Below, piece after piece: positions 1 to 64,000 of a stretch of 64,000 bases of DNA. How positions within the stretch are numbered: the first letter of the stretch is position 1; each line of letters opens with the position of its first letter. A program made the translations under genes and the position numbers. The notes under the pieces are model-generated. The model searched no databases, had not been told where the DNA came from, and saw nothing but the letters and a program-made list of their open reading frames with translations. The DNA comes from Lachnospiraceae bacterium (GTDB taxonomy: Bacteria > Bacillota > Clostridia > Lachnospirales > Lachnospiraceae), in assembly GCA_022769665.1 (NCBI GenBank), contig JALEIR010000042.1, positions 36,172 to 100,171 of the forward strand. Reading direction: 5' to 3'.

Positions 1-169
1 CCTCGGTTATGATTCCCCGGACGGTTCCAAGCTCTGTCTCATGTACCAGAACCTTACCCAGAAGGTCTTTCGCTACGGTAATCCCGTCTCGGGCAAAAAA
101 ATTCCGTCCAAGCCGTTTCCCACATTTTACGGTTATTGTATTTTTATGCTCCCGCTCTGTTCTTTTCAT
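1..169 (-). CDS. 3-methyladenine DNA glycosylase (Mpg/AAG family), N-terminal part, runs off window edge
   Basis: Manual minus-strand translation from ATG at 169: MKRTEREHKNTITVKCGKRLGRNFFARDGITVAKDLLGKVLVHETELGTVRGIITE; FFARD..VAKDLLGK is typical of the AAG family. Absent from the ORF track because it is truncated. Confidence 0.8.
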   Translation of the reverse strand, partial: MKRTEREHKNTITVKCGKRLGRNFFARDGITVAKDLLGKVLVHETELGTVRGIITE

Positions 170-245
170 CCTTCATCTCTCCGCAGTGAATCTCTATAAA
201 CAAATCATACTTCATTTTATCACCGATGCAAATAGAATGAAAACA

Positions 246-512
246 CTATCTCACATGAAATCCGCTTTCGTTTTCCAGAAGCGGTATATCTTGGGACTCT
301 ATATTATCAATGACAATATAATCGCCGCTGTTAATCATGATAAGCATCCGGTCTATGGCTTCCTCCGTTCCCTGAACCTCCATCTCCACAGAACCGTCCC
401 ACTCATTTTTTACCCAACCCGTAATGCACATGCCGTTTGCCGCATATTTTGCCCGATACCTGAATCCGACACCCTGTACTCTTCCGGTAAATCGAAAATG
501 TTTTCTTACCAT
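246..512 (-). CDS. acyP: acylphosphatase
   Basis: GRVQGVGFRYRAKYAAN...GWVKNEWDGSVEMEVQG motif. Confidence 0.93.
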   Translation of the reverse strand: MVRKHFRFTGRVQGVGFRYRAKYAANGMCITGWVKNEWDGSVEMEVQGTEEAIDRMLIMINSGDYIVIDNIESQDIPLLENESGFHVR

Positions 513-576
513 ATCATCTATATCCCCGTAATTCTAATCGCAATTGTTTTCATCCCTTGTGTTTCTAAGATGAGCT

Positions 577-2400
577 TTATTTTAATATAATATAATCAGT
601 GGGCTCCTCCGGCTGATTACCTGCCGCAATATACTCTGCCCAGAGAGTTCTGGCATACTTTTCCGTTCCCAGAAACTGTTCTGCTCCGTCTTCGCCGAAT
701 GCTGCCGTGGCCAAGGCCCTGAAATTGTTGACATGGTCGGCAATTGTTAACGTATATCGTCTGTTTTCCTGCAAAGCCTCTCCGTTTACGGTGATACCCG
801 TCAGGACATAAGTCCCATCTTTCTTTTGTACCTCCATGGAAAACCCGCTGGATACCGGCAGTGTTTCATCCGAAAAAGGATTATTGCATGTATCATAGCC
901 CTCCACCGCAAGCCTGGCCAATTCAAATACCTCAGCGCCTGTAACCTCGCAGGTATACAAATGATTTCCTCCCGACTGCATGGCATACTCCAGCATCCTC
1001 TGTGAATAATCTGCGGCATACAGAGACCCTGTGCAAATGGAAGATGGCGCCAGAAGCAGCTCTGTGCCGCTGATTTTGCGCAGTGTATTGGCAATGACTG
1101 ATGTAGCCGGGCTTCCCCCGTCAGGCTGAAATACAACGGAATATCCGTTTTCCAATGTTGCAACCGTCTCCTCTTCCTTCCCGGCTAACTCTTTCAGAAG
1201 GGTATTCATGTTTTCATATGCACCCTCTGCATCCGTTTCTCCGGCCAGCAGCTTCTGCACAGATACTTTTGATGCCTGTAACAAACTGTCCGAAGTCAGC
1301 AAGGGATACATCCTGTTGGCAGCTATGACATCCTCCAGCTCGCTGAAGGTATCCGGAAAATCCACATCCACGCCACGGTTATAGGGAATCAGACAGGTAG
1401 GAGCCCCGTCAAGATATGCAGCGTATCCTTCCGGAGTGAACATGGCGTTCAGTACCTTTTCCGCCAGTTTCAATTTTTCCGGATTATTTTCCAAATTTCG
1501 GTTCAGAGCCACATGAAAAGCAGGCGTAAGCAAAATCCAGTTGTCTTCCTCGGTCTCTCCAAAGTAAGGCAGCAGTTTACATTTATGGTACTGAGAATAT
1601 GTCTGCAAATCCTCTGCCGTACCTCGTATCATGGCAACCTTCCCATCGGCAAAATCATTCAATGTCATGGTATAGCCTCTGGTAATTGCGTCCTCCGTAA
1701 GCCCTGTATCTTTCATAAAGGCTTCCAGCTTGTCAAATGCCCCTGTCCAAAGTTCCCTGTCCAGGTTATCTGTCGTTTCACTCTCGTAGTCCAGCCGCCA
1801 GGAAGTTCCCTCCAGACTGACCAATTCCGGAATGGAACAGCCTTCCAGTGTGTATAAACAGGTATAATCATATTTATAATCGCTCAGATAAGGCAGAATC
1901 CCTGCTTCTTTGAATTTTTCACAGGCTTCACGAAAGCCGGCATAATCTTCCGGCAATTTCACATTGTACTGTTCGAACAGCTCTACGTTTGCCACAAATC
2001 CGTTGACAACCCCTCCTCCGGGAAGCCAATATATCATACCGTCGCTATCCGTATAGTCATCCAAATAAGCCTTGTAAAATGTGGTCTCCGTTTTGCTCAA
2101 GTCCATCAGAGAGTTGTTCAGCTCCTGTACCTCCCGCACGGGCAGACATCCCACAATGATAATATCGGGAAGTTCACCGTTTTGCCTGCAGAATTCATAG
2201 TAAGCCACTTCACTTCTGCTTGCCACAAATTTGAAATCAACCTCCGGGACCGCCTCTGTCAGATACGGTGCAAAATCATTTAACATTTTTGTATCATATA
2301 AATATACCGTTATTTCATTATTCACAGTGCTTTTTTCTTTACTGCAGCCGGAAAGTGTAAACAGTGCACCGACAGCCAATATGAACAGTATCTTCCTCAT
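577..2400 (-). CDS. Lipoprotein: extracellular solute-binding-like N-terminus with 5'-nucleotidase C-terminal-like domain (paralog of 4967-6826)
   Basis: Lipobox LSGC; SBP-like sequence; C-terminal VIANTLRKISG..LPVSSGFSMEV..ITVNGEAL resembles the 5'-nucleotidase C domain. Confidence 0.75.
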   Translation of the reverse strand: MRKILFILAVGALFTLSGCSKEKSTVNNEITVYLYDTKMLNDFAPYLTEAVPEVDFKFVASRSEVAYYEFCRQNGELPDIIIVGCLPVREVQELNNSLMDLSKTETTFYKAYLDDYTDSDGMIYWLPGGGVVNGFVANVELFEQYNVKLPEDYAGFREACEKFKEAGILPYLSDYKYDYTCLYTLEGCSIPELVSLEGTSWRLDYESETTDNLDRELWTGAFDKLEAFMKDTGLTEDAITRGYTMTLNDFADGKVAMIRGTAEDLQTYSQYHKCKLLPYFGETEEDNWILLTPAFHVALNRNLENNPEKLKLAEKVLNAMFTPEGYAAYLDGAPTCLIPYNRGVDVDFPDTFSELEDVIAANRMYPLLTSDSLLQASKVSVQKLLAGETDAEGAYENMNTLLKELAGKEEETVATLENGYSVVFQPDGGSPATSVIANTLRKISGTELLLAPSSICTGSLYAADYSQRMLEYAMQSGGNHLYTCEVTGAEVFELARLAVEGYDTCNNPFSDETLPVSSGFSMEVQKKDGTYVLTGITVNGEALQENRRYTLTIADHVNNFRALATAAFGEDGAEQFLGTEKYARTLWAEYIAAGNQPEEPTDYIILK

Positions 2401-2430
2401 GGTTCTATCCTCCCTAAAGCCTGCATGAAG

Positions 2431-4953
2431 CTATTTCCCAATCAGTTTTGCAACCGTGCTGCGCAGTTTCTCCACACCAATCGGTTTTGCAATATGTGCA
2501 TTCATGCCTGCCTCCATAGCCCTTCGCACATCTTCCTCAAAAGCATTCGCCGTCATGGCAACAATGGGAATCCGGGAAGCATCCGGATGCCCGCAGGAGC
2601 GAATTCGGCGGGCAGCCTCATAACCATCCATCACCGGCATCTGAATATCCATAAAGATTAAATCAAATTCTCCCGGCTTCGAATTGCAAAATGCTTCCAC
2701 TACTTCTTTTCCGTTTACTGTCAGTTTACATTCTGCCCCTTCCATATTGAGGAGTGCCTCCAGGATTTCAGCGTTAAGCACATTGTCCTCCGCTGCCAGG
2801 AAACGCAAGCCTTCCATGAAGCGCTCTTCCGCCACCCCAACATCCTTTTCCTCACTCTCCGAGCTCTCTTCCTGTTTTTTTTCAGGGACCTGCAGCAGCT
2901 CCAGGTTAACGGTGAAAGTACTGCCTTTTCCCGGTGTACTGTCAACCAGAATTGTACCTCCCATTAAGTCCACAATATTTTTCGTAATTGCCATGCCCAA
3001 ACCTGTTCCCTGAATCTCTCTGTTACTTTCAGTGTTCTCTCTGGAAAAAGGTTCAAATATGGTCTTCACATAATTCTCACTCATACCGCATCCGTTGTCC
3101 GCCACAACAAAACGCAGATGAATATGTCTGCGGATTGTGCTTTCCGTTCCCTCCACCTTCAGGAAGATGGTTCCTTCAGGCTGTGTGTACTTGACTGCGT
3201 TGGAAAGCAGATTCAAAAGAATCTGGCTTAGCCTGGTTCTGTCTCCCAGCAGCATCTTCGGAAGTTTTCCCTCTTTGCTTATCCGAAATGTCTGCCTCTT
3301 TGCCCCCGCCTGAGAGAGAACAATGGAACCGGTTTCCTCTAACAGCTCCTCCAAATCGAATTCCGCCACATGCAGGGTAGTCTGTCCGCTTTCAATCTTG
3401 CTCATATCCAGAATATCATTGATTAATCCCAGCAAATGTCGTCCGGAATAATCGATTTTTCTGGTATACTCCCTTGCCTTCTCCGGGAGCTCCACATTTC
3501 TCTCCAACAGTGTAGTAAAACCGATAATCGCATTCATAGGTGTCCTGATGTCATGAGATATGTTGGCAAGGAAATTGCTCTTTGCGGCATTGGCGCTTTT
3601 TGCCATCTCCAGTGCATTTTCCAGCGCCTGATTAGTCGCCTTTTCATCAGTTCGGTCGGATAAAACTACGATATATTTTTCGCTGTCACGAATCATGGTA
3701 CAAAACGCAGTTGCCTGAAACCACAGTGTCGCACCTGTTTTCCGATGAATGTACTCACGCTCCCATTCTTTTTTCTCTCCGGGTATCATCTTCGGCAGCT
3801 CATCCGCAATTCTGGGTGCATCTGAATCCCGCAACAACCCGCTCAAAACATTGATATCATCCCGAATCACTTCCTCCGGAATCCCGACAATCTTGTATAC
3901 ATTGGGACTGATATAGCTCACACGCAGGGTATCTGCGTCAATCATCAGGAAAATATCATCTACGTTACCGGAAAGCATACTGAACAATTCTTCCCGGTAC
4001 AGAATTTCCGTATCCTTTTCTTCCAGGCTTCGTCTGTTTTTTTGAATGACCAGCATCGTCAGCACGATAATAATTATCCCTGCAACGCCGGCAACCAGCA
4101 TCAATGACGCCGTCTGTAATTTGTTCATACTGGCATTTACCACACCGGTAGGGACAACCCCCAGCACCATCCAATCTTCAAACTCCACGGGTTCATAGAT
4201 CAAATAGTACTCGTCAAACTCCGTACGAAAGGATGTCGCTCCAAGGACACCATTCTGAAAATCCTGCCTGATTTTATCAATCCGGTCGTCACTCATATCC
4301 GATTTGCTTTCCAGCATGGCGATAAAGTTAAATATACTGTTTTCTCTGTTCTGGGCATTGTCCGCAAAAACCCGCCCGTCTCCATAGGCAATGTAGCTGT
4401 TGGATTTCCCGTTAAATGCCGATATTTCCAGGTTTGCCATAAGGTCCTTATTGTCAAAACTGATTGCGACTGCTTCATAGGAGAAACCCCTGAAGATTCC
4501 CTGTTCCGCCGGCACGGCAAAAATAATCAGTTCAGGAGACCCAAACAAAACCGCATTTACCACAACCGGCTGTCTTTCCACAATCAGCTTTGTAAGCTGC
4601 CGTTTCATATCCAGATATCCTTTATCTCCGTCAGGAGTCATATAAGCTCCGTCCTTGGAAATAAAGTAAAACTCTGTAAAACCCTCCTTTTCCTGCACTT
4701 CCCTGATAAAGCTTTCCACCAGGGCATCATCCCCCGCATCCCGAAGATATGGAACGCATTCCTCCATATTCTTCCAGTTTCTCTCTACCATACTGTGCAA
4801 TGAACGGTTTGCCTGACTGTATATTTCCAACAGATGGCTGGTACTCTCCTCATAAATCGCTTTGGATACAAAACGGTAATAACCGACGCCTGCCGTTGCA
4901 ACTATCCCAAATACAAAAATGACTGATATGATATGAATAAATCTTTTTCGCAT
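2431..4953 (-). CDS. Hybrid sensor histidine kinase/response regulator (extracytoplasmic sensor, PAS, HisKA, HATPase, REC)
   Basis: [22 protein letters not shown]-box; [35 protein letters not shown] receiver; two TM segments. Confidence 0.93.
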
Positions 4954-4966
4954 AATCGCCGCCCTC

Positions 4967-6826
4967 TCAACGGATTGTTACATACTCCGTGGGCGCTTCC
5001 GGCTGCCCACCCTCCGCCAGTATCTCCTGAAAATACTCTATGGCGCTTCCTTCCATAGGCTCAAGCTTTTCCTTTATTTCTCCGGGCATAGGGCAATTCC
5101 GGAAAAATGCAGCTTCTATTGCATTGTCATTTCCCAGCATATTAACCCGAAAAAGCGCATTATCCTCAATTTCTTTACCGTTTATCGTCACTTCTTCCAA
5201 CGTGTAGGTTCCGTCTTGGTTGTCCTTTATTTTATATTCCATACCACTGGTCACAGGAATCTGATTCAGGTGGCATATCGGATTGCTGCCGTCCTCCTTC
5301 ACATTGACCAGCCAATCCATCACCTCCCTTATTTGTGCTCCTGTCAACTCAGCCTGCTTTAATGCAACACGGTTATGAATCAGCCATTTCATCTGCTCCT
5401 GCGTATATTCTCCCTCATAAATGGAAGAGGTGATAATTGTGGTGTATCCGATCAGCACATCTGCTCCTGTTGCCTTCCGCAAAGTATTGGCTACTGCCGA
5501 AACCGCTTTACTGCCATGTTCCGTAAAGGTATAATCATATCCTGTCTCCATATAGCAAACCGCTTCTCCCGCAGTTTCTTCACCGGGCATAGAAAGCTGT
5601 CTGTCAAAGTCTTCGTAAGCCTCCCTTGCGTCATACACCCCTCTTATCATATTTTGAACCACGTTTTGGGATATGGAAAAAAACTCTGTTGACGCCAGTC
5701 TTTGATACATATGATTCTGTTCCAGACAACGCTCTGCGCGAAGCAAACTTTTATCCGGTTCAAAGTTCACTGTCTTACTATAGGTAAGCACAGCATTGCC
5801 GGATGCGGCTCTGCGCTGCCCTTCCTCACTGAACATCGCCTCCAACACTTTTATGACATTTTCTTTCTTGACGGTATCCTGTTCCACATCATTGTTTACG
5901 GCAACCTGGAAAACAGGATAGGTCAGAAGCCAATTATCATTCTCGGTTTCTCCAAAATAAGGCAGCATGGTTGTATTGATTCCGTTTTCCGTTTGCAGGA
6001 CAATACAATCACTGACTGTTCCCCGAAACATCGCAAGCCTTCCGTCAACAAATAAGGCTTTTATATCATTAAACGTTCTATTCATATCCTCGGGTTTTAC
6101 ATAAGTATCCGCAAGGAAGCGTTCCAGCTTGTCAAAAACCACCGGCCATACATACTCATCCAGCCCCGTGGCACCGTCTACCGTCTCGCTCTCATACTGC
6201 ATACGCCAGTTTATTCCTTTCAGGCTCATTAATTCAGGAATAGCACACCCCTGCATTACCTCAAGGCAGCTGTAATCCGCCTGATAATCATTATAAAAGC
6301 CTCCAATTCCGTTTTCTTCAAATATTCTGCAGGCATTGGCGAAGTCAGCATAATTGTTGGGTAGCGGTACATCATAGGCCTCGAAGATATCCCGGTTGGC
6401 AATGATTCCGTCTACCTCCGCACACATGGGCAGCCACTGAATCGCTCCATCGGTATCACGATTATTTTCAATATAGGAGGTGTAAAATGTACCCACCAGC
6501 TCTGTCCTGCTTAAATCTAACAGATGATTCTTCAGCTGAGTGGCGTCATTTAACGAAAATCGACGGCAGGTTAGTATATCCGGCAAATCTCCCTTCTCCT
6601 CCAGGTAGCAATAAAAGTCCATGGAATTGTTGCCCACAATAAATTCAAAATCCAACTCCGGAAACTGTTTTTCCAACCACGGAGTTAACTCCTTCGTCAT
6701 AGAAAAATCCCATAAATACATGGTAATCTTATTGCTGTCATTCTCTTCCCGTACTTCCCCTTTACAGGCAGACAACCCGATGAACAGCGTCACCGCAACA
6801 AATACAAAAACAATCCTCTTTTTCAT
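4967..6826 (-). CDS. Lipoprotein: extracellular solute-binding-like plus 5'-nucleotidase C-like domain
   Basis: Lipobox LSAC; same layout as 577-2400 (e.g. [12 protein letters not shown] vs [27 protein letters not shown] vs [15 protein letters not shown]). Confidence 0.78.
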
Positions 6827-7023
6827 ATTTTCCCCTATACCAGTGCAATACTCTCTTCATTCGACAAAACTCTTTCATTAAATATAGCATAAATCCATAA
6901 CCAATAAAACTATATTTCATCGCGCATTCCGTGTGCCGTCACAAACCTCTTGCGGTTCCGTCTTTCTGATGCTATACTTGTTGGCGAAAGTCAGAGCCGT
7001 ACAGACGGCAGACGGGAGATACC

Positions 7024-7839
7024 ATGAAAACACCGGAAAATTTGAAAAAGAAGAAACTGTTTTTGTTCGACATAGACGGCACTCTTGCGGTAGGAGATAC
7101 GCTGTATGAGGGAAGCGCCGAACTTTTGTCCTATATTGAGCGCATCGGTGGGAAGTCCTATTTTATCACCAACAATTCTACCAAAAGCGGATTGGATTAT
7201 GTAAAAAAATTCCGCAATGCCTTCCGTCTGGAAACCACAGAAGAACAATTTATCACCTCCGGTTACATGACTGTCTGCTTTCTGAAAAAGCATTACAGCG
7301 GCAAAAAAATATTTGTGCTGGGAACTGCTTCCTTCATAGCCGAACTAAAGAAAAACGGTCTGAAAGTAACGGAAACCGCAGATGAGAATATCGATTGCGT
7401 AGTTGTAGCTTATGACAGCGAACTCACTTACGAAAAGCTGATTCAGGTATCCAGGGTTCTGCAGACTGCAAATGTCCCCTTTTACGCCACCAATCCCGAT
7501 TTGCGCTGTCCCATCGACTTCGGCTTTATTCCCGACTGCGGCGCAATCTGCGATATGATTACTGCCACCACAGACAAAAAGCCCATATATCTGGGTAAGC
7601 CAAGCAAAGAGGTGGTAGAATTGTGTCTGGAACTCTCGGGCTTTACCAAAGAGGAAACTCTGGTGGTGGGAGACCGGCTCTATACGGACATCGCCTGCGG
7701 CATCAACGGAGGTGTAGATACCTGCGTTGTTTTTACCGGGGAAGCCAAACCTTCCGATATGAAATCTACCCCTTATCCCGCAGACTACGAATTTCAAAAT
7801 ATAAAAGAGCTCCTGAAGCAATGCTCAGAAGCTCAATAG
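7024..7839 (+). CDS. HAD-IIA family hydrolase (NagD-like)
   Basis: LFLFDIDGTLAVGDTLYEGS, FITNNSTKS, YLGKPSKEV, VVGDRLYTDI motifs. Confidence 0.93.
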   Translation: MKTPENLKKKKLFLFDIDGTLAVGDTLYEGSAELLSYIERIGGKSYFITNNSTKSGLDYVKKFRNAFRLETTEEQFITSGYMTVCFLKKHYSGKKIFVLGTASFIAELKKNGLKVTETADENIDCVVVAYDSELTYEKLIQVSRVLQTANVPFYATNPDLRCPIDFGFIPDCGAICDMITATTDKKPIYLGKPSKEVVELCLELSGFTKEETLVVGDRLYTDIACGINGGVDTCVVFTGEAKPSDMKSTPYPADYEFQNIKELLKQCSEAQ

Positions 7840-7864
7840 CTTGTTCGGATTTTCCCATGAATTC

Positions 7865-8770
7865 TTATTCGTGAATTGCTTTTTCAATAATACCGAAGCC
7901 CAAAGGATAAGGGCCGGTGTGAACGCCGATGGTAGCGCCAATCTGACAGACAGGAATCTCTTTTACATCAATTCCCCTGCCATGCAGTACCTCCAACGCA
8001 TGATCCCTGAGTTCTTTTCCTTCCTCCATATCGTAGCCGTATCCCAACACGATGCTGTAGCAGTCAACCGGCAGATGACTGCTTCCGATGTAGTCCAAAA
8101 GCAGTTCCAAGGCTTTCTCCGTCGTTCTCTTTCTGCTGCGTCCGATACCCGAGGGATAAATCTCTCCGTTCTTCAGCGTGATGACCGGGCGGATACCAAG
8201 CACGCTCCCCGCCACCGCTGTCACCTTACCGATACGTCCGCCATGCTTTAAGTACTCCATATCGCCTATGGTAAAGAAAATTCTTCCCGTCCCCTTTATC
8301 TGCTCCAAACGTGCCACAGCATCCCGGTAGCTTGTTCCGGCATCCCGCAGTTTCACCGCTTCCAGTACATACAATCCCTGCAAAACCGTATTAATGCAGG
8401 AATCAATCACCGTAATCTCCGCACCGGGATATTCCTCCAACACAATCTCTCTGGCATTAACGGCGGACTGCACGGAGCCGCTGAATTTTGTGGTAATGCA
8501 AATACAAATCACAGGTGTACCTTCCTGTGCGTAGGGTAAAAAAACATCCACATAATCCTGGGTGGAAGGCATGGAAGACTTGGGATATACTCCCTTTTTG
8601 TCAACCATCTGCTGATAAAAATCCCTGACACCGATATCTACGTTTTCCTTTAAATAATGCTCATCATCAAAGGACACATAAAAGGGAACCACTGTGATAT
8701 TCTTTTCTTCCGCCAGCTCTGTAGGCAAATCACAGGAACCGTCGCTGATAATATGGAACGTTTCACTCAT
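7865..8770 (-). CDS. DegV family protein (fatty-acid-binding fold)
   Basis: HIISDGSCDLP, SSMPSTQDYVDVF, FTIGDMEYLKHGGRIGK; start chosen at MSETFH. Confidence 0.92.
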   Translation of the reverse strand: MSETFHIISDGSCDLPTELAEEKNITVVPFYVSFDDEHYLKENVDIGVRDFYQQMVDKKGVYPKSSMPSTQDYVDVFLPYAQEGTPVICICITTKFSGSVQSAVNAREIVLEEYPGAEITVIDSCINTVLQGLYVLEAVKLRDAGTSYRDAVARLEQIKGTGRIFFTIGDMEYLKHGGRIGKVTAVAGSVLGIRPVITLKNGEIYPSGIGRSRKRTTEKALELLLDYIGSSHLPVDCYSIVLGYGYDMEEGKELRDHALEVLHGRGIDVKEIPVCQIGATIGVHTGPYPLGFGIIEKAIHE

Positions 8771-8908
8771 ATATAAACTTACCTTTCGTAAAAACATTTT
8801 AACCATGTACACGATACCACGTTCCAAATAAAATAGCAACTGATTTAAAGGCTCAAAAACATATTTTATAGTTTTTTAATCTTTTATTCGTGGTTTTGAA
8901 TACTACTT

Positions 8909-9931
8909 TCAATTTAATGTATCATGATAAACACGTAACACATTTTCATAAAAGATTTTATCCAGTTGTTCCTCCGTGAAGCCTGCTCTTTGCAGCGCAC
9001 ACCAAAGCTTTTCCATACTTTGTACTCCGGGCAACTCCTCATGGGTATCAATTCCGTCAAAGTCACTTCCCAGTCCAATTACCTCAATTCCGCCCACATC
9101 CGCGATATACCTTGCATGACGCACCACAGCCTCTATGGTTCCGGGATTCTTCTCTCCAAAAGGAACTTCCTCCAGAAAGTCGGCACAGTAATTAAGTCCC
9201 ATGACACCGCCTCTCTCTGCCAGCTTCCGAATCATATCGTCCGTCAGATTCCGCACACAGGGGCTGACAGCTCTGGCATCAGAGTGACTTGCCACAAAAG
9301 GCTTCTTCGTCACCTCCAGCACATCATAAAAGCCTGCATCCGAGAGATGGGATACATCGGGAATCATGCCCAGTTTTTCCATTTCGGCTACAAACTCCCT
9401 TCCCCGCCCCGTCAGGCCGTTCTTCTCATCCGGTGTGTGAAAATAAGCTTCAAAGGCGCTTTGGGATTCTCTTGCGTGTTTTCCCAGCTCTCTGTCAAAA
9501 TTGGGGTATCCCAGCTCGTTTGGAAAATTCCAGGTCAGCGTAAGCATCCTCACCCCCATATCGTAAAGCTGCCTCAATTTTTGTATATCGCCTCCGCAGA
9601 CAGCTCCCTCCTCCACCGTCAGCATAGCAGAGAGTTTTCCTTCCGAACGGTTTTTTTCAATATCCGAAAACCGAAGCACCGGTGCAATCAAATCGCTGTT
9701 CTTTTTCAGTTCTTCCCGATACAGCCGATACAGTCTGCACACCCGCTCCCAGGGGTCTTGGTCCCGGTCCAGTTCCACAAACAAGGCAAAATTCTGAAGC
9801 AGATAGTCTCCCTGTTTCATGCGAAGCAAATCCAGGTGGCCGGTGTTTTGCCGCAGGGTTTCTTTGCTTCCTTCGTCCTGCAGGTTGAGAAGTCTGCTGA
9901 TGGTATCGCAGTGCATGTCGATGACTTTCAT
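8909..9931 (-). CDS. Membrane dipeptidase (peptidase M19)
   Basis: VIDMHCDTI, FVASHSDARAV, IEVIGLGSDFDGID. Confidence 0.93.
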   Translation of the reverse strand: MKVIDMHCDTISRLLNLQDEGSKETLRQNTGHLDLLRMKQGDYLLQNFALFVELDRDQDPWERVCRLYRLYREELKKNSDLIAPVLRFSDIEKNRSEGKLSAMLTVEEGAVCGGDIQKLRQLYDMGVRMLTLTWNFPNELGYPNFDRELGKHARESQSAFEAYFHTPDEKNGLTGRGREFVAEMEKLGMIPDVSHLSDAGFYDVLEVTKKPFVASHSDARAVSPCVRNLTDDMIRKLAERGGVMGLNYCADFLEEVPFGEKNPGTIEAVVRHARYIADVGGIEVIGLGSDFDGIDTHEELPGVQSMEKLWCALQRAGFTEEQLDKIFYENVLRVYHDTLN

Positions 9932-10044
9932 TTTATTTTGCAGCAGTTCAGTTAAGTAATTACTGTAAATGAACTGTCACTTTCTCCCTTCTGATATAAT
10001 GATATCTGAGTTTCAGATACACGCCTTGTCATGCGTAGATGCAA

Positions 10045-10074
10045 CAGGAGGAGTACCTTCCGATACTCCTCCTG
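10045..10074 (-). terminator. Hairpin downstream of the uraA-like gene
   Basis: AGGAGGAGTA / TACTCCTCCT inverted repeat after the stop at 10123. Confidence 0.6.
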
Positions 10075-10122
10075 TATTTGTACTAAATATATATTCGCTG
10101 ATTTTTGAATCATTCGAAGGAA

Positions 10123-11487
10123 TTACTGCTCTTTTTCCTTGTTCATCACTGCGAAATTAACGCCGGTGTCATCGGGCTTTTCCTCATCAAAGACATAATC
10201 TTTTCCGGGAAGTACAGCGTTGAGGATAATACCTACCAGAGCACCTACAGCCAGACCGGAGAGGCTGATGGTAACAGAACCGACAGCGAAGGAGATTGCT
10301 CCTGCTGCGCTGAACTTGATACCGATAGCCAGTACCAGAATCAATGCTGCAATGATAACGTTGCGGCTCTTGGAGAAGTCGCAGTGAGATTCTACCAGGT
10401 TACGAACACCGACTGCAGAAATCATACCGTAAAGCACCAGGGATACACCGCCCACGGTTGCGGAAGGCATGCAGCCGATAATTGCCGCAAACTTAGGGCA
10501 GAAAGAAAACAGGATTGCAAAGCAGGCTGCCACACGGATAACCAGAGGATCATATACCTTGGTCAGGGAAAGCACCCCTGTGTTCTCGCCGTAGGTTGTA
10601 TTTGCAGGTGCACCGAACAGAGCAGCCAAAATGGTAGCAAGTCCGTCGCCAAGCAGTGTTCTGTGAAGTCCGGGTTCCTTAATGAAATTCTTTCCGACCG
10701 TAGAGGAGATGGCAGAAACATCACCGATGTGCTCCACAATAGTCGCCAGTGCGATAGGCATAATGGTAATGACTGAGGTAATCAGCAGAGAAACATTTCC
10801 GTCCTTGAATGCCCAGAATACGGTTCTGTCAAAATGAACGGGAAGGCCAACCCATGCCGCATCAGCTACGGATGAGAAATCAACACGTCCCATTATGGCT
10901 GCCAGCAGATAGGAGCCGATTACACCGATAATAATGGGAACAATCTTTATCATGCCCTTGCCCCAGATGTTGCAGATAATAATTAAAACAATGGCAACAA
11001 GCGCAATCAGCCAGTCGGAAGAACAGCTGTCAATAGCAGACTGTGAAAGTGTAAGACCGATGGCAATGATAATGGGGCCTGTTACGATAGGCGGGAAGAA
11101 CTTCATTACCTTTCCGGTACCGAACAGCTTAATCAAAAGAGCAAGCAGCAGATACAACAACCCTGCGCAAGCTACACCGAAGCAGGCATAAGGCAGAAGT
11201 TCAGGTTCTCCATTTGGAGCAATGGCGAAGTAACCGCCTAAGAATGCGAAAGAGGAACCTAAGAATGCAGGTACCTTTCTCTTTGTCAGGAAATGGAACA
11301 GCAGTGTACCCAGACCTGCAAACAACAATGTTGTAGATACGTCAAGTCCCGTCAGAATGGGAACCAGAATCGTGGCACCGAACATTGCAAACATATGCTG
11401 CAGGCCCAGCACCGCTACCTTGGGAGCGCCAAGGGTTTTGGCATCGTAGATGCCGCTCTCGCCGAGAGTTGTCTTTTTCTCGCTCAT
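10123..11487 (-). CDS. uraA: Uracil/xanthine permease family transporter (NCS2, UraA-like)
   Basis: VAVLGLQHMFAMFGATILVPILTGLD; start at ATG 11487 with AGGAGG SD. Confidence 0.88.
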   Translation of the reverse strand: MSEKKTTLGESGIYDAKTLGAPKVAVLGLQHMFAMFGATILVPILTGLDVSTTLLFAGLGTLLFHFLTKRKVPAFLGSSFAFLGGYFAIAPNGEPELLPYACFGVACAGLLYLLLALLIKLFGTGKVMKFFPPIVTGPIIIAIGLTLSQSAIDSCSSDWLIALVAIVLIIICNIWGKGMIKIVPIIIGVIGSYLLAAIMGRVDFSSVADAAWVGLPVHFDRTVFWAFKDGNVSLLITSVITIMPIALATIVEHIGDVSAISSTVGKNFIKEPGLHRTLLGDGLATILAALFGAPANTTYGENTGVLSLTKVYDPLVIRVAACFAILFSFCPKFAAIIGCMPSATVGGVSLVLYGMISAVGVRNLVESHCDFSKSRNVIIAALILVLAIGIKFSAAGAISFAVGSVTISLSGLAVGALVGIILNAVLPGKDYVFDEEKPDDTGVNFAVMNKEKEQ

Positions 11488-11600
11488 GAACTCGTCCTCC
11501 TGTATTTTCCCCCCGTAAGCCCTGAGGTTATTGTCCCCAAGGTAATTTACAGGTTCTATTTCGCACAATGAGGCCGTATTCACGGCCTCATTACACTTTC
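11488..11600 (-). promoter_or_regulatory. Structured 5' leader of the uraA-like gene (unassigned candidate cis-regulatory RNA)
   Basis: 11-bp hairpin AATGAGGCCGT/ACGGCCTCATT, then CCUGUA..UACAGG closing an 8-bp hairpin CCUUGGGG-ACAAUAA-CCUCAGGG, ending at the AGGAGG SD. Confidence 0.45.
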
Positions 11601-11606
11601 TATTTC

Positions 11607-11635
11607 ATAATAGTATGTTCTAAAACCTGAGTCAA
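11607..11635 (-). promoter_or_regulatory. Sigma70-type promoter for the uraA-like gene
   Basis: TTGACT-17 nt-TATTAT on minus strand. Confidence 0.6.
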
Positions 11636-11709
11636 GAAAAAATACAGCGTAACAGATGTTTTTTATTGAAGGAGATATTCCGGAACAGTATCCACTCCAT
11701 TCTCATAAG

Positions 11710-11745
11710 TTTCAATCCCTGATTGGAAATCAATCTTTTCCGTCA
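11710..11745. repeat. 36-bp imperfect direct repeat, copy 1
   Basis: tttcaatccctgattggaaatcaatcttttccgtca; matches copy at 12713 with few mismatches. Confidence 0.55.
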
Positions 11746-12007
11746 TATTTGGCTCTCAACTACTTTTATATTTATTTAAAACTCACTTCTTTCAGATAAT
11801 CTTTCGATAAAAAAGCTGGATTTTGGAGTTTTGTACAAAGGCTCGCTGGCTTTCTTAAGCTCCTTAAATCCGTCTGCAAATAAACCCATATCTTTTCTTA
11901 CTTCCTTTCTGCTTTACGCTTTCCTTATGAATTCACGCACCACACCGGGAACAACCACGGCCGGTGCCCGGATTGCTCCCCAAGGAATCTGTCTCACAGA
12001 TTCCTTT

Positions 12008-12154
12008 TTAATGTGTAGCTTTATATGCAACAACACCTGCCACAGCTGCAATCACAGCCGCAATCATTCCAATCAGAATACCTTTTGTTTTTCTCTTATG
12101 CTCCCCGGCTTCATCCCTTGCCCCCAGAACACCAATCGTTTCCAACTGCTCCAT
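12008..12154 (-). CDS. Small membrane-peptide candidate, 48 aa
   Basis: MEQLETIGVLGARDEAGEHKRKTKGILIGMIAAVIAAVAGVVAYKATH; one TM segment; weak SD, stop codon just upstream of ATG. Confidence 0.35.
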   Translation of the reverse strand: MEQLETIGVLGARDEAGEHKRKTKGILIGMIAAVIAAVAGVVAYKATH

Positions 12155-12190
12155 TTATTCTTTATTTCGTTTTCTGTTAACAACAACGTC

Positions 12191-12204
12191 TGTAACATGT
12201 TACA
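12191..12204. promoter_or_regulatory. Perfect 14-bp palindrome TGTAACATGTTACA (possible operator)
   Basis: Direct reading. Confidence 0.4.
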
Positions 12205-12234
12205 TAATTATTTTATCGTTTTTTACATTTTAAC

Positions 12235-12279
12235 AACATGACGTTTTTGGAAAATAATTCTTTCCGGGAACGTCATGTT
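12235..12279. terminator. Long inverted repeat/hairpin
   Basis: AACATGACGTT-TTT-GGAAA-loop-TTTCC-GGG-AACGTCATGTT (11-bp perfect arms, inner stem continues). Confidence 0.45.
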
Positions 12280-12359
12280 ATTTTGTTACATTAATTCATA
12301 CCATGTACTTAGTCACTTTCGGTTTATACACAAAAACTTACTACAAAGGAGAATAATCA

Positions 12360-12560
12360 ATGAAAAGAAAATTTTTCGCTTTCGTAATTGCTGTTTTGTT
12401 TGGCACTTCTGCCATGATTATTTCAATGGGACAAGTTGTATCGACCCACAATTCCAACAGCTTTGCCCATAAAGAAGCTGACTCCCAAATACTCTTCTGC
12501 GCAATCGACAATGAAGACTGGGATGTCAAACAAGAAACGATTGATTATTGGAATGAATAG
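12360..12560 (+). CDS. Small secreted or membrane peptide, 66 aa, unknown function
   Basis: ATG preceded by AAAGGAG; MKRKFFAFVIAVLFGTSAMIISMG signal-like N-terminus. Confidence 0.5.
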   Translation: MKRKFFAFVIAVLFGTSAMIISMGQVVSTHNSNSFAHKEADSQILFCAIDNEDWDVKQETIDYWNE

Positions 12561-12650
12561 AACGGAAGATTTGAATTGACCGAATTCATTGAACAATGGA
12601 TGCTTCTTCTTGTCCGAAGGAAAGAAATGAGTCCTCACTCCTTGAGCAAA

Positions 12651-12690
12651 AACGCGGCAGGAAGCCGTACCGGTTTCCTGCCGCATAAAC
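12651..12690 (-). terminator. Intrinsic terminator-like hairpin (minus direction)
   Basis: GCGGCAGGAA / TTCCTGCCGC followed on minus by GTTTTTG. Confidence 0.55.
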
Positions 12691-12712
12691 TGTAATTCTG
12701 AAAAGAGAGCGC

Positions 12713-12748
12713 TTTCAATCCCTGATTGGGAATCAGTCTTCTCCATCC
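12713..12748. repeat. 36-bp imperfect direct repeat, copy 2
   Basis: tttcaatccctgattgggaatcagtcttctccatcc. Confidence 0.55.
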
Positions 12749-13071
12749 TCTTCCGCATCTTCGATTTCGTCCAGAAGCTCCTCCGGTTCATCCAGTATTT
12801 CTTCTCTGCTGTCACACATTTACTCAACGCTGTCTAACTGGGTTTCTAGGAGAGTCCTGGGGACAGTTTCCTTGACTCATTAAGGGTTGCAATTGGAACG
12901 ACAATTCCAGCCCTGTATCCTGAAAGATATAGCAGATGCTACATTGGAATCCATGCTATTTGCAAATTTATCACATTTACAGACAAGTATTCCGGAGTAT
13001 GATGATGGAAAACAGATTCTGCTTCTAATCGGCTTATCCCCGGAAAACTTCAGGAATTGATTGCGTCATGT

Positions 13072-14067
13072 TTATTGAATGGCGTGCTGTTTGAGAAAGT
13101 CCTTCCAAATCTGAATGTACTGTGCCTTCAGATGTACCCCGTCAAAGGTATAGGATTTCTCCATACCTCCCGTCTCGTCACAGATGAGAGGGTTCACATC
13201 CAGATAGAAAATCTTCCGGTTGTCTGCCAGCTTTTCCAACTCTTCGTTGCGGGCAACAATTCCTTCGTTGTTGATGTAATCGCCCTGTTCGGAGCGCTCT
13301 GTCGTCACCTTCATAATTGCCTGGATATAGATGATGGCATCGGGCTGCAGCTCCTGCAAATGTGTCAGTACTTCCTTGTACTTTTCAATGAAGGTTTCCA
13401 CGGTTCCCGTACCCATCTCGTTAATGCCGATCATCAGGTAAATTTTCGTAAAGGAATTCTGCTGCAACGCCTCCTCCACGGTAATCTTCCTTTTCTGTCC
13501 CGGAACCTTAACGATGGCTGAGTCAAACATTTTGTATACCGTCAGCCCTGTGGACGCATAGAAAGTTGATATATTTTCAAGGTCCCCGTATTCATACATT
13601 CCGACGGTTCGGGAATCTCCGATGAATACCGCATCGGCAAAATAATCATCTTCCACCGTGACGTAAACCGGCTCTGCCGCCTCTTCTCCGGGTGCTGTCG
13701 TCTCTTGGTCAGGCTGCCCCGGCATCGTTTCCTGCTGTCCCGGCTCCGTCCCGGACTGCTCCGAATCCGCAACCGGTTGCTCCGGCATACTATCATTGTC
13801 CGCCGGAGCACTGCTTCCCGATTCTGCCGTTTCCTGCGTATCTTCTGCATTTTCTCCGTCTCCGGAGCCGGACGTTCCGGGAGCATCTTCCTGTACAGGT
13901 GTCCCTGCTAAATCCGTTTCCTCATTCTTTCCTGCAAGCTCCATGCAGAAAGCCTTGACCTGCGCCAACGGTTTGGCATATACCTGCCATTTGTCCACAC
14001 AGGCTAAATACAAAAAACCGGCTACCGTCATCAAAATCAAATAAGACCATTTCTTCCAAAATTTCAA
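13072..14067 (-). CDS. SGNH/GDSL-type hydrolase, membrane anchored, low-complexity linker
   Basis: AVFIGDSRTVGMYEY block I, MIGINEMG, SYTFDGVHLKA block V; adjacent to an MBOAT gene. Confidence 0.82.
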   Translation of the reverse strand: MKFWKKWSYLILMTVAGFLYLACVDKWQVYAKPLAQVKAFCMELAGKNEETDLAGTPVQEDAPGTSGSGDGENAEDTQETAESGSSAPADNDSMPEQPVADSEQSGTEPGQQETMPGQPDQETTAPGEEAAEPVYVTVEDDYFADAVFIGDSRTVGMYEYGDLENISTFYASTGLTVYKMFDSAIVKVPGQKRKITVEEALQQNSFTKIYLMIGINEMGTGTVETFIEKYKEVLTHLQELQPDAIIYIQAIMKVTTERSEQGDYINNEGIVARNEELEKLADNRKIFYLDVNPLICDETGGMEKSYTFDGVHLKAQYIQIWKDFLKQHAIQ

Positions 14068-14111
14068 TTCAAAATCAGTTCCTTTCCGTTTCCGGTCCTG
14101 CTCACATACGG

Positions 14112-15506
14112 TTAATAATTAAAATACATAAAAGGGTTCTGTCCTTCTACCTGTATCCGCCAAATGCACAGCCAGAACAATACCACAAGAATCAGTTTAC
14201 AGAAAAAACTATCTTTAGAGCGTCTAAAAACTTTCTGTAACACAGGCGTACAGGCAACTGCACCGATACCCAGAAGATACCAGTAATTCTGCAATGCTCT
14301 CATCCAGTCTCCGGCACTGACACGGATTCCTTCCATTACGCCAAACATTCTGCCTAAGATAATCTGTAACTGGGACACATCCGTCACGGCAAAGCATACC
14401 CATGTCACCGGTATCACAATCCAGAGATACAGATGCTGTATCGCTTTCAGCGGACCCTTATGAAACACTTTGTCAAACCCAAGAGCGCTCAGCTGTCTTT
14501 CAAACACAATAAGCAGCCACAATAGCATGCCCCATATCAGGAAATTTGCCGTACTTCCATGCCAGATTGCAGTTAAAAGCCAAACCGCCAGAAGATTGCA
14601 GACTGTTCTCAGTTCTCCTCTGCGGTTTCCGCCCAAGGGAATGTAAACATAGCGGCAGAACCATCTTCCCAGAGTAATGTGCCAGCGTCTGTAAAAATCC
14701 CGGACGGAGCAGGCCATATAAGGCATTCTGAAGTTTTCGGGCAACTCAAACCCCAAAGCTTTGCCAAGGCCGATTGCCATGAGAGAATAACCGTAAAAAT
14801 CGAAATAGATTTTCATGGAATACACAATGGCTGCAAGCCATGCCATGGGAGTGGAGATGCTCTCGAACCCGATCACCTGTACATCATGCCACAAAAGTCC
14901 CAATCTGTCCGCCAACAGCACCTTGAAGGCCAATCCCACCGTAAATACCTTCATGCCCTCCTCCAATGTTTCCAGCGAGAACCTTCGCTGCCTGAGACTG
15001 TCACTCACTTCGCCATATCTGACAATGGGACCGGAAATCAGCTGCGGAAACATTGTGACATAAGTGGCAAACCGTATAAAAGATGTCTCTCTTTTTTGTT
15101 CTCCCTGATAAACATCAATCAGATAAGACATCACCTGGAATGTATAAAAACTGATGCCAAGAGGAAGACCGTTTTTCTCTGCCACCACTTTAAAAAATAC
15201 CAATGCTCCGATATTGACTGTAATCGCCGCGACAAACATCCTACGGCGCCTTTTTTCATATTTACTTTTCTTTTGTCTCTTATCCTTGCCCTTCTGCCGT
15301 GAGCTCTTCTCCAGGTGCAGCCCTGCCATGTAATTTAACAGAACGGATACCATAAGCAGCACCAGATATCTCGGTTCCCCCAGCGCATAAAAAATCAGGC
15401 TTCCTGCCAGAAGCACCATATTTTTTATTCTGTCGGGGGAAATTCGATAAAGAAGCAGGAAAAACGGCAGAAACATAAGCAGGAACTCTACACTGCTGAA
15501 TATCAA
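14112..15506 (-). CDS. MBOAT family O-acyltransferase (AlgI/DltB-like)
   Basis: MIFSSVEFLLMFLPFFLLLY, RRWHITLGRWFCRYVYIPLGGNRRG, LTAIWHGSTANFLIWG. Confidence 0.93.
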   Translation of the reverse strand: MIFSSVEFLLMFLPFFLLLYRISPDRIKNMVLLAGSLIFYALGEPRYLVLLMVSVLLNYMAGLHLEKSSRQKGKDKRQKKSKYEKRRRRMFVAAITVNIGALVFFKVVAEKNGLPLGISFYTFQVMSYLIDVYQGEQKRETSFIRFATYVTMFPQLISGPIVRYGEVSDSLRQRRFSLETLEEGMKVFTVGLAFKVLLADRLGLLWHDVQVIGFESISTPMAWLAAIVYSMKIYFDFYGYSLMAIGLGKALGFELPENFRMPYMACSVRDFYRRWHITLGRWFCRYVYIPLGGNRRGELRTVCNLLAVWLLTAIWHGSTANFLIWGMLLWLLIVFERQLSALGFDKVFHKGPLKAIQHLYLWIVIPVTWVCFAVTDVSQLQIILGRMFGVMEGIRVSAGDWMRALQNYWYLLGIGAVACTPVLQKVFRRSKDSFFCKLILVVLFWLCIWRIQVEGQNPFMYFNY

Positions 15507-15720
15507 TAAACATCACATCTTTCATTACTTCTATAACTATATAGTACCCTGAGATTTCCAACATTACAAATTAATATTTATTAATTTTAAGTTCCAAATT
15601 GTTACAAATCGGTAGCAATTCCATAACATTTGCAGTACACTTAAAAAAGTAAACAGCGATATGCAAAACCCTAAAACGCCGTCAGGTTTTATCCGTTTCT
15701 GCGGCAGAATGTGAGGCAAC

Positions 15721-16482
15721 ATGAAAGAACAACTTTACACCATACCCTTAAACGATGCCGTCAATGCAAATGACGAATGTCCTTTTTGCTTTATCGAGCG
15801 AAGTATTGAACAGGACTTAATTGATTTTGTCCTGGGCAGCAGTGCCTCCTACATGGAGGCTGATATCCGCGATATGACTGACAGGGCAGGCTTCTGCCGT
15901 TCCCATTTCAAAAAAATGTTCGACTACGGCAACACTTTGGGCAATGCCTGGATTTTAAAAACCCATTACCGCCGCATCATCGGAGAGATGAAGAAGGAAT
16001 TTGCAGGTTTTAAGCCCGGGAAAAGCTCTCTGAAGGATAAATTCCGCAAAACTGCCGAGAGCGGAAATGCCATCGGTGTGTGGGTACGGGAAAAGGAATC
16101 CTCCTGCTACATCTGCAGCCATTTCAGGGAGACCTACGAGAGATATATGGATACATTCTTCTATCTCTGGAAGCAGGATTCTGATTTTCGGGAAAAAGTC
16201 AGGAAAAGTAAAGGATTCTGTCTGCCGCATTTCGGTGATCTCTGCGAAGCCTCCGACTCCAAGCTTACCGACAGGGAAAAAGAAGATTTCTATGGTTGTA
16301 TGTTCCCTCTGATGGAACAAAACATGGAACGACTCTCCGAGGATGTGTCCTGGATGGTGGAAAAATTTGACTACCGCAACAAGGATGCGGACTGGAAAAC
16401 TTCAAAGGATGCCATTCAGCGCGGCATGCAGAAATTAAAAGGAGGCTATCCGGCGGATGCCCCCTATAAAATGTCAAAATAA
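15721..16482 (+). CDS. DUF6062-like protein (Cys-containing, unknown function)
   Basis: CPFCFIERSIEQDLIDFVLGSSASYMEADIRDMTDRAGFCRSHF. Confidence 0.7.
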   Translation: MKEQLYTIPLNDAVNANDECPFCFIERSIEQDLIDFVLGSSASYMEADIRDMTDRAGFCRSHFKKMFDYGNTLGNAWILKTHYRRIIGEMKKEFAGFKPGKSSLKDKFRKTAESGNAIGVWVREKESSCYICSHFRETYERYMDTFFYLWKQDSDFREKVRKSKGFCLPHFGDLCEASDSKLTDREKEDFYGCMFPLMEQNMERLSEDVSWMVEKFDYRNKDADWKTSKDAIQRGMQKLKGGYPADAPYKMSK

Positions 16483-16484
16483 AT

Positions 16485-17291
16485 TTATTTCACCGGTATC
16501 AGTTTGTCGACCTTGAGGATGTGGTTTACAAGCCAGCTGAGCAGAAAATCTACAAGTTCCGTCAGATACTCCTGCTGATTGTCATCCACGTCATCAAGGT
16601 TGACTTCTTTCAGCTTATCCACAAATGCCTGATGCGCTCTCTGCTGAGCCGCCAGACCATCATATCCGATGCGCTCCATATACTCTTCCTCATCATGGAA
16701 ATGATGAATCGTGTATTCTTTTAATCGATCCAGTATTGCCATAATTTTATCATACTTGTCATGCAACAGTTCTTCCCGAATCAGGTCGTTAGCTTCCCGA
16801 ATAATCCGAAACAGAGTCTCATGCTCCTCATCCACCAGCCTGATACCGGTTCGATACTGCTCCGTGAAGGCAAAGGGATCCTTGCTTTCCGCCACCGGAT
16901 GAATCTGACCTATCATAATGTCGCTCCCCAGGATGTGATGATACAGCCAACGGGACAGATATTCCAGCATCTCTTTCAGTATCCGTTTTCCGTCCTCTTC
17001 GTCCAAACTGTCCGGGGAAATCTCCTCCAGCTTCTCCCGGAATGCCTGATGCTCTTTTCTCTGGCGCGGTAATTCCGGGTCATTCATTTTTTCCATGTAT
17101 TCCTCTTCATGGTCAAAATGGATTTCTGCGTACTTTTTCAGGGCTCTCAAAAGACTCTTGGCCCCGGATACGGAAGCAGATTCCTTTTCTGCCAGTTCAA
17201 ATGCTTCATTGATAATGTCAAAAAGTTGACGATGTTCCTCATCAATCTCTAAAATGCCTGTCATGCAATCATCTGTAAATTGATACATCAT
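16485..17291 (-). CDS. Tandem-domain bacteriohemerythrin
   Basis: Two hemerythrin repeats: IDEEHRQLFD..HFDHEEEYME..KEHQAF and VDEEHETLFR..HFHDEEEYME..RAHQAF. Confidence 0.88.
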   Translation of the reverse strand: MMYQFTDDCMTGILEIDEEHRQLFDIINEAFELAEKESASVSGAKSLLRALKKYAEIHFDHEEEYMEKMNDPELPRQRKEHQAFREKLEEISPDSLDEEDGKRILKEMLEYLSRWLYHHILGSDIMIGQIHPVAESKDPFAFTEQYRTGIRLVDEEHETLFRIIREANDLIREELLHDKYDKIMAILDRLKEYTIHHFHDEEEYMERIGYDGLAAQQRAHQAFVDKLKEVNLDDVDDNQQEYLTELVDFLLSWLVNHILKVDKLIPVK

Positions 17292-17317
17292 AACCACCAC
17301 GCCTTTCTTTTGTCCGC

Positions 17318-17923
17318 TCACTGTCTGTAAACCAGCTTCTTTACCATATTGAGATAATCGCAGATTTCTCCGTACAGCATCTCCGGCTGGAAAGATGAAT
17401 CCTGAAATCTCTCCGTCATCAGTCCTTTCACGGTAAAATCCAACATCTTGCGCAGCTTCTCACCGTCCACCCCCGACGGAAGCATATTGTAGTCTATCTG
17501 CGCATTTATCCCCTGATAGGTTTCCTCCAACACGCTCCGTTTTTCCTCAATGGCCAGCAAAGCCTCGCTGACATCTTCAGACATGGACCTGTTTAAAAAC
17601 TGCTGCATATACGGATAGCCACGCATGGCATGCATACGTGCACATTCCGTCTGCTTCATCACCTCAAACAAGTCCTTCTCCTTGGAATCCACGGTGGAGC
17701 GAAGTTCCAGATTCATATATCTCACACTGTAATCATAGATAAAACTATATACACCAAGCTTACTTTCAAAATAATGAAACAGGAGCCCCTTGCTGATGGC
17801 TGCTTCCCTGACAATATCATCGGTGCTTGCATGACGATACCCCTGAAGGGCAAACACCTTCAGCGCAGCGTTAATCATTCTGTCCTGTTTCTCCTTTTTC
17901 AAATCAAAGAACTTGCCGTTCAT
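17318..17923 (-). CDS. TetR/AcrR family transcriptional regulator
   Basis: RMINAALKVFALQGYRHASTDDIVREAAISKGLLFHYFESKLGVY. Confidence 0.93.
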   Translation of the reverse strand: MNGKFFDLKKEKQDRMINAALKVFALQGYRHASTDDIVREAAISKGLLFHYFESKLGVYSFIYDYSVRYMNLELRSTVDSKEKDLFEVMKQTECARMHAMRGYPYMQQFLNRSMSEDVSEALLAIEEKRSVLEETYQGINAQIDYNMLPSGVDGEKLRKMLDFTVKGLMTERFQDSSFQPEMLYGEICDYLNMVKKLVYRQ

Positions 17924-18098
17924 ACAACAATCTCCTAATCGTAAGTTCACGAATATGCGCTTATTATATCATGAATTATGTTTAAATAAAATTATAATTC
18001 CTAAAAAATTTGTAAATTTGTACATATTCCCTTTTCAATTTAGCAGAATAGTATTAAAATAATGATTGGTAGAATCAACCAACCGAAAGGAGTAACCT

Positions 18099-18443
18099 AT
18101 GGCAAAGAAATTTGGAAAATTCCTGCTGGTCACCGCAGCAATCGGAACAGCCGCAGCAGCTGCTTATTATTATCTTCAAAAAAAGGATACTGTAAATACC
18201 GTACCCGAGGATGACGATTATGATGATTTCAGCGAGGATTTGGATGAGGTTTCCGAAAGTTCCAGAAATTATGTACCCTTAACCCCCGAATCCAAAAGCG
18301 TTGAAGAACCCGAGAAAAAAGAAGAATTCACTCCTCTGAACGAAACCGTTGCCCGTGTGGCGGATAAGGTCGAAGAAACTGTGGAAGAGTTTTTTGATGA
18401 AGAAGATTCCACAGACGAGGAACCTGAAATTTCCGACAATTGA
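18099..18443 (+). CDS. Small acidic membrane-anchored protein, unknown
   Basis: SD AAAGGAG; FLLVTAAIGTAAAAAYYYLQKKD TM followed by a Glu/Asp-rich tail. Confidence 0.65.
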   Translation: MAKKFGKFLLVTAAIGTAAAAAYYYLQKKDTVNTVPEDDDYDDFSEDLDEVSESSRNYVPLTPESKSVEEPEKKEEFTPLNETVARVADKVEETVEEFFDEEDSTDEEPEISDN

Positions 18444-18454
18444 CAACAGATATC

Positions 18455-18486
18455 AGAACGCACCGCTTAAAACGGTGCGTTCTTTT
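18455..18486 (+). terminator. Intrinsic terminator
   Basis: AGAACGCACCG..CGGTGCGTTCTTTTTT. Confidence 0.85.
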
Positions 18487-19944
18487 TTACAGCCAGACTT
18501 TGTGAAGCCGCCCGACCCCTTCTTCAATTTGTTCCCGGTTCAGAGCCCCAAAGCCCAGAAGTATTGTCCCTGCCCTACTGTCTTCATACTCTTTGCAGGC
18601 TTCCGCATCTTTCATACTGTCAATCAGACCGTAAACCCGTACCCCCTGTTCCGCGGCTCTGCGAACCAGCTCCGCCTCAGGCAGATTCTTTTTGGAAGTT
18701 AGCAAAAGATGCAGCCCTGCATTTTCTCCCGAAATCGTAAAATCATTTCGAAACGGCTTCAGACACTCCAGCAACAGCTCATGCTTTGCCCGATACATTT
18801 TCCGCATCTTATTCAAATGCCTTTCAAAGTACCCGTCCCTGATGAAACAGTTGAGAATACTCTGATCAATTCTGGATACGGTACAGGAATAAAAAGAACA
18901 ATCCCTCCTGTATTTTTCCAACAGGGGCTTCGGCAAAACCATAAAGCTGACTCGAATGGCAGGCGCTATGGCTTTGGAAAAACTGCCCAGATATATGACG
19001 CGCCCCTGTTCATCCGATGCCTGCAGTGCAGGAATCGGCTTTCCGTGATAGCGGAATTCACTGTCGTAGTCATCCTCTATCACATATCTGCCGGGTTCTC
19101 TGTACGCCCACTTTAAAAGCTCAAGTCTTCTTCCGATAGGCATGACAACACCGGAAGGGAACTGATGGGACGGCATAACATAGACTGCGCTCACATCCTC
19201 CCTGTCAAGCTGCTTTACCATCATTCCGTTCTCATCCATATCCACCGTAACAATATGATACGCAAAAGACTGAAAAATCTGACGGGATCTTCCGTAAGTC
19301 GGATATTCCATGGCAATTCTCACATGGCGGCCCAAAATCTTTTCCAGCAGCATCAGTAAATAATCGTTTCCCGCGCCAACCACAATCTGCTCCGGTTCAC
19401 AGTTGACTCCTCTTGAGGAATGCAGATATCGGCTGATGGTCAGCCGCAGATCATAGTCCCCCTGAGGTTCCCCCCTGGAAAACAAATCGCGGTTTGCATC
19501 GGTAAGAATGCTTCTGGTTATTTTTTTCCAGACGCTGAACGGAAAACCCGACATATCGATATCGTGGGGTGAAAAATCGTACTCATACAGCATCTTGTTC
19601 TGTTCTGCTTCCTCTTTCGGAAAATGCATATCCGGAGAGACCACTGCTCTTTGCTTCTTAACTGTCCCTTCCCTGTCTTCGATTTGCAGTACTTCCTCCA
19701 AAGGACATACAAAATAACCCTTGCAGGGACGAGACTCAATATATCCTTCATCCAACAATTGACCATACGCATAATCCACGGTACTTCTTGCCACCTGAAG
19801 GTAATCCGCCAAAGAACGCGTGGAGGGAAGCCTCTCCCCTTCAAGAAGCTTCCCGCCCCGGATTTCCCTTTTTATATGTTCGTAAATCTGCTCATACAGG
19901 CAGACACTGCTGTCTGTCTGCAGGCGAATTGTCATATCATACAT
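18487..19944 (-). CDS. PdxR/MocR-type GntR regulator with aminotransferase-like domain
   Basis: IYEHIKREIRGGKLLEGERLPSTRSLADYLQVARSTV wHTH; YVIEDDYDSEFRY..YLGSFSKAIAPAIR aminotransferase core. Confidence 0.92.
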   Translation of the reverse strand: MYDMTIRLQTDSSVCLYEQIYEHIKREIRGGKLLEGERLPSTRSLADYLQVARSTVDYAYGQLLDEGYIESRPCKGYFVCPLEEVLQIEDREGTVKKQRAVVSPDMHFPKEEAEQNKMLYEYDFSPHDIDMSGFPFSVWKKITRSILTDANRDLFSRGEPQGDYDLRLTISRYLHSSRGVNCEPEQIVVGAGNDYLLMLLEKILGRHVRIAMEYPTYGRSRQIFQSFAYHIVTVDMDENGMMVKQLDREDVSAVYVMPSHQFPSGVVMPIGRRLELLKWAYREPGRYVIEDDYDSEFRYHGKPIPALQASDEQGRVIYLGSFSKAIAPAIRVSFMVLPKPLLEKYRRDCSFYSCTVSRIDQSILNCFIRDGYFERHLNKMRKMYRAKHELLLECLKPFRNDFTISGENAGLHLLLTSKKNLPEAELVRRAAEQGVRVYGLIDSMKDAEACKEYEDSRAGTILLGFGALNREQIEEGVGRLHKVWL

Positions 19945-19974
19945 AGTCTCATCTCAGATTTCACAATACAGGCA

Positions 19975-20814
19975 TTAACCGTTCTTTTTCAATTCTGCAA
20001 GTATCAAATCCTTTAAATCCCTGGTCTTGTCCTTCATACGCGCGTTCGCTGAGGGCGAAGTTAAGATGCCTGCAACAAGGCGGCTTGCCAAATCATATTT
20101 TTTAAACCGGAACGAAAGTACTGCCAATAAATAATCCACGGTAATCTCATCCATGCCGCACATCGGATAATTCTCCGTTTTTCTGGCTTCCACAAACCCT
20201 ATGTAAGCATTCTGCAGGTACTCGTTCTCCTGCTTTTCCAGTTCTGCCGACAATTTGGTATTTCCGCTCTCCGCAAGGGATTCCCGCCAGCCCCTTACCA
20301 GCCAGCCGCTTTTTAAGCAGATATAGGCCTTCTCGCTGGCTTTGGACTTTTTCACCACCGCACAGACAAGCGCTAATTTATAGCGTTCCATCGCCTGCTC
20401 ATAGCTGTAAATCTCGTCATGATACTCGGTTATATGCACATTCATGCTGATTTTTTCCTTAATCAGCTTAGCCTGGGCACTCCCCACATTTGCAAAATAT
20501 CTGCTCAACGCCGCATAACCGCACACAGGACACAGCTCCACGTCATATTTTACCGCGTCGATGCCCTCATATCTTGCACGCAAATCCATGTCGGTTCCTA
20601 TCAGCTTTGCTTTTCCGGTTTTCATAATCTTTGCGGGAAACTCCGTACCACAGACAGGACAGGTAAAATTTTTATCATAAATTAAGTCTTTTTCTTCCAC
20701 TTTGGGAGGTCCGGCAGCCGTTTCAGCTTTCTTTTCGGGCTCTTCCTCCTCAAACACATCCATCCCCTCAAGGCCTCCGAGACCAAGGCCACCAAGTCCT
20801 GATAATATTCCCAT
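19975..20814 (-). CDS. DUF2225-like protein
   Basis: DKNFTCPVCGTEFPAKIMKTGKAKLIGTDMDLRARYEGIDAVKYDVELCPVCGYAA. Confidence 0.85.
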   Translation of the reverse strand: MGILSGLGGLGLGGLEGMDVFEEEEPEKKAETAAGPPKVEEKDLIYDKNFTCPVCGTEFPAKIMKTGKAKLIGTDMDLRARYEGIDAVKYDVELCPVCGYAALSRYFANVGSAQAKLIKEKISMNVHITEYHDEIYSYEQAMERYKLALVCAVVKKSKASEKAYICLKSGWLVRGWRESLAESGNTKLSAELEKQENEYLQNAYIGFVEARKTENYPMCGMDEITVDYLLAVLSFRFKKYDLASRLVAGILTSPSANARMKDKTRDLKDLILAELKKNG

Positions 20815-20837
20815 ATTTCCCTCCGTTTCCCCTTCCC

Positions 20838-22511
20838 CTATTTCGGAAGTACAAAAGAACTCTTTAACGACACAATGCGGTTAAAAACAAGCTTTTCCGG
20901 AGTTGAATCCTTTGCATCCACACAGAAGAATCCCTGTCTGACAAACTGGAATCTGTCGTATGCCTTTGCTCCCCCGAAAGTCGGCTCCAAAAAGCACTGC
21001 TTCACCGTGAGGGAATTGGGATTCAGATAAAGCTCTCCCTCTTCGTTGTATATGGAGCCCTTCTCGTTTGCCACATCCTCATCAATCAGATTCTCATAGA
21101 GACGTACTTCAGCAGGAATCGCTGTCTTTGCCGCAACCCAGTGTATGGTACCCTTAACCTTTCTGCCGTCGGGACTGTTTCCACCCTTCGACGCAGGATC
21201 GTAAGTGCAGTGTATCTCCGTCACATTGCCCTGTGCATCCTTCACACATCCTGTACACGTCACAAAATATGCATTCATAAGTCGCACTTCATTTCCGGGG
21301 AACATACGGAAGTATTTCTTGGGCGGCTCCTCCATAAAATCATCGCGCTCAATATAAAGTTCTCTGCCAAAAGGAATTTCTCTGGTACCCAGTTCTTCAT
21401 TTTCCGGGTTATTCACAGCAGTAAGCATTTCTGTCTGCCCTTCCGGGTAATTGTCGATTACCAGCTTCACAGGATCCAGAATTGCCATATAGCGAGGTGC
21501 TTTTGCTTTTAAGTCCTCACGGATACAATACTCCAAAGCCGCATAATCAGCCACAGACTGAGCCTTGGATACGCCGCACATCTCCACAAACATTCTGATG
21601 GATTCGGGCGTAAAACCTCTGCGCCTCAGCGCAGCAATGGAAACCAGTCTGGGATCATCCCAGCCGTCTACGGTCCCGTTCTGAACCAGTTTCTTAATAT
21701 ATCGTTTTCCGGTAACCACATTTTTCAGATACATCTTTGCCTGCTCAATCTGCTTGGGAGGATGCGGGTATTCCAATTCCCTTACCACCCAGTCATAAAG
21801 CGGTCTGTGATCCTCAAATTCCAAAGTACAGATGGAGTGGGTAATTCCCTCAATTGCATCCTCGATGGGATGGGCAAAATCATACATAGGATAAATGCAC
21901 CACCGGTCTCCTGTGTTATGATGGGTCATATGAGCTACACGATAGATTACGGGGTCGCGCATATTGATATTGGGAGATGCCATATCTATGCGGGCGCGAA
22001 GCACTTTCTCTCCGTCTGCATACTTTCCGTCCTTCATCTCCTGAAAAAGTTTTAAATTCTCCTCCACGGAACGGGTACTGTAAGGATCCTCTTTGCCGGG
22101 CTCGGTAAAAGAACCTCTGTACTCCTTAATCTGTTCTGCGGAAAGATCCGAAACGTAAGCTTTTCCCTTCCGAATCAGCTTCAGGGCAGCCTCATACATC
22201 TGTCCGAAATAATTGGACGCAAAGAACAATCTGTCCTCCCAGTCCGCTCCCAGCCAGGCTACATCCTCCTTGATGGACTCAACAAACTCAATGTCCTCCT
22301 TCGTAGGATTGGTGTCATCAAAACGCATATTGAATTTACCGCCGTATTCCTGCGCCAGTCCGTAGTTTGTCAGAATTGCCTTGGCATGTCCGATATGAAG
22401 ATATCCGTTGGGCTCCGGCGGAAAACGGGTATGCACGGTATCGTACACTCCCTCTGCCAGGTCCTTGTCAATAATCATCTCAATAAAATTCCTTGATTCT
22501 GTCTCGCTCAT
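20838..22511 (-). CDS. glnS: Glutaminyl-tRNA synthetase
   Basis: [48 protein letters not shown]. Confidence 0.96.
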
Positions 22512-22755
22512 TTGGTCGTTCCTTGCCTTTCCAAACCACATGGTCTAATTACCAGTTTCCTTTTATAATAGCACATGTGCCGAAGCATTATCAAGTAGTT
22601 CTTTCGGTCTCAGACCCGTAAACTCGCAATATAAACATTGACAGGAAACACAAACTATTCTATTATTTACAATATAACAGTTTAGCCGGACGCAGTGATA
22701 TCTGTTAAGCGGCGGAAACTTCACAAAACAACCTTACAGAGGACTCTATGAAAAA

Positions 22756-24069
22756 ATGATTAAAAAAATCAGGAATAAACTTTCAGTGTATCTCAGAGAA
22801 AATGCAATGGTGCCTCCTCAGGCACATTATGAGGAGAGCTCATCTTCCACGCAATCCTCTCTCGTCATCTGCGCCGGTCTGGCTACGCTGGTTTTTGTCT
22901 TATACTACCGAATTGCTCATGCTTTCTGCACCGCAGATGGTCTTCAGGACATGAAAGCACACGCTGAGTTTGCCCTGAATTTTTATTTAAACCCCAAGGT
23001 TTTTTTTCAGACATGGCTCAAGGTTCCTCACATGCTCTGGCATCTTATTGTCAAGTTCTTTCAGTCCAAGGCGCATATGCCGCTTGCGGAGGCAGCGTCA
23101 TTTACTTTCGCCTTGTTCGGCGTATTTTCCTTTGCTGTTACGGTCTGGTTCCTATATGGACTACTCAAGGCATATACCGGTCAGAAAAAGCTGGCATTGG
23201 CCTCTTTCGGCTCAGCTTTCCTCTCCTTTACGGGTCCCTTGATCATGGAATGGTTTTCCGATGGCTACATGGGGCAGTTTACTCCAAATCCCATGCATAA
23301 CCCGACCCATATGGCAACCAAGGGATTCGGTCTGCTGGCCATGATGGCAGGAATCGACATCATTAGAAAATATCGCGGTCAGGAAACCGTATTTTTCAAG
23401 GGCAGAAGACTGTATCTCTACTTTGGTCTTTTCTCCTTTTGCTCCGCATTGGCAAAACCGACATTTATGTATATGTTGCTGCCCGCCGGTGCAATCATGA
23501 TTCTTCTTGATCTCCTGGAGAGTGCACGGAAAAAGACACCGTCCTTGAGAGTCGTGTGGGACGCCGCTTGGAAACTGGCTGTTGCCACTCTTCCGACCTG
23601 TGCTTATATTCTGGCAGAATATGTAGCCTTGTTTTTCTTCGGCAAAGAACAGGGCATCTCTGTGGTGCTGACAAAACCCTTGGAGGTGTGGCACTTTTTC
23701 TCATTAAATGTGCCAAAAAGCATCCTGCTTGGCATGTGCTTTCCAATCTGGATGCTTTTGACAAACCCCGGCTATTTTTATAAGACCACGGAGGGAAGAC
23801 TTGGGGTATTGGGATATTTGACAGGCGTGTTGGAATTTTCCGTGCTGGCAGAATCCGGCAGTCGAAAGGACGCAGGCAACTTTGCTTGGTGCATGATGGC
23901 GGGTATGACGATATTTTTTGCGGTGAGTGTATGCCGTCTGATACTTTCCACCATGCAGAAGAAGTGCGGTGCGAGACATGCCGCTTATGTAATCTTCAGC
24001 TGGTTCCTGTTATTTTTACATGTCTATTCGGGGTTATCCCTATACGATGTTTTTGCCGGAATACTGTGA
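22756..24069 (+). CDS. Polytopic membrane protein, unknown function
   Basis: 437 aa, multiple hydrophobic segments; no family recognised. Confidence 0.65.
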   Translation: MIKKIRNKLSVYLRENAMVPPQAHYEESSSSTQSSLVICAGLATLVFVLYYRIAHAFCTADGLQDMKAHAEFALNFYLNPKVFFQTWLKVPHMLWHLIVKFFQSKAHMPLAEAASFTFALFGVFSFAVTVWFLYGLLKAYTGQKKLALASFGSAFLSFTGPLIMEWFSDGYMGQFTPNPMHNPTHMATKGFGLLAMMAGIDIIRKYRGQETVFFKGRRLYLYFGLFSFCSALAKPTFMYMLLPAGAIMILLDLLESARKKTPSLRVVWDAAWKLAVATLPTCAYILAEYVALFFFGKEQGISVVLTKPLEVWHFFSLNVPKSILLGMCFPIWMLLTNPGYFYKTTEGRLGVLGYLTGVLEFSVLAESGSRKDAGNFAWCMMAGMTIFFAVSVCRLILSTMQKKCGARHAAYVIFSWFLLFLHVYSGLSLYDVFAGIL

Positions 24070-24087
24070 CAAAGTCTGCTTCCTGCG

Positions 24088-25614
24088 CTATTTTTCTTCG
24101 ACATCATAGCTCCTTACAAATATATCCCGTTCCACAACATAGATATCATGAAGGTCATCACAGCGGACTGCCAGATAGTCTCCGGGCTTTCCGAGCATAT
24201 ATTTATTCTTATCCCATTCGGTAAACACTTTAACTCCCTTATCCAGAGGACGGGCGTAAATATGGGTTTCCCCTCTGGGGATACATCCGTGCGCATAATC
24301 CGACAGAAGCATATCCCTGCCGTTCAACCTGTTTTTTATCACCGGAGCATACTCTCTCTTTTGGATATAAGCTTTTTCATCACAGGTTTCTTCCAACGGA
24401 GCATAGGTATCCAGGAATTTCTTTTGTCTGTTGGGGTAGACCTCACCTTTAATCCCGATGATGATATAAAGGTCCTCCTCCACAGTCATATCAATATCTC
24501 CCTCCAGCGTACGGATTGTAATTGGCGTACCGACAGGGAGAATCTCATCTGCCTTTGCATACGCAACGGGAATCTTCCGCTTCACATACTTTTTCATCGC
24601 ACTCACATCGACATCATAGCTGTCCGCATAAATCAGCTCAAAACAGTCGAAATATTGTGTCATCCGATTGTTAAAATATCCTTCCGTATGCAGTGTCGGA
24701 TAATTTTCCTCATATTTTCGCAGACTGATAAAGCCGCCGGCTTTCTCATAATGTCCTCCGCCGGATCCGATTCCCTCTGCCAGGAATTCCGCCAGCTCAC
24801 TGGCATTGACCTCCTTGACACAGCTCCGCACGGAAAATTTATATCCGTCGTTGACTTCATTGAATACAACACAGGTCTTAATTGCATCCACCTGGAGCAG
24901 AAAATCACTGATTAACCCCAGGATATTCGGATCACAGGGCTGCGCCTTGATGACTGCGAATTCGTAATCATCATTATAACTGTAACGAATCAGGGCAATT
25001 CCGGCAATCTCCAGCTCCTTTAAGGATAAATTGGAATTTCGGAATAAGGTAATCAGACTCTTGTCCGTTTTCACTGCTTCCCTCATATCCATATCCAGAG
25101 GATTATACAGCTCCGAGAACTGATTGGTGTCCGTATAGAGTCCGTAATACAGCGCTGTGCCAAGGTACTCTTCACTGTTTACATCAAATTCCTCTTCCCG
25201 CAACAATTTCCACACCAGGGTAGCGCAGCTTCCCAGATTCGGATTGATTACGCTCAGGGGAATAGCATCTTTTTCCAACTGATGATGATCGATAATCGCC
25301 ACATGCTCCGCAGCCAGCCCCGTCACATTGCCCGAACCGTACTGACAGTCCACAGTAATCAGGAGTCCTTCCACCTGTAACGTCTCACCCTTGGCGACAC
25401 GGACATATTCCACAGGCAGATGCAGCTTATCCACCATCAGGCAAAGGTTTGATTTCTGTATCTGATTTCTTCCGCTGTAAACCAATCGAACCGCTTTTCC
25501 CTTACTTTGGAAGTAGCAGTACAGGCCATACCCCGATGCCAATGTATCCGCATCCGGGTTATCATGGCACTGTATCGTTATTTTTTCGTAAATTTCAAGA
25601 TCTGACAGCCTCAT
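24088..25614 (-). CDS. DHH family phosphoesterase
   Basis: ITIQCHDNPDADTLASGYGLY; VAIIDHHQLEK; GSGGGHYEKAGGF. Confidence 0.88.
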   Translation of the reverse strand: MRLSDLEIYEKITIQCHDNPDADTLASGYGLYCYFQSKGKAVRLVYSGRNQIQKSNLCLMVDKLHLPVEYVRVAKGETLQVEGLLITVDCQYGSGNVTGLAAEHVAIIDHHQLEKDAIPLSVINPNLGSCATLVWKLLREEEFDVNSEEYLGTALYYGLYTDTNQFSELYNPLDMDMREAVKTDKSLITLFRNSNLSLKELEIAGIALIRYSYNDDYEFAVIKAQPCDPNILGLISDFLLQVDAIKTCVVFNEVNDGYKFSVRSCVKEVNASELAEFLAEGIGSGGGHYEKAGGFISLRKYEENYPTLHTEGYFNNRMTQYFDCFELIYADSYDVDVSAMKKYVKRKIPVAYAKADEILPVGTPITIRTLEGDIDMTVEEDLYIIIGIKGEVYPNRQKKFLDTYAPLEETCDEKAYIQKREYAPVIKNRLNGRDMLLSDYAHGCIPRGETHIYARPLDKGVKVFTEWDKNKYMLGKPGDYLAVRCDDLHDIYVVERDIFVRSYDVEEK

Positions 25615-25638
25615 AAGATATCCTTCCTCAGCACTAAA

Positions 25639-26817
25639 TTAGTGATGGAACAGTCTGATTCCGGTAAATACCATCACCATATCGTACTTATTGCAGCATT
25701 CTATCACTCCATCGTCACGTACAGAGCCTCCGGGCTGTGCAATATATTTCACACCGCTCTTATGTGCTCTTTCAATATTGTCGGAGAAAGGGAAGAACGC
25801 GTCGGAACCAAGAGTTACATCCTGCATTTTATCCAGCCATGCGCGCTTCTCCTCTCGTGTAAATACAGGGGGTTTTACCTTGAAAATCTGTTCCCATGCC
25901 CCATCGGCCAACACATCCATATATTCATCACCTATATAGACATCAATGGCATTGTCTCTGTTGGCTCTTCCCAGACCTTCCACAAACTGCAGATTCATCA
26001 CCTGAGGAGACTGGCGCAGGAACCAGTTATCCGCCTTCTGACCTGCAAGTCTCGTACAATGGATACGGGACTGCTGTCCTGCACCGATACCGATAGCCTG
26101 ACCGCCCTTAACATAACAAACCGAATTGGACTGGGTGTATTTCAAGGTAATCAGTGCAATCTTCATATCAATGAGGGCACTCTCGGGGATTTCCTTATTT
26201 TCGGTAACGATATTGGACAGTAAATCGCCGTTAATATCCTGCTCGTTTCTTCCCTGCTCAAAGGTAATTCCGTAAACCTGCTTTTTCTCCACAGGTGCGG
26301 GAACATAAGACTCATCTATCTGAATCACATTATAATTCCCGTTCTTCTTGGATTTCAACATGGTAAGCGCTTCCTCGGTATATCCGGGCGCGATAACACC
26401 GTCGGAAACCTCTCTCTTAATCAGTCGTGCAGTATCCGCATCGCATATGTCGGAAAGAGCGATAAAATCGCCGAAGGAAGACATTCTGTCCGCACCTCTT
26501 GCCCTTGCGTATGCACAAGCCAGAGGAGAGAGCTGTCCCAAATCATCCACCCAGTAAATCTTTGCTAGTGTATCTTCCAGCGGCTGACCTACCGCCGCTC
26601 CTGCCGGAGAAACATGCTTAAAAGAAGTTGCGGCGGGAAGCCCTGTAGCTGCTTTCAGTTCCTTCACCAGCTGCCAGCCGTTGAAGGCATCCAGAAAGTT
26701 GATATAACCGGGCTTACCGTTCAGCACGGTAACCGGCAGTTCGCTTCCATCCTCCATATAAATTCTGGAGGGTTTTTGATTCGGGTTACATCCGTATTTC
26801 AACTCGATTTCATTCAT
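25639..26817 (-). CDS. Stand-alone AICAR formyltransferase (PurH C-terminal-type)
   Basis: LKYGCNPNQKPSRIY; TSFKHVSPAGAAVG; AQPGGSVRDDGVIECCNKYDMVMVFTGIRLFHH. Confidence 0.92.
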   Translation of the reverse strand: MNEIELKYGCNPNQKPSRIYMEDGSELPVTVLNGKPGYINFLDAFNGWQLVKELKAATGLPAATSFKHVSPAGAAVGQPLEDTLAKIYWVDDLGQLSPLACAYARARGADRMSSFGDFIALSDICDADTARLIKREVSDGVIAPGYTEEALTMLKSKKNGNYNVIQIDESYVPAPVEKKQVYGITFEQGRNEQDINGDLLSNIVTENKEIPESALIDMKIALITLKYTQSNSVCYVKGGQAIGIGAGQQSRIHCTRLAGQKADNWFLRQSPQVMNLQFVEGLGRANRDNAIDVYIGDEYMDVLADGAWEQIFKVKPPVFTREEKRAWLDKMQDVTLGSDAFFPFSDNIERAHKSGVKYIAQPGGSVRDDGVIECCNKYDMVMVFTGIRLFHH

Positions 26818-26861
26818 AATAGTATATTCCTTTCTCCGTAATTTATGATATTACACACAGT

Positions 26862-27569
26862 TTACTGATTCTTGTTAACAATTCTGGTTTCATAAGCCCC
26901 GGTGGCAATGTCGATGTATCTCACAAACAGAGATACCTTATTGTCGGGATTTAAACTGCTCCAAACCATTTCGGTAAAGCTGTCGATGTCTCCTGCAATC
27001 TTCACTGTTTTCGGCTCCCCATGAAAACTGGGCAGCGGATTCCCGTCATGCATGTAGGTGTGAATGAAACGACCTGTACCGGCTGCAGGATTATCGTAAG
27101 TATAGGTGTATCTGTTACAACAGGAAGGATCTCCGTCATCACTCTTTAATATCGACATGGAAAAATCATAATCTCCGTTCTCCACATGCATCAGACCGGA
27201 GATTCTGGGCGTATAGTTGGGACCGTCCGGCTCAAACTCCCTGCTTCTCAAAGCCTGTTCAAAAGTCAGTCCCTTTTGAAGGCCATCGTAAACCGTGTCG
27301 GTTTGGTCACCGTTTGTGACAATGGTTTCCTTTCCCAATACTCTCACGGGAGCATAGATAATTAGGCTGGGATCCTCCAATTTGGAAGGATCAAAGGCTT
27401 CTGTACGGATTCCTTCTCCCTCAGTCACAAAGACACGGTTGCGGCTGTTGGAGCTTCTTCCCATAATGAAATAGGCCGTGACTGCATACTTTCCATCTTC
27501 AGAACGCCCAATGACAATACCTCTTCCGGGATATTCGTTGTTTCTCAGTTCCTGATCCAGTTGTAACAT
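26862..27569 (-). CDS. IMP cyclohydrolase, PurO-like
   Basis: NNEYPGRGIVIGRSEDGKYAVTAYFIMGRSSNSRNRVF; start ATG 27569 after AAGGAGGA. Confidence 0.88.
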   Translation of the reverse strand: MLQLDQELRNNEYPGRGIVIGRSEDGKYAVTAYFIMGRSSNSRNRVFVTEGEGIRTEAFDPSKLEDPSLIIYAPVRVLGKETIVTNGDQTDTVYDGLQKGLTFEQALRSREFEPDGPNYTPRISGLMHVENGDYDFSMSILKSDDGDPSCCNRYTYTYDNPAAGTGRFIHTYMHDGNPLPSFHGEPKTVKIAGDIDSFTEMVWSSLNPDNKVSLFVRYIDIATGAYETRIVNKNQ

Positions 27570-27613
27570 ATATTCCTCCTTGTTTTGCGGAGCAAAATTC
27601 CTCCTTAAATAGA

Positions 27614-27647
27614 CAAAAACCACCTGAGCATCACAAAAATAGGTGGT
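27614..27647 (-). terminator. Intrinsic terminator of the ZTP riboswitch expression platform
   Basis: ACCACCT..AGGTGGTTTTTG on minus strand. Confidence 0.85.
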
Positions 27648-27718
27648 GCCCAGGCGGTCGGCTATCATACTAGCTGCACTCCCCGTGGGTACTCCCACTT
27701 CCGCCAGTCATGCAGCTG
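27646..27718 (-). ncRNA. ZTP riboswitch (pfl motif)
   Basis: Minus: CAGCTGCATGACTGGCGGAAGTGGGAGTACCCACGGGGAGTGCAGCTAG..GCCGACCGCCTGGGCA; matches the known pfl core (ACUGGCG..CACGGGGAG..CCGCCUGGGCA). Confidence 0.93.
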
Positions 27719-27767
27719 ATATATTTATATTACACGCTTTCGCCTGAAAATGCAAGTATTTTTGGGC

Positions 27768-30362
27768 TTACACTCCACCGCTGCAATACTTTGCTTCAAA
27801 GTCCTCTCTCTTCATGGGACGGTCAAAATAAAAGCCCTGGATATACTTAACCTTCATATTTCGTACAACTCTGTACTGTGCCTCTTTTTCGATGCCTTCT
27901 ACACAAATGCTCACACCCAGTGTCTCCGCAAGTTCTGCCACCATCTTGACAAAAGATTGTGAATAACCATCCTCTGCCAGGTCTTTCACAAAGCTCTGAT
28001 CCACCTTAATCATATCAAGCGGAATCTCTCTGATATGATTCAGCGAAGAATATCCCGTTCCAAAATCATCCAATGCAATTTGAACCCCCAGCGCCTTGAT
28101 ACGGTTCAATATTTTCTTCATTCGTCCCATATCGTTGATAGCAAGGCTCTCTGTCACTTCAAGAGTAAGAGACCTAGGCCTGATTCCCGTTTCCGCAAGG
28201 GTTTTTTCAACCATTTCCACCACATCCGCCTGTAACAGTTGGACCACGGAAAGATTGACATTCACCTTGTAGTCATAACCGGCATCATTCCACATTTTAC
28301 AACGCAGGCAGGCTTCCTTTAAAATATGATTACCGATTGGATTAATCAACCCCAGATACTCTGCCAGAGGAATAAACTCCGATGGCGGTATAAAACCGAG
28401 GTTGGTACTGTTCCAGCGGACCAGCGCTTCCGCACCGGCACATTTCCCACCGTCCTGTACATTGATAATGGGCTGATAATACACTTCAAATTCGCTGCAT
28501 CCTTCTGCAGCGGCATCACGCATATTCTTTTCCATATCCAGGCGACGGCCGGAAGAAGTGTTGATTCCCACACTATAGCTGGCCACCCGGTTCTTTCCGC
28601 TCTTCTTGGCCTCATACATGGCTATATCGGCCTTCTTAATCAAATCCGCCACGGAATCGCCCATATTCGGAAAGGTTACAATTCCCATACTCATGGTACA
28701 GTAATAATCTGTATCCTTTAAGAACCAGGGCTTCGCAAAAATCTGCTTGATATCTTCTACAATTCTGTCAAATTCGGAATATTGCTTGGGCGGAATGACT
28801 ATGACGAATTCGTCACCTCCCATACGGTAACAGGTATCCTCAATCCCCTGAATTCTCTGTAATGAATGAGAAATTGCCTTTAAAAGCACATCCCCGTATT
28901 GATGCCCCAGTCCGTCGTTAATATGCTTAAAATCATCCAGATCAAGGTATAACAGCGCACCGATGGTATTTGTTTTCTTTGCATGATCTATCTGCCTTGC
29001 CAAATCCCGCTCACAGCACATTCTGTTATAAAGCCCTGTCAGGAAGTCCGTATATGCCTGTTGCTCAATCTTCCTTTGATACAGCTTCTTATCTGTGATG
29101 TCATACAGGGAATACAAAACAGCAGCCTTCCCGTCAACCCAGGAAATTTCCTTGGATATCAAATCATACCAACGGGCACACTCCTCATGGTGAACCTCAC
29201 AGATACCGTTCTCCTGACCGACCTCAACCCCGGTCTCCAGCAGGTCCACAAAAGTATTATCTTTCAGTTCTTCCGCAAAAGTATTCTGAAGCTTTCGGTT
29301 TGCAAACAGCTTCTCTCCTGTACCCTTATCCCGCACATAGATGGCACATCCCACATTGTCCAGGATTGCCTCCAATGCCTCGTAAGAACTGGCAATGGAA
29401 TTCTTCTGAATACGTCTGGTCAGAATACTCTGCAGCAGCTTTACCGCATCTGCCGTAAACTTAATTTCCGACATAACCCAGCTGTGCTTTTTTCTGCGGT
29501 GATTCAGTGACAAAACCAATCCTGTTCCATCTTCCCGATGCAGTATGGGAAAAACCATCATGGCTTTTGCACCGAAATTTCTGACTTCCTCGCTGAATTC
29601 ATCCTCCGGAGTGTCTCCGGAATAAATCAACGGCTTGTCCGTTACTAAAAATGAATCCATCTTCTGATTGCTTGTCTTGTCAAAGCGCGACACTATCCCC
29701 TGTGCCAGCCATTGCGACAAAACATCCATAATATTCTTTTCCGGATAAATTTGAAAAATCAACGCACTGTCAACTTCCAGATGCTGCGCCAAAATACTCA
29801 GCCACTTATCCATCACCGCTTCAATCCGGTCATCACTGTCCAACAGCTGCACAATTTTGGTGGTGGACTCTATGGTGTGAAGCGTACGACTCATCTCCTG
29901 CTCAGCGAAACGGCTTCTCCGGCTTTCTGCCTCAGCGCTGAAACATGTCATTTTATTACGGAAAAGTGTACTGCTGGTATTCCTCAGCAGATCCAGAATC
30001 TGAAGGAAATGAACCTCGTCTGTCCCTTCATCCTCAAGAGAAAGCACAATCCAGTACAGAAGCGACTCCCCGTCTATCCGCACCGCTACGGCTGCCACGC
30101 AGCCCTCTGAACCATTCAGCTTCTCAACCGCCTGTTCCTCCAGCGAGCCTTCCTCCACTCTCTCTAGTATGGCATTTATCTGTTCTGACGACAAATACTC
30201 CCTGTTCTTTTCCAACCGGTCAGCCGGACCGGACCAGTCGCTTATCCTCTGTTTCTCACTGTCCAGACAACGGGCGCATACTCCCGTAACCAGACAAAAT
30301 TCATCCTGCAGGCGTTGTAATTCCTCCCGGTTAATCAATTCCAAGGATACGTTTGTCTGCAC
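27768..30362 (-). CDS. GGDEF-EAL protein with GAF/PAS and PocR-like N-terminus
   Basis: RMGGDEFVIVI; EALVRWNS; DDFGTGYSSL; both catalytic motifs look intact. Confidence 0.93.
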   Translation of the reverse strand: MQTNVSLELINREELQRLQDEFCLVTGVCARCLDSEKQRISDWSGPADRLEKNREYLSSEQINAILERVEEGSLEEQAVEKLNGSEGCVAAVAVRIDGESLLYWIVLSLEDEGTDEVHFLQILDLLRNTSSTLFRNKMTCFSAEAESRRSRFAEQEMSRTLHTIESTTKIVQLLDSDDRIEAVMDKWLSILAQHLEVDSALIFQIYPEKNIMDVLSQWLAQGIVSRFDKTSNQKMDSFLVTDKPLIYSGDTPEDEFSEEVRNFGAKAMMVFPILHREDGTGLVLSLNHRRKKHSWVMSEIKFTADAVKLLQSILTRRIQKNSIASSYEALEAILDNVGCAIYVRDKGTGEKLFANRKLQNTFAEELKDNTFVDLLETGVEVGQENGICEVHHEECARWYDLISKEISWVDGKAAVLYSLYDITDKKLYQRKIEQQAYTDFLTGLYNRMCCERDLARQIDHAKKTNTIGALLYLDLDDFKHINDGLGHQYGDVLLKAISHSLQRIQGIEDTCYRMGGDEFVIVIPPKQYSEFDRIVEDIKQIFAKPWFLKDTDYYCTMSMGIVTFPNMGDSVADLIKKADIAMYEAKKSGKNRVASYSVGINTSSGRRLDMEKNMRDAAAEGCSEFEVYYQPIINVQDGGKCAGAEALVRWNSTNLGFIPPSEFIPLAEYLGLINPIGNHILKEACLRCKMWNDAGYDYKVNVNLSVVQLLQADVVEMVEKTLAETGIRPRSLTLEVTESLAINDMGRMKKILNRIKALGVQIALDDFGTGYSSLNHIREIPLDMIKVDQSFVKDLAEDGYSQSFVKMVAELAETLGVSICVEGIEKEAQYRVVRNMKVKYIQGFYFDRPMKREDFEAKYCSGGV

Positions 30363-30486
30363 AATTTTGCCTCCATCTTATATAATATTATCCCCTGCCA
30401 GGTCATCAAACAGCCACACAACTATTTTTGACCATAACATAGTTATTTTAGCATATTTCACCCTAATTGTGCAACAATTTATAAAA

Positions 30487-30514
30487 AAAGCATGTATCTT
30501 TTCGACACATGCTT
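30487..30514 (-). terminator. Terminator of guaB
   Basis: AAGCATGTGTCGAAAAGATACATGCTTTTTTT on minus. Confidence 0.85.
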
Positions 30515-30522
30515 TCTTTTCC

Positions 30523-32019
<1,497 letters not shown>

Positions 32020-32068
32020 TCATAACCCCGGACATCAATCATTCCGGGGTTACTTTGAATTGCATATG

Positions 32069-32097
32069 AGTTTATCAGAGTTTAAAAATATTGTCAA
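32069..32097 (-). promoter_or_regulatory. Promoter of guaB
   Basis: TTGACA-17 nt-TAAACT, followed by hairpin AACCCCGGA/TCCGGGGTT. Confidence 0.55.
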
Positions 32098-32105
32098 TGA
32101 AAAAC

Positions 32106-32606
32106 TTAATCATTAAATACCTTTCTGGGTGCTGCATTCTTCATGACCTTAATCATTTCCGGAGAAGGGCTGAGAATCAGTTTCTCTCCGCCTTCGTAAT
32201 ACATTGCATAGCGCAAATCAGGCTTGTCTTCGTATCCGATGCTAAAATCCTTTTCCTTAACGTTGCGGTTCCTGTAGTTATCCAGGTGATAGCTCTTAAT
32301 CGGTGCAAGGATTTCCATTCTGTCCAGCTGGTAAACGGCAACTCTTTTTCTCTTGGTCTTTGCCATTACCTTGTCGATAGTCAGTTCCTTATCCAGATAA
32401 AGATACTCATATTCCAAATCCGTAAACATATTGACAAAATATGCACCTACACCGGCGGCCACTGCCAGCAGCAAAGCGATGACATTCATGGTCAAAGCCA
32501 TCAGAATCACCATAATGACCGTTACCACAATCAAAAAATACTTGCCGAATTTTCCCAAAGCGGAAGATTTTGCCTTCACAAGACATTCTACATAAGCGTC
32601 ACTCAT
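32106..32606 (-). CDS. DUF6106-like small membrane protein
   Basis: Two TM segments then YEYLYLDKELTIDKVMAKTKRKRV. Confidence 0.6.
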   Translation of the reverse strand: MSDAYVECLVKAKSSALGKFGKYFLIVVTVIMVILMALTMNVIALLLAVAAGVGAYFVNMFTDLEYEYLYLDKELTIDKVMAKTKRKRVAVYQLDRMEILAPIKSYHLDNYRNRNVKEKDFSIGYEDKPDLRYAMYYEGGEKLILSPSPEMIKVMKNAAPRKVFND

Positions 32607-32889
32607 TTTCGATTTCCTTTTCTTTCCATATACTCGCAGGAAACCTGTGTGCCGCTTTAAAACGCCGCCCGGTTTTCCTTTGCGTTATAATATATTACAT
32701 GATAGCTCAACTTTCGGCAAGTTGCAAGAGCGGCTTGTCAAATCCGACATTTTTTATTCTTTTTTTAGAATCCGGTAAGACAGGGTTCATTGACAAGTTT
32801 TTTCCCCCCTCGTATTATAGAATATATCAGTGCAGTGTGCATAAGAACGGTGCGGGCTGATTGCTACAAACAGAAAGGTGGATATATTC

Positions 32890-33639
32890 ATGCCGGTCAT
32901 GGATGAATTTAAAGAAGAACGGGAAGCTCTGAAACACGGGACTCCAAAACAGAAGCTGGCTTACTTTTGGGATTATTACAAGTGGTATGTCATCGGAGGT
33001 GCGGCAGCTGTCGCATTTATTGTCTCAATGATTTACCAGATGGTAACCAGAAAAGAAACTGCATTTTACGCTTTAATGCTGAACGGAACGGAATATAATT
33101 TTATGGAAGACACTTCTGGTAACACCGCCGCTTTTGCAGAATATGCAGGGATTGACGAAAATAAATATCAGATTTTGTATGATACTTCCGTACAGATTGG
33201 CACAGAGGCCGGTGACGATTACGATTCCAGCCAGAAACTAATGGTCTATATTGCTGCAGGAGAGCTTGATGTCATGGTCTCAGATGCGGACTCCCTGACA
33301 AAATATGCTTACCGGGAAAACTTTAAGGACTTAAGGGATTTTCTTTCGGAAGAGCAGCTGGAAAAATATCAGGACTCCTTCTATTATATCGACAACGCTG
33401 TGGTCAAAGAATTGGACGCAGCAAACGAGGCATATGATTTTGACTACGTTCCCGATTACGGTGATCCTCATCACCCGGAAGAAATGGAAGAGCCCATTCC
33501 CACCGGAATCTTTGTAAATGAGGATTGTCCTCTGCTAAAGGATTATTTCTTCCGTGGAGAGGATGTTGCAGTCAGTGTACTGATTAATACCGAAAGACCT
33601 GAACTTGCATCCTGCTTTATTGATTTTCTCATGCAATAA
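32890..33639 (+). CDS. Membrane-anchored protein, unknown
   Basis: TTGACA-17-TATTAT promoter upstream; MPVMDEFKEERE..WYVIGGAAAVAFIVSMIYQMV TM. Confidence 0.7.
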   Translation: MPVMDEFKEEREALKHGTPKQKLAYFWDYYKWYVIGGAAAVAFIVSMIYQMVTRKETAFYALMLNGTEYNFMEDTSGNTAAFAEYAGIDENKYQILYDTSVQIGTEAGDDYDSSQKLMVYIAAGELDVMVSDADSLTKYAYRENFKDLRDFLSEEQLEKYQDSFYYIDNAVVKELDAANEAYDFDYVPDYGDPHHPEEMEEPIPTGIFVNEDCPLLKDYFFRGEDVAVSVLINTERPELASCFIDFLMQ

Positions 33640-33647
33640 CAGACGAC

Positions 33648-33677
33648 AAATGGCTTCGGAGTTTTCCGAAGCCATTT
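33648..33677. terminator. Convergent bidirectional terminator
   Basis: AAATGGCTTCGGA / TCCGAAGCCATTT. Confidence 0.85.
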
Positions 33678-33683
33678 CCTTGT

Positions 33684-35114
33684 TTACAACAACTCTTTCA
33701 GTATCTGATTGACACTCGCCGGGTCCGCCTTACCTTTCATAGCCTTCATCGTCTGACCCACCAGGAAACCGATGGCCTTCTCCTTACCGCCCCGGTAGTC
33801 CTCAACGGACTGGGGATTTGCTGCTATAACCTCCTCGACAGTCTTTCGCAGCGCGCCCTCATCGCTCACTGTTTTCAGACCCTTTTCTTCCACATACTTC
33901 TCCGGGTCGACATCCTCTTCAAACATTACCTCAAAAACTTCCTTTGCAACCGTGGAATTAATTGCCTTGCTCTCTGTCAGGGCAATGAGTTTTGCCAGAT
34001 GCTCCGGTGAAAAACGGACATCCTCCGGGTCAAGCTCCTTTTCCTTTAAAATTCTCAGGGTCTCCCCCATCAGCCAGTTGGATACCTTCTTGGGCTGTGC
34101 TCCCAACGCAACAGTCTCCTCAAAAATATCCGCCATATGCTTGGTTCCGGTAATAATGTCAATATCATAGTCGGGTATGTCAAATTCTTCCTTGTACCTT
34201 TTCATCTTCTCGGTACGGAATTCCGGCTGTCTGCTCTTAATCTCCTCAAGGAACTCTTCGCTGATGCTCACCGGCACCAAATCAGGGTCCGGGAAATAAC
34301 GATAGTCCTGAGCGTCCTCCTTGGAACGCATGGCATAAGAAGTTTCCTTCGCATCGTCCCAACGACGCGTTTCCTGTATCACAGCCTCGCCCGATTCCAA
34401 CAGGTCAATCTGACGGTTTTTCTCCCCCTCAATTGCCGCCGCAATGGAACGGAAGGAATTCAGGTTTTTCATTTCGGTCCGAGTACCGAATTCTTTTTCA
34501 CCCACCGGTCTGACAGACAGATTGACATCTGCTCTCATGGATCCTTCCTGCAGTTTACAGTCGCTGGCTCCCAGATACTGTATAATCAGACGCAGCTTCT
34601 CTAAATAAGCAATAACCTCCTCCGCACTTCGCATGTCCGGCTCGGATACAATTTCAATCAACGGTACACCGGAGCGATTGTAATCTACCAGCGTACAGTC
34701 TTCCCATTCATCGTGAATCAGCTTACCGGCATCCTCTTCCATATGAATCTCATGGATACCAACCTTTTTGGAGCCTTCCTTCGTTTCGATCTCTACATAA
34801 CCGTTCCTGCAGATAGGAAGATAGAGCTGTGAAATCTGATAATTTTGAGGATTATCGGGATAAAAATAATTCTTCCTGTCAAATTTACAGTAACGTGTAA
34901 TTTCACAATTTGTAGCAAGTCCCACGGCAACAGCATGCTCCAGTACCTTCTTATTGAGCACGGGAAGCGAGCCCGGCATGCCGGTACATACAGGGCAGGT
35001 ATGAGAATTGGGACGCCCCCCGAAGGCAGTGGAACAGCCGCAGAAAATTTTCGTCTTTGTGGCAAGTTCAACGTGAACCTCCAGACCGATGACGGTTTCA
35101 TATTCTTTTGCCAT
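33684..35114 (-). CDS. gatB: Asp/Glu-tRNA amidotransferase subunit B
   Basis: YETVIGLEVHVELATKTKIFCGCSTAFGG. Confidence 0.97.
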   Translation of the reverse strand: MAKEYETVIGLEVHVELATKTKIFCGCSTAFGGRPNSHTCPVCTGMPGSLPVLNKKVLEHAVAVGLATNCEITRYCKFDRKNYFYPDNPQNYQISQLYLPICRNGYVEIETKEGSKKVGIHEIHMEEDAGKLIHDEWEDCTLVDYNRSGVPLIEIVSEPDMRSAEEVIAYLEKLRLIIQYLGASDCKLQEGSMRADVNLSVRPVGEKEFGTRTEMKNLNSFRSIAAAIEGEKNRQIDLLESGEAVIQETRRWDDAKETSYAMRSKEDAQDYRYFPDPDLVPVSISEEFLEEIKSRQPEFRTEKMKRYKEEFDIPDYDIDIITGTKHMADIFEETVALGAQPKKVSNWLMGETLRILKEKELDPEDVRFSPEHLAKLIALTESKAINSTVAKEVFEVMFEEDVDPEKYVEEKGLKTVSDEGALRKTVEEVIAANPQSVEDYRGGKEKAIGFLVGQTMKAMKGKADPASVNQILKELL

Positions 35115-36569
35115 CTATTTGCCCTCCTTTGCACATTGCTCGTACGTGTAGGCTGTCTGAATCAGCTTTTTCTCCCGAAAGCAGTCCCCGATCAACTGTA
35201 ATCCGATGGGAAGGCCTTTGCTGTCTGTACCGCAAGGTACGCTGATACCCGGCAATCCTGCCAGATTTACAGAGATTGTATAAATATCTCCCAGATACAT
35301 TTTTATCGGATCAGCCAGACTTTTCCCAAGCTCCGGTGCTGTTGTGGGAGCTACCGGTCCCAGGATGCAGTCATATTTTGCAAAGGCATCGTCAAAAGCT
35401 TTCTTAATCATGGCTTTCACGCGCAGAGCCTTCAGATAGTAGGCATCATAATAGCCGGAACTCAACACAAAACTTCCAAGCATAATACGACGTTTCACTT
35501 CGGGTCCAAAGCCCCGGGAACGTGTCTTTTTATACATCTGATGAAGTCCTTCCGCATCCTTTGCCCTGTATCCGTACTTGATTCCGTCGAACCGCTCCAG
35601 ATTGGAACTGGCTTCCGCAGCTGCGATTGTATAGTAAGTGGGAATTGCATATTCCACAAGGCTTAAGTCAAATTCTTCCACCACGGCGCCGTTTGATCTC
35701 AACAGCTCTGCTGCCGCAAGAACTTTGTCCCGCACCTCGCTGTCAAGCCCTTCTCCGAAATAGTCACGGGGAATACCGATACGCATCCCCTTCACATCCT
35801 TTACCAAAGCGGAAGAAAAATCTGTATCCTTCCTTTCGACAGAAGTAGAATCCTTTTTATCGTGCGAGGAAATGGCTTCCAGAACCACAGCACAATCTTC
35901 CACCGTTTTTGTAAGTGGTCCAATCTGATCCAGCGAGGAACCGTAAGCAATCAATCCGTAGCGGGATACCGTTCCGTAGGTGGGCTTCATCCCCACAACG
36001 CCGCAATAGGAAGCAGGCTGTCTGATAGAACCGCCGGTATCTGACCCAAGTGCGAAATAGCATTCCTCCGCTGCCACGGCTGCCGCAGAACCGCCGGAAG
36101 AACCGCCCGGCACATGCTCCGGATTTCTGGGATTCTTTGTCACTCCATAGGCTGAAGTTTCCGTAGTAGAACCCATGGCAAATTCATCCATGTTGGTTTT
36201 ACCGATAACCACCGCTCCTGCCTTCTCTAACCGTAACACAGCCTCCGCGGAAAATGTCGGCACGAAATTCTCCAGAATTTTTGAGGAACAGGTAGTAAGC
36301 AGTCCTTCGGTACACATATTGTCCTTTATTGCAACGGGAACTCCCGCAAGCGGTCCCGTCAGTTCACCCGTATCTATTTTCAGCTGTACCTCTTTCGCCT
36401 TTGCAAGAGCTTTATCCCGTGCCACAGTGACATAGCAGTTATATAGTTCGTCTGTCTTTTCTATCTGTGCCAGCACGGCTTCCATAGCCTCCACAGCTGT
36501 AGTCTTCCCGGCACGAATGGCCCTGCCCAGTTCAACGGCACTCAAGTGCAAAATTTCAGTCCTATCCAT
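35115..36569 (-). CDS. gatA: Asp/Glu-tRNA amidotransferase subunit A
   Basis: VPVAIKDNMCTEG; GGSSGGSAAAVAA; SDTGGSIRQPA. Confidence 0.97.
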   Translation of the reverse strand: MDRTEILHLSAVELGRAIRAGKTTAVEAMEAVLAQIEKTDELYNCYVTVARDKALAKAKEVQLKIDTGELTGPLAGVPVAIKDNMCTEGLLTTCSSKILENFVPTFSAEAVLRLEKAGAVVIGKTNMDEFAMGSTTETSAYGVTKNPRNPEHVPGGSSGGSAAAVAAEECYFALGSDTGGSIRQPASYCGVVGMKPTYGTVSRYGLIAYGSSLDQIGPLTKTVEDCAVVLEAISSHDKKDSTSVERKDTDFSSALVKDVKGMRIGIPRDYFGEGLDSEVRDKVLAAAELLRSNGAVVEEFDLSLVEYAIPTYYTIAAAEASSNLERFDGIKYGYRAKDAEGLHQMYKKTRSRGFGPEVKRRIMLGSFVLSSGYYDAYYLKALRVKAMIKKAFDDAFAKYDCILGPVAPTTAPELGKSLADPIKMYLGDIYTISVNLAGLPGISVPCGTDSKGLPIGLQLIGDCFREKKLIQTAYTYEQCAKEGK

Positions 36570-36623
36570 ATTCTCCTCCATTAACCCTCGGTATTTGTCC
36601 GGAATGAATGGCTCCTTTTTTAG

Positions 36624-36923
36624 TTATTCTTTATCGAAAGTGCGGGGAACCACAAACATGTTGTCTTTCTCTTCCGGTGCATTCTGCAACGTCTTGTCAC
36701 TCTCATCCCCGTTTGTCACAACATCCTCCCGGAATACATTCTGTACCGGGAAAACATGAGACATGGGTTCTACAGCCGATGTGTCCAGCTCATTGAGCTT
36801 GTCTATATAATCCAGCATCCGGCCCATATCCTTTTTTGCCGCTTCCCGCTCCTCATCGGACAACTCCAGCTTTGCAAGAATACCAACATATTCTATTGTC
36901 TCGTCATCAATGATATTTGCCAT
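36624..36923 (-). CDS. gatC: Asp/Glu-tRNA amidotransferase subunit C
   Basis: VGILAKLELSDEEREAAKKDMGRMLDYIDKLNELDTS; GGAGG SD before MANI. Confidence 0.95.
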   Translation of the reverse strand: MANIIDDETIEYVGILAKLELSDEEREAAKKDMGRMLDYIDKLNELDTSAVEPMSHVFPVQNVFREDVVTNGDESDKTLQNAPEEKDNMFVVPRTFDKE

Positions 36924-36937
36924 AAATTCCTCCACTA

Positions 36938-38689
36938 TTAGTCTCTCACTTTAATGTGTACTTCCCTCAGCTGCTGCTCTGTGACATCACCCGGCGCACC
37001 GCACATCAAATCCTGGGCGGAACCGCTCATGGGGAAAGCAATCACCTCACGTATGTTTTCTTCACCCCGAAGAAGCATCAGCATACGGTCCACGCCGGGA
37101 GCCATTCCGGCATGAGGCGGTGCACCGAACTGGAATGCCTGATACAGGGCACCGAACTTCTCCTTCAATGTCTCCTCATCATATCCCGCCAATGCAAAAG
37201 CTTTCACCATAATATTCATGTCATGGTTTCTTACTGCGCCGGAAGACAATTCTATACCGTTGCAGACAATATCATACTGATATGCCAATATATCCAGCGG
37301 GTTTTGGGTTTCCAGGGCTTCCAATCCGCCCTGCGGCATGGAAAAGGGATTATGGGTAAATCCCAACTTCTTTGTCTCCGGATCAATCTCATACATAGGG
37401 AAGTCATTGACATAGCAGAAGCGAAAAGCATTCTTCTCTGTCAGATTCAGTTTCTCACCCAGCTCATTACGAATCTTTCCGGCGTAAAAGCAAGCTCTTT
37501 CCTCCTTGTCGGCAATAAAGAAAATGGTATCGCCCGGCTTAAGTCCCGCAAGCTCACGAAGTTCACTCTTCAACTCCTCAGGAATAAATTTATCAATAGG
37601 TCCCTTATAGGAAAGGTCTTCCGCCACTTCAAGATAACCGAGACCTCCCATGCCCAAGCCTGTAGCAAAGGACAGCAGTTTTTCATGAAATCCCTTGCTC
37701 ATTTCCTCGTGCACTTTAATCGCCCGGACGGTTCTGCCCAGGAAGGGCTTAAAGGTACATTTCTGGAAGAAATCCGTCAAATCCATGATACGCAACGGAT
37801 TTCGCAAATCGGGCTTATCACAACCAAACTCCAGCATTGCCTGCTTATAGCTGATAATAGGATATGGCGCCTGCGTTACTGCTGCTCCCTCCGGCGCAAA
37901 CTTTTCAAAGGTGGCGGAGAGAACCTCCTCCCCAACCCGGAACACATCCTCCTGTGTGGCAAAGCTCATCTCAAAATCCAACTGGTAAAACTCCCCGGGA
38001 GAACGGTCTGCTCTCGCATCTTCATCCCTGAAGCAGGGAGCAATCTGAAAGTACTTATCGATTCCCGAAGCCATCAGCAACTGCTTATACTGCTGAGGGG
38101 CCTGAGGAAGCGCATAAAACTTTCCTTTATATTTTCTGGAAGGCACAATATAGTCTCTCGCACCTTCGGGAGAAGATGCACACAGTATGGGGGTCTGGAT
38201 TTCCACAAAGCCCATCTCGGTCATCTTTTGACGGAGGAATGCAATTACCTGCGAACGAAACAGAATATTGTCTCTAACCTTGGCATTTCTCAAATCCAGA
38301 TAACGGTATTTCAACCGGATATCCTCTCTTGTCTCCTTTGATGTCATAATCTCAAAGGGAAGCTGCTGATATACCTTGCCCAATACGGTAATTTCCCGGG
38401 CATCCAGTTCAATGGTTCCCGTCGGTATCTTTGGATTGTAAGTCTCCTCATCGCGCTTTTCCACTTCCCCAAAAACAGAAATACAGGTTTCCTTTGTCAG
38501 TCCTTTCAGCATTCCCTCTTTCCGGATAACCACCTGAAGAACGCCGTACATATCCCGCAGGTCAACAAAGGAAACTCCTCCGTGATCGCGAATATTCTCC
38601 ACCCAGCCCGCTACCCGCAGGGTCTGTCCGATATACTGCTCTCCGATTTCTTTTACCGTCAGGTCTCTGTAACAGTTTTTCATTTCCAT
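36938..38689 (-). CDS. aspS: Aspartyl-tRNA synthetase (bacterial type)
   Basis: VRVAGWVENIRDHGGVSFVDLRDMYG; FRDEDARADRSPGEFYQLDFEMSF; start at MEMKNC. Confidence 0.95.
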   Translation of the reverse strand: MEMKNCYRDLTVKEIGEQYIGQTLRVAGWVENIRDHGGVSFVDLRDMYGVLQVVIRKEGMLKGLTKETCISVFGEVEKRDEETYNPKIPTGTIELDAREITVLGKVYQQLPFEIMTSKETREDIRLKYRYLDLRNAKVRDNILFRSQVIAFLRQKMTEMGFVEIQTPILCASSPEGARDYIVPSRKYKGKFYALPQAPQQYKQLLMASGIDKYFQIAPCFRDEDARADRSPGEFYQLDFEMSFATQEDVFRVGEEVLSATFEKFAPEGAAVTQAPYPIISYKQAMLEFGCDKPDLRNPLRIMDLTDFFQKCTFKPFLGRTVRAIKVHEEMSKGFHEKLLSFATGLGMGGLGYLEVAEDLSYKGPIDKFIPEELKSELRELAGLKPGDTIFFIADKEERACFYAGKIRNELGEKLNLTEKNAFRFCYVNDFPMYEIDPETKKLGFTHNPFSMPQGGLEALETQNPLDILAYQYDIVCNGIELSSGAVRNHDMNIMVKAFALAGYDEETLKEKFGALYQAFQFGAPPHAGMAPGVDRMLMLLRGEENIREVIAFPMSGSAQDLMCGAPGDVTEQQLREVHIKVRD

Positions 38690-38714
38690 AATGTACCCTT
38701 TCCGTGCCTCCCGC

Positions 38715-39020
38715 ACAACTGTGATGTCTTGCGTTCCGAGAACATAGAAAGGTCCCGGAACACAGTTTCCTGCATTCCGGGACGAATAATCATTTATATT
38801 ATCCGCGGTACCACCCGCATTGACAGCCGAGCCTTCCAACAAAGGCTTTCTTCGGCTAGTCCACTCTTGTGCTTAACGCGCACTTACGTGCTGACCTAAT
38901 CAGAATCCCTTTTCAACCAGCCTGCTCCGGAGTGTTCCCTGTGCCGGTTCCCACTGACAGCGCTTTCAGTCGGTGACGCCGTCTTCCTGTTGCTTTTCCC
39001 GGTAAGAGTCTCTTTCATCG
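38715..39020 (-). ncRNA. T-box leader of the aspS-gatCAB operon
   Basis: Minus AATGCGGGTGGTACCGCGG T-box/antiterminator plus terminator GTCCCGGAA..TTCCGGGAC (38752-38783); Stem I region with GGGAACACTCCGGAGCAG. Confidence 0.92.
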
Positions 39021-39097
39021 CATTTTTAATATGGGAGTAATGTTACCATACTCTTTAACACTTTGCAATACTAAATTGAAATTTATATTCAATTTCT

Positions 39098-40318
39098 TTA
39101 TAACTGCAGACCCTTTATTCTGTCCACAGCTTCCACCGTATTCTCATAACTTCCGAATGCAGTCAGGCGGAAATAGGTCTCACCGCTGGGGCCGAAACCG
39201 GAACCGGGTGTCCCCACCACATTAACGTTTTCCAGCAAATAATCAAAGAATTCCCAACTGGTCATTCCGTTCGGCGCTTTCAACCAGATATAGGGAGCAT
39301 TTACGCCACCGGAAACCGTAAAGCCTGCCTCTTTCAGTCCGTTACAGATATAGTGGGCATTATTCATATAATATGCCACCTGTGCTTTTAACTGTTCCTT
39401 GCCCGCCTCAGAATAGACAGCCTCTCCGGCCCGCTGTACAATATAAGGTGCTCCGTTGTACTTTGTTCCATGTCTTCTCGCCCAAAGAGAATGCAGCGCA
39501 ACATCTCCGCATTTCAAATCCTTTGGTACAACGGTAAAGCCCAGACGCACACCGGTGAACCCTGCATTTTTTGAGAAGGAACGAAGCTCAATTGCGCAGG
39601 TTCTTGCACCCTCACACTCATAAATGCTGTGAGGTACATTTTCTTCGGATATGTAAGCCTCATACGCCGCATCATAAATAATCACGGCTCCGATCTTATT
39701 GGCATAATCCACCCACTCCTGAAGCTGTGCCTTGGTGATGGTAGCACCGGTAGGATTGTTGGGGAAGCAAAGATAAATCATATCCGGGGTTTCCTTCGGA
39801 AGTTCCGGGGCAAAATTATTTTCTGCCGTACAAGGCATATAAATCACATCGCTCCAGGTCTCCTTTACCTTATCATAGGTTCCCGTTCTGCCTGCCATTA
39901 CGTTGGAATCCACATAAACGGGATAAACAGGGTCGCACACTGCAATTCTGTTATCCAGGCTGAATATCTCCTGAATATTACCGGAATCGCATTTTGCGCC
40001 GTCGGACACAAAAATTTCGTCTGCTGAAATATCACAGCCTCTTGCCTTATAATCATTATCCGCAATTGCATTTCTCAAGAATTCATAACCCAAATCAGGG
40101 GCATATCCTCGGAACGTCTCCGCTTTACCCATCTCATCCACCGCACTGTGCATTGCGTCGATAATTGCCGGTACAAGAGGCTGCGTTACGTCTCCGATAC
40201 CCAGGCGGATGATTTTTTTGTCGGGATGTGCAGCGCTGTAAGCGTTGACCTTCTTTCCGATGGTTGAAAACAAATAGCTTCCGGGAAGTTTTAAATAATT
40301 TTCGTTTATTCTGAACAT
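39098..40318 (-). CDS. dapL: LL-diaminopimelate aminotransferase
   Basis: [52 protein letters not shown]. Confidence 0.95.
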
Positions 40319-41178
40319 AGCTCAATCTCTCCTTCAAATACTGTAGTGGCAGGTCCCGTCATATATACGATATTTTTCTCCCTGTCCCATTCAATCAGCA
40401 GTTCTCCGCCCAGCAGCTTAACCGTAACTTTGCAGTCCGTCAATCCGTTCAGCACACACGCCACTGCTGTGGCACAGCAGCCTGTTCCGCACGCCAGTGT
40501 TTCCCCGGTACCTCTCTCCCAGACGCGCATGAATACATTCTGCCTGTCAATGACTTCCACGAACTCCGTATTAACCCTCTCGGGAAATCTCACGTGATTT
40601 TCAAAAAGCGGTCCTATCTGTTCCAGCTTCATATCCGCCACACCCTCCGCAAAGACCACTGCATGTGGGTTTCCCATGGAGACACAAGTCATCCTGTATT
40701 CCTCATCCTCCACAAAGATAGGCTGATTCACAACCGTTTCGCCTTCCGCCAGCACGGGAATTTTGTCCGGTTCCAGAATCGGGCTTCCCATATTGACCCG
40801 AACCAGTTTCACTTTCCCCCGGTCTCCGGGCAACTGAGGATTCCTTTCCACCGTCAGGTCCAGATACTTGACACTGCCGGCGCTGATAACCGAAATATGC
40901 TCTGCATCCGTCAGACCTTTATCATAAACGAACTTTGCCACGCACCTGATTCCGTTTCCGCACATCTGTGCACGGGTACCGTCTGCATTATACATTTCCA
41001 TCTCAAAATCAGCTTCCTTTGATGGATTGATAAAAATGACACCATCTCCTCCGATACCGAAATGTCTGTCACTCAACCGCCTGACCAGCTCCGGTTTTTG
41101 CTCCGGGGAAATTGTCTCTTGAAAGCCATTGACATAAATATAATCATTCCCACAGCCATGCATTTTTGTAAACTTCAT
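40306..41178 (-). CDS. dapF: Diaminopimelate epimerase
   Basis: [37 protein letters not shown]. Confidence 0.97.
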
Positions 41179-41208
41179 ATACACTCCTCCACCTCCTTGT
41201 CGGTAATA

Positions 41209-41757
41209 TCACTCCCGCATAATGGACAAAACCATCCACGCTGTCTCAACCAGATTCGTTCCGCTGTCCATACTGCACTTCTGCAGATATCTGTGAGCCT
41301 CTTCTTCCGTCATATGATTTCGTCCCATGAGAACCTCTTTTGCTTCCTTGATTGCCGCTTCCTCTTCCGCATTTCTGACCTTGGGCTTCAGTTTTGCCTT
41401 CCTGCGTCTGCGCTCCAGTCCCTCTGTTATCATTCCCACGGTGCTGATTAGGTCACCGACCTTCAAGGGCATGGAAAGGCAGACAATTCCGTTTCTTTCA
41501 CACTGGCTGAGCAGATGATCCGATGCCATCAGAAGCATTTCAAAACCGGCGGGAAGGCAGTCATACAATTCAGTATATACCATATCCATCAACTTGTAGC
41601 TGCAGACAATAATTCCATCATTTAAGCCATCGGATTGGCTGATTGCCTGCGCACCCGTAGTACAGACGCCGGTGACCGAAAAGCCGTTTCGCACCAGAAT
41701 ATTCTTGATATTCTTTGCATCCTCCAGCTTCGGTAATGCAACAATAATGTTTGTCAA
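41209..41757 (-). CDS. ANTAR-domain RNA-binding antiterminator (NitR-like)
   Basis: Receiver-like N-terminus; C-terminal EAIKEAKEVLMGRNHMTEEEAHRYLQKCSMDSGTNLVETAWMVL ANTAR motif; directly downstream of glnA. Confidence 0.85.
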   Translation of the reverse strand: MTNIIVALPKLEDAKNIKNILVRNGFSVTGVCTTGAQAISQSDGLNDGIIVCSYKLMDMVYTELYDCLPAGFEMLLMASDHLLSQCERNGIVCLSMPLKVGDLISTVGMITEGLERRRRKAKLKPKVRNAEEEAAIKEAKEVLMGRNHMTEEEAHRYLQKCSMDSGTNLVETAWMVLSIMRE

Positions 41758-41800
41758 ACGCCCACCTCCTTACTCCGTTATCTTGAAATAAGGAGACAGA

Positions 41801-43132
41801 CTAATATCTGTACAAATATTCCTGAATTTCCCATTCCGATACATGGGCCCGATATTTTTGCCACTCATTTTCCTTTGCGGCAATATAATTATAAGACACA
41901 TGCTCGCCCAATACATCCAAAATAAAGGAATCCTTTTTCAGCTCCTCCACCGCTTCCATTAAAGTTCCGGGAAGGCTTTCAATATGAAGTTCCTTTCTCT
42001 CCGCATCTGTCATATTGTAGATGTTGCAATCCACACTCTTCGGCGGTTCTATCCGGTTCAAAATTCCGTCCAGGCCGGCCTTCAGGCATACTGCAAGTGT
42101 CAGATACGGATTTGCCGCAGAATCCGGGCTTCTCAGTTCAATTCTGGTACCGGCACCACCTTCGGCAGGAATACGAATCAGTGGGCTTCTGTTTGTTGCA
42201 CTCCAGGCAATATATACCGGAGCCGCAAAACCGGGAACCAGTCTTTTATAGGAATTTACCAGCGGATTGGTGATTGCTGCCATTCCTTTGATATGTTTCA
42301 TAATTCCGCCGATAAAATAATATGCCTCCCTGCTTAAGCCGTTGGGATCGTTCCTGTCCTCAAAAATATTTTTTCCGTCCTTTCGCAGTGACATGTTTAT
42401 ATGCATGCCCGAACCGTTGACTCCGGATTTGGGCTTTGGCATAAAGGTCGCATGCAGTCCGTGGCGCTTGGCGATGGTTCGCACAGCAAGCTTAAAGGTC
42501 ATAATGTTATCTGCGGTGGCCAGCGCCTCATCATAGCGGAAATCAATTTCATGCTGGGCGGGAGCCATCTCGTGATGGGAGGCCTCAATAATCAGTCCCA
42601 TATCCTCCAACGTCATAACAATATCACGTCTTGCGTTTTCTCCTCCATCCAAAGGTCCTATGTCAAAATAACCGGCCTGTTCCAGAGTTTCCGTCGTCGG
42701 CATGGCATTTTCGTCTGTGTTAAACAGGAAAAACTCACATTCCGGTCCAACCTCGAAGGTATAACCCAGATCTGCCGCTTCTTTGATTGCTTTTTTCAAC
42801 ACTAATCTGGGATCTCCGTAAAAAGGACTTCCGTCCGGACGATGAACGTCACAAATCATTCTGGCAACCTTTCCCTGCTGAGGTCTCCAGGGAAAAATTT
42901 CCAGTGTTGACAAATCCGGATACAGATACATGTCCGACTCTTCAATTCCGACAAATCCGTCTATGGCGGATCCGTCAAACATACATTTGTTATCCAATGC
43001 CTTTTCCAACTGGTTTGCGGTTATTGCGATGTTTTTCAGGTTACCGAACATATCCGTAAACTGCAGACGGATAAACTCCACGTCCTCTTCTTCCACCAGC
43101 CTGATAACATCCTCTCTCGTATAGCTTTTCAT
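41801..43132 (-). CDS. glnA: Type I glutamine synthetase
   Basis: [46 protein letters not shown]. Confidence 0.97.
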
Positions 43133-43156
43133 ATCTTTCCTCCAATCCCTGATACA

Positions 43157-43200
43157 TTAAAAAAGGGCAGTCCTATCCCAAAATAGAACGCCCTTGTCCT
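43157..43200 (-). promoter_or_regulatory. glnA leader: terminator with overlapping hexaloop hairpin (candidate ANTAR target)
   Basis: Minus AGGAC-AAGGGC-GUUCU hairpin overlaps AAGGGCGTTCTAT-TTTGGG-ATAGGACTGCCCTT-TTTT. Confidence 0.6.
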
Positions 43201-43206
43201 GAACAC

Positions 43207-43236
43207 ATCATAGCAACGGTAATGCCTACTTGTCAA
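43207..43236 (-). promoter_or_regulatory. glnA promoter
   Basis: TTGACA-18 nt-TATGAT. Confidence 0.65.
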
Positions 43237-43324
43237 TGACAAATCGTAACAGGACGCATAAACAGTCTTTCTCTCACATACTTATTATAAAGAAAAGTAT
43301 CTTGATGAATCAAGGGGAATATAA

Positions 43325-43792
43325 ATGAGTGCAAAAACAAAAATTGTGGTACTTCACATGAAAGAACTGATTTATACCGCGGTCTTCGTGGTTCTGGGCA
43401 TATTATTCGTGATACTGTTAATCATGATGTTTTTGCCCCGCGGCGAAAAGGTATCTGCTCCGGAGGAAAACGCCGCCCCAACAAGCTCTGCTGCCCTCTA
43501 CATACCCGGCATATACACGACGGAGCTGGTTCTCGGGAATCAGACCATCGACATTGAGGTGATTGTAGACAAAGACACCATAACCTCTATCAGGATGGTA
43601 AACTTAAGCGATGCCGTTACCACCATGTATCCCCTGCTGGAGCCCGCTTTTGACTCCATCTGCAGCCAGATTTATGAACTGCAGACCCCGGAAGGTGTCA
43701 CTTACTCCTCCGACAGCAAATATACCTCGCTGGTATTGTTGGAAGCCATTCAAACCTCTCTGGATAAAGCGGTTGTTTCACAAACCGAATAA
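43325..43792 (+). CDS. Membrane-anchored protein with FMN-binding-like C-terminal domain (weak)
   Basis: N-terminal TM; GIYTTELVLGNQTIDIEVIVDKDTITSIRMV..YTSLVLLEAIQTSLDKA pattern. Confidence 0.5.
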   Translation: MSAKTKIVVLHMKELIYTAVFVVLGILFVILLIMMFLPRGEKVSAPEENAAPTSSAALYIPGIYTTELVLGNQTIDIEVIVDKDTITSIRMVNLSDAVTTMYPLLEPAFDSICSQIYELQTPEGVTYSSDSKYTSLVLLEAIQTSLDKAVVSQTE

Positions 43793-43817
43793 TCAAAACA
43801 TATGGGCAGATATTGAA

Positions 43818-43843
43818 AAGGATGTGTCTTAGCACATCCTTTC
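43818..43843. terminator. Convergent terminator
   Basis: AGGATGTG TCTTAG CACATCCTTTCC. Confidence 0.65.
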
Positions 43844-43851
43844 CTTCCGCT

Positions 43852-45762
43852 TTAAAGCTTTTCCAACTCATCCATCCAAATTCCGGCACAGGCATCGGAA
43901 GGCATACGCAAGTCTCCCCTGGGCGACAATGCCACGCTTCCGACCTTAGGTCCATCCGGCAGACAGGAACGCTTAAACTGCTGTCCGAAAAATCTTCTGT
44001 AAAAATTTTTCAACCACTTTAATATCACTTCGTCCTCGTACTGTCCCCGGAAAGCCAATCGGGCAACACGATATACCTTCTTCGGCGGGAACCCACAGCG
44101 CAACATATAATACAGAAAAAAGTCATGAAGCTCATAGGGACCCACCAAATCCTCCGTCTTTTGTGCAATCTTCCCATCGACGGGAGGCAGAAGTTCAGGA
44201 CTCACCGGAGTATCCAAAACATCCTCCAAGACCTCCGAAAGTTCCCTCACCCCACAGCTATCGGCATAATATCTCACAAGATGGCGAACCAGTGTCTTGG
44301 GGACACCGGCATTCACGCCGTACATAGACATATGATCCCCGTTATAGGTAGCCCATCCCAGTGCCAGCTCGGACATATCACCCGTACCGATTACAAGACC
44401 GTTCAGGCAGTTAGCCAAATCCATCAAAACCTGTGTCCGTTCACGGGCCTGACTGTTTTCATATGTCACGTCATGTTTGTCCAAATCCTGTCCGATATCC
44501 CGGAAATGAATTTTGACAGCCTCCCTGATATCTGTCTCAATCAAGGTAACACCAAGTGTTTTTGCCAACCTGCAGGCATTCTCATAGGTTCTGTCCGTAG
44601 TACCGAAACAAGGCATGGTTACGGCAGTGATTCCTTTTCTGTCTAATCCCAGCATATCAAAAGTCTTTACAGTCACAAGCAGAGCCAATGTGGAATCCAA
44701 CCCGCCCGAAATTCCCAGCACAGCACAGGAAAGACCTGTATGTTCCAATCGCTTCTTCAGGCCATAAGATTGAATCGACAAAATTTCCTCGCAGCGCTGC
44801 TGTCTCTTTTCCTCTTCTGCCGGGACGAAAGGCATGCTGTCAAAACATCTCTCCAGTTTTGTCTCCTCCATCCGGAGAGTAAAGGGGATCACGGCATAAG
44901 TTGCCTGCGGTGCCTTTCCAAAGGTTCCCATCCTGCGCCTCTCGGAAAGTATTCTCTGAATATCCAAATCCCCGAATACGGTTTCACATTGAAATCTCTT
45001 TGCCTGGGCAAGAATCGTTCCGTTTTCCGCAATCAGATTATGTCCTCCGAATACCAGATCCTGTGTGGATTCACCTTCTCCGGATGAGGAGTATATATAT
45101 CCGCAAATCAGTCTTGCGCTGGAGGATTTTACCAGAAGCTCCCTGTATTCGTCTTTTCCCACCGTCTCGTTGGAGGCTGAAAGATTGGCAATCACCGTTG
45201 CTCCCATAAGTGCATGGTTTGTTCCGGGAGGATTGGCAACCCACAAATCCTCACAAATTTCACATCCTACAGTAAGCCCCTTTACACTTTCACACTCAAA
45301 TAAAATATTTGTTCCGAAGGGAACTGTCGTACCGTGAAACTCAAACTCCACAGGTTCCTCATTTCCTTCCGAAAAATGTCTTCCCTCGTAAAACTCTGCA
45401 TAAAAAGGAATATTCGCCTTGGGAACAAATCCCAGAATTTCTCCGTTCTGCAGTACTGCTGCCACATTGTACAGCTTGCCCTCACGCACCATCGGCAGTC
45501 CTACCATAACCAGAGCGTCCTTATCCCCGGTTGCGGCAGCCACCTGAATAAGCTGCTCTTCCGCTTTGTCCAGCAAGAGCTGTTGGAGAAACAAATCTCC
45601 GCAAGTGTAGCCTGTCAGACAAAGCTCGGGAAATACAATTATTTTTGCTCCTTTTGCATAGGCTCTCTCCAATTCCTCGCAGATTACCCCTGCATTATAG
45701 ACCGGATCCGCCACCCTGATTTTGGGAGTGACCGAAGCTACTTTTATAAACCCCTGTTGCAT
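43852..45762 (-). CDS. nadE: Glutamine-dependent NAD+ synthetase
   Basis: Nitrilase-type N-terminus (FPELCLTGYTCGDLF) plus LGISGGLDSTLALL. Confidence 0.96.
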   Translation of the reverse strand: MQQGFIKVASVTPKIRVADPVYNAGVICEELERAYAKGAKIIVFPELCLTGYTCGDLFLQQLLLDKAEEQLIQVAAATGDKDALVMVGLPMVREGKLYNVAAVLQNGEILGFVPKANIPFYAEFYEGRHFSEGNEEPVEFEFHGTTVPFGTNILFECESVKGLTVGCEICEDLWVANPPGTNHALMGATVIANLSASNETVGKDEYRELLVKSSSARLICGYIYSSSGEGESTQDLVFGGHNLIAENGTILAQAKRFQCETVFGDLDIQRILSERRRMGTFGKAPQATYAVIPFTLRMEETKLERCFDSMPFVPAEEEKRQQRCEEILSIQSYGLKKRLEHTGLSCAVLGISGGLDSTLALLVTVKTFDMLGLDRKGITAVTMPCFGTTDRTYENACRLAKTLGVTLIETDIREAVKIHFRDIGQDLDKHDVTYENSQARERTQVLMDLANCLNGLVIGTGDMSELALGWATYNGDHMSMYGVNAGVPKTLVRHLVRYYADSCGVRELSEVLEDVLDTPVSPELLPPVDGKIAQKTEDLVGPYELHDFFLYYMLRCGFPPKKVYRVARLAFRGQYEDEVILKWLKNFYRRFFGQQFKRSCLPDGPKVGSVALSPRGDLRMPSDACAGIWMDELEKL

Positions 45763-45809
45763 TACGCTCCTCGTTTCCGCTCAGCCGCCGATTGGAAGGC
45801 TGCCGCTTC

Positions 45810-46700
45810 TTATCTGCTCTTTCTATATAACCCCTTCAGTTCCTCTACACTGAATTTATAATGTGTATTGCAGAAATGGCAGTTGACCTCTATCTCCTGC
45901 CCCTCATCTATCATGTCCTTTATCTCCTGTCTGCCCAGACTGATTAACACCTTTTCAATCTTTTTTCTGTTACAGTTGCAGACAAAAGATACCGGCATGG
46001 TGTCGTTGATTTCCGGATGTAAGCCTTCCAAAAGAATTTTCAACATCTGTTCCGGTGTATTTCCCGCATCCAGGAGAGACGTCACAGAGGTAATTTTGCT
46101 CAGATTCTGCTCCAGTTTATCTATCACCTCATCCGTTGCAAAGGGCATCAGCTGAACAATAAATCCACCCGCCTGCTTTACGGTATTGTCTCTGTTCATC
46201 AGGACTCCCAATCCCACGGAGGAAGGAACCTGTTCTGAAGCGGCAAAATAGTAAGTCAAATCCTCTGCAATTTCGCTTGTCTGCAATAAAGTCTGCCCCA
46301 CATATGGTTCTTTTAACCCCATGTCTTTGATTACGCTAAGACTTCCCTGTCCCAAGGCTCCCGCCACATCCAGCTTTCCCAAAGAATTGGCCGGCAAAAT
46401 AACATCCGGAACATCTGCATAACCCTTAACATTTCCCTGTGAGTCTGCTGTCACTGTCAATCCCCGCATTGGGCCGTTTCCCTTCATCTGCAGGGTCAAC
46501 AAATCTTTTTCACCCTTCAGCATACTGCCCATCATGGCACCGGCGCTTAAAAGCCGGCCCAATGCTGCCGTCACAACAGGACTCGTATTATGAGCCTGTC
46601 TTGCCGCCTCAACCACACCTTGTGTTGTACAGGCAAAAGCCCTGATTTGGGCATCCGCTGCCGTAGCGCGCGCAATATAATCATTCATCATCAAAACCAT
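45810..46700 (-). CDS. hslO: Hsp33 redox chaperone
   Basis: C-terminal CNCNRKKIEKVL..CHFCNTHY CxC/CxxC; N-terminus DYIARATAADAQIRAFA. Confidence 0.96.
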   Translation of the reverse strand: MVLMMNDYIARATAADAQIRAFACTTQGVVEAARQAHNTSPVVTAALGRLLSAGAMMGSMLKGEKDLLTLQMKGNGPMRGLTVTADSQGNVKGYADVPDVILPANSLGKLDVAGALGQGSLSVIKDMGLKEPYVGQTLLQTSEIAEDLTYYFAASEQVPSSVGLGVLMNRDNTVKQAGGFIVQLMPFATDEVIDKLEQNLSKITSVTSLLDAGNTPEQMLKILLEGLHPEINDTMPVSFVCNCNRKKIEKVLISLGRQEIKDMIDEGQEIEVNCHFCNTHYKFSVEELKGLYRKSR

Positions 46701-46718
46701 GCCTTTCCGCCAAAACTC

Positions 46719-47516
46719 TTATGCTGTCTTTCCCTGCTCTCTTGCAACAATATAGACTCTTTCACTCTCCGCCGTAACCTTTTCTCCTGTATCGGCATCC
46801 GTCATTTCAAGCACAATCATTCCAGCCTCTTCCACCAGATGTCTCATCTGCTCCGGTGTATATCCCCTCTGAAAATGAGTTTCTGTAAATCTGCGGAAAT
46901 GTTCTCCTTCTTCCCGCACAAATACAGTCAAATCGTACTCATTAATCTCCTCCTCCGGGTCATAATAATTATCCCAGATAAAGCTGCAATCGTCTCGATT
47001 TTCAGCAATGGTAGTATTTCCTATCACTTCACGGTATTTATACTCTGTGTTAAAGTCAAAGATAAAAAGACCTCCCGGAAACAAATAATTATTTACCAGG
47101 GAAAATACATCCAGAAGCTCCTTCTCCTCCAGAATATAGTTCAGGGAATCACAGACGCTGAACACCGTACCTACCGTGCTGTACAGTTCAAGTTCTCTCA
47201 TATCCTGCAGCAGGTAAAGAATCTCATTGCCGCTTTTTTCCTTTTTCTTCATAGCAATATTCAGCATAGACTCCGACATATCCACACCTATCATATCGTA
47301 GCCCTTTGCATACATCAGCTCTGTCAGCGTACCTGTTCCGCAACCTAAATCAACCACCAGATTTTTCTCAGAATCCAGCAGTCCCTCCGCATCTCTCTCC
47401 GGCTTCGAAACGCCGTATTTCTTTATCAGGCTGTCCAATCTCTCTCCCCACAGTTCATAGGGTGTATTATCCATAAGTTCGTCATAGACAGCCGCAAAAT
47501 CCCGATATACTTCCAT
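46719..47516 (-). CDS. Class I SAM-dependent methyltransferase
   Basis: YDELMDNTPYELW; VVDLGCGTGTLTELM; IGVDMSESML. Confidence 0.92.
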   Translation of the reverse strand: MEVYRDFAAVYDELMDNTPYELWGERLDSLIKKYGVSKPERDAEGLLDSEKNLVVDLGCGTGTLTELMYAKGYDMIGVDMSESMLNIAMKKKEKSGNEILYLLQDMRELELYSTVGTVFSVCDSLNYILEEKELLDVFSLVNNYLFPGGLFIFDFNTEYKYREVIGNTTIAENRDDCSFIWDNYYDPEEEINEYDLTVFVREEGEHFRRFTETHFQRGYTPEQMRHLVEEAGMIVLEMTDADTGEKVTAESERVYIVAREQGKTA

Positions 47517-47529
47517 CTTTATACGTTCC

Positions 47530-48375
47530 TTATTCTCCCAGCTTCATGGCAATGATAACGCCCGCTGCCAATGCCACCACGCCTGTCACGGCACTCACCA
47601 CAGTAATCGCAGGAAATGTTCCCATCAGCAGGATTGCAATGGGGGATGCCACAATCAAACCGATAATTGCCCAATATGCATACATAGGAAATTTGTTAAA
47701 TATGATTTCCACCAGTTTTGCAATTCCAAAGACACCGACAACAACGCCGAGTCCGAATGGTACCAGAATACCACATCCGGTCAGGATTCCGCCAAAGTCC
47801 AGATGAATACATGCCGTCACAAAATCTTTGATGGCGTTCAGCACCGGATGATAAAAGCCCATCAGCATCAGAATCATGGAACCGCTGACTCCGGGGATTA
47901 CCATAGTTGCCGCCGCAATCACGCCAACCACAAACAGCATCAGTACACTTCCCAGATTGAAGGATAAATCGGCCGCTGCTCCTTCTGACTCTCCTACCGC
48001 TGCCAAACCGACAACCATGCCAAAAAAGAGCAACGCAGCAATAATATGGCCGACCTTAATGCTGTTGCCTTTTACATTCTTCCAGATAGCCGGAAGTCCT
48101 CCCAGAATGAGGCCGACAAAGAGCAAATTGGTCTGAATCGGGAAATGCTCAAACAACCAGCTGAGCCCCACTGCACTTCCCGCAACAGCCACAACCATTC
48201 CGATTGCAATGGGAAACAGAAAAGCTACACTCTTTTTAAACTCGCTGAACAGATGGGTGATACAGTGAATCAATTTATCATAGATTCCCATGGACACCAT
48301 CATGGTGCCGCCGCTGACACCGGGAACAATGTTTGCAATACCGATTACCATACCTTTGAAAATGCTCTTAATCAT
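47530..48375 (-). CDS. DUF368 family membrane protein
   Basis: KGMVIGIANIVPGVSGGTMMV and VIPGVSGSMILMLMGFY duplicated motif. Confidence 0.92.
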   Translation of the reverse strand: MIKSIFKGMVIGIANIVPGVSGGTMMVSMGIYDKLIHCITHLFSEFKKSVAFLFPIAIGMVVAVAGSAVGLSWLFEHFPIQTNLLFVGLILGGLPAIWKNVKGNSIKVGHIIAALLFFGMVVGLAAVGESEGAAADLSFNLGSVLMLFVVGVIAAATMVIPGVSGSMILMLMGFYHPVLNAIKDFVTACIHLDFGGILTGCGILVPFGLGVVVGVFGIAKLVEIIFNKFPMYAYWAIIGLIVASPIAILLMGTFPAITVVSAVTGVVALAAGVIIAMKLGE

Positions 48376-48404
48376 ACATACTCTCCATTCCTGATTCTTA
48401 ATTT

Positions 48405-49466
48405 TTAACAATTTTTCTCAACATAATTCTTTAAGAAGGACACTAATTTGTCCATCTGTTCATCGGTTCCCACCGTAATCCGCAAATACTCCGAAATTCT
48501 CGGCTTATCCCAGTGTCTCACATAGATATCCGCCTCACGAAGCGCCTGAAAGATCTGTTTTGCGGGAATCTTTTCATGGGTAGCAAAGATAAAATTGGTC
48601 ATGGAATCCGGGAAAGAAAAACCCAGCTCCTTCAGTTCCTCTTTTACTCTTTCCCTGGTCACAACAATTTTCGCCGTTGTCGATTTAAAATAAGCATCGT
48701 CTCTCACGGCTTCCACCCCAAGTACCTGAGCAGGATAATTCATCGTATAAGAATTAAACGAAAACTTCACATCGTTTAAATATCTTATCAGTTTTTCACT
48801 GCCGATACAAAAGCCGATTCTCATACCTGCCATGGCACGGGATTTGGAAAAAGTCTGAACCACAAGCAGATTGTCATACTTTTCCAGCAGCGGCAGAACA
48901 CTGGTACCGCCGAAATCCACATACGCCTCGTCAACAATGACAATCACGTCCCTGTTTGCAGCGATAATCTCCTCTATCATTTCCGTACTTTCCAATATCC
49001 CCGTGGGAGCATTGGGATTCGGGAAAATAATGCCGCCGTTCGGCTGTCTGTAATCGTCGGGACGAATATGCCAGTTTTCATCCAGCGGACAAGTTTGATA
49101 GGGTATCCGGTATAAATCCGCCCAGACATCATAAAAGGAATAAGTCACGTCCGGAAAAAGAATCGGCTTTCCGCTGTTGAAGAAAGTCATAAATGCCATG
49201 GACAATACATCGTCAGAGCCTACACCGACAAATACCTGCTCAGGCTTTACATGATAATATTCTGCCAGCACATTCACCAGCGGCGTGGTATTGGAATCCG
49301 GATAAAGCCGGAGCGCATTACAGTCCAACGTTGCTGCCAGCTTCTCCACACCGGGTGCCGGAGGATAAGGACATTCATTGGTATTCAGCTTAATCATGCC
49401 GGGTTTATTCGGCTGCTCCCCCGCCACATAAGGTACCACTTTTCGTATGTTTTCTTCCCACTTCAT
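48405..49466 (-). CDS. hisC: Histidinol-phosphate aminotransferase
   Basis: KLNTNECPYPPAPGV; FPNPNAPTG; TFSKSRAMAGMRIGF. Confidence 0.93.
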   Translation of the reverse strand: MKWEENIRKVVPYVAGEQPNKPGMIKLNTNECPYPPAPGVEKLAATLDCNALRLYPDSNTTPLVNVLAEYYHVKPEQVFVGVGSDDVLSMAFMTFFNSGKPILFPDVTYSFYDVWADLYRIPYQTCPLDENWHIRPDDYRQPNGGIIFPNPNAPTGILESTEMIEEIIAANRDVIVIVDEAYVDFGGTSVLPLLEKYDNLLVVQTFSKSRAMAGMRIGFCIGSEKLIRYLNDVKFSFNSYTMNYPAQVLGVEAVRDDAYFKSTTAKIVVTRERVKEELKELGFSFPDSMTNFIFATHEKIPAKQIFQALREADIYVRHWDKPRISEYLRITVGTDEQMDKLVSFLKNYVEKNC

Positions 49467-49487
49467 CTCTACAACCACACCTTTCCT

Positions 49488-50528
49488 TTAGCTGTCGGTA
49501 TGTTCGGAATCTCTCCCTGCAATCCACCGGTTCAATTCCTCCCGATAAACTTTTGCCTGCTCTTCACATTCCATACGTTCATAGCATCGTATCAGCCCCT
49601 CCAGGCTTTCTCTGCCTCCGGAGAAAATGTTCAGAATGGGCCGGGTCTCGTAAGCTGCGTTATAATACCAGATTGCCGCCTCCTCCACATCCCCCGTATC
49701 TTCATAAAAATGCCCCATTTCACAGCATATTTCCGAGTTCGCTTTCTCCGCTATCACTTTGGATGCATATTTAAAAAATCTGACCGTATCTCCCTGCAGA
49801 CGGGCCGCATGGGCAACAACGCAGCAGGCTTCCGCAATTTCCTCTCCGCTGCGGGTAACATCCGCTGCCGACGCCGCAAAAATATCTGCAGCTTCGCCGA
49901 AATCTTCCGAATCACCGGCCATCAGCAGTTCTCTGGCGTACATATTATGGAGTCTCGCCGGAAGCCGATAGCCATTGCAACAGTGTTTGTGAAAAACAGC
50001 CAAATCACGCTTTGCATGACTGTTTTCCGGAAGATGCGTAATGACAATATCGCTGTCATAAACAACCGGTTCCAGTCTGACCGTCTCATGGATAGGTTCC
50101 TGCCATACAAACTGCCTCAGACGTTTAAAAAGTTTCGGGCGATATTCCTCATCAAAATTGTATACTGTATGAAAACGAAGCTGTCCTCCGTATTTCATCT
50201 GAACGATTTCCACTTCGGGCAGAAGAGTTCTCTTTAAGATTCGAAATCTCTCCCTGTTCTCCCCGTTCAAAACCTCATCTGCATCCGCAGAGTATATGTA
50301 TTCCTTCGTCGCCTTGGAAAAAGCAAAATTTCTTGCAGCACTGAAATCATCCACCCATTCAAAAGCATATACCTTTTCTGTGTACTCTGCGGCAATGCTT
50401 TTCGTATTGTCCGTGGAACCGGTATCCACAATCACAATCTCATCCACCAGATCGGCCAAGCTGTCCAGACACCTTCTCAGTATTCTCTCTTCGTTTTTCA
50501 CAATCATACACAGAGAAATTGTAATCAT
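49488..50528 (-). CDS. Glycosyltransferase family 2 (TPR-associated type)
   Basis: ISLCMIVKNEERILRRCLDSLADLVDEIVIVDTGSTDNT. Confidence 0.93.
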   Translation of the reverse strand: MITISLCMIVKNEERILRRCLDSLADLVDEIVIVDTGSTDNTKSIAAEYTEKVYAFEWVDDFSAARNFAFSKATKEYIYSADADEVLNGENRERFRILKRTLLPEVEIVQMKYGGQLRFHTVYNFDEEYRPKLFKRLRQFVWQEPIHETVRLEPVVYDSDIVITHLPENSHAKRDLAVFHKHCCNGYRLPARLHNMYARELLMAGDSEDFGEAADIFAASAADVTRSGEEIAEACCVVAHAARLQGDTVRFFKYASKVIAEKANSEICCEMGHFYEDTGDVEEAAIWYYNAAYETRPILNIFSGGRESLEGLIRCYERMECEEQAKVYREELNRWIAGRDSEHTDS

Positions 50529-50562
50529 GCCGCCACTCTCTTTCTCAATTTCAAATGCACAA

Positions 50563-51009
50563 TCAACAGGTATAATGATACCAAAGCAGCGCAAAGAAAG
50601 CAAGGGTAATGTAAGGCAGAAAGGGCACCGGATGCTTCAAATTTCCATGTTTATCGATATTTCGACACATCCCCTGAATCAACGCCAAAAGACAGAAAGC
50701 CGCTAACATATGAATAAGGTATCCTTTCAGTCCCAACCCGGATGCTGCTTCTGCCGTTGCGCAGACGCTGAATGCATAACTGTCCGCCTTGCCGTACATC
50801 CGGGAAAAGAAAAACAACTGCAGCAACACAAACGCTCCCAACTCTGCAGCTTCTCCCAAGGTAAAATCCTTACTGCCCGTCATCAGAAGAATCCCTGCTG
50901 CCGTGCCCGAAATCCACCAGGTAAAATTATATACTGTACAGGTCCTGCAGTCTGTGATGCAGGCAAACAACAGGCACAGTACTATTATCCCCCATAAAAC
51001 TTCTCTCAT
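50563..51009 (-). CDS. A24 prepilin peptidase (CpaA/TadV-like)
   Basis: CITDCRTCTVYNFTW catalytic Asp context; polytopic; sits at end of Tad cluster. Confidence 0.8.
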   Translation of the reverse strand: MREVLWGIIVLCLLFACITDCRTCTVYNFTWWISGTAAGILLMTGSKDFTLGEAAELGAFVLLQLFFFSRMYGKADSYAFSVCATAEAASGLGLKGYLIHMLAAFCLLALIQGMCRNIDKHGNLKHPVPFLPYITLAFFALLWYHYTC

Positions 51010-54000
51010 CTCAATCTCGTCCTTAGCTCGCCCAGAACCGTCCCTGCCACTTCAATGGTACTGAGTGACGGCTGCTTTTTCAGCTCCTTATCTCCCTTGT
51101 AGGCCCGCACCGTCACAACATAATCACGGTTCGCCGGCAAATACAGCGGAATCATAAACTGCAGTTTAGATTCCTGACAGTACATCTGCAAGTCCGTATA
51201 ATCGTAGGTTTGGTTCAGTTCCGGGTTTACCGCAGTTAACTCCGCCGGGAATTCGACCTCCACCCTGTCTGCATAACCGTAAGTTGTAATATACAGGATT
51301 CCGCTCTCTCCGCATTTAAATACCGGCAGATGAGGTTCCAGAATACGTTCGATGCGGGTTTCCAGAGCGAATTCCGTCATCTGACAAGAAACCTCCGTCT
51401 CGTTTCCCACGTTGTCCGCAGCATATCCGATCACAGTGAAATTTCCCGTAAAAAGAGGATTTTCCTCCGTGAGCACAAGCTGTACAATTCCTTGTTCCGG
51501 ATAAAAAATCTTCTCACTGAAGTTATCTTGGTTTTTCACTTTTACATAAAATTCATCCACACCGGAAAGAGTATCGTCTGCCGTTACGGTCAGACAGACC
51601 ATTTCCGTGAGCCTGTCAATTACATCTCGGTTCTGCAATATTTCCAGTCCTCTGATTACAGGTCCCTCCCCGTCTCCGATAACAGTAATACCGTTTTGGT
51701 AATCCAGGGTCAAATCCGAATATTGTATCTCCTTTTTTCCGTTCTTCCAACAATCCGCACCGGTTCTCGGAATGATGTTCACCATCAGGCCGTTTGCTTC
51801 TTTTCCCAATGTAAATTTCTGCTCACTGTCCAGATTTCTGCCACGGTCAGAACGTCTTGTAACATAATAGGGATATTGCCCGAGAAAACTTGTCCCTTCC
51901 ACCGAATAAATCAGCTCCTCCGCCCCGGTCTCAGTGTCATTCTCCGGGTTTACCGCTGAAGGGGTATAGATGGTGTTGCGGGCTGTGGCACTGTTCTGCC
52001 CTGATGCCTTTGTCTCATAAATAGTATAATTCAGTTGATAGTCTTCCGTCGGTCTGCCGTCCATGTAGGCTTCATGTTGCAGCAAAAAAGGGGTGATTCC
52101 GTCACACCTTACGTAATATGTGTTCTCCTGCTTAGTCCGATATACATTCTGCCCGATTTCTATCCGAAGCTGTCCGGTATAGAGATTCCAGTTTACACTC
52201 TCCGTGTCCAGACGTATATGTGTGGTACCGCCTATATTTCCCGCAATGTCTACTGCAGCCAAATGTAAATACTGCACATAATCCTGTATTTGTACAATTA
52301 TCTGCCCGGCTGTTGTAAAACTTCCCGATGTGTCAGCTTCCGTATTCTCTTTCCGATCCAGCCGATAATAATACCCCCTGATTCCGGAAACCAGAGTATT
52401 CTTTGTCACGTTAGACTCACACAGCGGAGACGCCGAACCTTTCAGATAGCTCTCTGTCTTATGATAATAAACAGTTCCGTTGTCCTCCGGCTCATCCCAT
52501 GTAATCAGCACTTTGTTTTCACCAAGCGGCCTTTTTGCCACCTTGTCCTCCGCCACAATATCCGGCGCTTCCAAATCCCGGGCCAATATACCCTGCAGAC
52601 TGAGATTTTCCACAAACCCTATCTGTTTCGCCTGCAGCGCTATATATCCGTTTCCTGCCCGGGTCCCGGGCTGAAAGGAATAACCGAGTACTGCGCCTGT
52701 ATTCACATAGCTGCTTCCTCCATATGCAGGCTTGGAAGATAAAACCTGTCCTTCCTCATAGCCGCAGATATAGCTTTCATCCTTCCCGCAAAGGTAATCC
52801 TCCACTGTCGACGTCGTTTTCCCGCAGGTCAGTTCATAGACGTCTTTTGTCAGCGGATGAATGTTGCTTCCTCCGCATTTTCCGCAGGTTTTTGTATTCC
52901 ACATATAGTGTCCGCCCCAATAGCCGCAGTCGCCGCATTGGACCGAGCTATATATGTAGTCTGTATAAGAGTAGGTATAGCAGCTTCCCCCCACTTCAGA
53001 ATGCTTGTGATAAAGGCAACAGCTCTCCACATGGACGTGCCGACAGGTGTCATCATGAAAGTGACAGATTAGCTCACCCGCCATTCCGCCAAGAAAGCCT
53101 CCGCCTCCCCCGGCATTCCCGTCCTCTCCGGCATATCCCGTATGTAACAATGCTGCCGTGCTTCCTCCTTCGCCGCCGTTCCCGCTCTCGGAAGCGCTGC
53201 CGCCTCCTCCCGCCACGGCAAGAACTCCCTGTCTGTCGGAGCTCACAACGGTGCAGCCACCACCGTTTCCGAACATATCTCCCTTTCCTCCACCGTTGAA
53301 ACCGTTTTGTCCTCCTACGGTACAGGAAAGAACCTCGTCCTTCCGAAGCCATACGGTCGCCTCCACACCGCCGCCTTTTCCTCCGGAAAAGCTTCCGTAT
53401 CCGGCTCCCTGGGCACCGGACAGTTTCAACGAATAGACACCGGTATAGGGCACTGTATACTTTTCCGTTCTTCCCACAAATGAAAACGTATTTTTCACAC
53501 TGCGCTCGCTGCCGATATCGTCCACTGTATTGATTCTGCTCCAGCTTTGAAGGTTTCGACTCTGATAAAGGATGTAAGTTTTATTGTTTCCGTCCGCCTG
53601 ATTCCACGACAGGTTCACAGCTCCGACACCGTTGTGGGAAATATAATTGTCCTCTGCTTTCAGTGTCAAATCCACCCATTGGGCATAAAGAGTCAGATTT
53701 TTTGTGGGTGTGATGCGGTCACCGGCTCCCCCTGCAGGGATTTGCAGAGCCGCATCATAATACCAGCCGCCAAAGGAGTATCCTGTTCTCTCCGGTTTCG
53801 GAAGCGTTATACTGTCTGATTCATAACACGCCTTCAGGACATCCACTGTGCCATGGAGGGCTGTAAACTGATACATTCCATCTCTCCAGGTGCCTCCGAA
53901 AGGCTGCACCATACTCCATTCCGTAAAATGTCTTGTTCCGGTTACCGGTGCACAGGCTGTTCCTCCGTTTGTATGGAAGCTTACCCGATATCCTGACGGA

Positions 54001-55073
54001 GGCAGCAAAAGAGAGCCGTTCGGCCTGCAGACTGTGCCGTATTTGCCGTTCACCACCGTATATCCGTCTTTCCCGTCATAGCTTCCCCCATCGGGATTTA
54101 TCTTTAGAGTGCTCTCTGTCAGCTCCCATTGTGCATAAAGTGTTACAACTCCCGTTCCGCTGTTTCCCATACCGTCCCAGTTTTCCGCTGTGAGATTCAG
54201 AATTCGCGCACCGTCTTCAAAAAAAGTACCGCTGCCGTCCGGTTTTGTATTCCAGCCCAGAAAGCGGTAGCCGATACGATTGTAAGCGTTCGGTGTCAGA
54301 CGTGTCACCGGAGTGACCGTCTGTCCCTCATACACGGAAATATCATTATACATATGGATACTGGGAGGTGTATAACCTCCATATTTCATTTCACCACCCT
54401 GAAAGCTATTCCCCGTAGGATTGGGATCATAAACCACCAGATAACGATTATAGGAAATCTCCTTACAGTAATGCTCAGGTTGATATCCCTGTTCCAGATT
54501 GTTGCAGACAGGGCATAAATAATAGTAATCCAATCCATCCTGCACACGGAAATACTCAATGCTTTTCGCAGCCGCAGCACTCATATAAACAAACCTGTTG
54601 TTTATGGCTTCTCCGCAATCTGCACAGTAGGCGGTCCAGCCTGAGTAATGTTTTGAAAAACAGTTTTGTTTTCCAAAGGTGAGTCCATGATAGTCACCCT
54701 CCGGATAACTGTTATGAATACACTGTCCTTCCGCCCACTCCACACGCCAATACGCTATCGGTATATCTCCGGTCCGTTTTGTTTTATAGTAATGCTGCCC
54801 TGTTTTTAAGGAAGCCAGTTTTGATGCTGTATTTAGTTCAACCGTTTCTCCTTCTTTGTAATGTATCCCCGTTCCGCTTGCGTTACCTTTGTCTCCCGCG
54901 TTGGTCGTCCAGGCCCGTCCATCCGGAGCAAAGGTAACATAAGGGCTGCGAGATATGGTTTTCTCCGCTGCCCGCACAGTCTGTACCGGCATCATCAATA
55001 TCAAAATAAGGCTTCCGCCAAATATTCCCGCCAGAAACGCGGTCAAATGAATCATCCGATTACCGACTCTCAA
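51006..55073 (-). CDS. Giant secreted adhesin-like protein: InlB B-type repeats, glycine-rich domain, Cys/His-rich zinc-ribbon segments
   Basis: Signal peptide; RIGYRFLGWNTKPDGSGTFFEDG..LYAQWE repeats; GGGKGDMFGNGGG; CxxC clusters; likely TTG start at 55073 after GGAGGTGGAGGA. Confidence 0.8.
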   Translation of the reverse strand: MRVGNRMIHLTAFLAGIFGGSLILILMMPVQTVRAAEKTISRSPYVTFAPDGRAWTTNAGDKGNASGTGIHYKEGETVELNTASKLASLKTGQHYYKTKRTGDIPIAYWRVEWAEGQCIHNSYPEGDYHGLTFGKQNCFSKHYSGWTAYCADCGEAINNRFVYMSAAAAKSIEYFRVQDGLDYYYLCPVCNNLEQGYQPEHYCKEISYNRYLVVYDPNPTGNSFQGGEMKYGGYTPPSIHMYNDISVYEGQTVTPVTRLTPNAYNRIGYRFLGWNTKPDGSGTFFEDGARILNLTAENWDGMGNSGTGVVTLYAQWELTESTLKINPDGGSYDGKDGYTVVNGKYGTVCRPNGSLLLPPSGYRVSFHTNGGTACAPVTGTRHFTEWSMVQPFGGTWRDGMYQFTALHGTVDVLKACYESDSITLPKPERTGYSFGGWYYDAALQIPAGGAGDRITPTKNLTLYAQWVDLTLKAEDNYISHNGVGAVNLSWNQADGNNKTYILYQSRNLQSWSRINTVDDIGSERSVKNTFSFVGRTEKYTVPYTGVYSLKLSGAQGAGYGSFSGGKGGGVEATVWLRKDEVLSCTVGGQNGFNGGGKGDMFGNGGGCTVVSSDRQGVLAVAGGGGSASESGNGGEGGSTAALLHTGYAGEDGNAGGGGGFLGGMAGELICHFHDDTCRHVHVESCCLYHKHSEVGGSCYTYSYTDYIYSSVQCGDCGYWGGHYMWNTKTCGKCGGSNIHPLTKDVYELTCGKTTSTVEDYLCGKDESYICGYEEGQVLSSKPAYGGSSYVNTGAVLGYSFQPGTRAGNGYIALQAKQIGFVENLSLQGILARDLEAPDIVAEDKVAKRPLGENKVLITWDEPEDNGTVYYHKTESYLKGSASPLCESNVTKNTLVSGIRGYYYRLDRKENTEADTSGSFTTAGQIIVQIQDYVQYLHLAAVDIAGNIGGTTHIRLDTESVNWNLYTGQLRIEIGQNVYRTKQENTYYVRCDGITPFLLQHEAYMDGRPTEDYQLNYTIYETKASGQNSATARNTIYTPSAVNPENDTETGAEELIYSVEGTSFLGQYPYYVTRRSDRGRNLDSEQKFTLGKEANGLMVNIIPRTGADCWKNGKKEIQYSDLTLDYQNGITVIGDGEGPVIRGLEILQNRDVIDRLTEMVCLTVTADDTLSGVDEFYVKVKNQDNFSEKIFYPEQGIVQLVLTEENPLFTGNFTVIGYAADNVGNETEVSCQMTEFALETRIERILEPHLPVFKCGESGILYITTYGYADRVEVEFPAELTAVNPELNQTYDYTDLQMYCQESKLQFMIPLYLPANRDYVVTVRAYKGDKELKKQPSLSTIEVAGTVLGELRTRLR

Positions 55074-55104
55074 TCCTCCACCTCCTTCTATATAGATCCC
55101 GGTC

Positions 55105-55980
55105 TCAATCCGGAAGCGGTTTTGAACCGAGGCCATAACTTTCATTCATGATTTCAGCGGATGTCTCCTGTACCGCACCGCAATAGCACCGGCCTTCTGC
55201 CCATTGATGCTCTATATGCTCTCCGCAAAAGCGACAGTTACCGGAGCCGCAGGTTTCCAATACATGTCCGCATGGCTCGACAGTATTTGTAAAAACTTCG
55301 CCGCATTTTAAGCATGTCTGTGTGGTAAAAATTACCGAGGTGCAGTGGGGGCCTCCTTCGCTTACCGGCTCTCCCAGCACATGTCCGGGCTCAGTGTAAT
55401 CACTGTAGGTGTTCAAAATATATCCGCATTTTGCACACATATCGACAATTCGGTATCTTGTCATACAATTTCCATATCCCAGGTCTTCCTCCAAGTGCCA
55501 TAACCACGCATACGTGTGCTCCGTCTTTTCAATACTCATTGTCCTCGTTGCTCCGCATACAGTACAGGTATAGGTCATCAGGCCCTTTTCCGTGCAGTTG
55601 GCTTCCCGTGTCACAGTTCCTTCATCCCAGCTGCAGATATGCACCGAATCCGGTGATGCGGCAGATGTCTGCTCCGATGCAGGGATATGCACAGGTTCCG
55701 GTGATGCGGCAGGTGCCTGCTCCGGTGCAGGGATATGCACAGGTTCCGGTGATGCAATGGGTGCAGGTGTGGGTGCTGTAACAGCTGCCGGTGTTGGGGC
55801 AGGTGAGGCTTCCGTCTCAGAAATCTGCATCGGTTTCGCCGTTGTTGCAGTCTCCACCTCAATCTCCACCGCAGTCTCCACAGACACAGATATATTATCT
55901 TCCGCCCCCGAAACATCCGTAATTCCGCATCCCGCCAATATGGTCATAACCACCGATAAAATAACAATAATTCTCTTCAT
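55105..55980 (-). CDS. Cys-rich lipoprotein with Pro-rich tandem repeats and several CxxC motifs
   Basis: Lipobox LAGC; repeats EPVHIPAPEQAPAASP; CTVCGATR, CAKCGY, CLKCGE, CRFCGE. Confidence 0.75.
   Translation of the reverse strand: MKRIIVILSVVMTILAGCGITDVSGAEDNISVSVETAVEIEVETATTAKPMQISETEASPAPTPAAVTAPTPAPIASPEPVHIPAPEQAPAASPEPVHIPASEQTSAASPDSVHICSWDEGTVTREANCTEKGLMTYTCTVCGATRTMSIEKTEHTYAWLWHLEEDLGYGNCMTRYRIVDMCAKCGYILNTYSDYTEPGHVLGEPVSEGGPHCTSVIFTTQTCLKCGEVFTNTVEPCGHVLETCGSGNCRFCGEHIEHQWAEGRCYCGAVQETSAEIMNESYGLGSKPLPD
55641..55760. repeat. 48-bp tandem repeat (about 2.5 copies) in the lipoprotein gene
   Basis: Units at 55641-55688, 55689-55736 and a partial third. Confidence 0.8.
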
Positions 55981-56040
55981 GTTCCTCACCGCTTTCAACA
56001 TATTGTCCGTCAGGCTTTTTTAATCAGTGTGTATCGGGAG

Positions 56041-56712
56041 CTATTTGCATACCTTCACTACTCTCAGAGTACCTGCTGCCAGCTCTGCATAAAAAGGCGC
56101 CACATCGGCTTTGTCCAGATATACATTTATGCGTTGTGCCGCTGCATTGGAATTATCACTCTCAATTCTGTTTCCCGTCTGATCAAAAACCTCCGCAACA
56201 TAAACATTTTCCCAAATCAGTACAGCTTCTTTATCTTCATTCACCCTGTAAACATGTATCCTGTCGCCGGGCCGCACCGTGCCTCCCACAACCTGATACA
56301 AATCATCTGCCTTGAATCCCGCAATCACAGGTTCTTCCATCTGCTCCCAGATTTCGTTCAGGCTCTCAAACATTTCTTCTGTCAGTATGACACCGGGTTC
56401 TATGTCAAATTTTGCAGCAAGCCCCGCAAGCTGTTGCGGACTCCGTAGTGCGCTTGCCGCTATACAGGAAATATCCGTCTCCTGTTCCCGGAAATATACA
56501 CTGTAATCATTCTCCGTAACCAACCTTCCTTTGGGGATTTTTTCTGCCGCTACATATACGGTTCCTTTTTCATACTCTGTCAGCACACTTTTTTCTATCT
56601 GCAACATAACAATAAAAACTGCCACTGCCGCTACCAGTGCGGCAATCGTTCCGCCTGCTTTCCATCTGTCCCCCGAAAAGAGTGATGGCGTTTTTCTTCT
56701 TCTCATCTGCAT
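56041..56712 (-). CDS. SAF-domain pilus assembly protein (CpaB/RcpC-like)
   Basis: VYVAAEKIPKGRLVTENDYSVYF..GGTVRPGDRIHVYRV. Confidence 0.8.
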   Translation of the reverse strand: MQMRRRKTPSLFSGDRWKAGGTIAALVAAVAVFIVMLQIEKSVLTEYEKGTVYVAAEKIPKGRLVTENDYSVYFREQETDISCIAASALRSPQQLAGLAAKFDIEPGVILTEEMFESLNEIWEQMEEPVIAGFKADDLYQVVGGTVRPGDRIHVYRVNEDKEAVLIWENVYVAEVFDQTGNRIESDNSNAAAQRINVYLDKADVAPFYAELAAGTLRVVKVCK

Positions 56713-56729
56713 TTTCCTCCGATACTGAT

Positions 56730-57308
56730 TTATTCACACATTACGATATCAACCAATTTCCCCTTATGCGCATCTGTCTCGATACCGGGAAACCCTTTTA
56801 CACGATAGACTATTTCACTGTAAATTCCGGTGGACTCCACCATCACTCCATTGGGTGCCCTGACGCTTCCCAGCGTTCCCGTACCGCTGTACATCACACC
56901 GTTTTCGTCAAAACTGTAAACTTCCACATTCTCCTCATCGACGTTGTAGACTGTAAAATTGACCATATGTACCGGCCCTGAAATCAAGCTCTGATTGGTG
57001 CATTCCCAGTTAGCATCTAACCCTAGATTTGCTTTCATTGCCGCTATGCAACGCAGACGAGCTGTATACACATCCTCAATCTGAATACGATGAGAAACCC
57101 CATACTCTTCTACATCAATGATTGCAGCCGCCAGATTGGAAGCAGCCAGGGCATCTTCCAAGTATTGTGCCGAACTTCGAAATATTTCCATCTGCAAAAG
57201 CGAGCATAGAAGAATTCCCCAGAAAAGAAAAATCCAGAAGCCGGCAGTCCATCCGATTTGCCCTTTCTCAGTACTTCGCAGTAGACACCCTTTTTTCATC
57301 AATCTCAT
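56730..57308 (-). CDS. TadE/TadF-like pseudopilin, putative
   Basis: Single N-terminal TM TAGFWIFLFWGILLCSLLQMEIF; cluster position. Confidence 0.55.
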   Translation of the reverse strand: MRLMKKGCLLRSTEKGQIGWTAGFWIFLFWGILLCSLLQMEIFRSSAQYLEDALAASNLAAAIIDVEEYGVSHRIQIEDVYTARLRCIAAMKANLGLDANWECTNQSLISGPVHMVNFTVYNVDEENVEVYSFDENGVMYSGTGTLGSVRAPNGVMVESTGIYSEIVYRVKGFPGIETDAHKGKLVDIVMCE

Positions 57309-57624
57309 AGCTTTCCCCCAGCTTTCCCCTAATCCGAAGCACAATTTCTTCCCCATATCCTACCCATTCCATTGTGGTATTTTCGAGACTGATTTCCGTC
57401 ACACCTGCCGCCTCCAGTTCCCGAACCAAGATAATTCTGTCCTCCTCTGTCAGATACCCGGCTGACTCCATACGCAAAATATATTTCCTTGCAATCTGAT
57501 TGACATCCTCCTTTTTTTCAATGACATGCACACTGTTCATATAAGCTGTCATCAATATCGTCATCAAGAGCATACAGATGCAAATCGCCAGGAAATCTCC
57601 CACATTGCCCGACTCTCTTTTCAT
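57268..57624 (-). CDS. TadE-like membrane protein, putative
   Basis: GDFLAICICMLLMTILMTAYMNSVHVIEKKEDVNQIARKYILRMES; cluster position. Confidence 0.55.
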   Translation of the reverse strand: MKRESGNVGDFLAICICMLLMTILMTAYMNSVHVIEKKEDVNQIARKYILRMESAGYLTEEDRIILVRELEAAGVTEISLENTTMEWVGYGEEIVLRIRGKLGESYEIDEKRVSTAKY

Positions 57625-57857
57625 GCCGACACTCCGGTCAGAATCTGCTGAGCCTTCAGGGTCATTGCATCTACCAGTGTGCGGATAAAAGCCGTCAGAC
57701 TGTCCTTCATCACCACGCACAAAAGCAGCGCAATGATACACAAGCCTACCGTAACCAAAATGCCGTCAATTCCGGGTTCTTTCTTCATCATTTCTCTCCG
57801 TATGGTTCGTCCCACCCGGCTTCCCTTTTCCACAACAACATACCAAGCTTTTTTCAT
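57621..57857 (-). CDS. Flp1-like type IVb pilin
   Basis: 78 aa; KKEPGIDGILVTVGLCIIALLLCVVMKDSL hydrophobic pilin core. Confidence 0.72.
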   Translation of the reverse strand: MKKAWYVVVEKGSRVGRTIRREMMKKEPGIDGILVTVGLCIIALLLCVVMKDSLTAFIRTLVDAMTLKAQQILTGVSA

Positions 57858-57875
57858 TTCTTTCCTCCTTTTTCT

Positions 57876-58757
57876 CTAAAACAAAGTTACCGCTCCAAAC
57901 ATATAGCTCACACAAGCATACAGTGCCAGTCCCAAAACCACTGTCAGTACACCCAGCTGGCAGAATGTAATTCTTCTGTCCAATGCTGCCTTTTTCCGTT
58001 CAAGCACCGTCTCCTCCATATCCTTGATTTGTTCTCCGATATCCCGCAAAAGCTCCACCGCCTGTCCCGATTCCAAGGCCTGAAAAATTGTAATACACAA
58101 AGAATCAACATAACGGTTATCAAACTTCCCCTGAAACTTTTCCAACGATTCATAAATATCTGCCTTCATGACAATGTCTCCGGCCAGTTCCAAGAGGGCC
58201 TGTCTCAACCGCCTGTCCTGCACACTTCCATAACACTCCGCCAGTGCATCCGTCATATAAATTCCTGCCTTTATTTGTATTTCCAATGCGTGATACATCA
58301 GCTTTAGCTCCGGTAAAAGCCTTTCATTGTCCCGCTTGTTCATATAGTACACCAGCCACGCCGGCAAAAAGAACAGAAGCAGAAATACCGGCAATCCATA
58401 GCCCGCGCCCCATTTTAATCCGATCCATAATCCTGTCAGCCCCAAAATGAGTCGAAACACCAAAAAGCGGATCGGATCAACCCATCTGCCAAAATGGAAA
58501 GCTGCACCCTTTTTCTCAAGCCAGCGTTTATTTTTCCGGTAATATCCGGTCTCCCGGCTTCCTGCCGTAATCAATCCTTCCATCTCCCTGTAAGCTCTCA
58601 ACAGTCTCACATGCCGGTCTTTATCTTTTCCCAAAAGCTGCAGCAGCAAAAATACCATCAGAGCAGCAAGACAGGATGCACATTTCAGCAAAAGATTTAT
58701 CTGAATTTTTTCCACTACCCCTCCTACTCCGCTCTGCCAACGCTTCCCCGAAGCCAT
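57876..58757 (-). CDS. tadC: Type II secretion F-domain protein (TadC-like)
   Basis: LPELKLMYHALEIQIKAGIYMTDALAECYGSV..DALESGQAVELL-type T2SF pattern. Confidence 0.8.
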   Translation of the reverse strand: MASGKRWQSGVGGVVEKIQINLLLKCASCLAALMVFLLLQLLGKDKDRHVRLLRAYREMEGLITAGSRETGYYRKNKRWLEKKGAAFHFGRWVDPIRFLVFRLILGLTGLWIGLKWGAGYGLPVFLLLFFLPAWLVYYMNKRDNERLLPELKLMYHALEIQIKAGIYMTDALAECYGSVQDRRLRQALLELAGDIVMKADIYESLEKFQGKFDNRYVDSLCITIFQALESGQAVELLRDIGEQIKDMEETVLERKKAALDRRITFCQLGVLTVVLGLALYACVSYMFGAVTLF

Positions 58758-59650
58758 ACAAAAAGAGCAAACAGAATCACCAACCCGGCTCTGCCCGGCC
58801 AGGTCTCCGCAAGCAGCTGTCGCATTCCTACTCCCGTCAGCTTTTCCACTGTCAGGAGCACCACAAAAGACATCCCAAGAAGTATGGTAAGATTCATGAC
58901 AGCCTCTCGTATCATCCCTTTACGTTCCCCTGAAACCCGAAGGTATTCCCTGAGACTTCTTCTGCTGTTATCCGCAAGGATTGAAAAATCAGCACAATAT
59001 CGAATACTGACCTCCATATTCCGTACAAGCTCCTTAAATTTGGGATGCTCTATCCGTTCTGCCATCAGGCGCAGAGCCATGCTCACATCTCCCGTGGTTG
59101 ACGCTTCATGGCAGCACATATCCAAAACACTTTTCACCGGTTCCTCCATGTACCTTCCAACCTGTTTCAGGATAGCAACTACATCTCCGGAAGTCGCACT
59201 GTAGTTTCCCAGAAAATCCATGAGCTTTGTCAGATTTTCTTCCGTCCGCCTCAGGTTTCTTTCTCTCAGTTTTTTCAGGATATACCATTCCGCCAGACTG
59301 CATGCGCCGGTAACCGCAACGGCCGCCTTTATATCCCCGATTGTCGCACAAACCAAAAACACGGTTGCTCCTCCCACGGCATTCCATGTCACCCACCACT
59401 CTGCCGTCAATCCGGGGAATCGTCTCTTTATTCCGCTGTACTGCAACAGCTGTTCCAGAGAATACCAGGCTGAATGTCTTTCCTGCAGTTCCAGCAATTT
59501 CTGTCTGTCTGCCAAACTTCTCTGTCTGGATGCTGCATCCATTTCCTCCCTGGTCTTTCGCAGGGCTGCTGCCATATGTCCCAAAACTCCCATCTCACGG
59601 AAAAGCAAAAAGAATCCCGACAACAGCAAAATCAACAGTAAAACTTTCAT
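58724..59650 (-). CDS. tadB: Type II secretion F-domain protein (TadB-like)
   Basis: Polytopic; LMDFLGNYSATSGDVVAILKQVGRYMEEPVKSVL; next to TadA. Confidence 0.8.
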   Translation of the reverse strand: MKVLLLILLLSGFFLLFREMGVLGHMAAALRKTREEMDAASRQRSLADRQKLLELQERHSAWYSLEQLLQYSGIKRRFPGLTAEWWVTWNAVGGATVFLVCATIGDIKAAVAVTGACSLAEWYILKKLRERNLRRTEENLTKLMDFLGNYSATSGDVVAILKQVGRYMEEPVKSVLDMCCHEASTTGDVSMALRLMAERIEHPKFKELVRNMEVSIRYCADFSILADNSRRSLREYLRVSGERKGMIREAVMNLTILLGMSFVVLLTVEKLTGVGMRQLLAETWPGRAGLVILFALFVWLRGSVGRAE

Positions 59651-60852
59651 TCTTCTACCCTCCCAAAAATCTTTTCGTATATCAGGTTTTTGTTTCTGTC
59701 ATCCCACCCTTTGCACTCAAAAATCTCTTTTACCCTGTAATGCTCCATAAAAACCAAGGTCTTAAAGCAATCCAGCATTTTCATCAGCTCACTCCTGGAA
59801 TAGCCGGTTTTCCCCATACAATAATCCACCAGCTTATCCGGTGCCCTGTCTGCGGAGGGAGCATGAATGGTTGCGGCACACAGTTGTCCCGTGTAAGCGG
59901 CATTCAGCAGATACACAGCCTCCGCCCCCTTAATCTCTCCCACAATGAAAAAATCCACATCCATGGTCAGCCCCGCTATGCTGATATGTTCCAGGTCATA
60001 ACTGATTTGCTGTTCTCCCGTTCCCGGAAGAGAATGCAAAAACATCATATCCGGATGGCACCGCGTAGTCAGCTCATCCGCCTGCTGAGCCACCAACACC
60101 GCACAATCGTCCGGAAGTGTCTCTTTCAGTGCATTCAAGAGAGTCGTTTTCCCTGAAGAATTCCCCCCACAAATCAATGTGGAATGTTCTCTGAAACGAC
60201 TGATTAAAAGTTCTGCCGTCTCCCGGGTCAACATACCCTGTCCAATCAATTCCTTCATTTGCGGGAAAAATCTGGGGACTTTTCTGATACACAGATAGGG
60301 TTCATTACTCGTATTCAGCAGAGGCATAGATAATGTGAAACGTAAAATGAAATCGGGATGGCTCTCATAATCCGTAAATCTTTGAATTGCATTCAGATTA
60401 GATATGTTGACTTGATTCTTTGTGGCAATGTAATCGATAAACTGTCTGTATTCCCTGCTTGAAGAAAAGGCTACCTCCGCAGGCATACGCCTCCCCCTCT
60501 TTTTAATTCGGATATTGTCGTATCCAAGCACCCTGATATCCGAAATTTCCTTGTCGTCAATTAAGCCGGAGAGCCTGGAATAGCCGAAAATGTACTGTTC
60601 AAACTCCTTGAGAAGCTCTGCATCCTCCTGCTTTGACTTGTGATAATAGGTTTCTATGTGCAGTAAAGCTTCTTTTAAGAAAGCCTCTTTTGACATCAAA
60701 CCCTTTTTCATCTGCATCAGAGACTGCTGCTTTTGCAGTGTGTATTCTTCCACCAGCTGCTGCAAAAGTTCCTCCGATGCATCCTGTTCGGTATGAATAC
60801 TTTTTCCCCCTTTCACCGCAATCCAAAAATACCGTGCACTGTACTTTCTCAC
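59647..60852 (-). CDS. tadA: Tad/CpaF secretion ATPase
   Basis: STLICGGNSSGKTTLLNALKETLP Walker A; VGEIKGAEAVYLLNAAYTGQLCAATIHAPSADRAPDKLVDYC. Confidence 0.9.
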   Translation of the reverse strand: MRKYSARYFWIAVKGGKSIHTEQDASEELLQQLVEEYTLQKQQSLMQMKKGLMSKEAFLKEALLHIETYYHKSKQEDAELLKEFEQYIFGYSRLSGLIDDKEISDIRVLGYDNIRIKKRGRRMPAEVAFSSSREYRQFIDYIATKNQVNISNLNAIQRFTDYESHPDFILRFTLSMPLLNTSNEPYLCIRKVPRFFPQMKELIGQGMLTRETAELLISRFREHSTLICGGNSSGKTTLLNALKETLPDDCAVLVAQQADELTTRCHPDMMFLHSLPGTGEQQISYDLEHISIAGLTMDVDFFIVGEIKGAEAVYLLNAAYTGQLCAATIHAPSADRAPDKLVDYCMGKTGYSRSELMKMLDCFKTLVFMEHYRVKEIFECKGWDDRNKNLIYEKIFGRVEE

Positions 60853-61025
60853 TGCGCATTAACTGTGATACCGGCTGATTCAGCCAGAAGTAAATAAGAA
60901 TGAATGATATTGAAAAACGATACCGCCCTGAATTGGTTCGGTAATTGATAAGTTACACCGTTCAAAAAGAAATGTCAATACCTAAATTATTTTGTTGTGA
61001 TTTTCCCCTGAAAATGATATAATAT

Positions 61026-61189
61026 CCAAGTGTAAAACCTTACGAAAGCAACATTTGCAGAAAAGAGGTATTCCTATGTTCATTCTATTGGCAGGCGGCC
61101 TGTTGGTTATTGTTATTGCCGTTGTTGTAGCGGTAGTAACCGCTATTACTTCAGCGGTTGCGGCAGAAACAGACAGTAACGACGAATAA
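61026..61189 (+). CDS. 37-aa hydrophobic peptide (CDS 61076-61189) with its own promoter
   Basis: Promoter-like TTGTGA-17-TATAAT; ATG 61076: MFILLAGGLLVIVIAVVVAVVTAITSAVAAETDSNDE; not in ORF track (too short). Confidence 0.5.
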
Positions 61190-61269
61190 TCGAGTAGGAG
61201 AGATTTCCTTCATTGAAGAAATTTCGACCTCTCACACCACCGTGCATACCGTCCGGTACACGGCGGTTC
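61190..61269 (-). mobile_element. Group II intron 3' end remnant (domains V and VI)
   Basis: Minus GAACCGCCGTGTACCGGACGGTATGCACGGTGGTGTGAGAGG..CTCCTACTCGATT; 8+4 bp domain V helix with 2-nt bulge; no intron-encoded protein present. Confidence 0.8.
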
Positions 61270-61543
61270 AATCAACTTAACAAGTAACACACCTTTCGGT
61301 GTAGTAAACTAACATTGAGACTAATCCGAACGAGGTTAGTCTCTCATTGCTTATTGCTACATGAACGTCTCGGCATCATCTCATCCTCATGATCTTTCCT
61401 ATTGGCCTCATCGCCGAATGCTAATGTTCTGTTTTCTGGCACACAAATAATATTTATATCATGCCTTCAAAACTCCCTAAAAATACTGGTTTTTCGTCAC
61501 TTTCTAATGAACAATATCCCGGTCTATAATATTGTACACACAT

Positions 61544-61690
61544 TCAAAACCTCAAAATTGCTGCCATCATATCAATGCTCTCAAGCAGGACAGTTCTATC
61601 CGGTACCATCTTTTTTCGTATATTCCGAACAAGATTCTTCATTAAAATACACACACGTGCCAGTTTAATTCCACCCGCAGTAGAGCCTAA
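61544..61690 (-). pseudogene. TrkH C-terminal fragment
   Basis: Minus translation LGSTAGGIKLARVCILMKNLVRNIRKKMVPDR..; GSTAGGIK is the TrkH signature. Confidence 0.7.
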
Positions 61691-61916
61691 TGTTATACCG
61701 TGCAGGAACATAAGTAGGATCTAGTGCATAAGCAGCACGAAAATGCTTCATGGCAAGTACATGGTTGGATTCCTTCTCCAATAAAATCCCCATCAAATTA
61801 TGCGGAATTGCACAATGAGGATTTTCTGCCATAGCTGTTTCTATTTCTTTCTCACATTGTTCAAATTTTCTTTGTATCATCAATTGTCTACATCGTTCTT
61901 CCAATGTATTACTCAT
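61665..61916 (-). pseudogene. TPR-like protein, C-terminally truncated
   Basis: HNLMGILLEKESNHVLAMKHFRAAYALDPTYVPARYN then out-of-frame RLYCGWN read-through of the trkH fragment. Confidence 0.6.
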
Positions 61917-62040
61917 TTAACATTCCTCCTTTGCTTTAGCTGTATTATAATTTGTTCCTTGTCAGAATAGTGTGGGAATTGTTTCGAGCGTTGTGAGAAT
62001 TCTGTGAGCATGATAACCATGTGTAAAAATGATGTGAAAG

Positions 62041-62083
62041 AAGCAGATAATCTTAAAACATACTATTTTAAGATTATCTGCTT
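62041..62083. terminator. 18-bp perfect-stem hairpin, terminator of the CorA-like gene
   Basis: AAGCAGATAATCTTAAAA..TTTTAAGATTATCTGCTT. Confidence 0.8.
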
Positions 62084-62090
62084 TTTTAGA

Positions 62091-62963
62091 TTAAAAGAAT
62101 TTTTTCTTTTTAAAATATATAATTTCAGCTATTACAATGACCAGTGATATCATTATCACAGCAAAATATCCATACCGCCATTGCAGCTCCGGCATGTAGA
62201 CAAAATTCATTCCATACCATCCTGTAATCAATGTAAGTGGCAGGAAAATAGTTGTGGCAATGGTAATTACAACCATAATTTTATTTTGACGTGCATCCTG
62301 CATTGATTGATACAGTTCACGTATCTGGAGCACATTTTCACGAAGAAGATGTACATGATTTTGCAAGCGTTCCACACGGTGCATAAATCTGTCCCAACCT
62401 TGTGTATCCTGTTCAGATTGATAAAAATCACAGGTACTGAACAATTCTCCAATGTCTATCAACTGTTCATAATAAATATTAAACTCAGAAAGCTTTTGCC
62501 TATGCTTTGTCAGTGATGTAAAAAAATTATTATTCCTTCCTGCTCCCCTACTTATTTCCTCTTCCAGCTTGTCCAGCTCAGACTCCATATGAGAAAAATA
62601 TAATGTATCCTCTTCTATCATATGCTCCATAATTCGTAATAACAACTGTTTCGGCGTATCAACTTCCTGAATCATCTCCGTCTGCTTTTCTATCCAAGCC
62701 TTCAATTTTCCTTCATCTTCGATAAAAAACACTTTCCTGCCTGTCAAATAGAATCCAAATGAAAGCTGCGCTTTTTTCTGTTCATTCTTTTGTGGAAGCC
62801 GGATTGTACCGAGAACGCAATCTTTGAACAGCTCTGCCTTACAGTATCGAATAGAACCAAGACTGTGCAGCATCTCCTTTTGATAAGCAAATTGCTCTTT
62901 TCTTTCCCGAAATTCTTCTGTGCTCATAACAGCAAAAAAAGATGAATCATCTGTATATTGCAT
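62091..62963 (-). CDS. CorA-family magnesium/divalent cation transporter
   Basis: C-terminal TIFLPLTLITGWYGMNF GMN motif and two TM. Confidence 0.93.
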   Translation of the reverse strand: MQYTDDSSFFAVMSTEEFRERKEQFAYQKEMLHSLGSIRYCKAELFKDCVLGTIRLPQKNEQKKAQLSFGFYLTGRKVFFIEDEGKLKAWIEKQTEMIQEVDTPKQLLLRIMEHMIEEDTLYFSHMESELDKLEEEISRGAGRNNNFFTSLTKHRQKLSEFNIYYEQLIDIGELFSTCDFYQSEQDTQGWDRFMHRVERLQNHVHLLRENVLQIRELYQSMQDARQNKIMVVITIATTIFLPLTLITGWYGMNFVYMPELQWRYGYFAVIMISLVIVIAEIIYFKKKKFF

Positions 62964-62982
62964 GAAAATCCCTGCTTTCTCT

Positions 62983-63239
62983 TTATTTGTCTCTTTCCCT
63001 CATCCGGTAACCAATACCGATTTCTGTCAGTATGTACTCCGGTTTTGCAGGATTATTCTCAATCTTTCTTCTGGTGGATGCCATGACAGAACGTAAGACC
63101 TGTGTATCCTCACCATAACCATAGCTTCTTTTCCGCCAGGCACCGCATAGGCTTCAAATCCGGCATTTTCCAGTGTATATACCATAAAATTCTGAATTTG
63201 TATGTCATCCTCTACCACGAGTATTTTTTCCTGAATCAT
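62983..63239 (-). pseudogene. kdpE: kdpE-like response regulator with internal deletion
   Basis: N-terminus KILVVEDDIQIQNFMVYTLENAGF joined to out-of-frame C-terminus YGEDTQVLRSVMASTRRKIENNPAKPEYILTEIGIGYRMRE. Confidence 0.82.
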
Positions 63240-63256
63240 TGGCCTTCTTCCTTTCT

Positions 63257-64000
63257 TTATAATGGCAGTGTAAAGATAAACTCAGCACCCTTACCATCTT
63301 CCCTGTTTCTTCCGGTAATCGTTCCTCCGTGAGCATTCACAACTGTTTCGCAGATTGTAAGCCCAAGTCCAATTCCCTTTCTGACACCGGAAGCTCTTGT
63401 TTTTGAGGTATAAAAAATCTGGAAAAGATTTCCTTCATCCTCTTTCGCAATACCTTCCCCTTCGTCCTTGACTGTCACCTGTGCCATGTCAGGCAAATAG
63501 TTTACACAGACTGTAATCGTCTCCTCACAAGTAGTATGCTTTACCGCATTGTCCAGCAAATTGGTGATTACCTGTTCAATCAGTTTTGCATCCATAGGAA
63601 CCATTTTAAAATCTTCCGGTATCTCAACCTGTATTTCCCTGTCAGGATAATTTTTTCTATGTGTGCCACCGCACATGCAATAACCTCTTCCAGTGCCTCC
63701 ATCTCTTTATGTACTAATATCTTTCCATCTTGTAGTCTTGTCAAGCTTAGTATATTTTCCACTAATGATTTCAACCAGTCCGCATCCTGATAGATGCCTT
63801 TTAGAAGTTTCTGGCGATTATCACCCTTTTCGGTCATATCCATTAACATTTCCGCAGAACCCATAATTCCGGAAAGAGGTGTGCGCAAATCATGAGAAAT
63901 TGCTCTGAGAAGATTTGCTCTCTCCCTTTCTCGTTCCATCCGTTGTCTGTCTCTTACTCTTTCAATGGTAATCTCAATACGTTCCAATGCAAGAGAAATA
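63257..64000 (-). pseudogene. kdpD: kdpD-like sensor kinase, frameshifted, continues past window
   Basis: Frames ERERANLLRAISHDLRTPLSGIMGS..ACAVAHIEK and HRKNYPDREIQVEIPEDF..GIGLGLTICETVVNAHGG join at an A-run near 63652. Confidence 0.8.

Follow-up and report, generated by a model that had tools for sequence, protein, structure and literature searches.

Two paralogous solute-binding lipoproteins and a dCache hybrid histidine kinase probably form a sensory module without adjoining transporter genes in a Lachnospiraceae bacterium

The analyzed window, a 64,000-nucleotide stretch of DNA from a Lachnospiraceae bacterium, carries on its minus strand a three-gene cluster that encodes a solute-binding protein (SBP-A, positions 4967-6826), a hybrid histidine kinase (2431-4953) and a second binding protein (SBP-B, 577-2400). 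The genes are separated by 13 nt (A to kinase) and 30 nt (kinase to B), and each has a good Shine-Dalgarno sequence ahead of its ATG, in agreement with a sequence-only reading of this DNA that had described three tightly packed genes on one strand. A divergent gene for a HAD-family (phosphatase) protein lies upstream, and in the genome contig the 3' end of the cluster is followed by a 407 bp gap and then by genes for 3-methyladenine glycosylase, AddB and AddA; bounded in this way, the trio looks like a self-contained operon. Inspection of both flanks revealed no adjoining permease or ATPase gene, as had been stated earlier, and A and B are the only members of their family in the 2.69 Mb genome. 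Elsewhere in the window, positions 27768-30362 encode an 864-aa GGDEF domain protein.

SBP-A (619 aa) and SBP-B (607 aa) share the same architecture, and an alignment along their whole length shows 36% identity. Both are lipoproteins, with the lipobox cysteine at position 21 in A and 19 in B, and this lipid-bearing residue is invariant across the family alignment. In SBP-A, residues 30-415 (positions 5582-6739, minus strand) form a family-1 solute-binding fold, and residues 422-619 (positions 4970-5563) resemble the C-terminal domain of 5'-nucleotidases. AlphaFold modeled A with a mean pLDDT of 87 and a pTM of 0.85, and Foldseek matched the model to solved family-1 sugar-binding proteins, including 3quf, MsmE, RafE and MalE3, and judging from this fold the ligands of A and B are probably saccharide-like. 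With this fold, its lipobox and a match to the SBP_bac_1 profile that falls just under the Pfam cut-off, SBP-A has the features expected of the SBPs of ABC importers; SBP-B has no Pfam match to SBP_bac_1. The 5_nucleotid_C profile is matched by A at 35.4 bits, above the cut-off, and by B at 21.0 bits, just under it, which bears out the earlier description of a 5'-nucleotidase-like C-terminal segment in both proteins, and the fusion that was to be sought with HMMER and AlphaFold is indeed present. It is not an accident of annotation, because a divergent relative (L059) matches, within a single reading frame, family-1 SBPs with its N-terminal half and 5'-nucleotidases with its C-terminal half.

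The kinase (840 aa) contains, in order, a transmembrane (TM) segment, a dCache domain, a second TM segment, a PAS domain (a marginal match), a HisKA domain (H467), a HATPase_c domain and a receiver (REC) domain (D769). Its extracytoplasmic sensor domain (positions 4129-4866, minus strand) was assigned from an AlphaFold model (pLDDT 84.6), for which Foldseek returned dCache kinases and chemoreceptors, and from a direct match to dCache_1, below the Pfam cut-off, in a kinase homologue (L032). The REC domain (positions 2452-2799; Response_reg, 83 bits) is terminal, and the kinase contains neither a DNA-binding or enzymatic output domain nor an HPt domain, so that the protein ends in a receiver without DNA-binding output, as read previously. 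Some relatives of the kinase have a second REC domain. This genome has few hybrid kinases.

A search with the SBP-A sequence alone returned no relatives and an alignment-based search was needed; among named genomes, this recovered 249 stretches with homologues, the majority from metagenome-assembled genomes (MAGs) of gut Clostridia. A sample of 299 genomes from the bacterial family contained 21 with homologues of A, and 101 genomes of the genus contained 17, weak matches included. We surveyed 106 SBP clusters, calling open reading frames mechanically on what are mostly MAG contigs and tallying a few near-identical loci (L167/L169) separately. A same-strand membrane kinase, usually with a REC domain, adjoins 84 of these clusters; 12 others stop at a contig end and 10 have no kinase neighbor, so the adjacency holds for 84 of the 94 non-truncated clusters (~90%). 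Three of the ten (L130, L164 and L184) have a contig end or a piece of a kinase close by, so that the real exceptions number about seven (L141, L182, L187, L193, L195 and the second copies in L037 and L142). Conserved adjacency of this kind is one mark of SBP-activated ('three-component') sensor kinases. At one exception (L193:1226-7603), the SBP gene is followed by genes for a polytopic GGDEF protein and a REC-GGDEF-EAL-REC-GGDEF protein, with no kinase between, and this SBP possibly feeds c-di-GMP enzymes directly.

The order A-kinase-B, considered as the standard arrangement, was rejected, as it is rare among the surveyed loci. The survey of gene order proposed with the sequence-only reading instead finds that a single SBP before the kinase, or a tandem pair before it, is commoner. 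About 15 loci have a clean SBP tandem ahead of one kinase (16 were listed, with L124 being a split gene). The SBP tree contains a kinase-proximal clade, which includes A, and a distal clade, and in the tandem loci the upstream gene is of the distal type and the downstream gene of the proximal type. SBP-B falls outside both main clades, a placement with weak support, and A-kinase-B is therefore a local version of a design with two SBPs that recurs elsewhere. We suggest, tentatively, that one dCache hybrid kinase could read two lipoproteins, either as separate signals or as agonist and antagonist, and that the two-clade pairing could be a recurring, unreported design of gut Clostridia, often with c-di-GMP output. 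At six other loci (L039-L043 and L045), a different SBP-kinase pair lies directly upstream of the SBP/5_nucleotid_C-kinase module, giving a sensory array; in this second pair (e.g. L040:5829-8793), a 271-aa SBP_bac_3 lipoprotein gene overlaps by 44 nt the gene for a 730-aa hybrid kinase.

Adjacency alone may mislead, as adjoining SBP and kinase genes are not always partners and two such pairs from P. aeruginosa failed binding tests (PMC11113362). This point favors an alternative in which the dCache domain binds its ligand directly and the lipoproteins are co-transcribed but stand outside signal perception, as does the fact that dCache domains commonly bind small ligands, as in the solved structures matched by Foldseek. 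We nevertheless judge this alternative unlikely, since the lipoproteins diverge with the sensor and not with the core of the same polypeptide. Across 75 SBP-kinase pairs, SBP distances correlate with sensor distances at r = 0.745 as compared to 0.411 for the kinase core; the partial correlation with the sensor given the core is 0.70, a value that 0 of 2000 permutations reach in a test that does not fully correct for shared descent, and the 66 closer pairs yield 0.51. In the 16 listed tandem loci, split L124 included, tracking of the sensor given the core is 0.79 for the proximal SBP and 0.58 for the distal SBP. When each domain is considered given the other, the partial value is 0.65 for the solute-binding domain and -0.46 for the 5_nucleotid_C domain, and the latter was rejected as the sensor-tracking part. 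Such co-divergence is the trace that a docking interface would be expected to leave, and it supports a physical partnership between SBP and sensor. A search with the sensor alone points in the same direction, as it identified seven strong homologues in genomes that lack the SBP-A/B family, five of which (L197-L201) have the kinase gene followed, with a 4-nt overlap, by a gene for a lipoprotein of 417-429 aa. The one scanned (L198) matches SBP_bac_1 and has no 5_nucleotid_C match; the link between sensor and binding protein is thus kept even when the type of binding protein changes. In another of the seven (L202), an HPt gene and a REC gene follow the kinase.

The family-1 fold is normally that of transport receptors, and some Firmicutes importers share a distant ATPase, so that A and B could in principle serve an importer as its substrate receptors, with the permease and ATPase genes lying elsewhere. 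We regard this as very unlikely because permeases are missing from nearly all homologous loci: binding-protein permeases are never conserved neighbors of the SBP genes, and of the 76 polytopic proteins encoded no more than 6 kb from them only 4 match BPD_transp_1, the three that were located being ~5 kb away (at L179 and L165). ABC proteins near other loci include isolated ATPases, an iron-type Peripla_BP_2 cluster and an ABC-2 type system accompanied by a MerR regulator. In the same genome, an ordinary SBP_bac_1 gene used as a positive control (L272) directly adjoins a permease gene. Distant energizing ATPases are known, but a conserved SBP family does not usually have its permease pair encoded at a distance. 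The sequence-only reading was to be abandoned if homologous loci had a conserved ABC permease or ATPase partner, or if lipoprotein and kinase did not co-occur across genomes, and the survey found neither situation. It is also highly improbable that A and B use the 5'-nucleotidase C-terminal domain to act as enzymes on the cell surface or as nucleotide-binding proteins. This idea draws on the 5_nucleotid_C match and on L059, which retains the canonical motifs and aligns to 5'-nucleotidases in that region; however, A and B lack a catalytic metallophosphatase domain, and alignment with L059 reveals that the base-binding NGGGIR and GDG-F/Y motifs are lost in both proteins and in most relatives. 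Without the catalytic domain and intact motifs of a 5'-nucleotidase, this C-terminal region is probably not enzymatic but a remnant of the fold that serves in structure or binding, and kinase pairing extends to the L198 relative, which has no such domain match.

The downstream target of the kinase, which the sequence-only reading had called unknown, can be narrowed in part. In this genome, no response regulator linked to the operon was found, and no REC-GGDEF protein was recognized, as no PF00990 and PF00072 matches share an open frame. With 29 GGDEF matches in 2.7 Mb, the genome has a large c-di-GMP repertoire for its size. Clues to the target come from the many related operons that include genes for HPt proteins and response regulators. 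Within the same gene run as the SBP, free HPt genes (~120 aa, E<1e-15 to the free HPt of this genome) occur in about 17 loci, genes for proteins that join a helix-turn-helix (HTH) domain to REC in about 14, REC-GGDEF-EAL(-REC-GGDEF) genes in 7 and a REC-HD-GYP gene in one (L036). At L161, L144, L160 and other loci, a 293-aa protein with a Cro/C1-type HTH followed by REC is encoded just before the SBP, the N-terminal position of its HTH being unusual for a response regulator. The seven HPt matches in this genome comprise one CheA-like protein, five domains fused to hybrid kinases and one free protein of 119 aa (G000:C28:6795-7154, L275), which is encoded directly downstream of a tRNA-methyltransferase-like gene, is unlinked to the kinase and is 38-45% identical to most operon-borne HPts. 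As the window kinase lacks its own HPt domain, this free HPt is by elimination the best candidate and most likely its partner.

Because the SBP-kinase pairing recurs in ~90% of related loci without transporter genes, the module is very probably a chemical sensor made of importer-like parts. The earlier reading as a sensory module and not an importer is supported by the kinase linkage, the absence of permeases and the co-divergence with the sensor; its wording that the lipoproteins deliver ligand to the kinase is better replaced, we infer, by regulation of the kinase through binding to its sensor. We think it likely that the operon encodes a two-receptor multi-component sensory system in which the lipoproteins set the kinase and phosphate passes via HPt to c-di-GMP or transcription. 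In this proposed system, A and B would reside on the outer face of the membrane, bind extracellular, probably saccharide-like ligands and dock on the dCache domain, and this contact is predicted to shift the kinase/phosphatase balance, with physical binding and the direction of control both inferred. Phosphate would then move from His467 to Asp769 within the kinase, from Asp769 to a free HPt, most likely the 119-aa protein, and finally to a response regulator that changes the c-di-GMP level or transcription. That SBPs stimulate receptors is generally accepted as a mechanism (PMC9602780), so the principle is already known; we found no description in the open-access literature of the family that joins an SBP to 5_nucleotid_C, of the two-SBP design or of the wiring to HPt and c-di-GMP. 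The analysis outlines a widespread gut-bacterial receptor family that is made of binding proteins of the transporter type, which one could readily take for parts of sugar importers. It also lays out a concrete, testable circuit in which SBP, dCache hybrid kinase and HPt lead to a regulator of the c-di-GMP or HTH-REC kind. Should the two lipoproteins both act on the one kinase, the result would be a sensor with two inputs, perhaps for diet or host glycans.

Functionally, the closest known systems are LuxP-LuxQ-LuxU and, in clostridia, CuaD-CuaS-CuaR and XylFII-LytS, although by the sequence evidence at hand the operon appears to be a member of none of them. By analogy, it most likely works like LuxP-LuxQ-LuxU, the autoinducer-2 sensing system of Vibrio, in which the periplasmic binding protein LuxP controls the hybrid kinase LuxQ, with its tandem PAS/Cache sensor, and phosphate passes to a free HPt. 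Both combine a binding protein with a hybrid kinase that has a Cache-type sensor, and the relay proposed here likewise includes a free HPt. However, LuxPQ operates in a diderm host with one LuxP per kinase and LuxO as output, whereas the operon has two paralogous lipoproteins and relatives with c-di-GMP or HTH-REC regulators. A and B also differ from LuxP in SBP fold class and carry the 5_nucleotid_C domain; LuxP is absent from the Foldseek top 50 of the SBP-A model, which match family-1 sugar SBPs instead, and the kinase reaches 282 bits with the LuxQ model, whose cut-off is 1200. The kinase also matches the TorS model, and TorT-TorS similarly joins a binding protein to a hybrid kinase, but TorS has its own HPt domain, a helical sensor and a single SBP, in contrast to the dCache sensor, the missing HPt and the two SBPs of the operon. 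XylFII-LytS, which perceives xylose, uses SBP and kinase families other than those found here. It shares with the proposed module a dedicated sensory SBP bound to the kinase sensor domain, and its solved complex contains two SBPs and two sensor domains (as cited in PMC10384115 and PMC9602780). In the CuaD-CuaS-CuaR system of Ruminiclostridium cellulolyticum, CuaD binds the extracellular domain of CuaS and senses cellobiose, and CuaS acts with a separate regulator, CuaR, and controls the ABC importer operon CuaABC (PMC10384115). Like A and B, CuaD is a clostridial SBP lipoprotein; it is not the transporter's own SBP and is encoded beside a two-component system (PMC10384115). The operon of the window differs in having a hybrid kinase, SBPs with an additional domain and no importer nearby.
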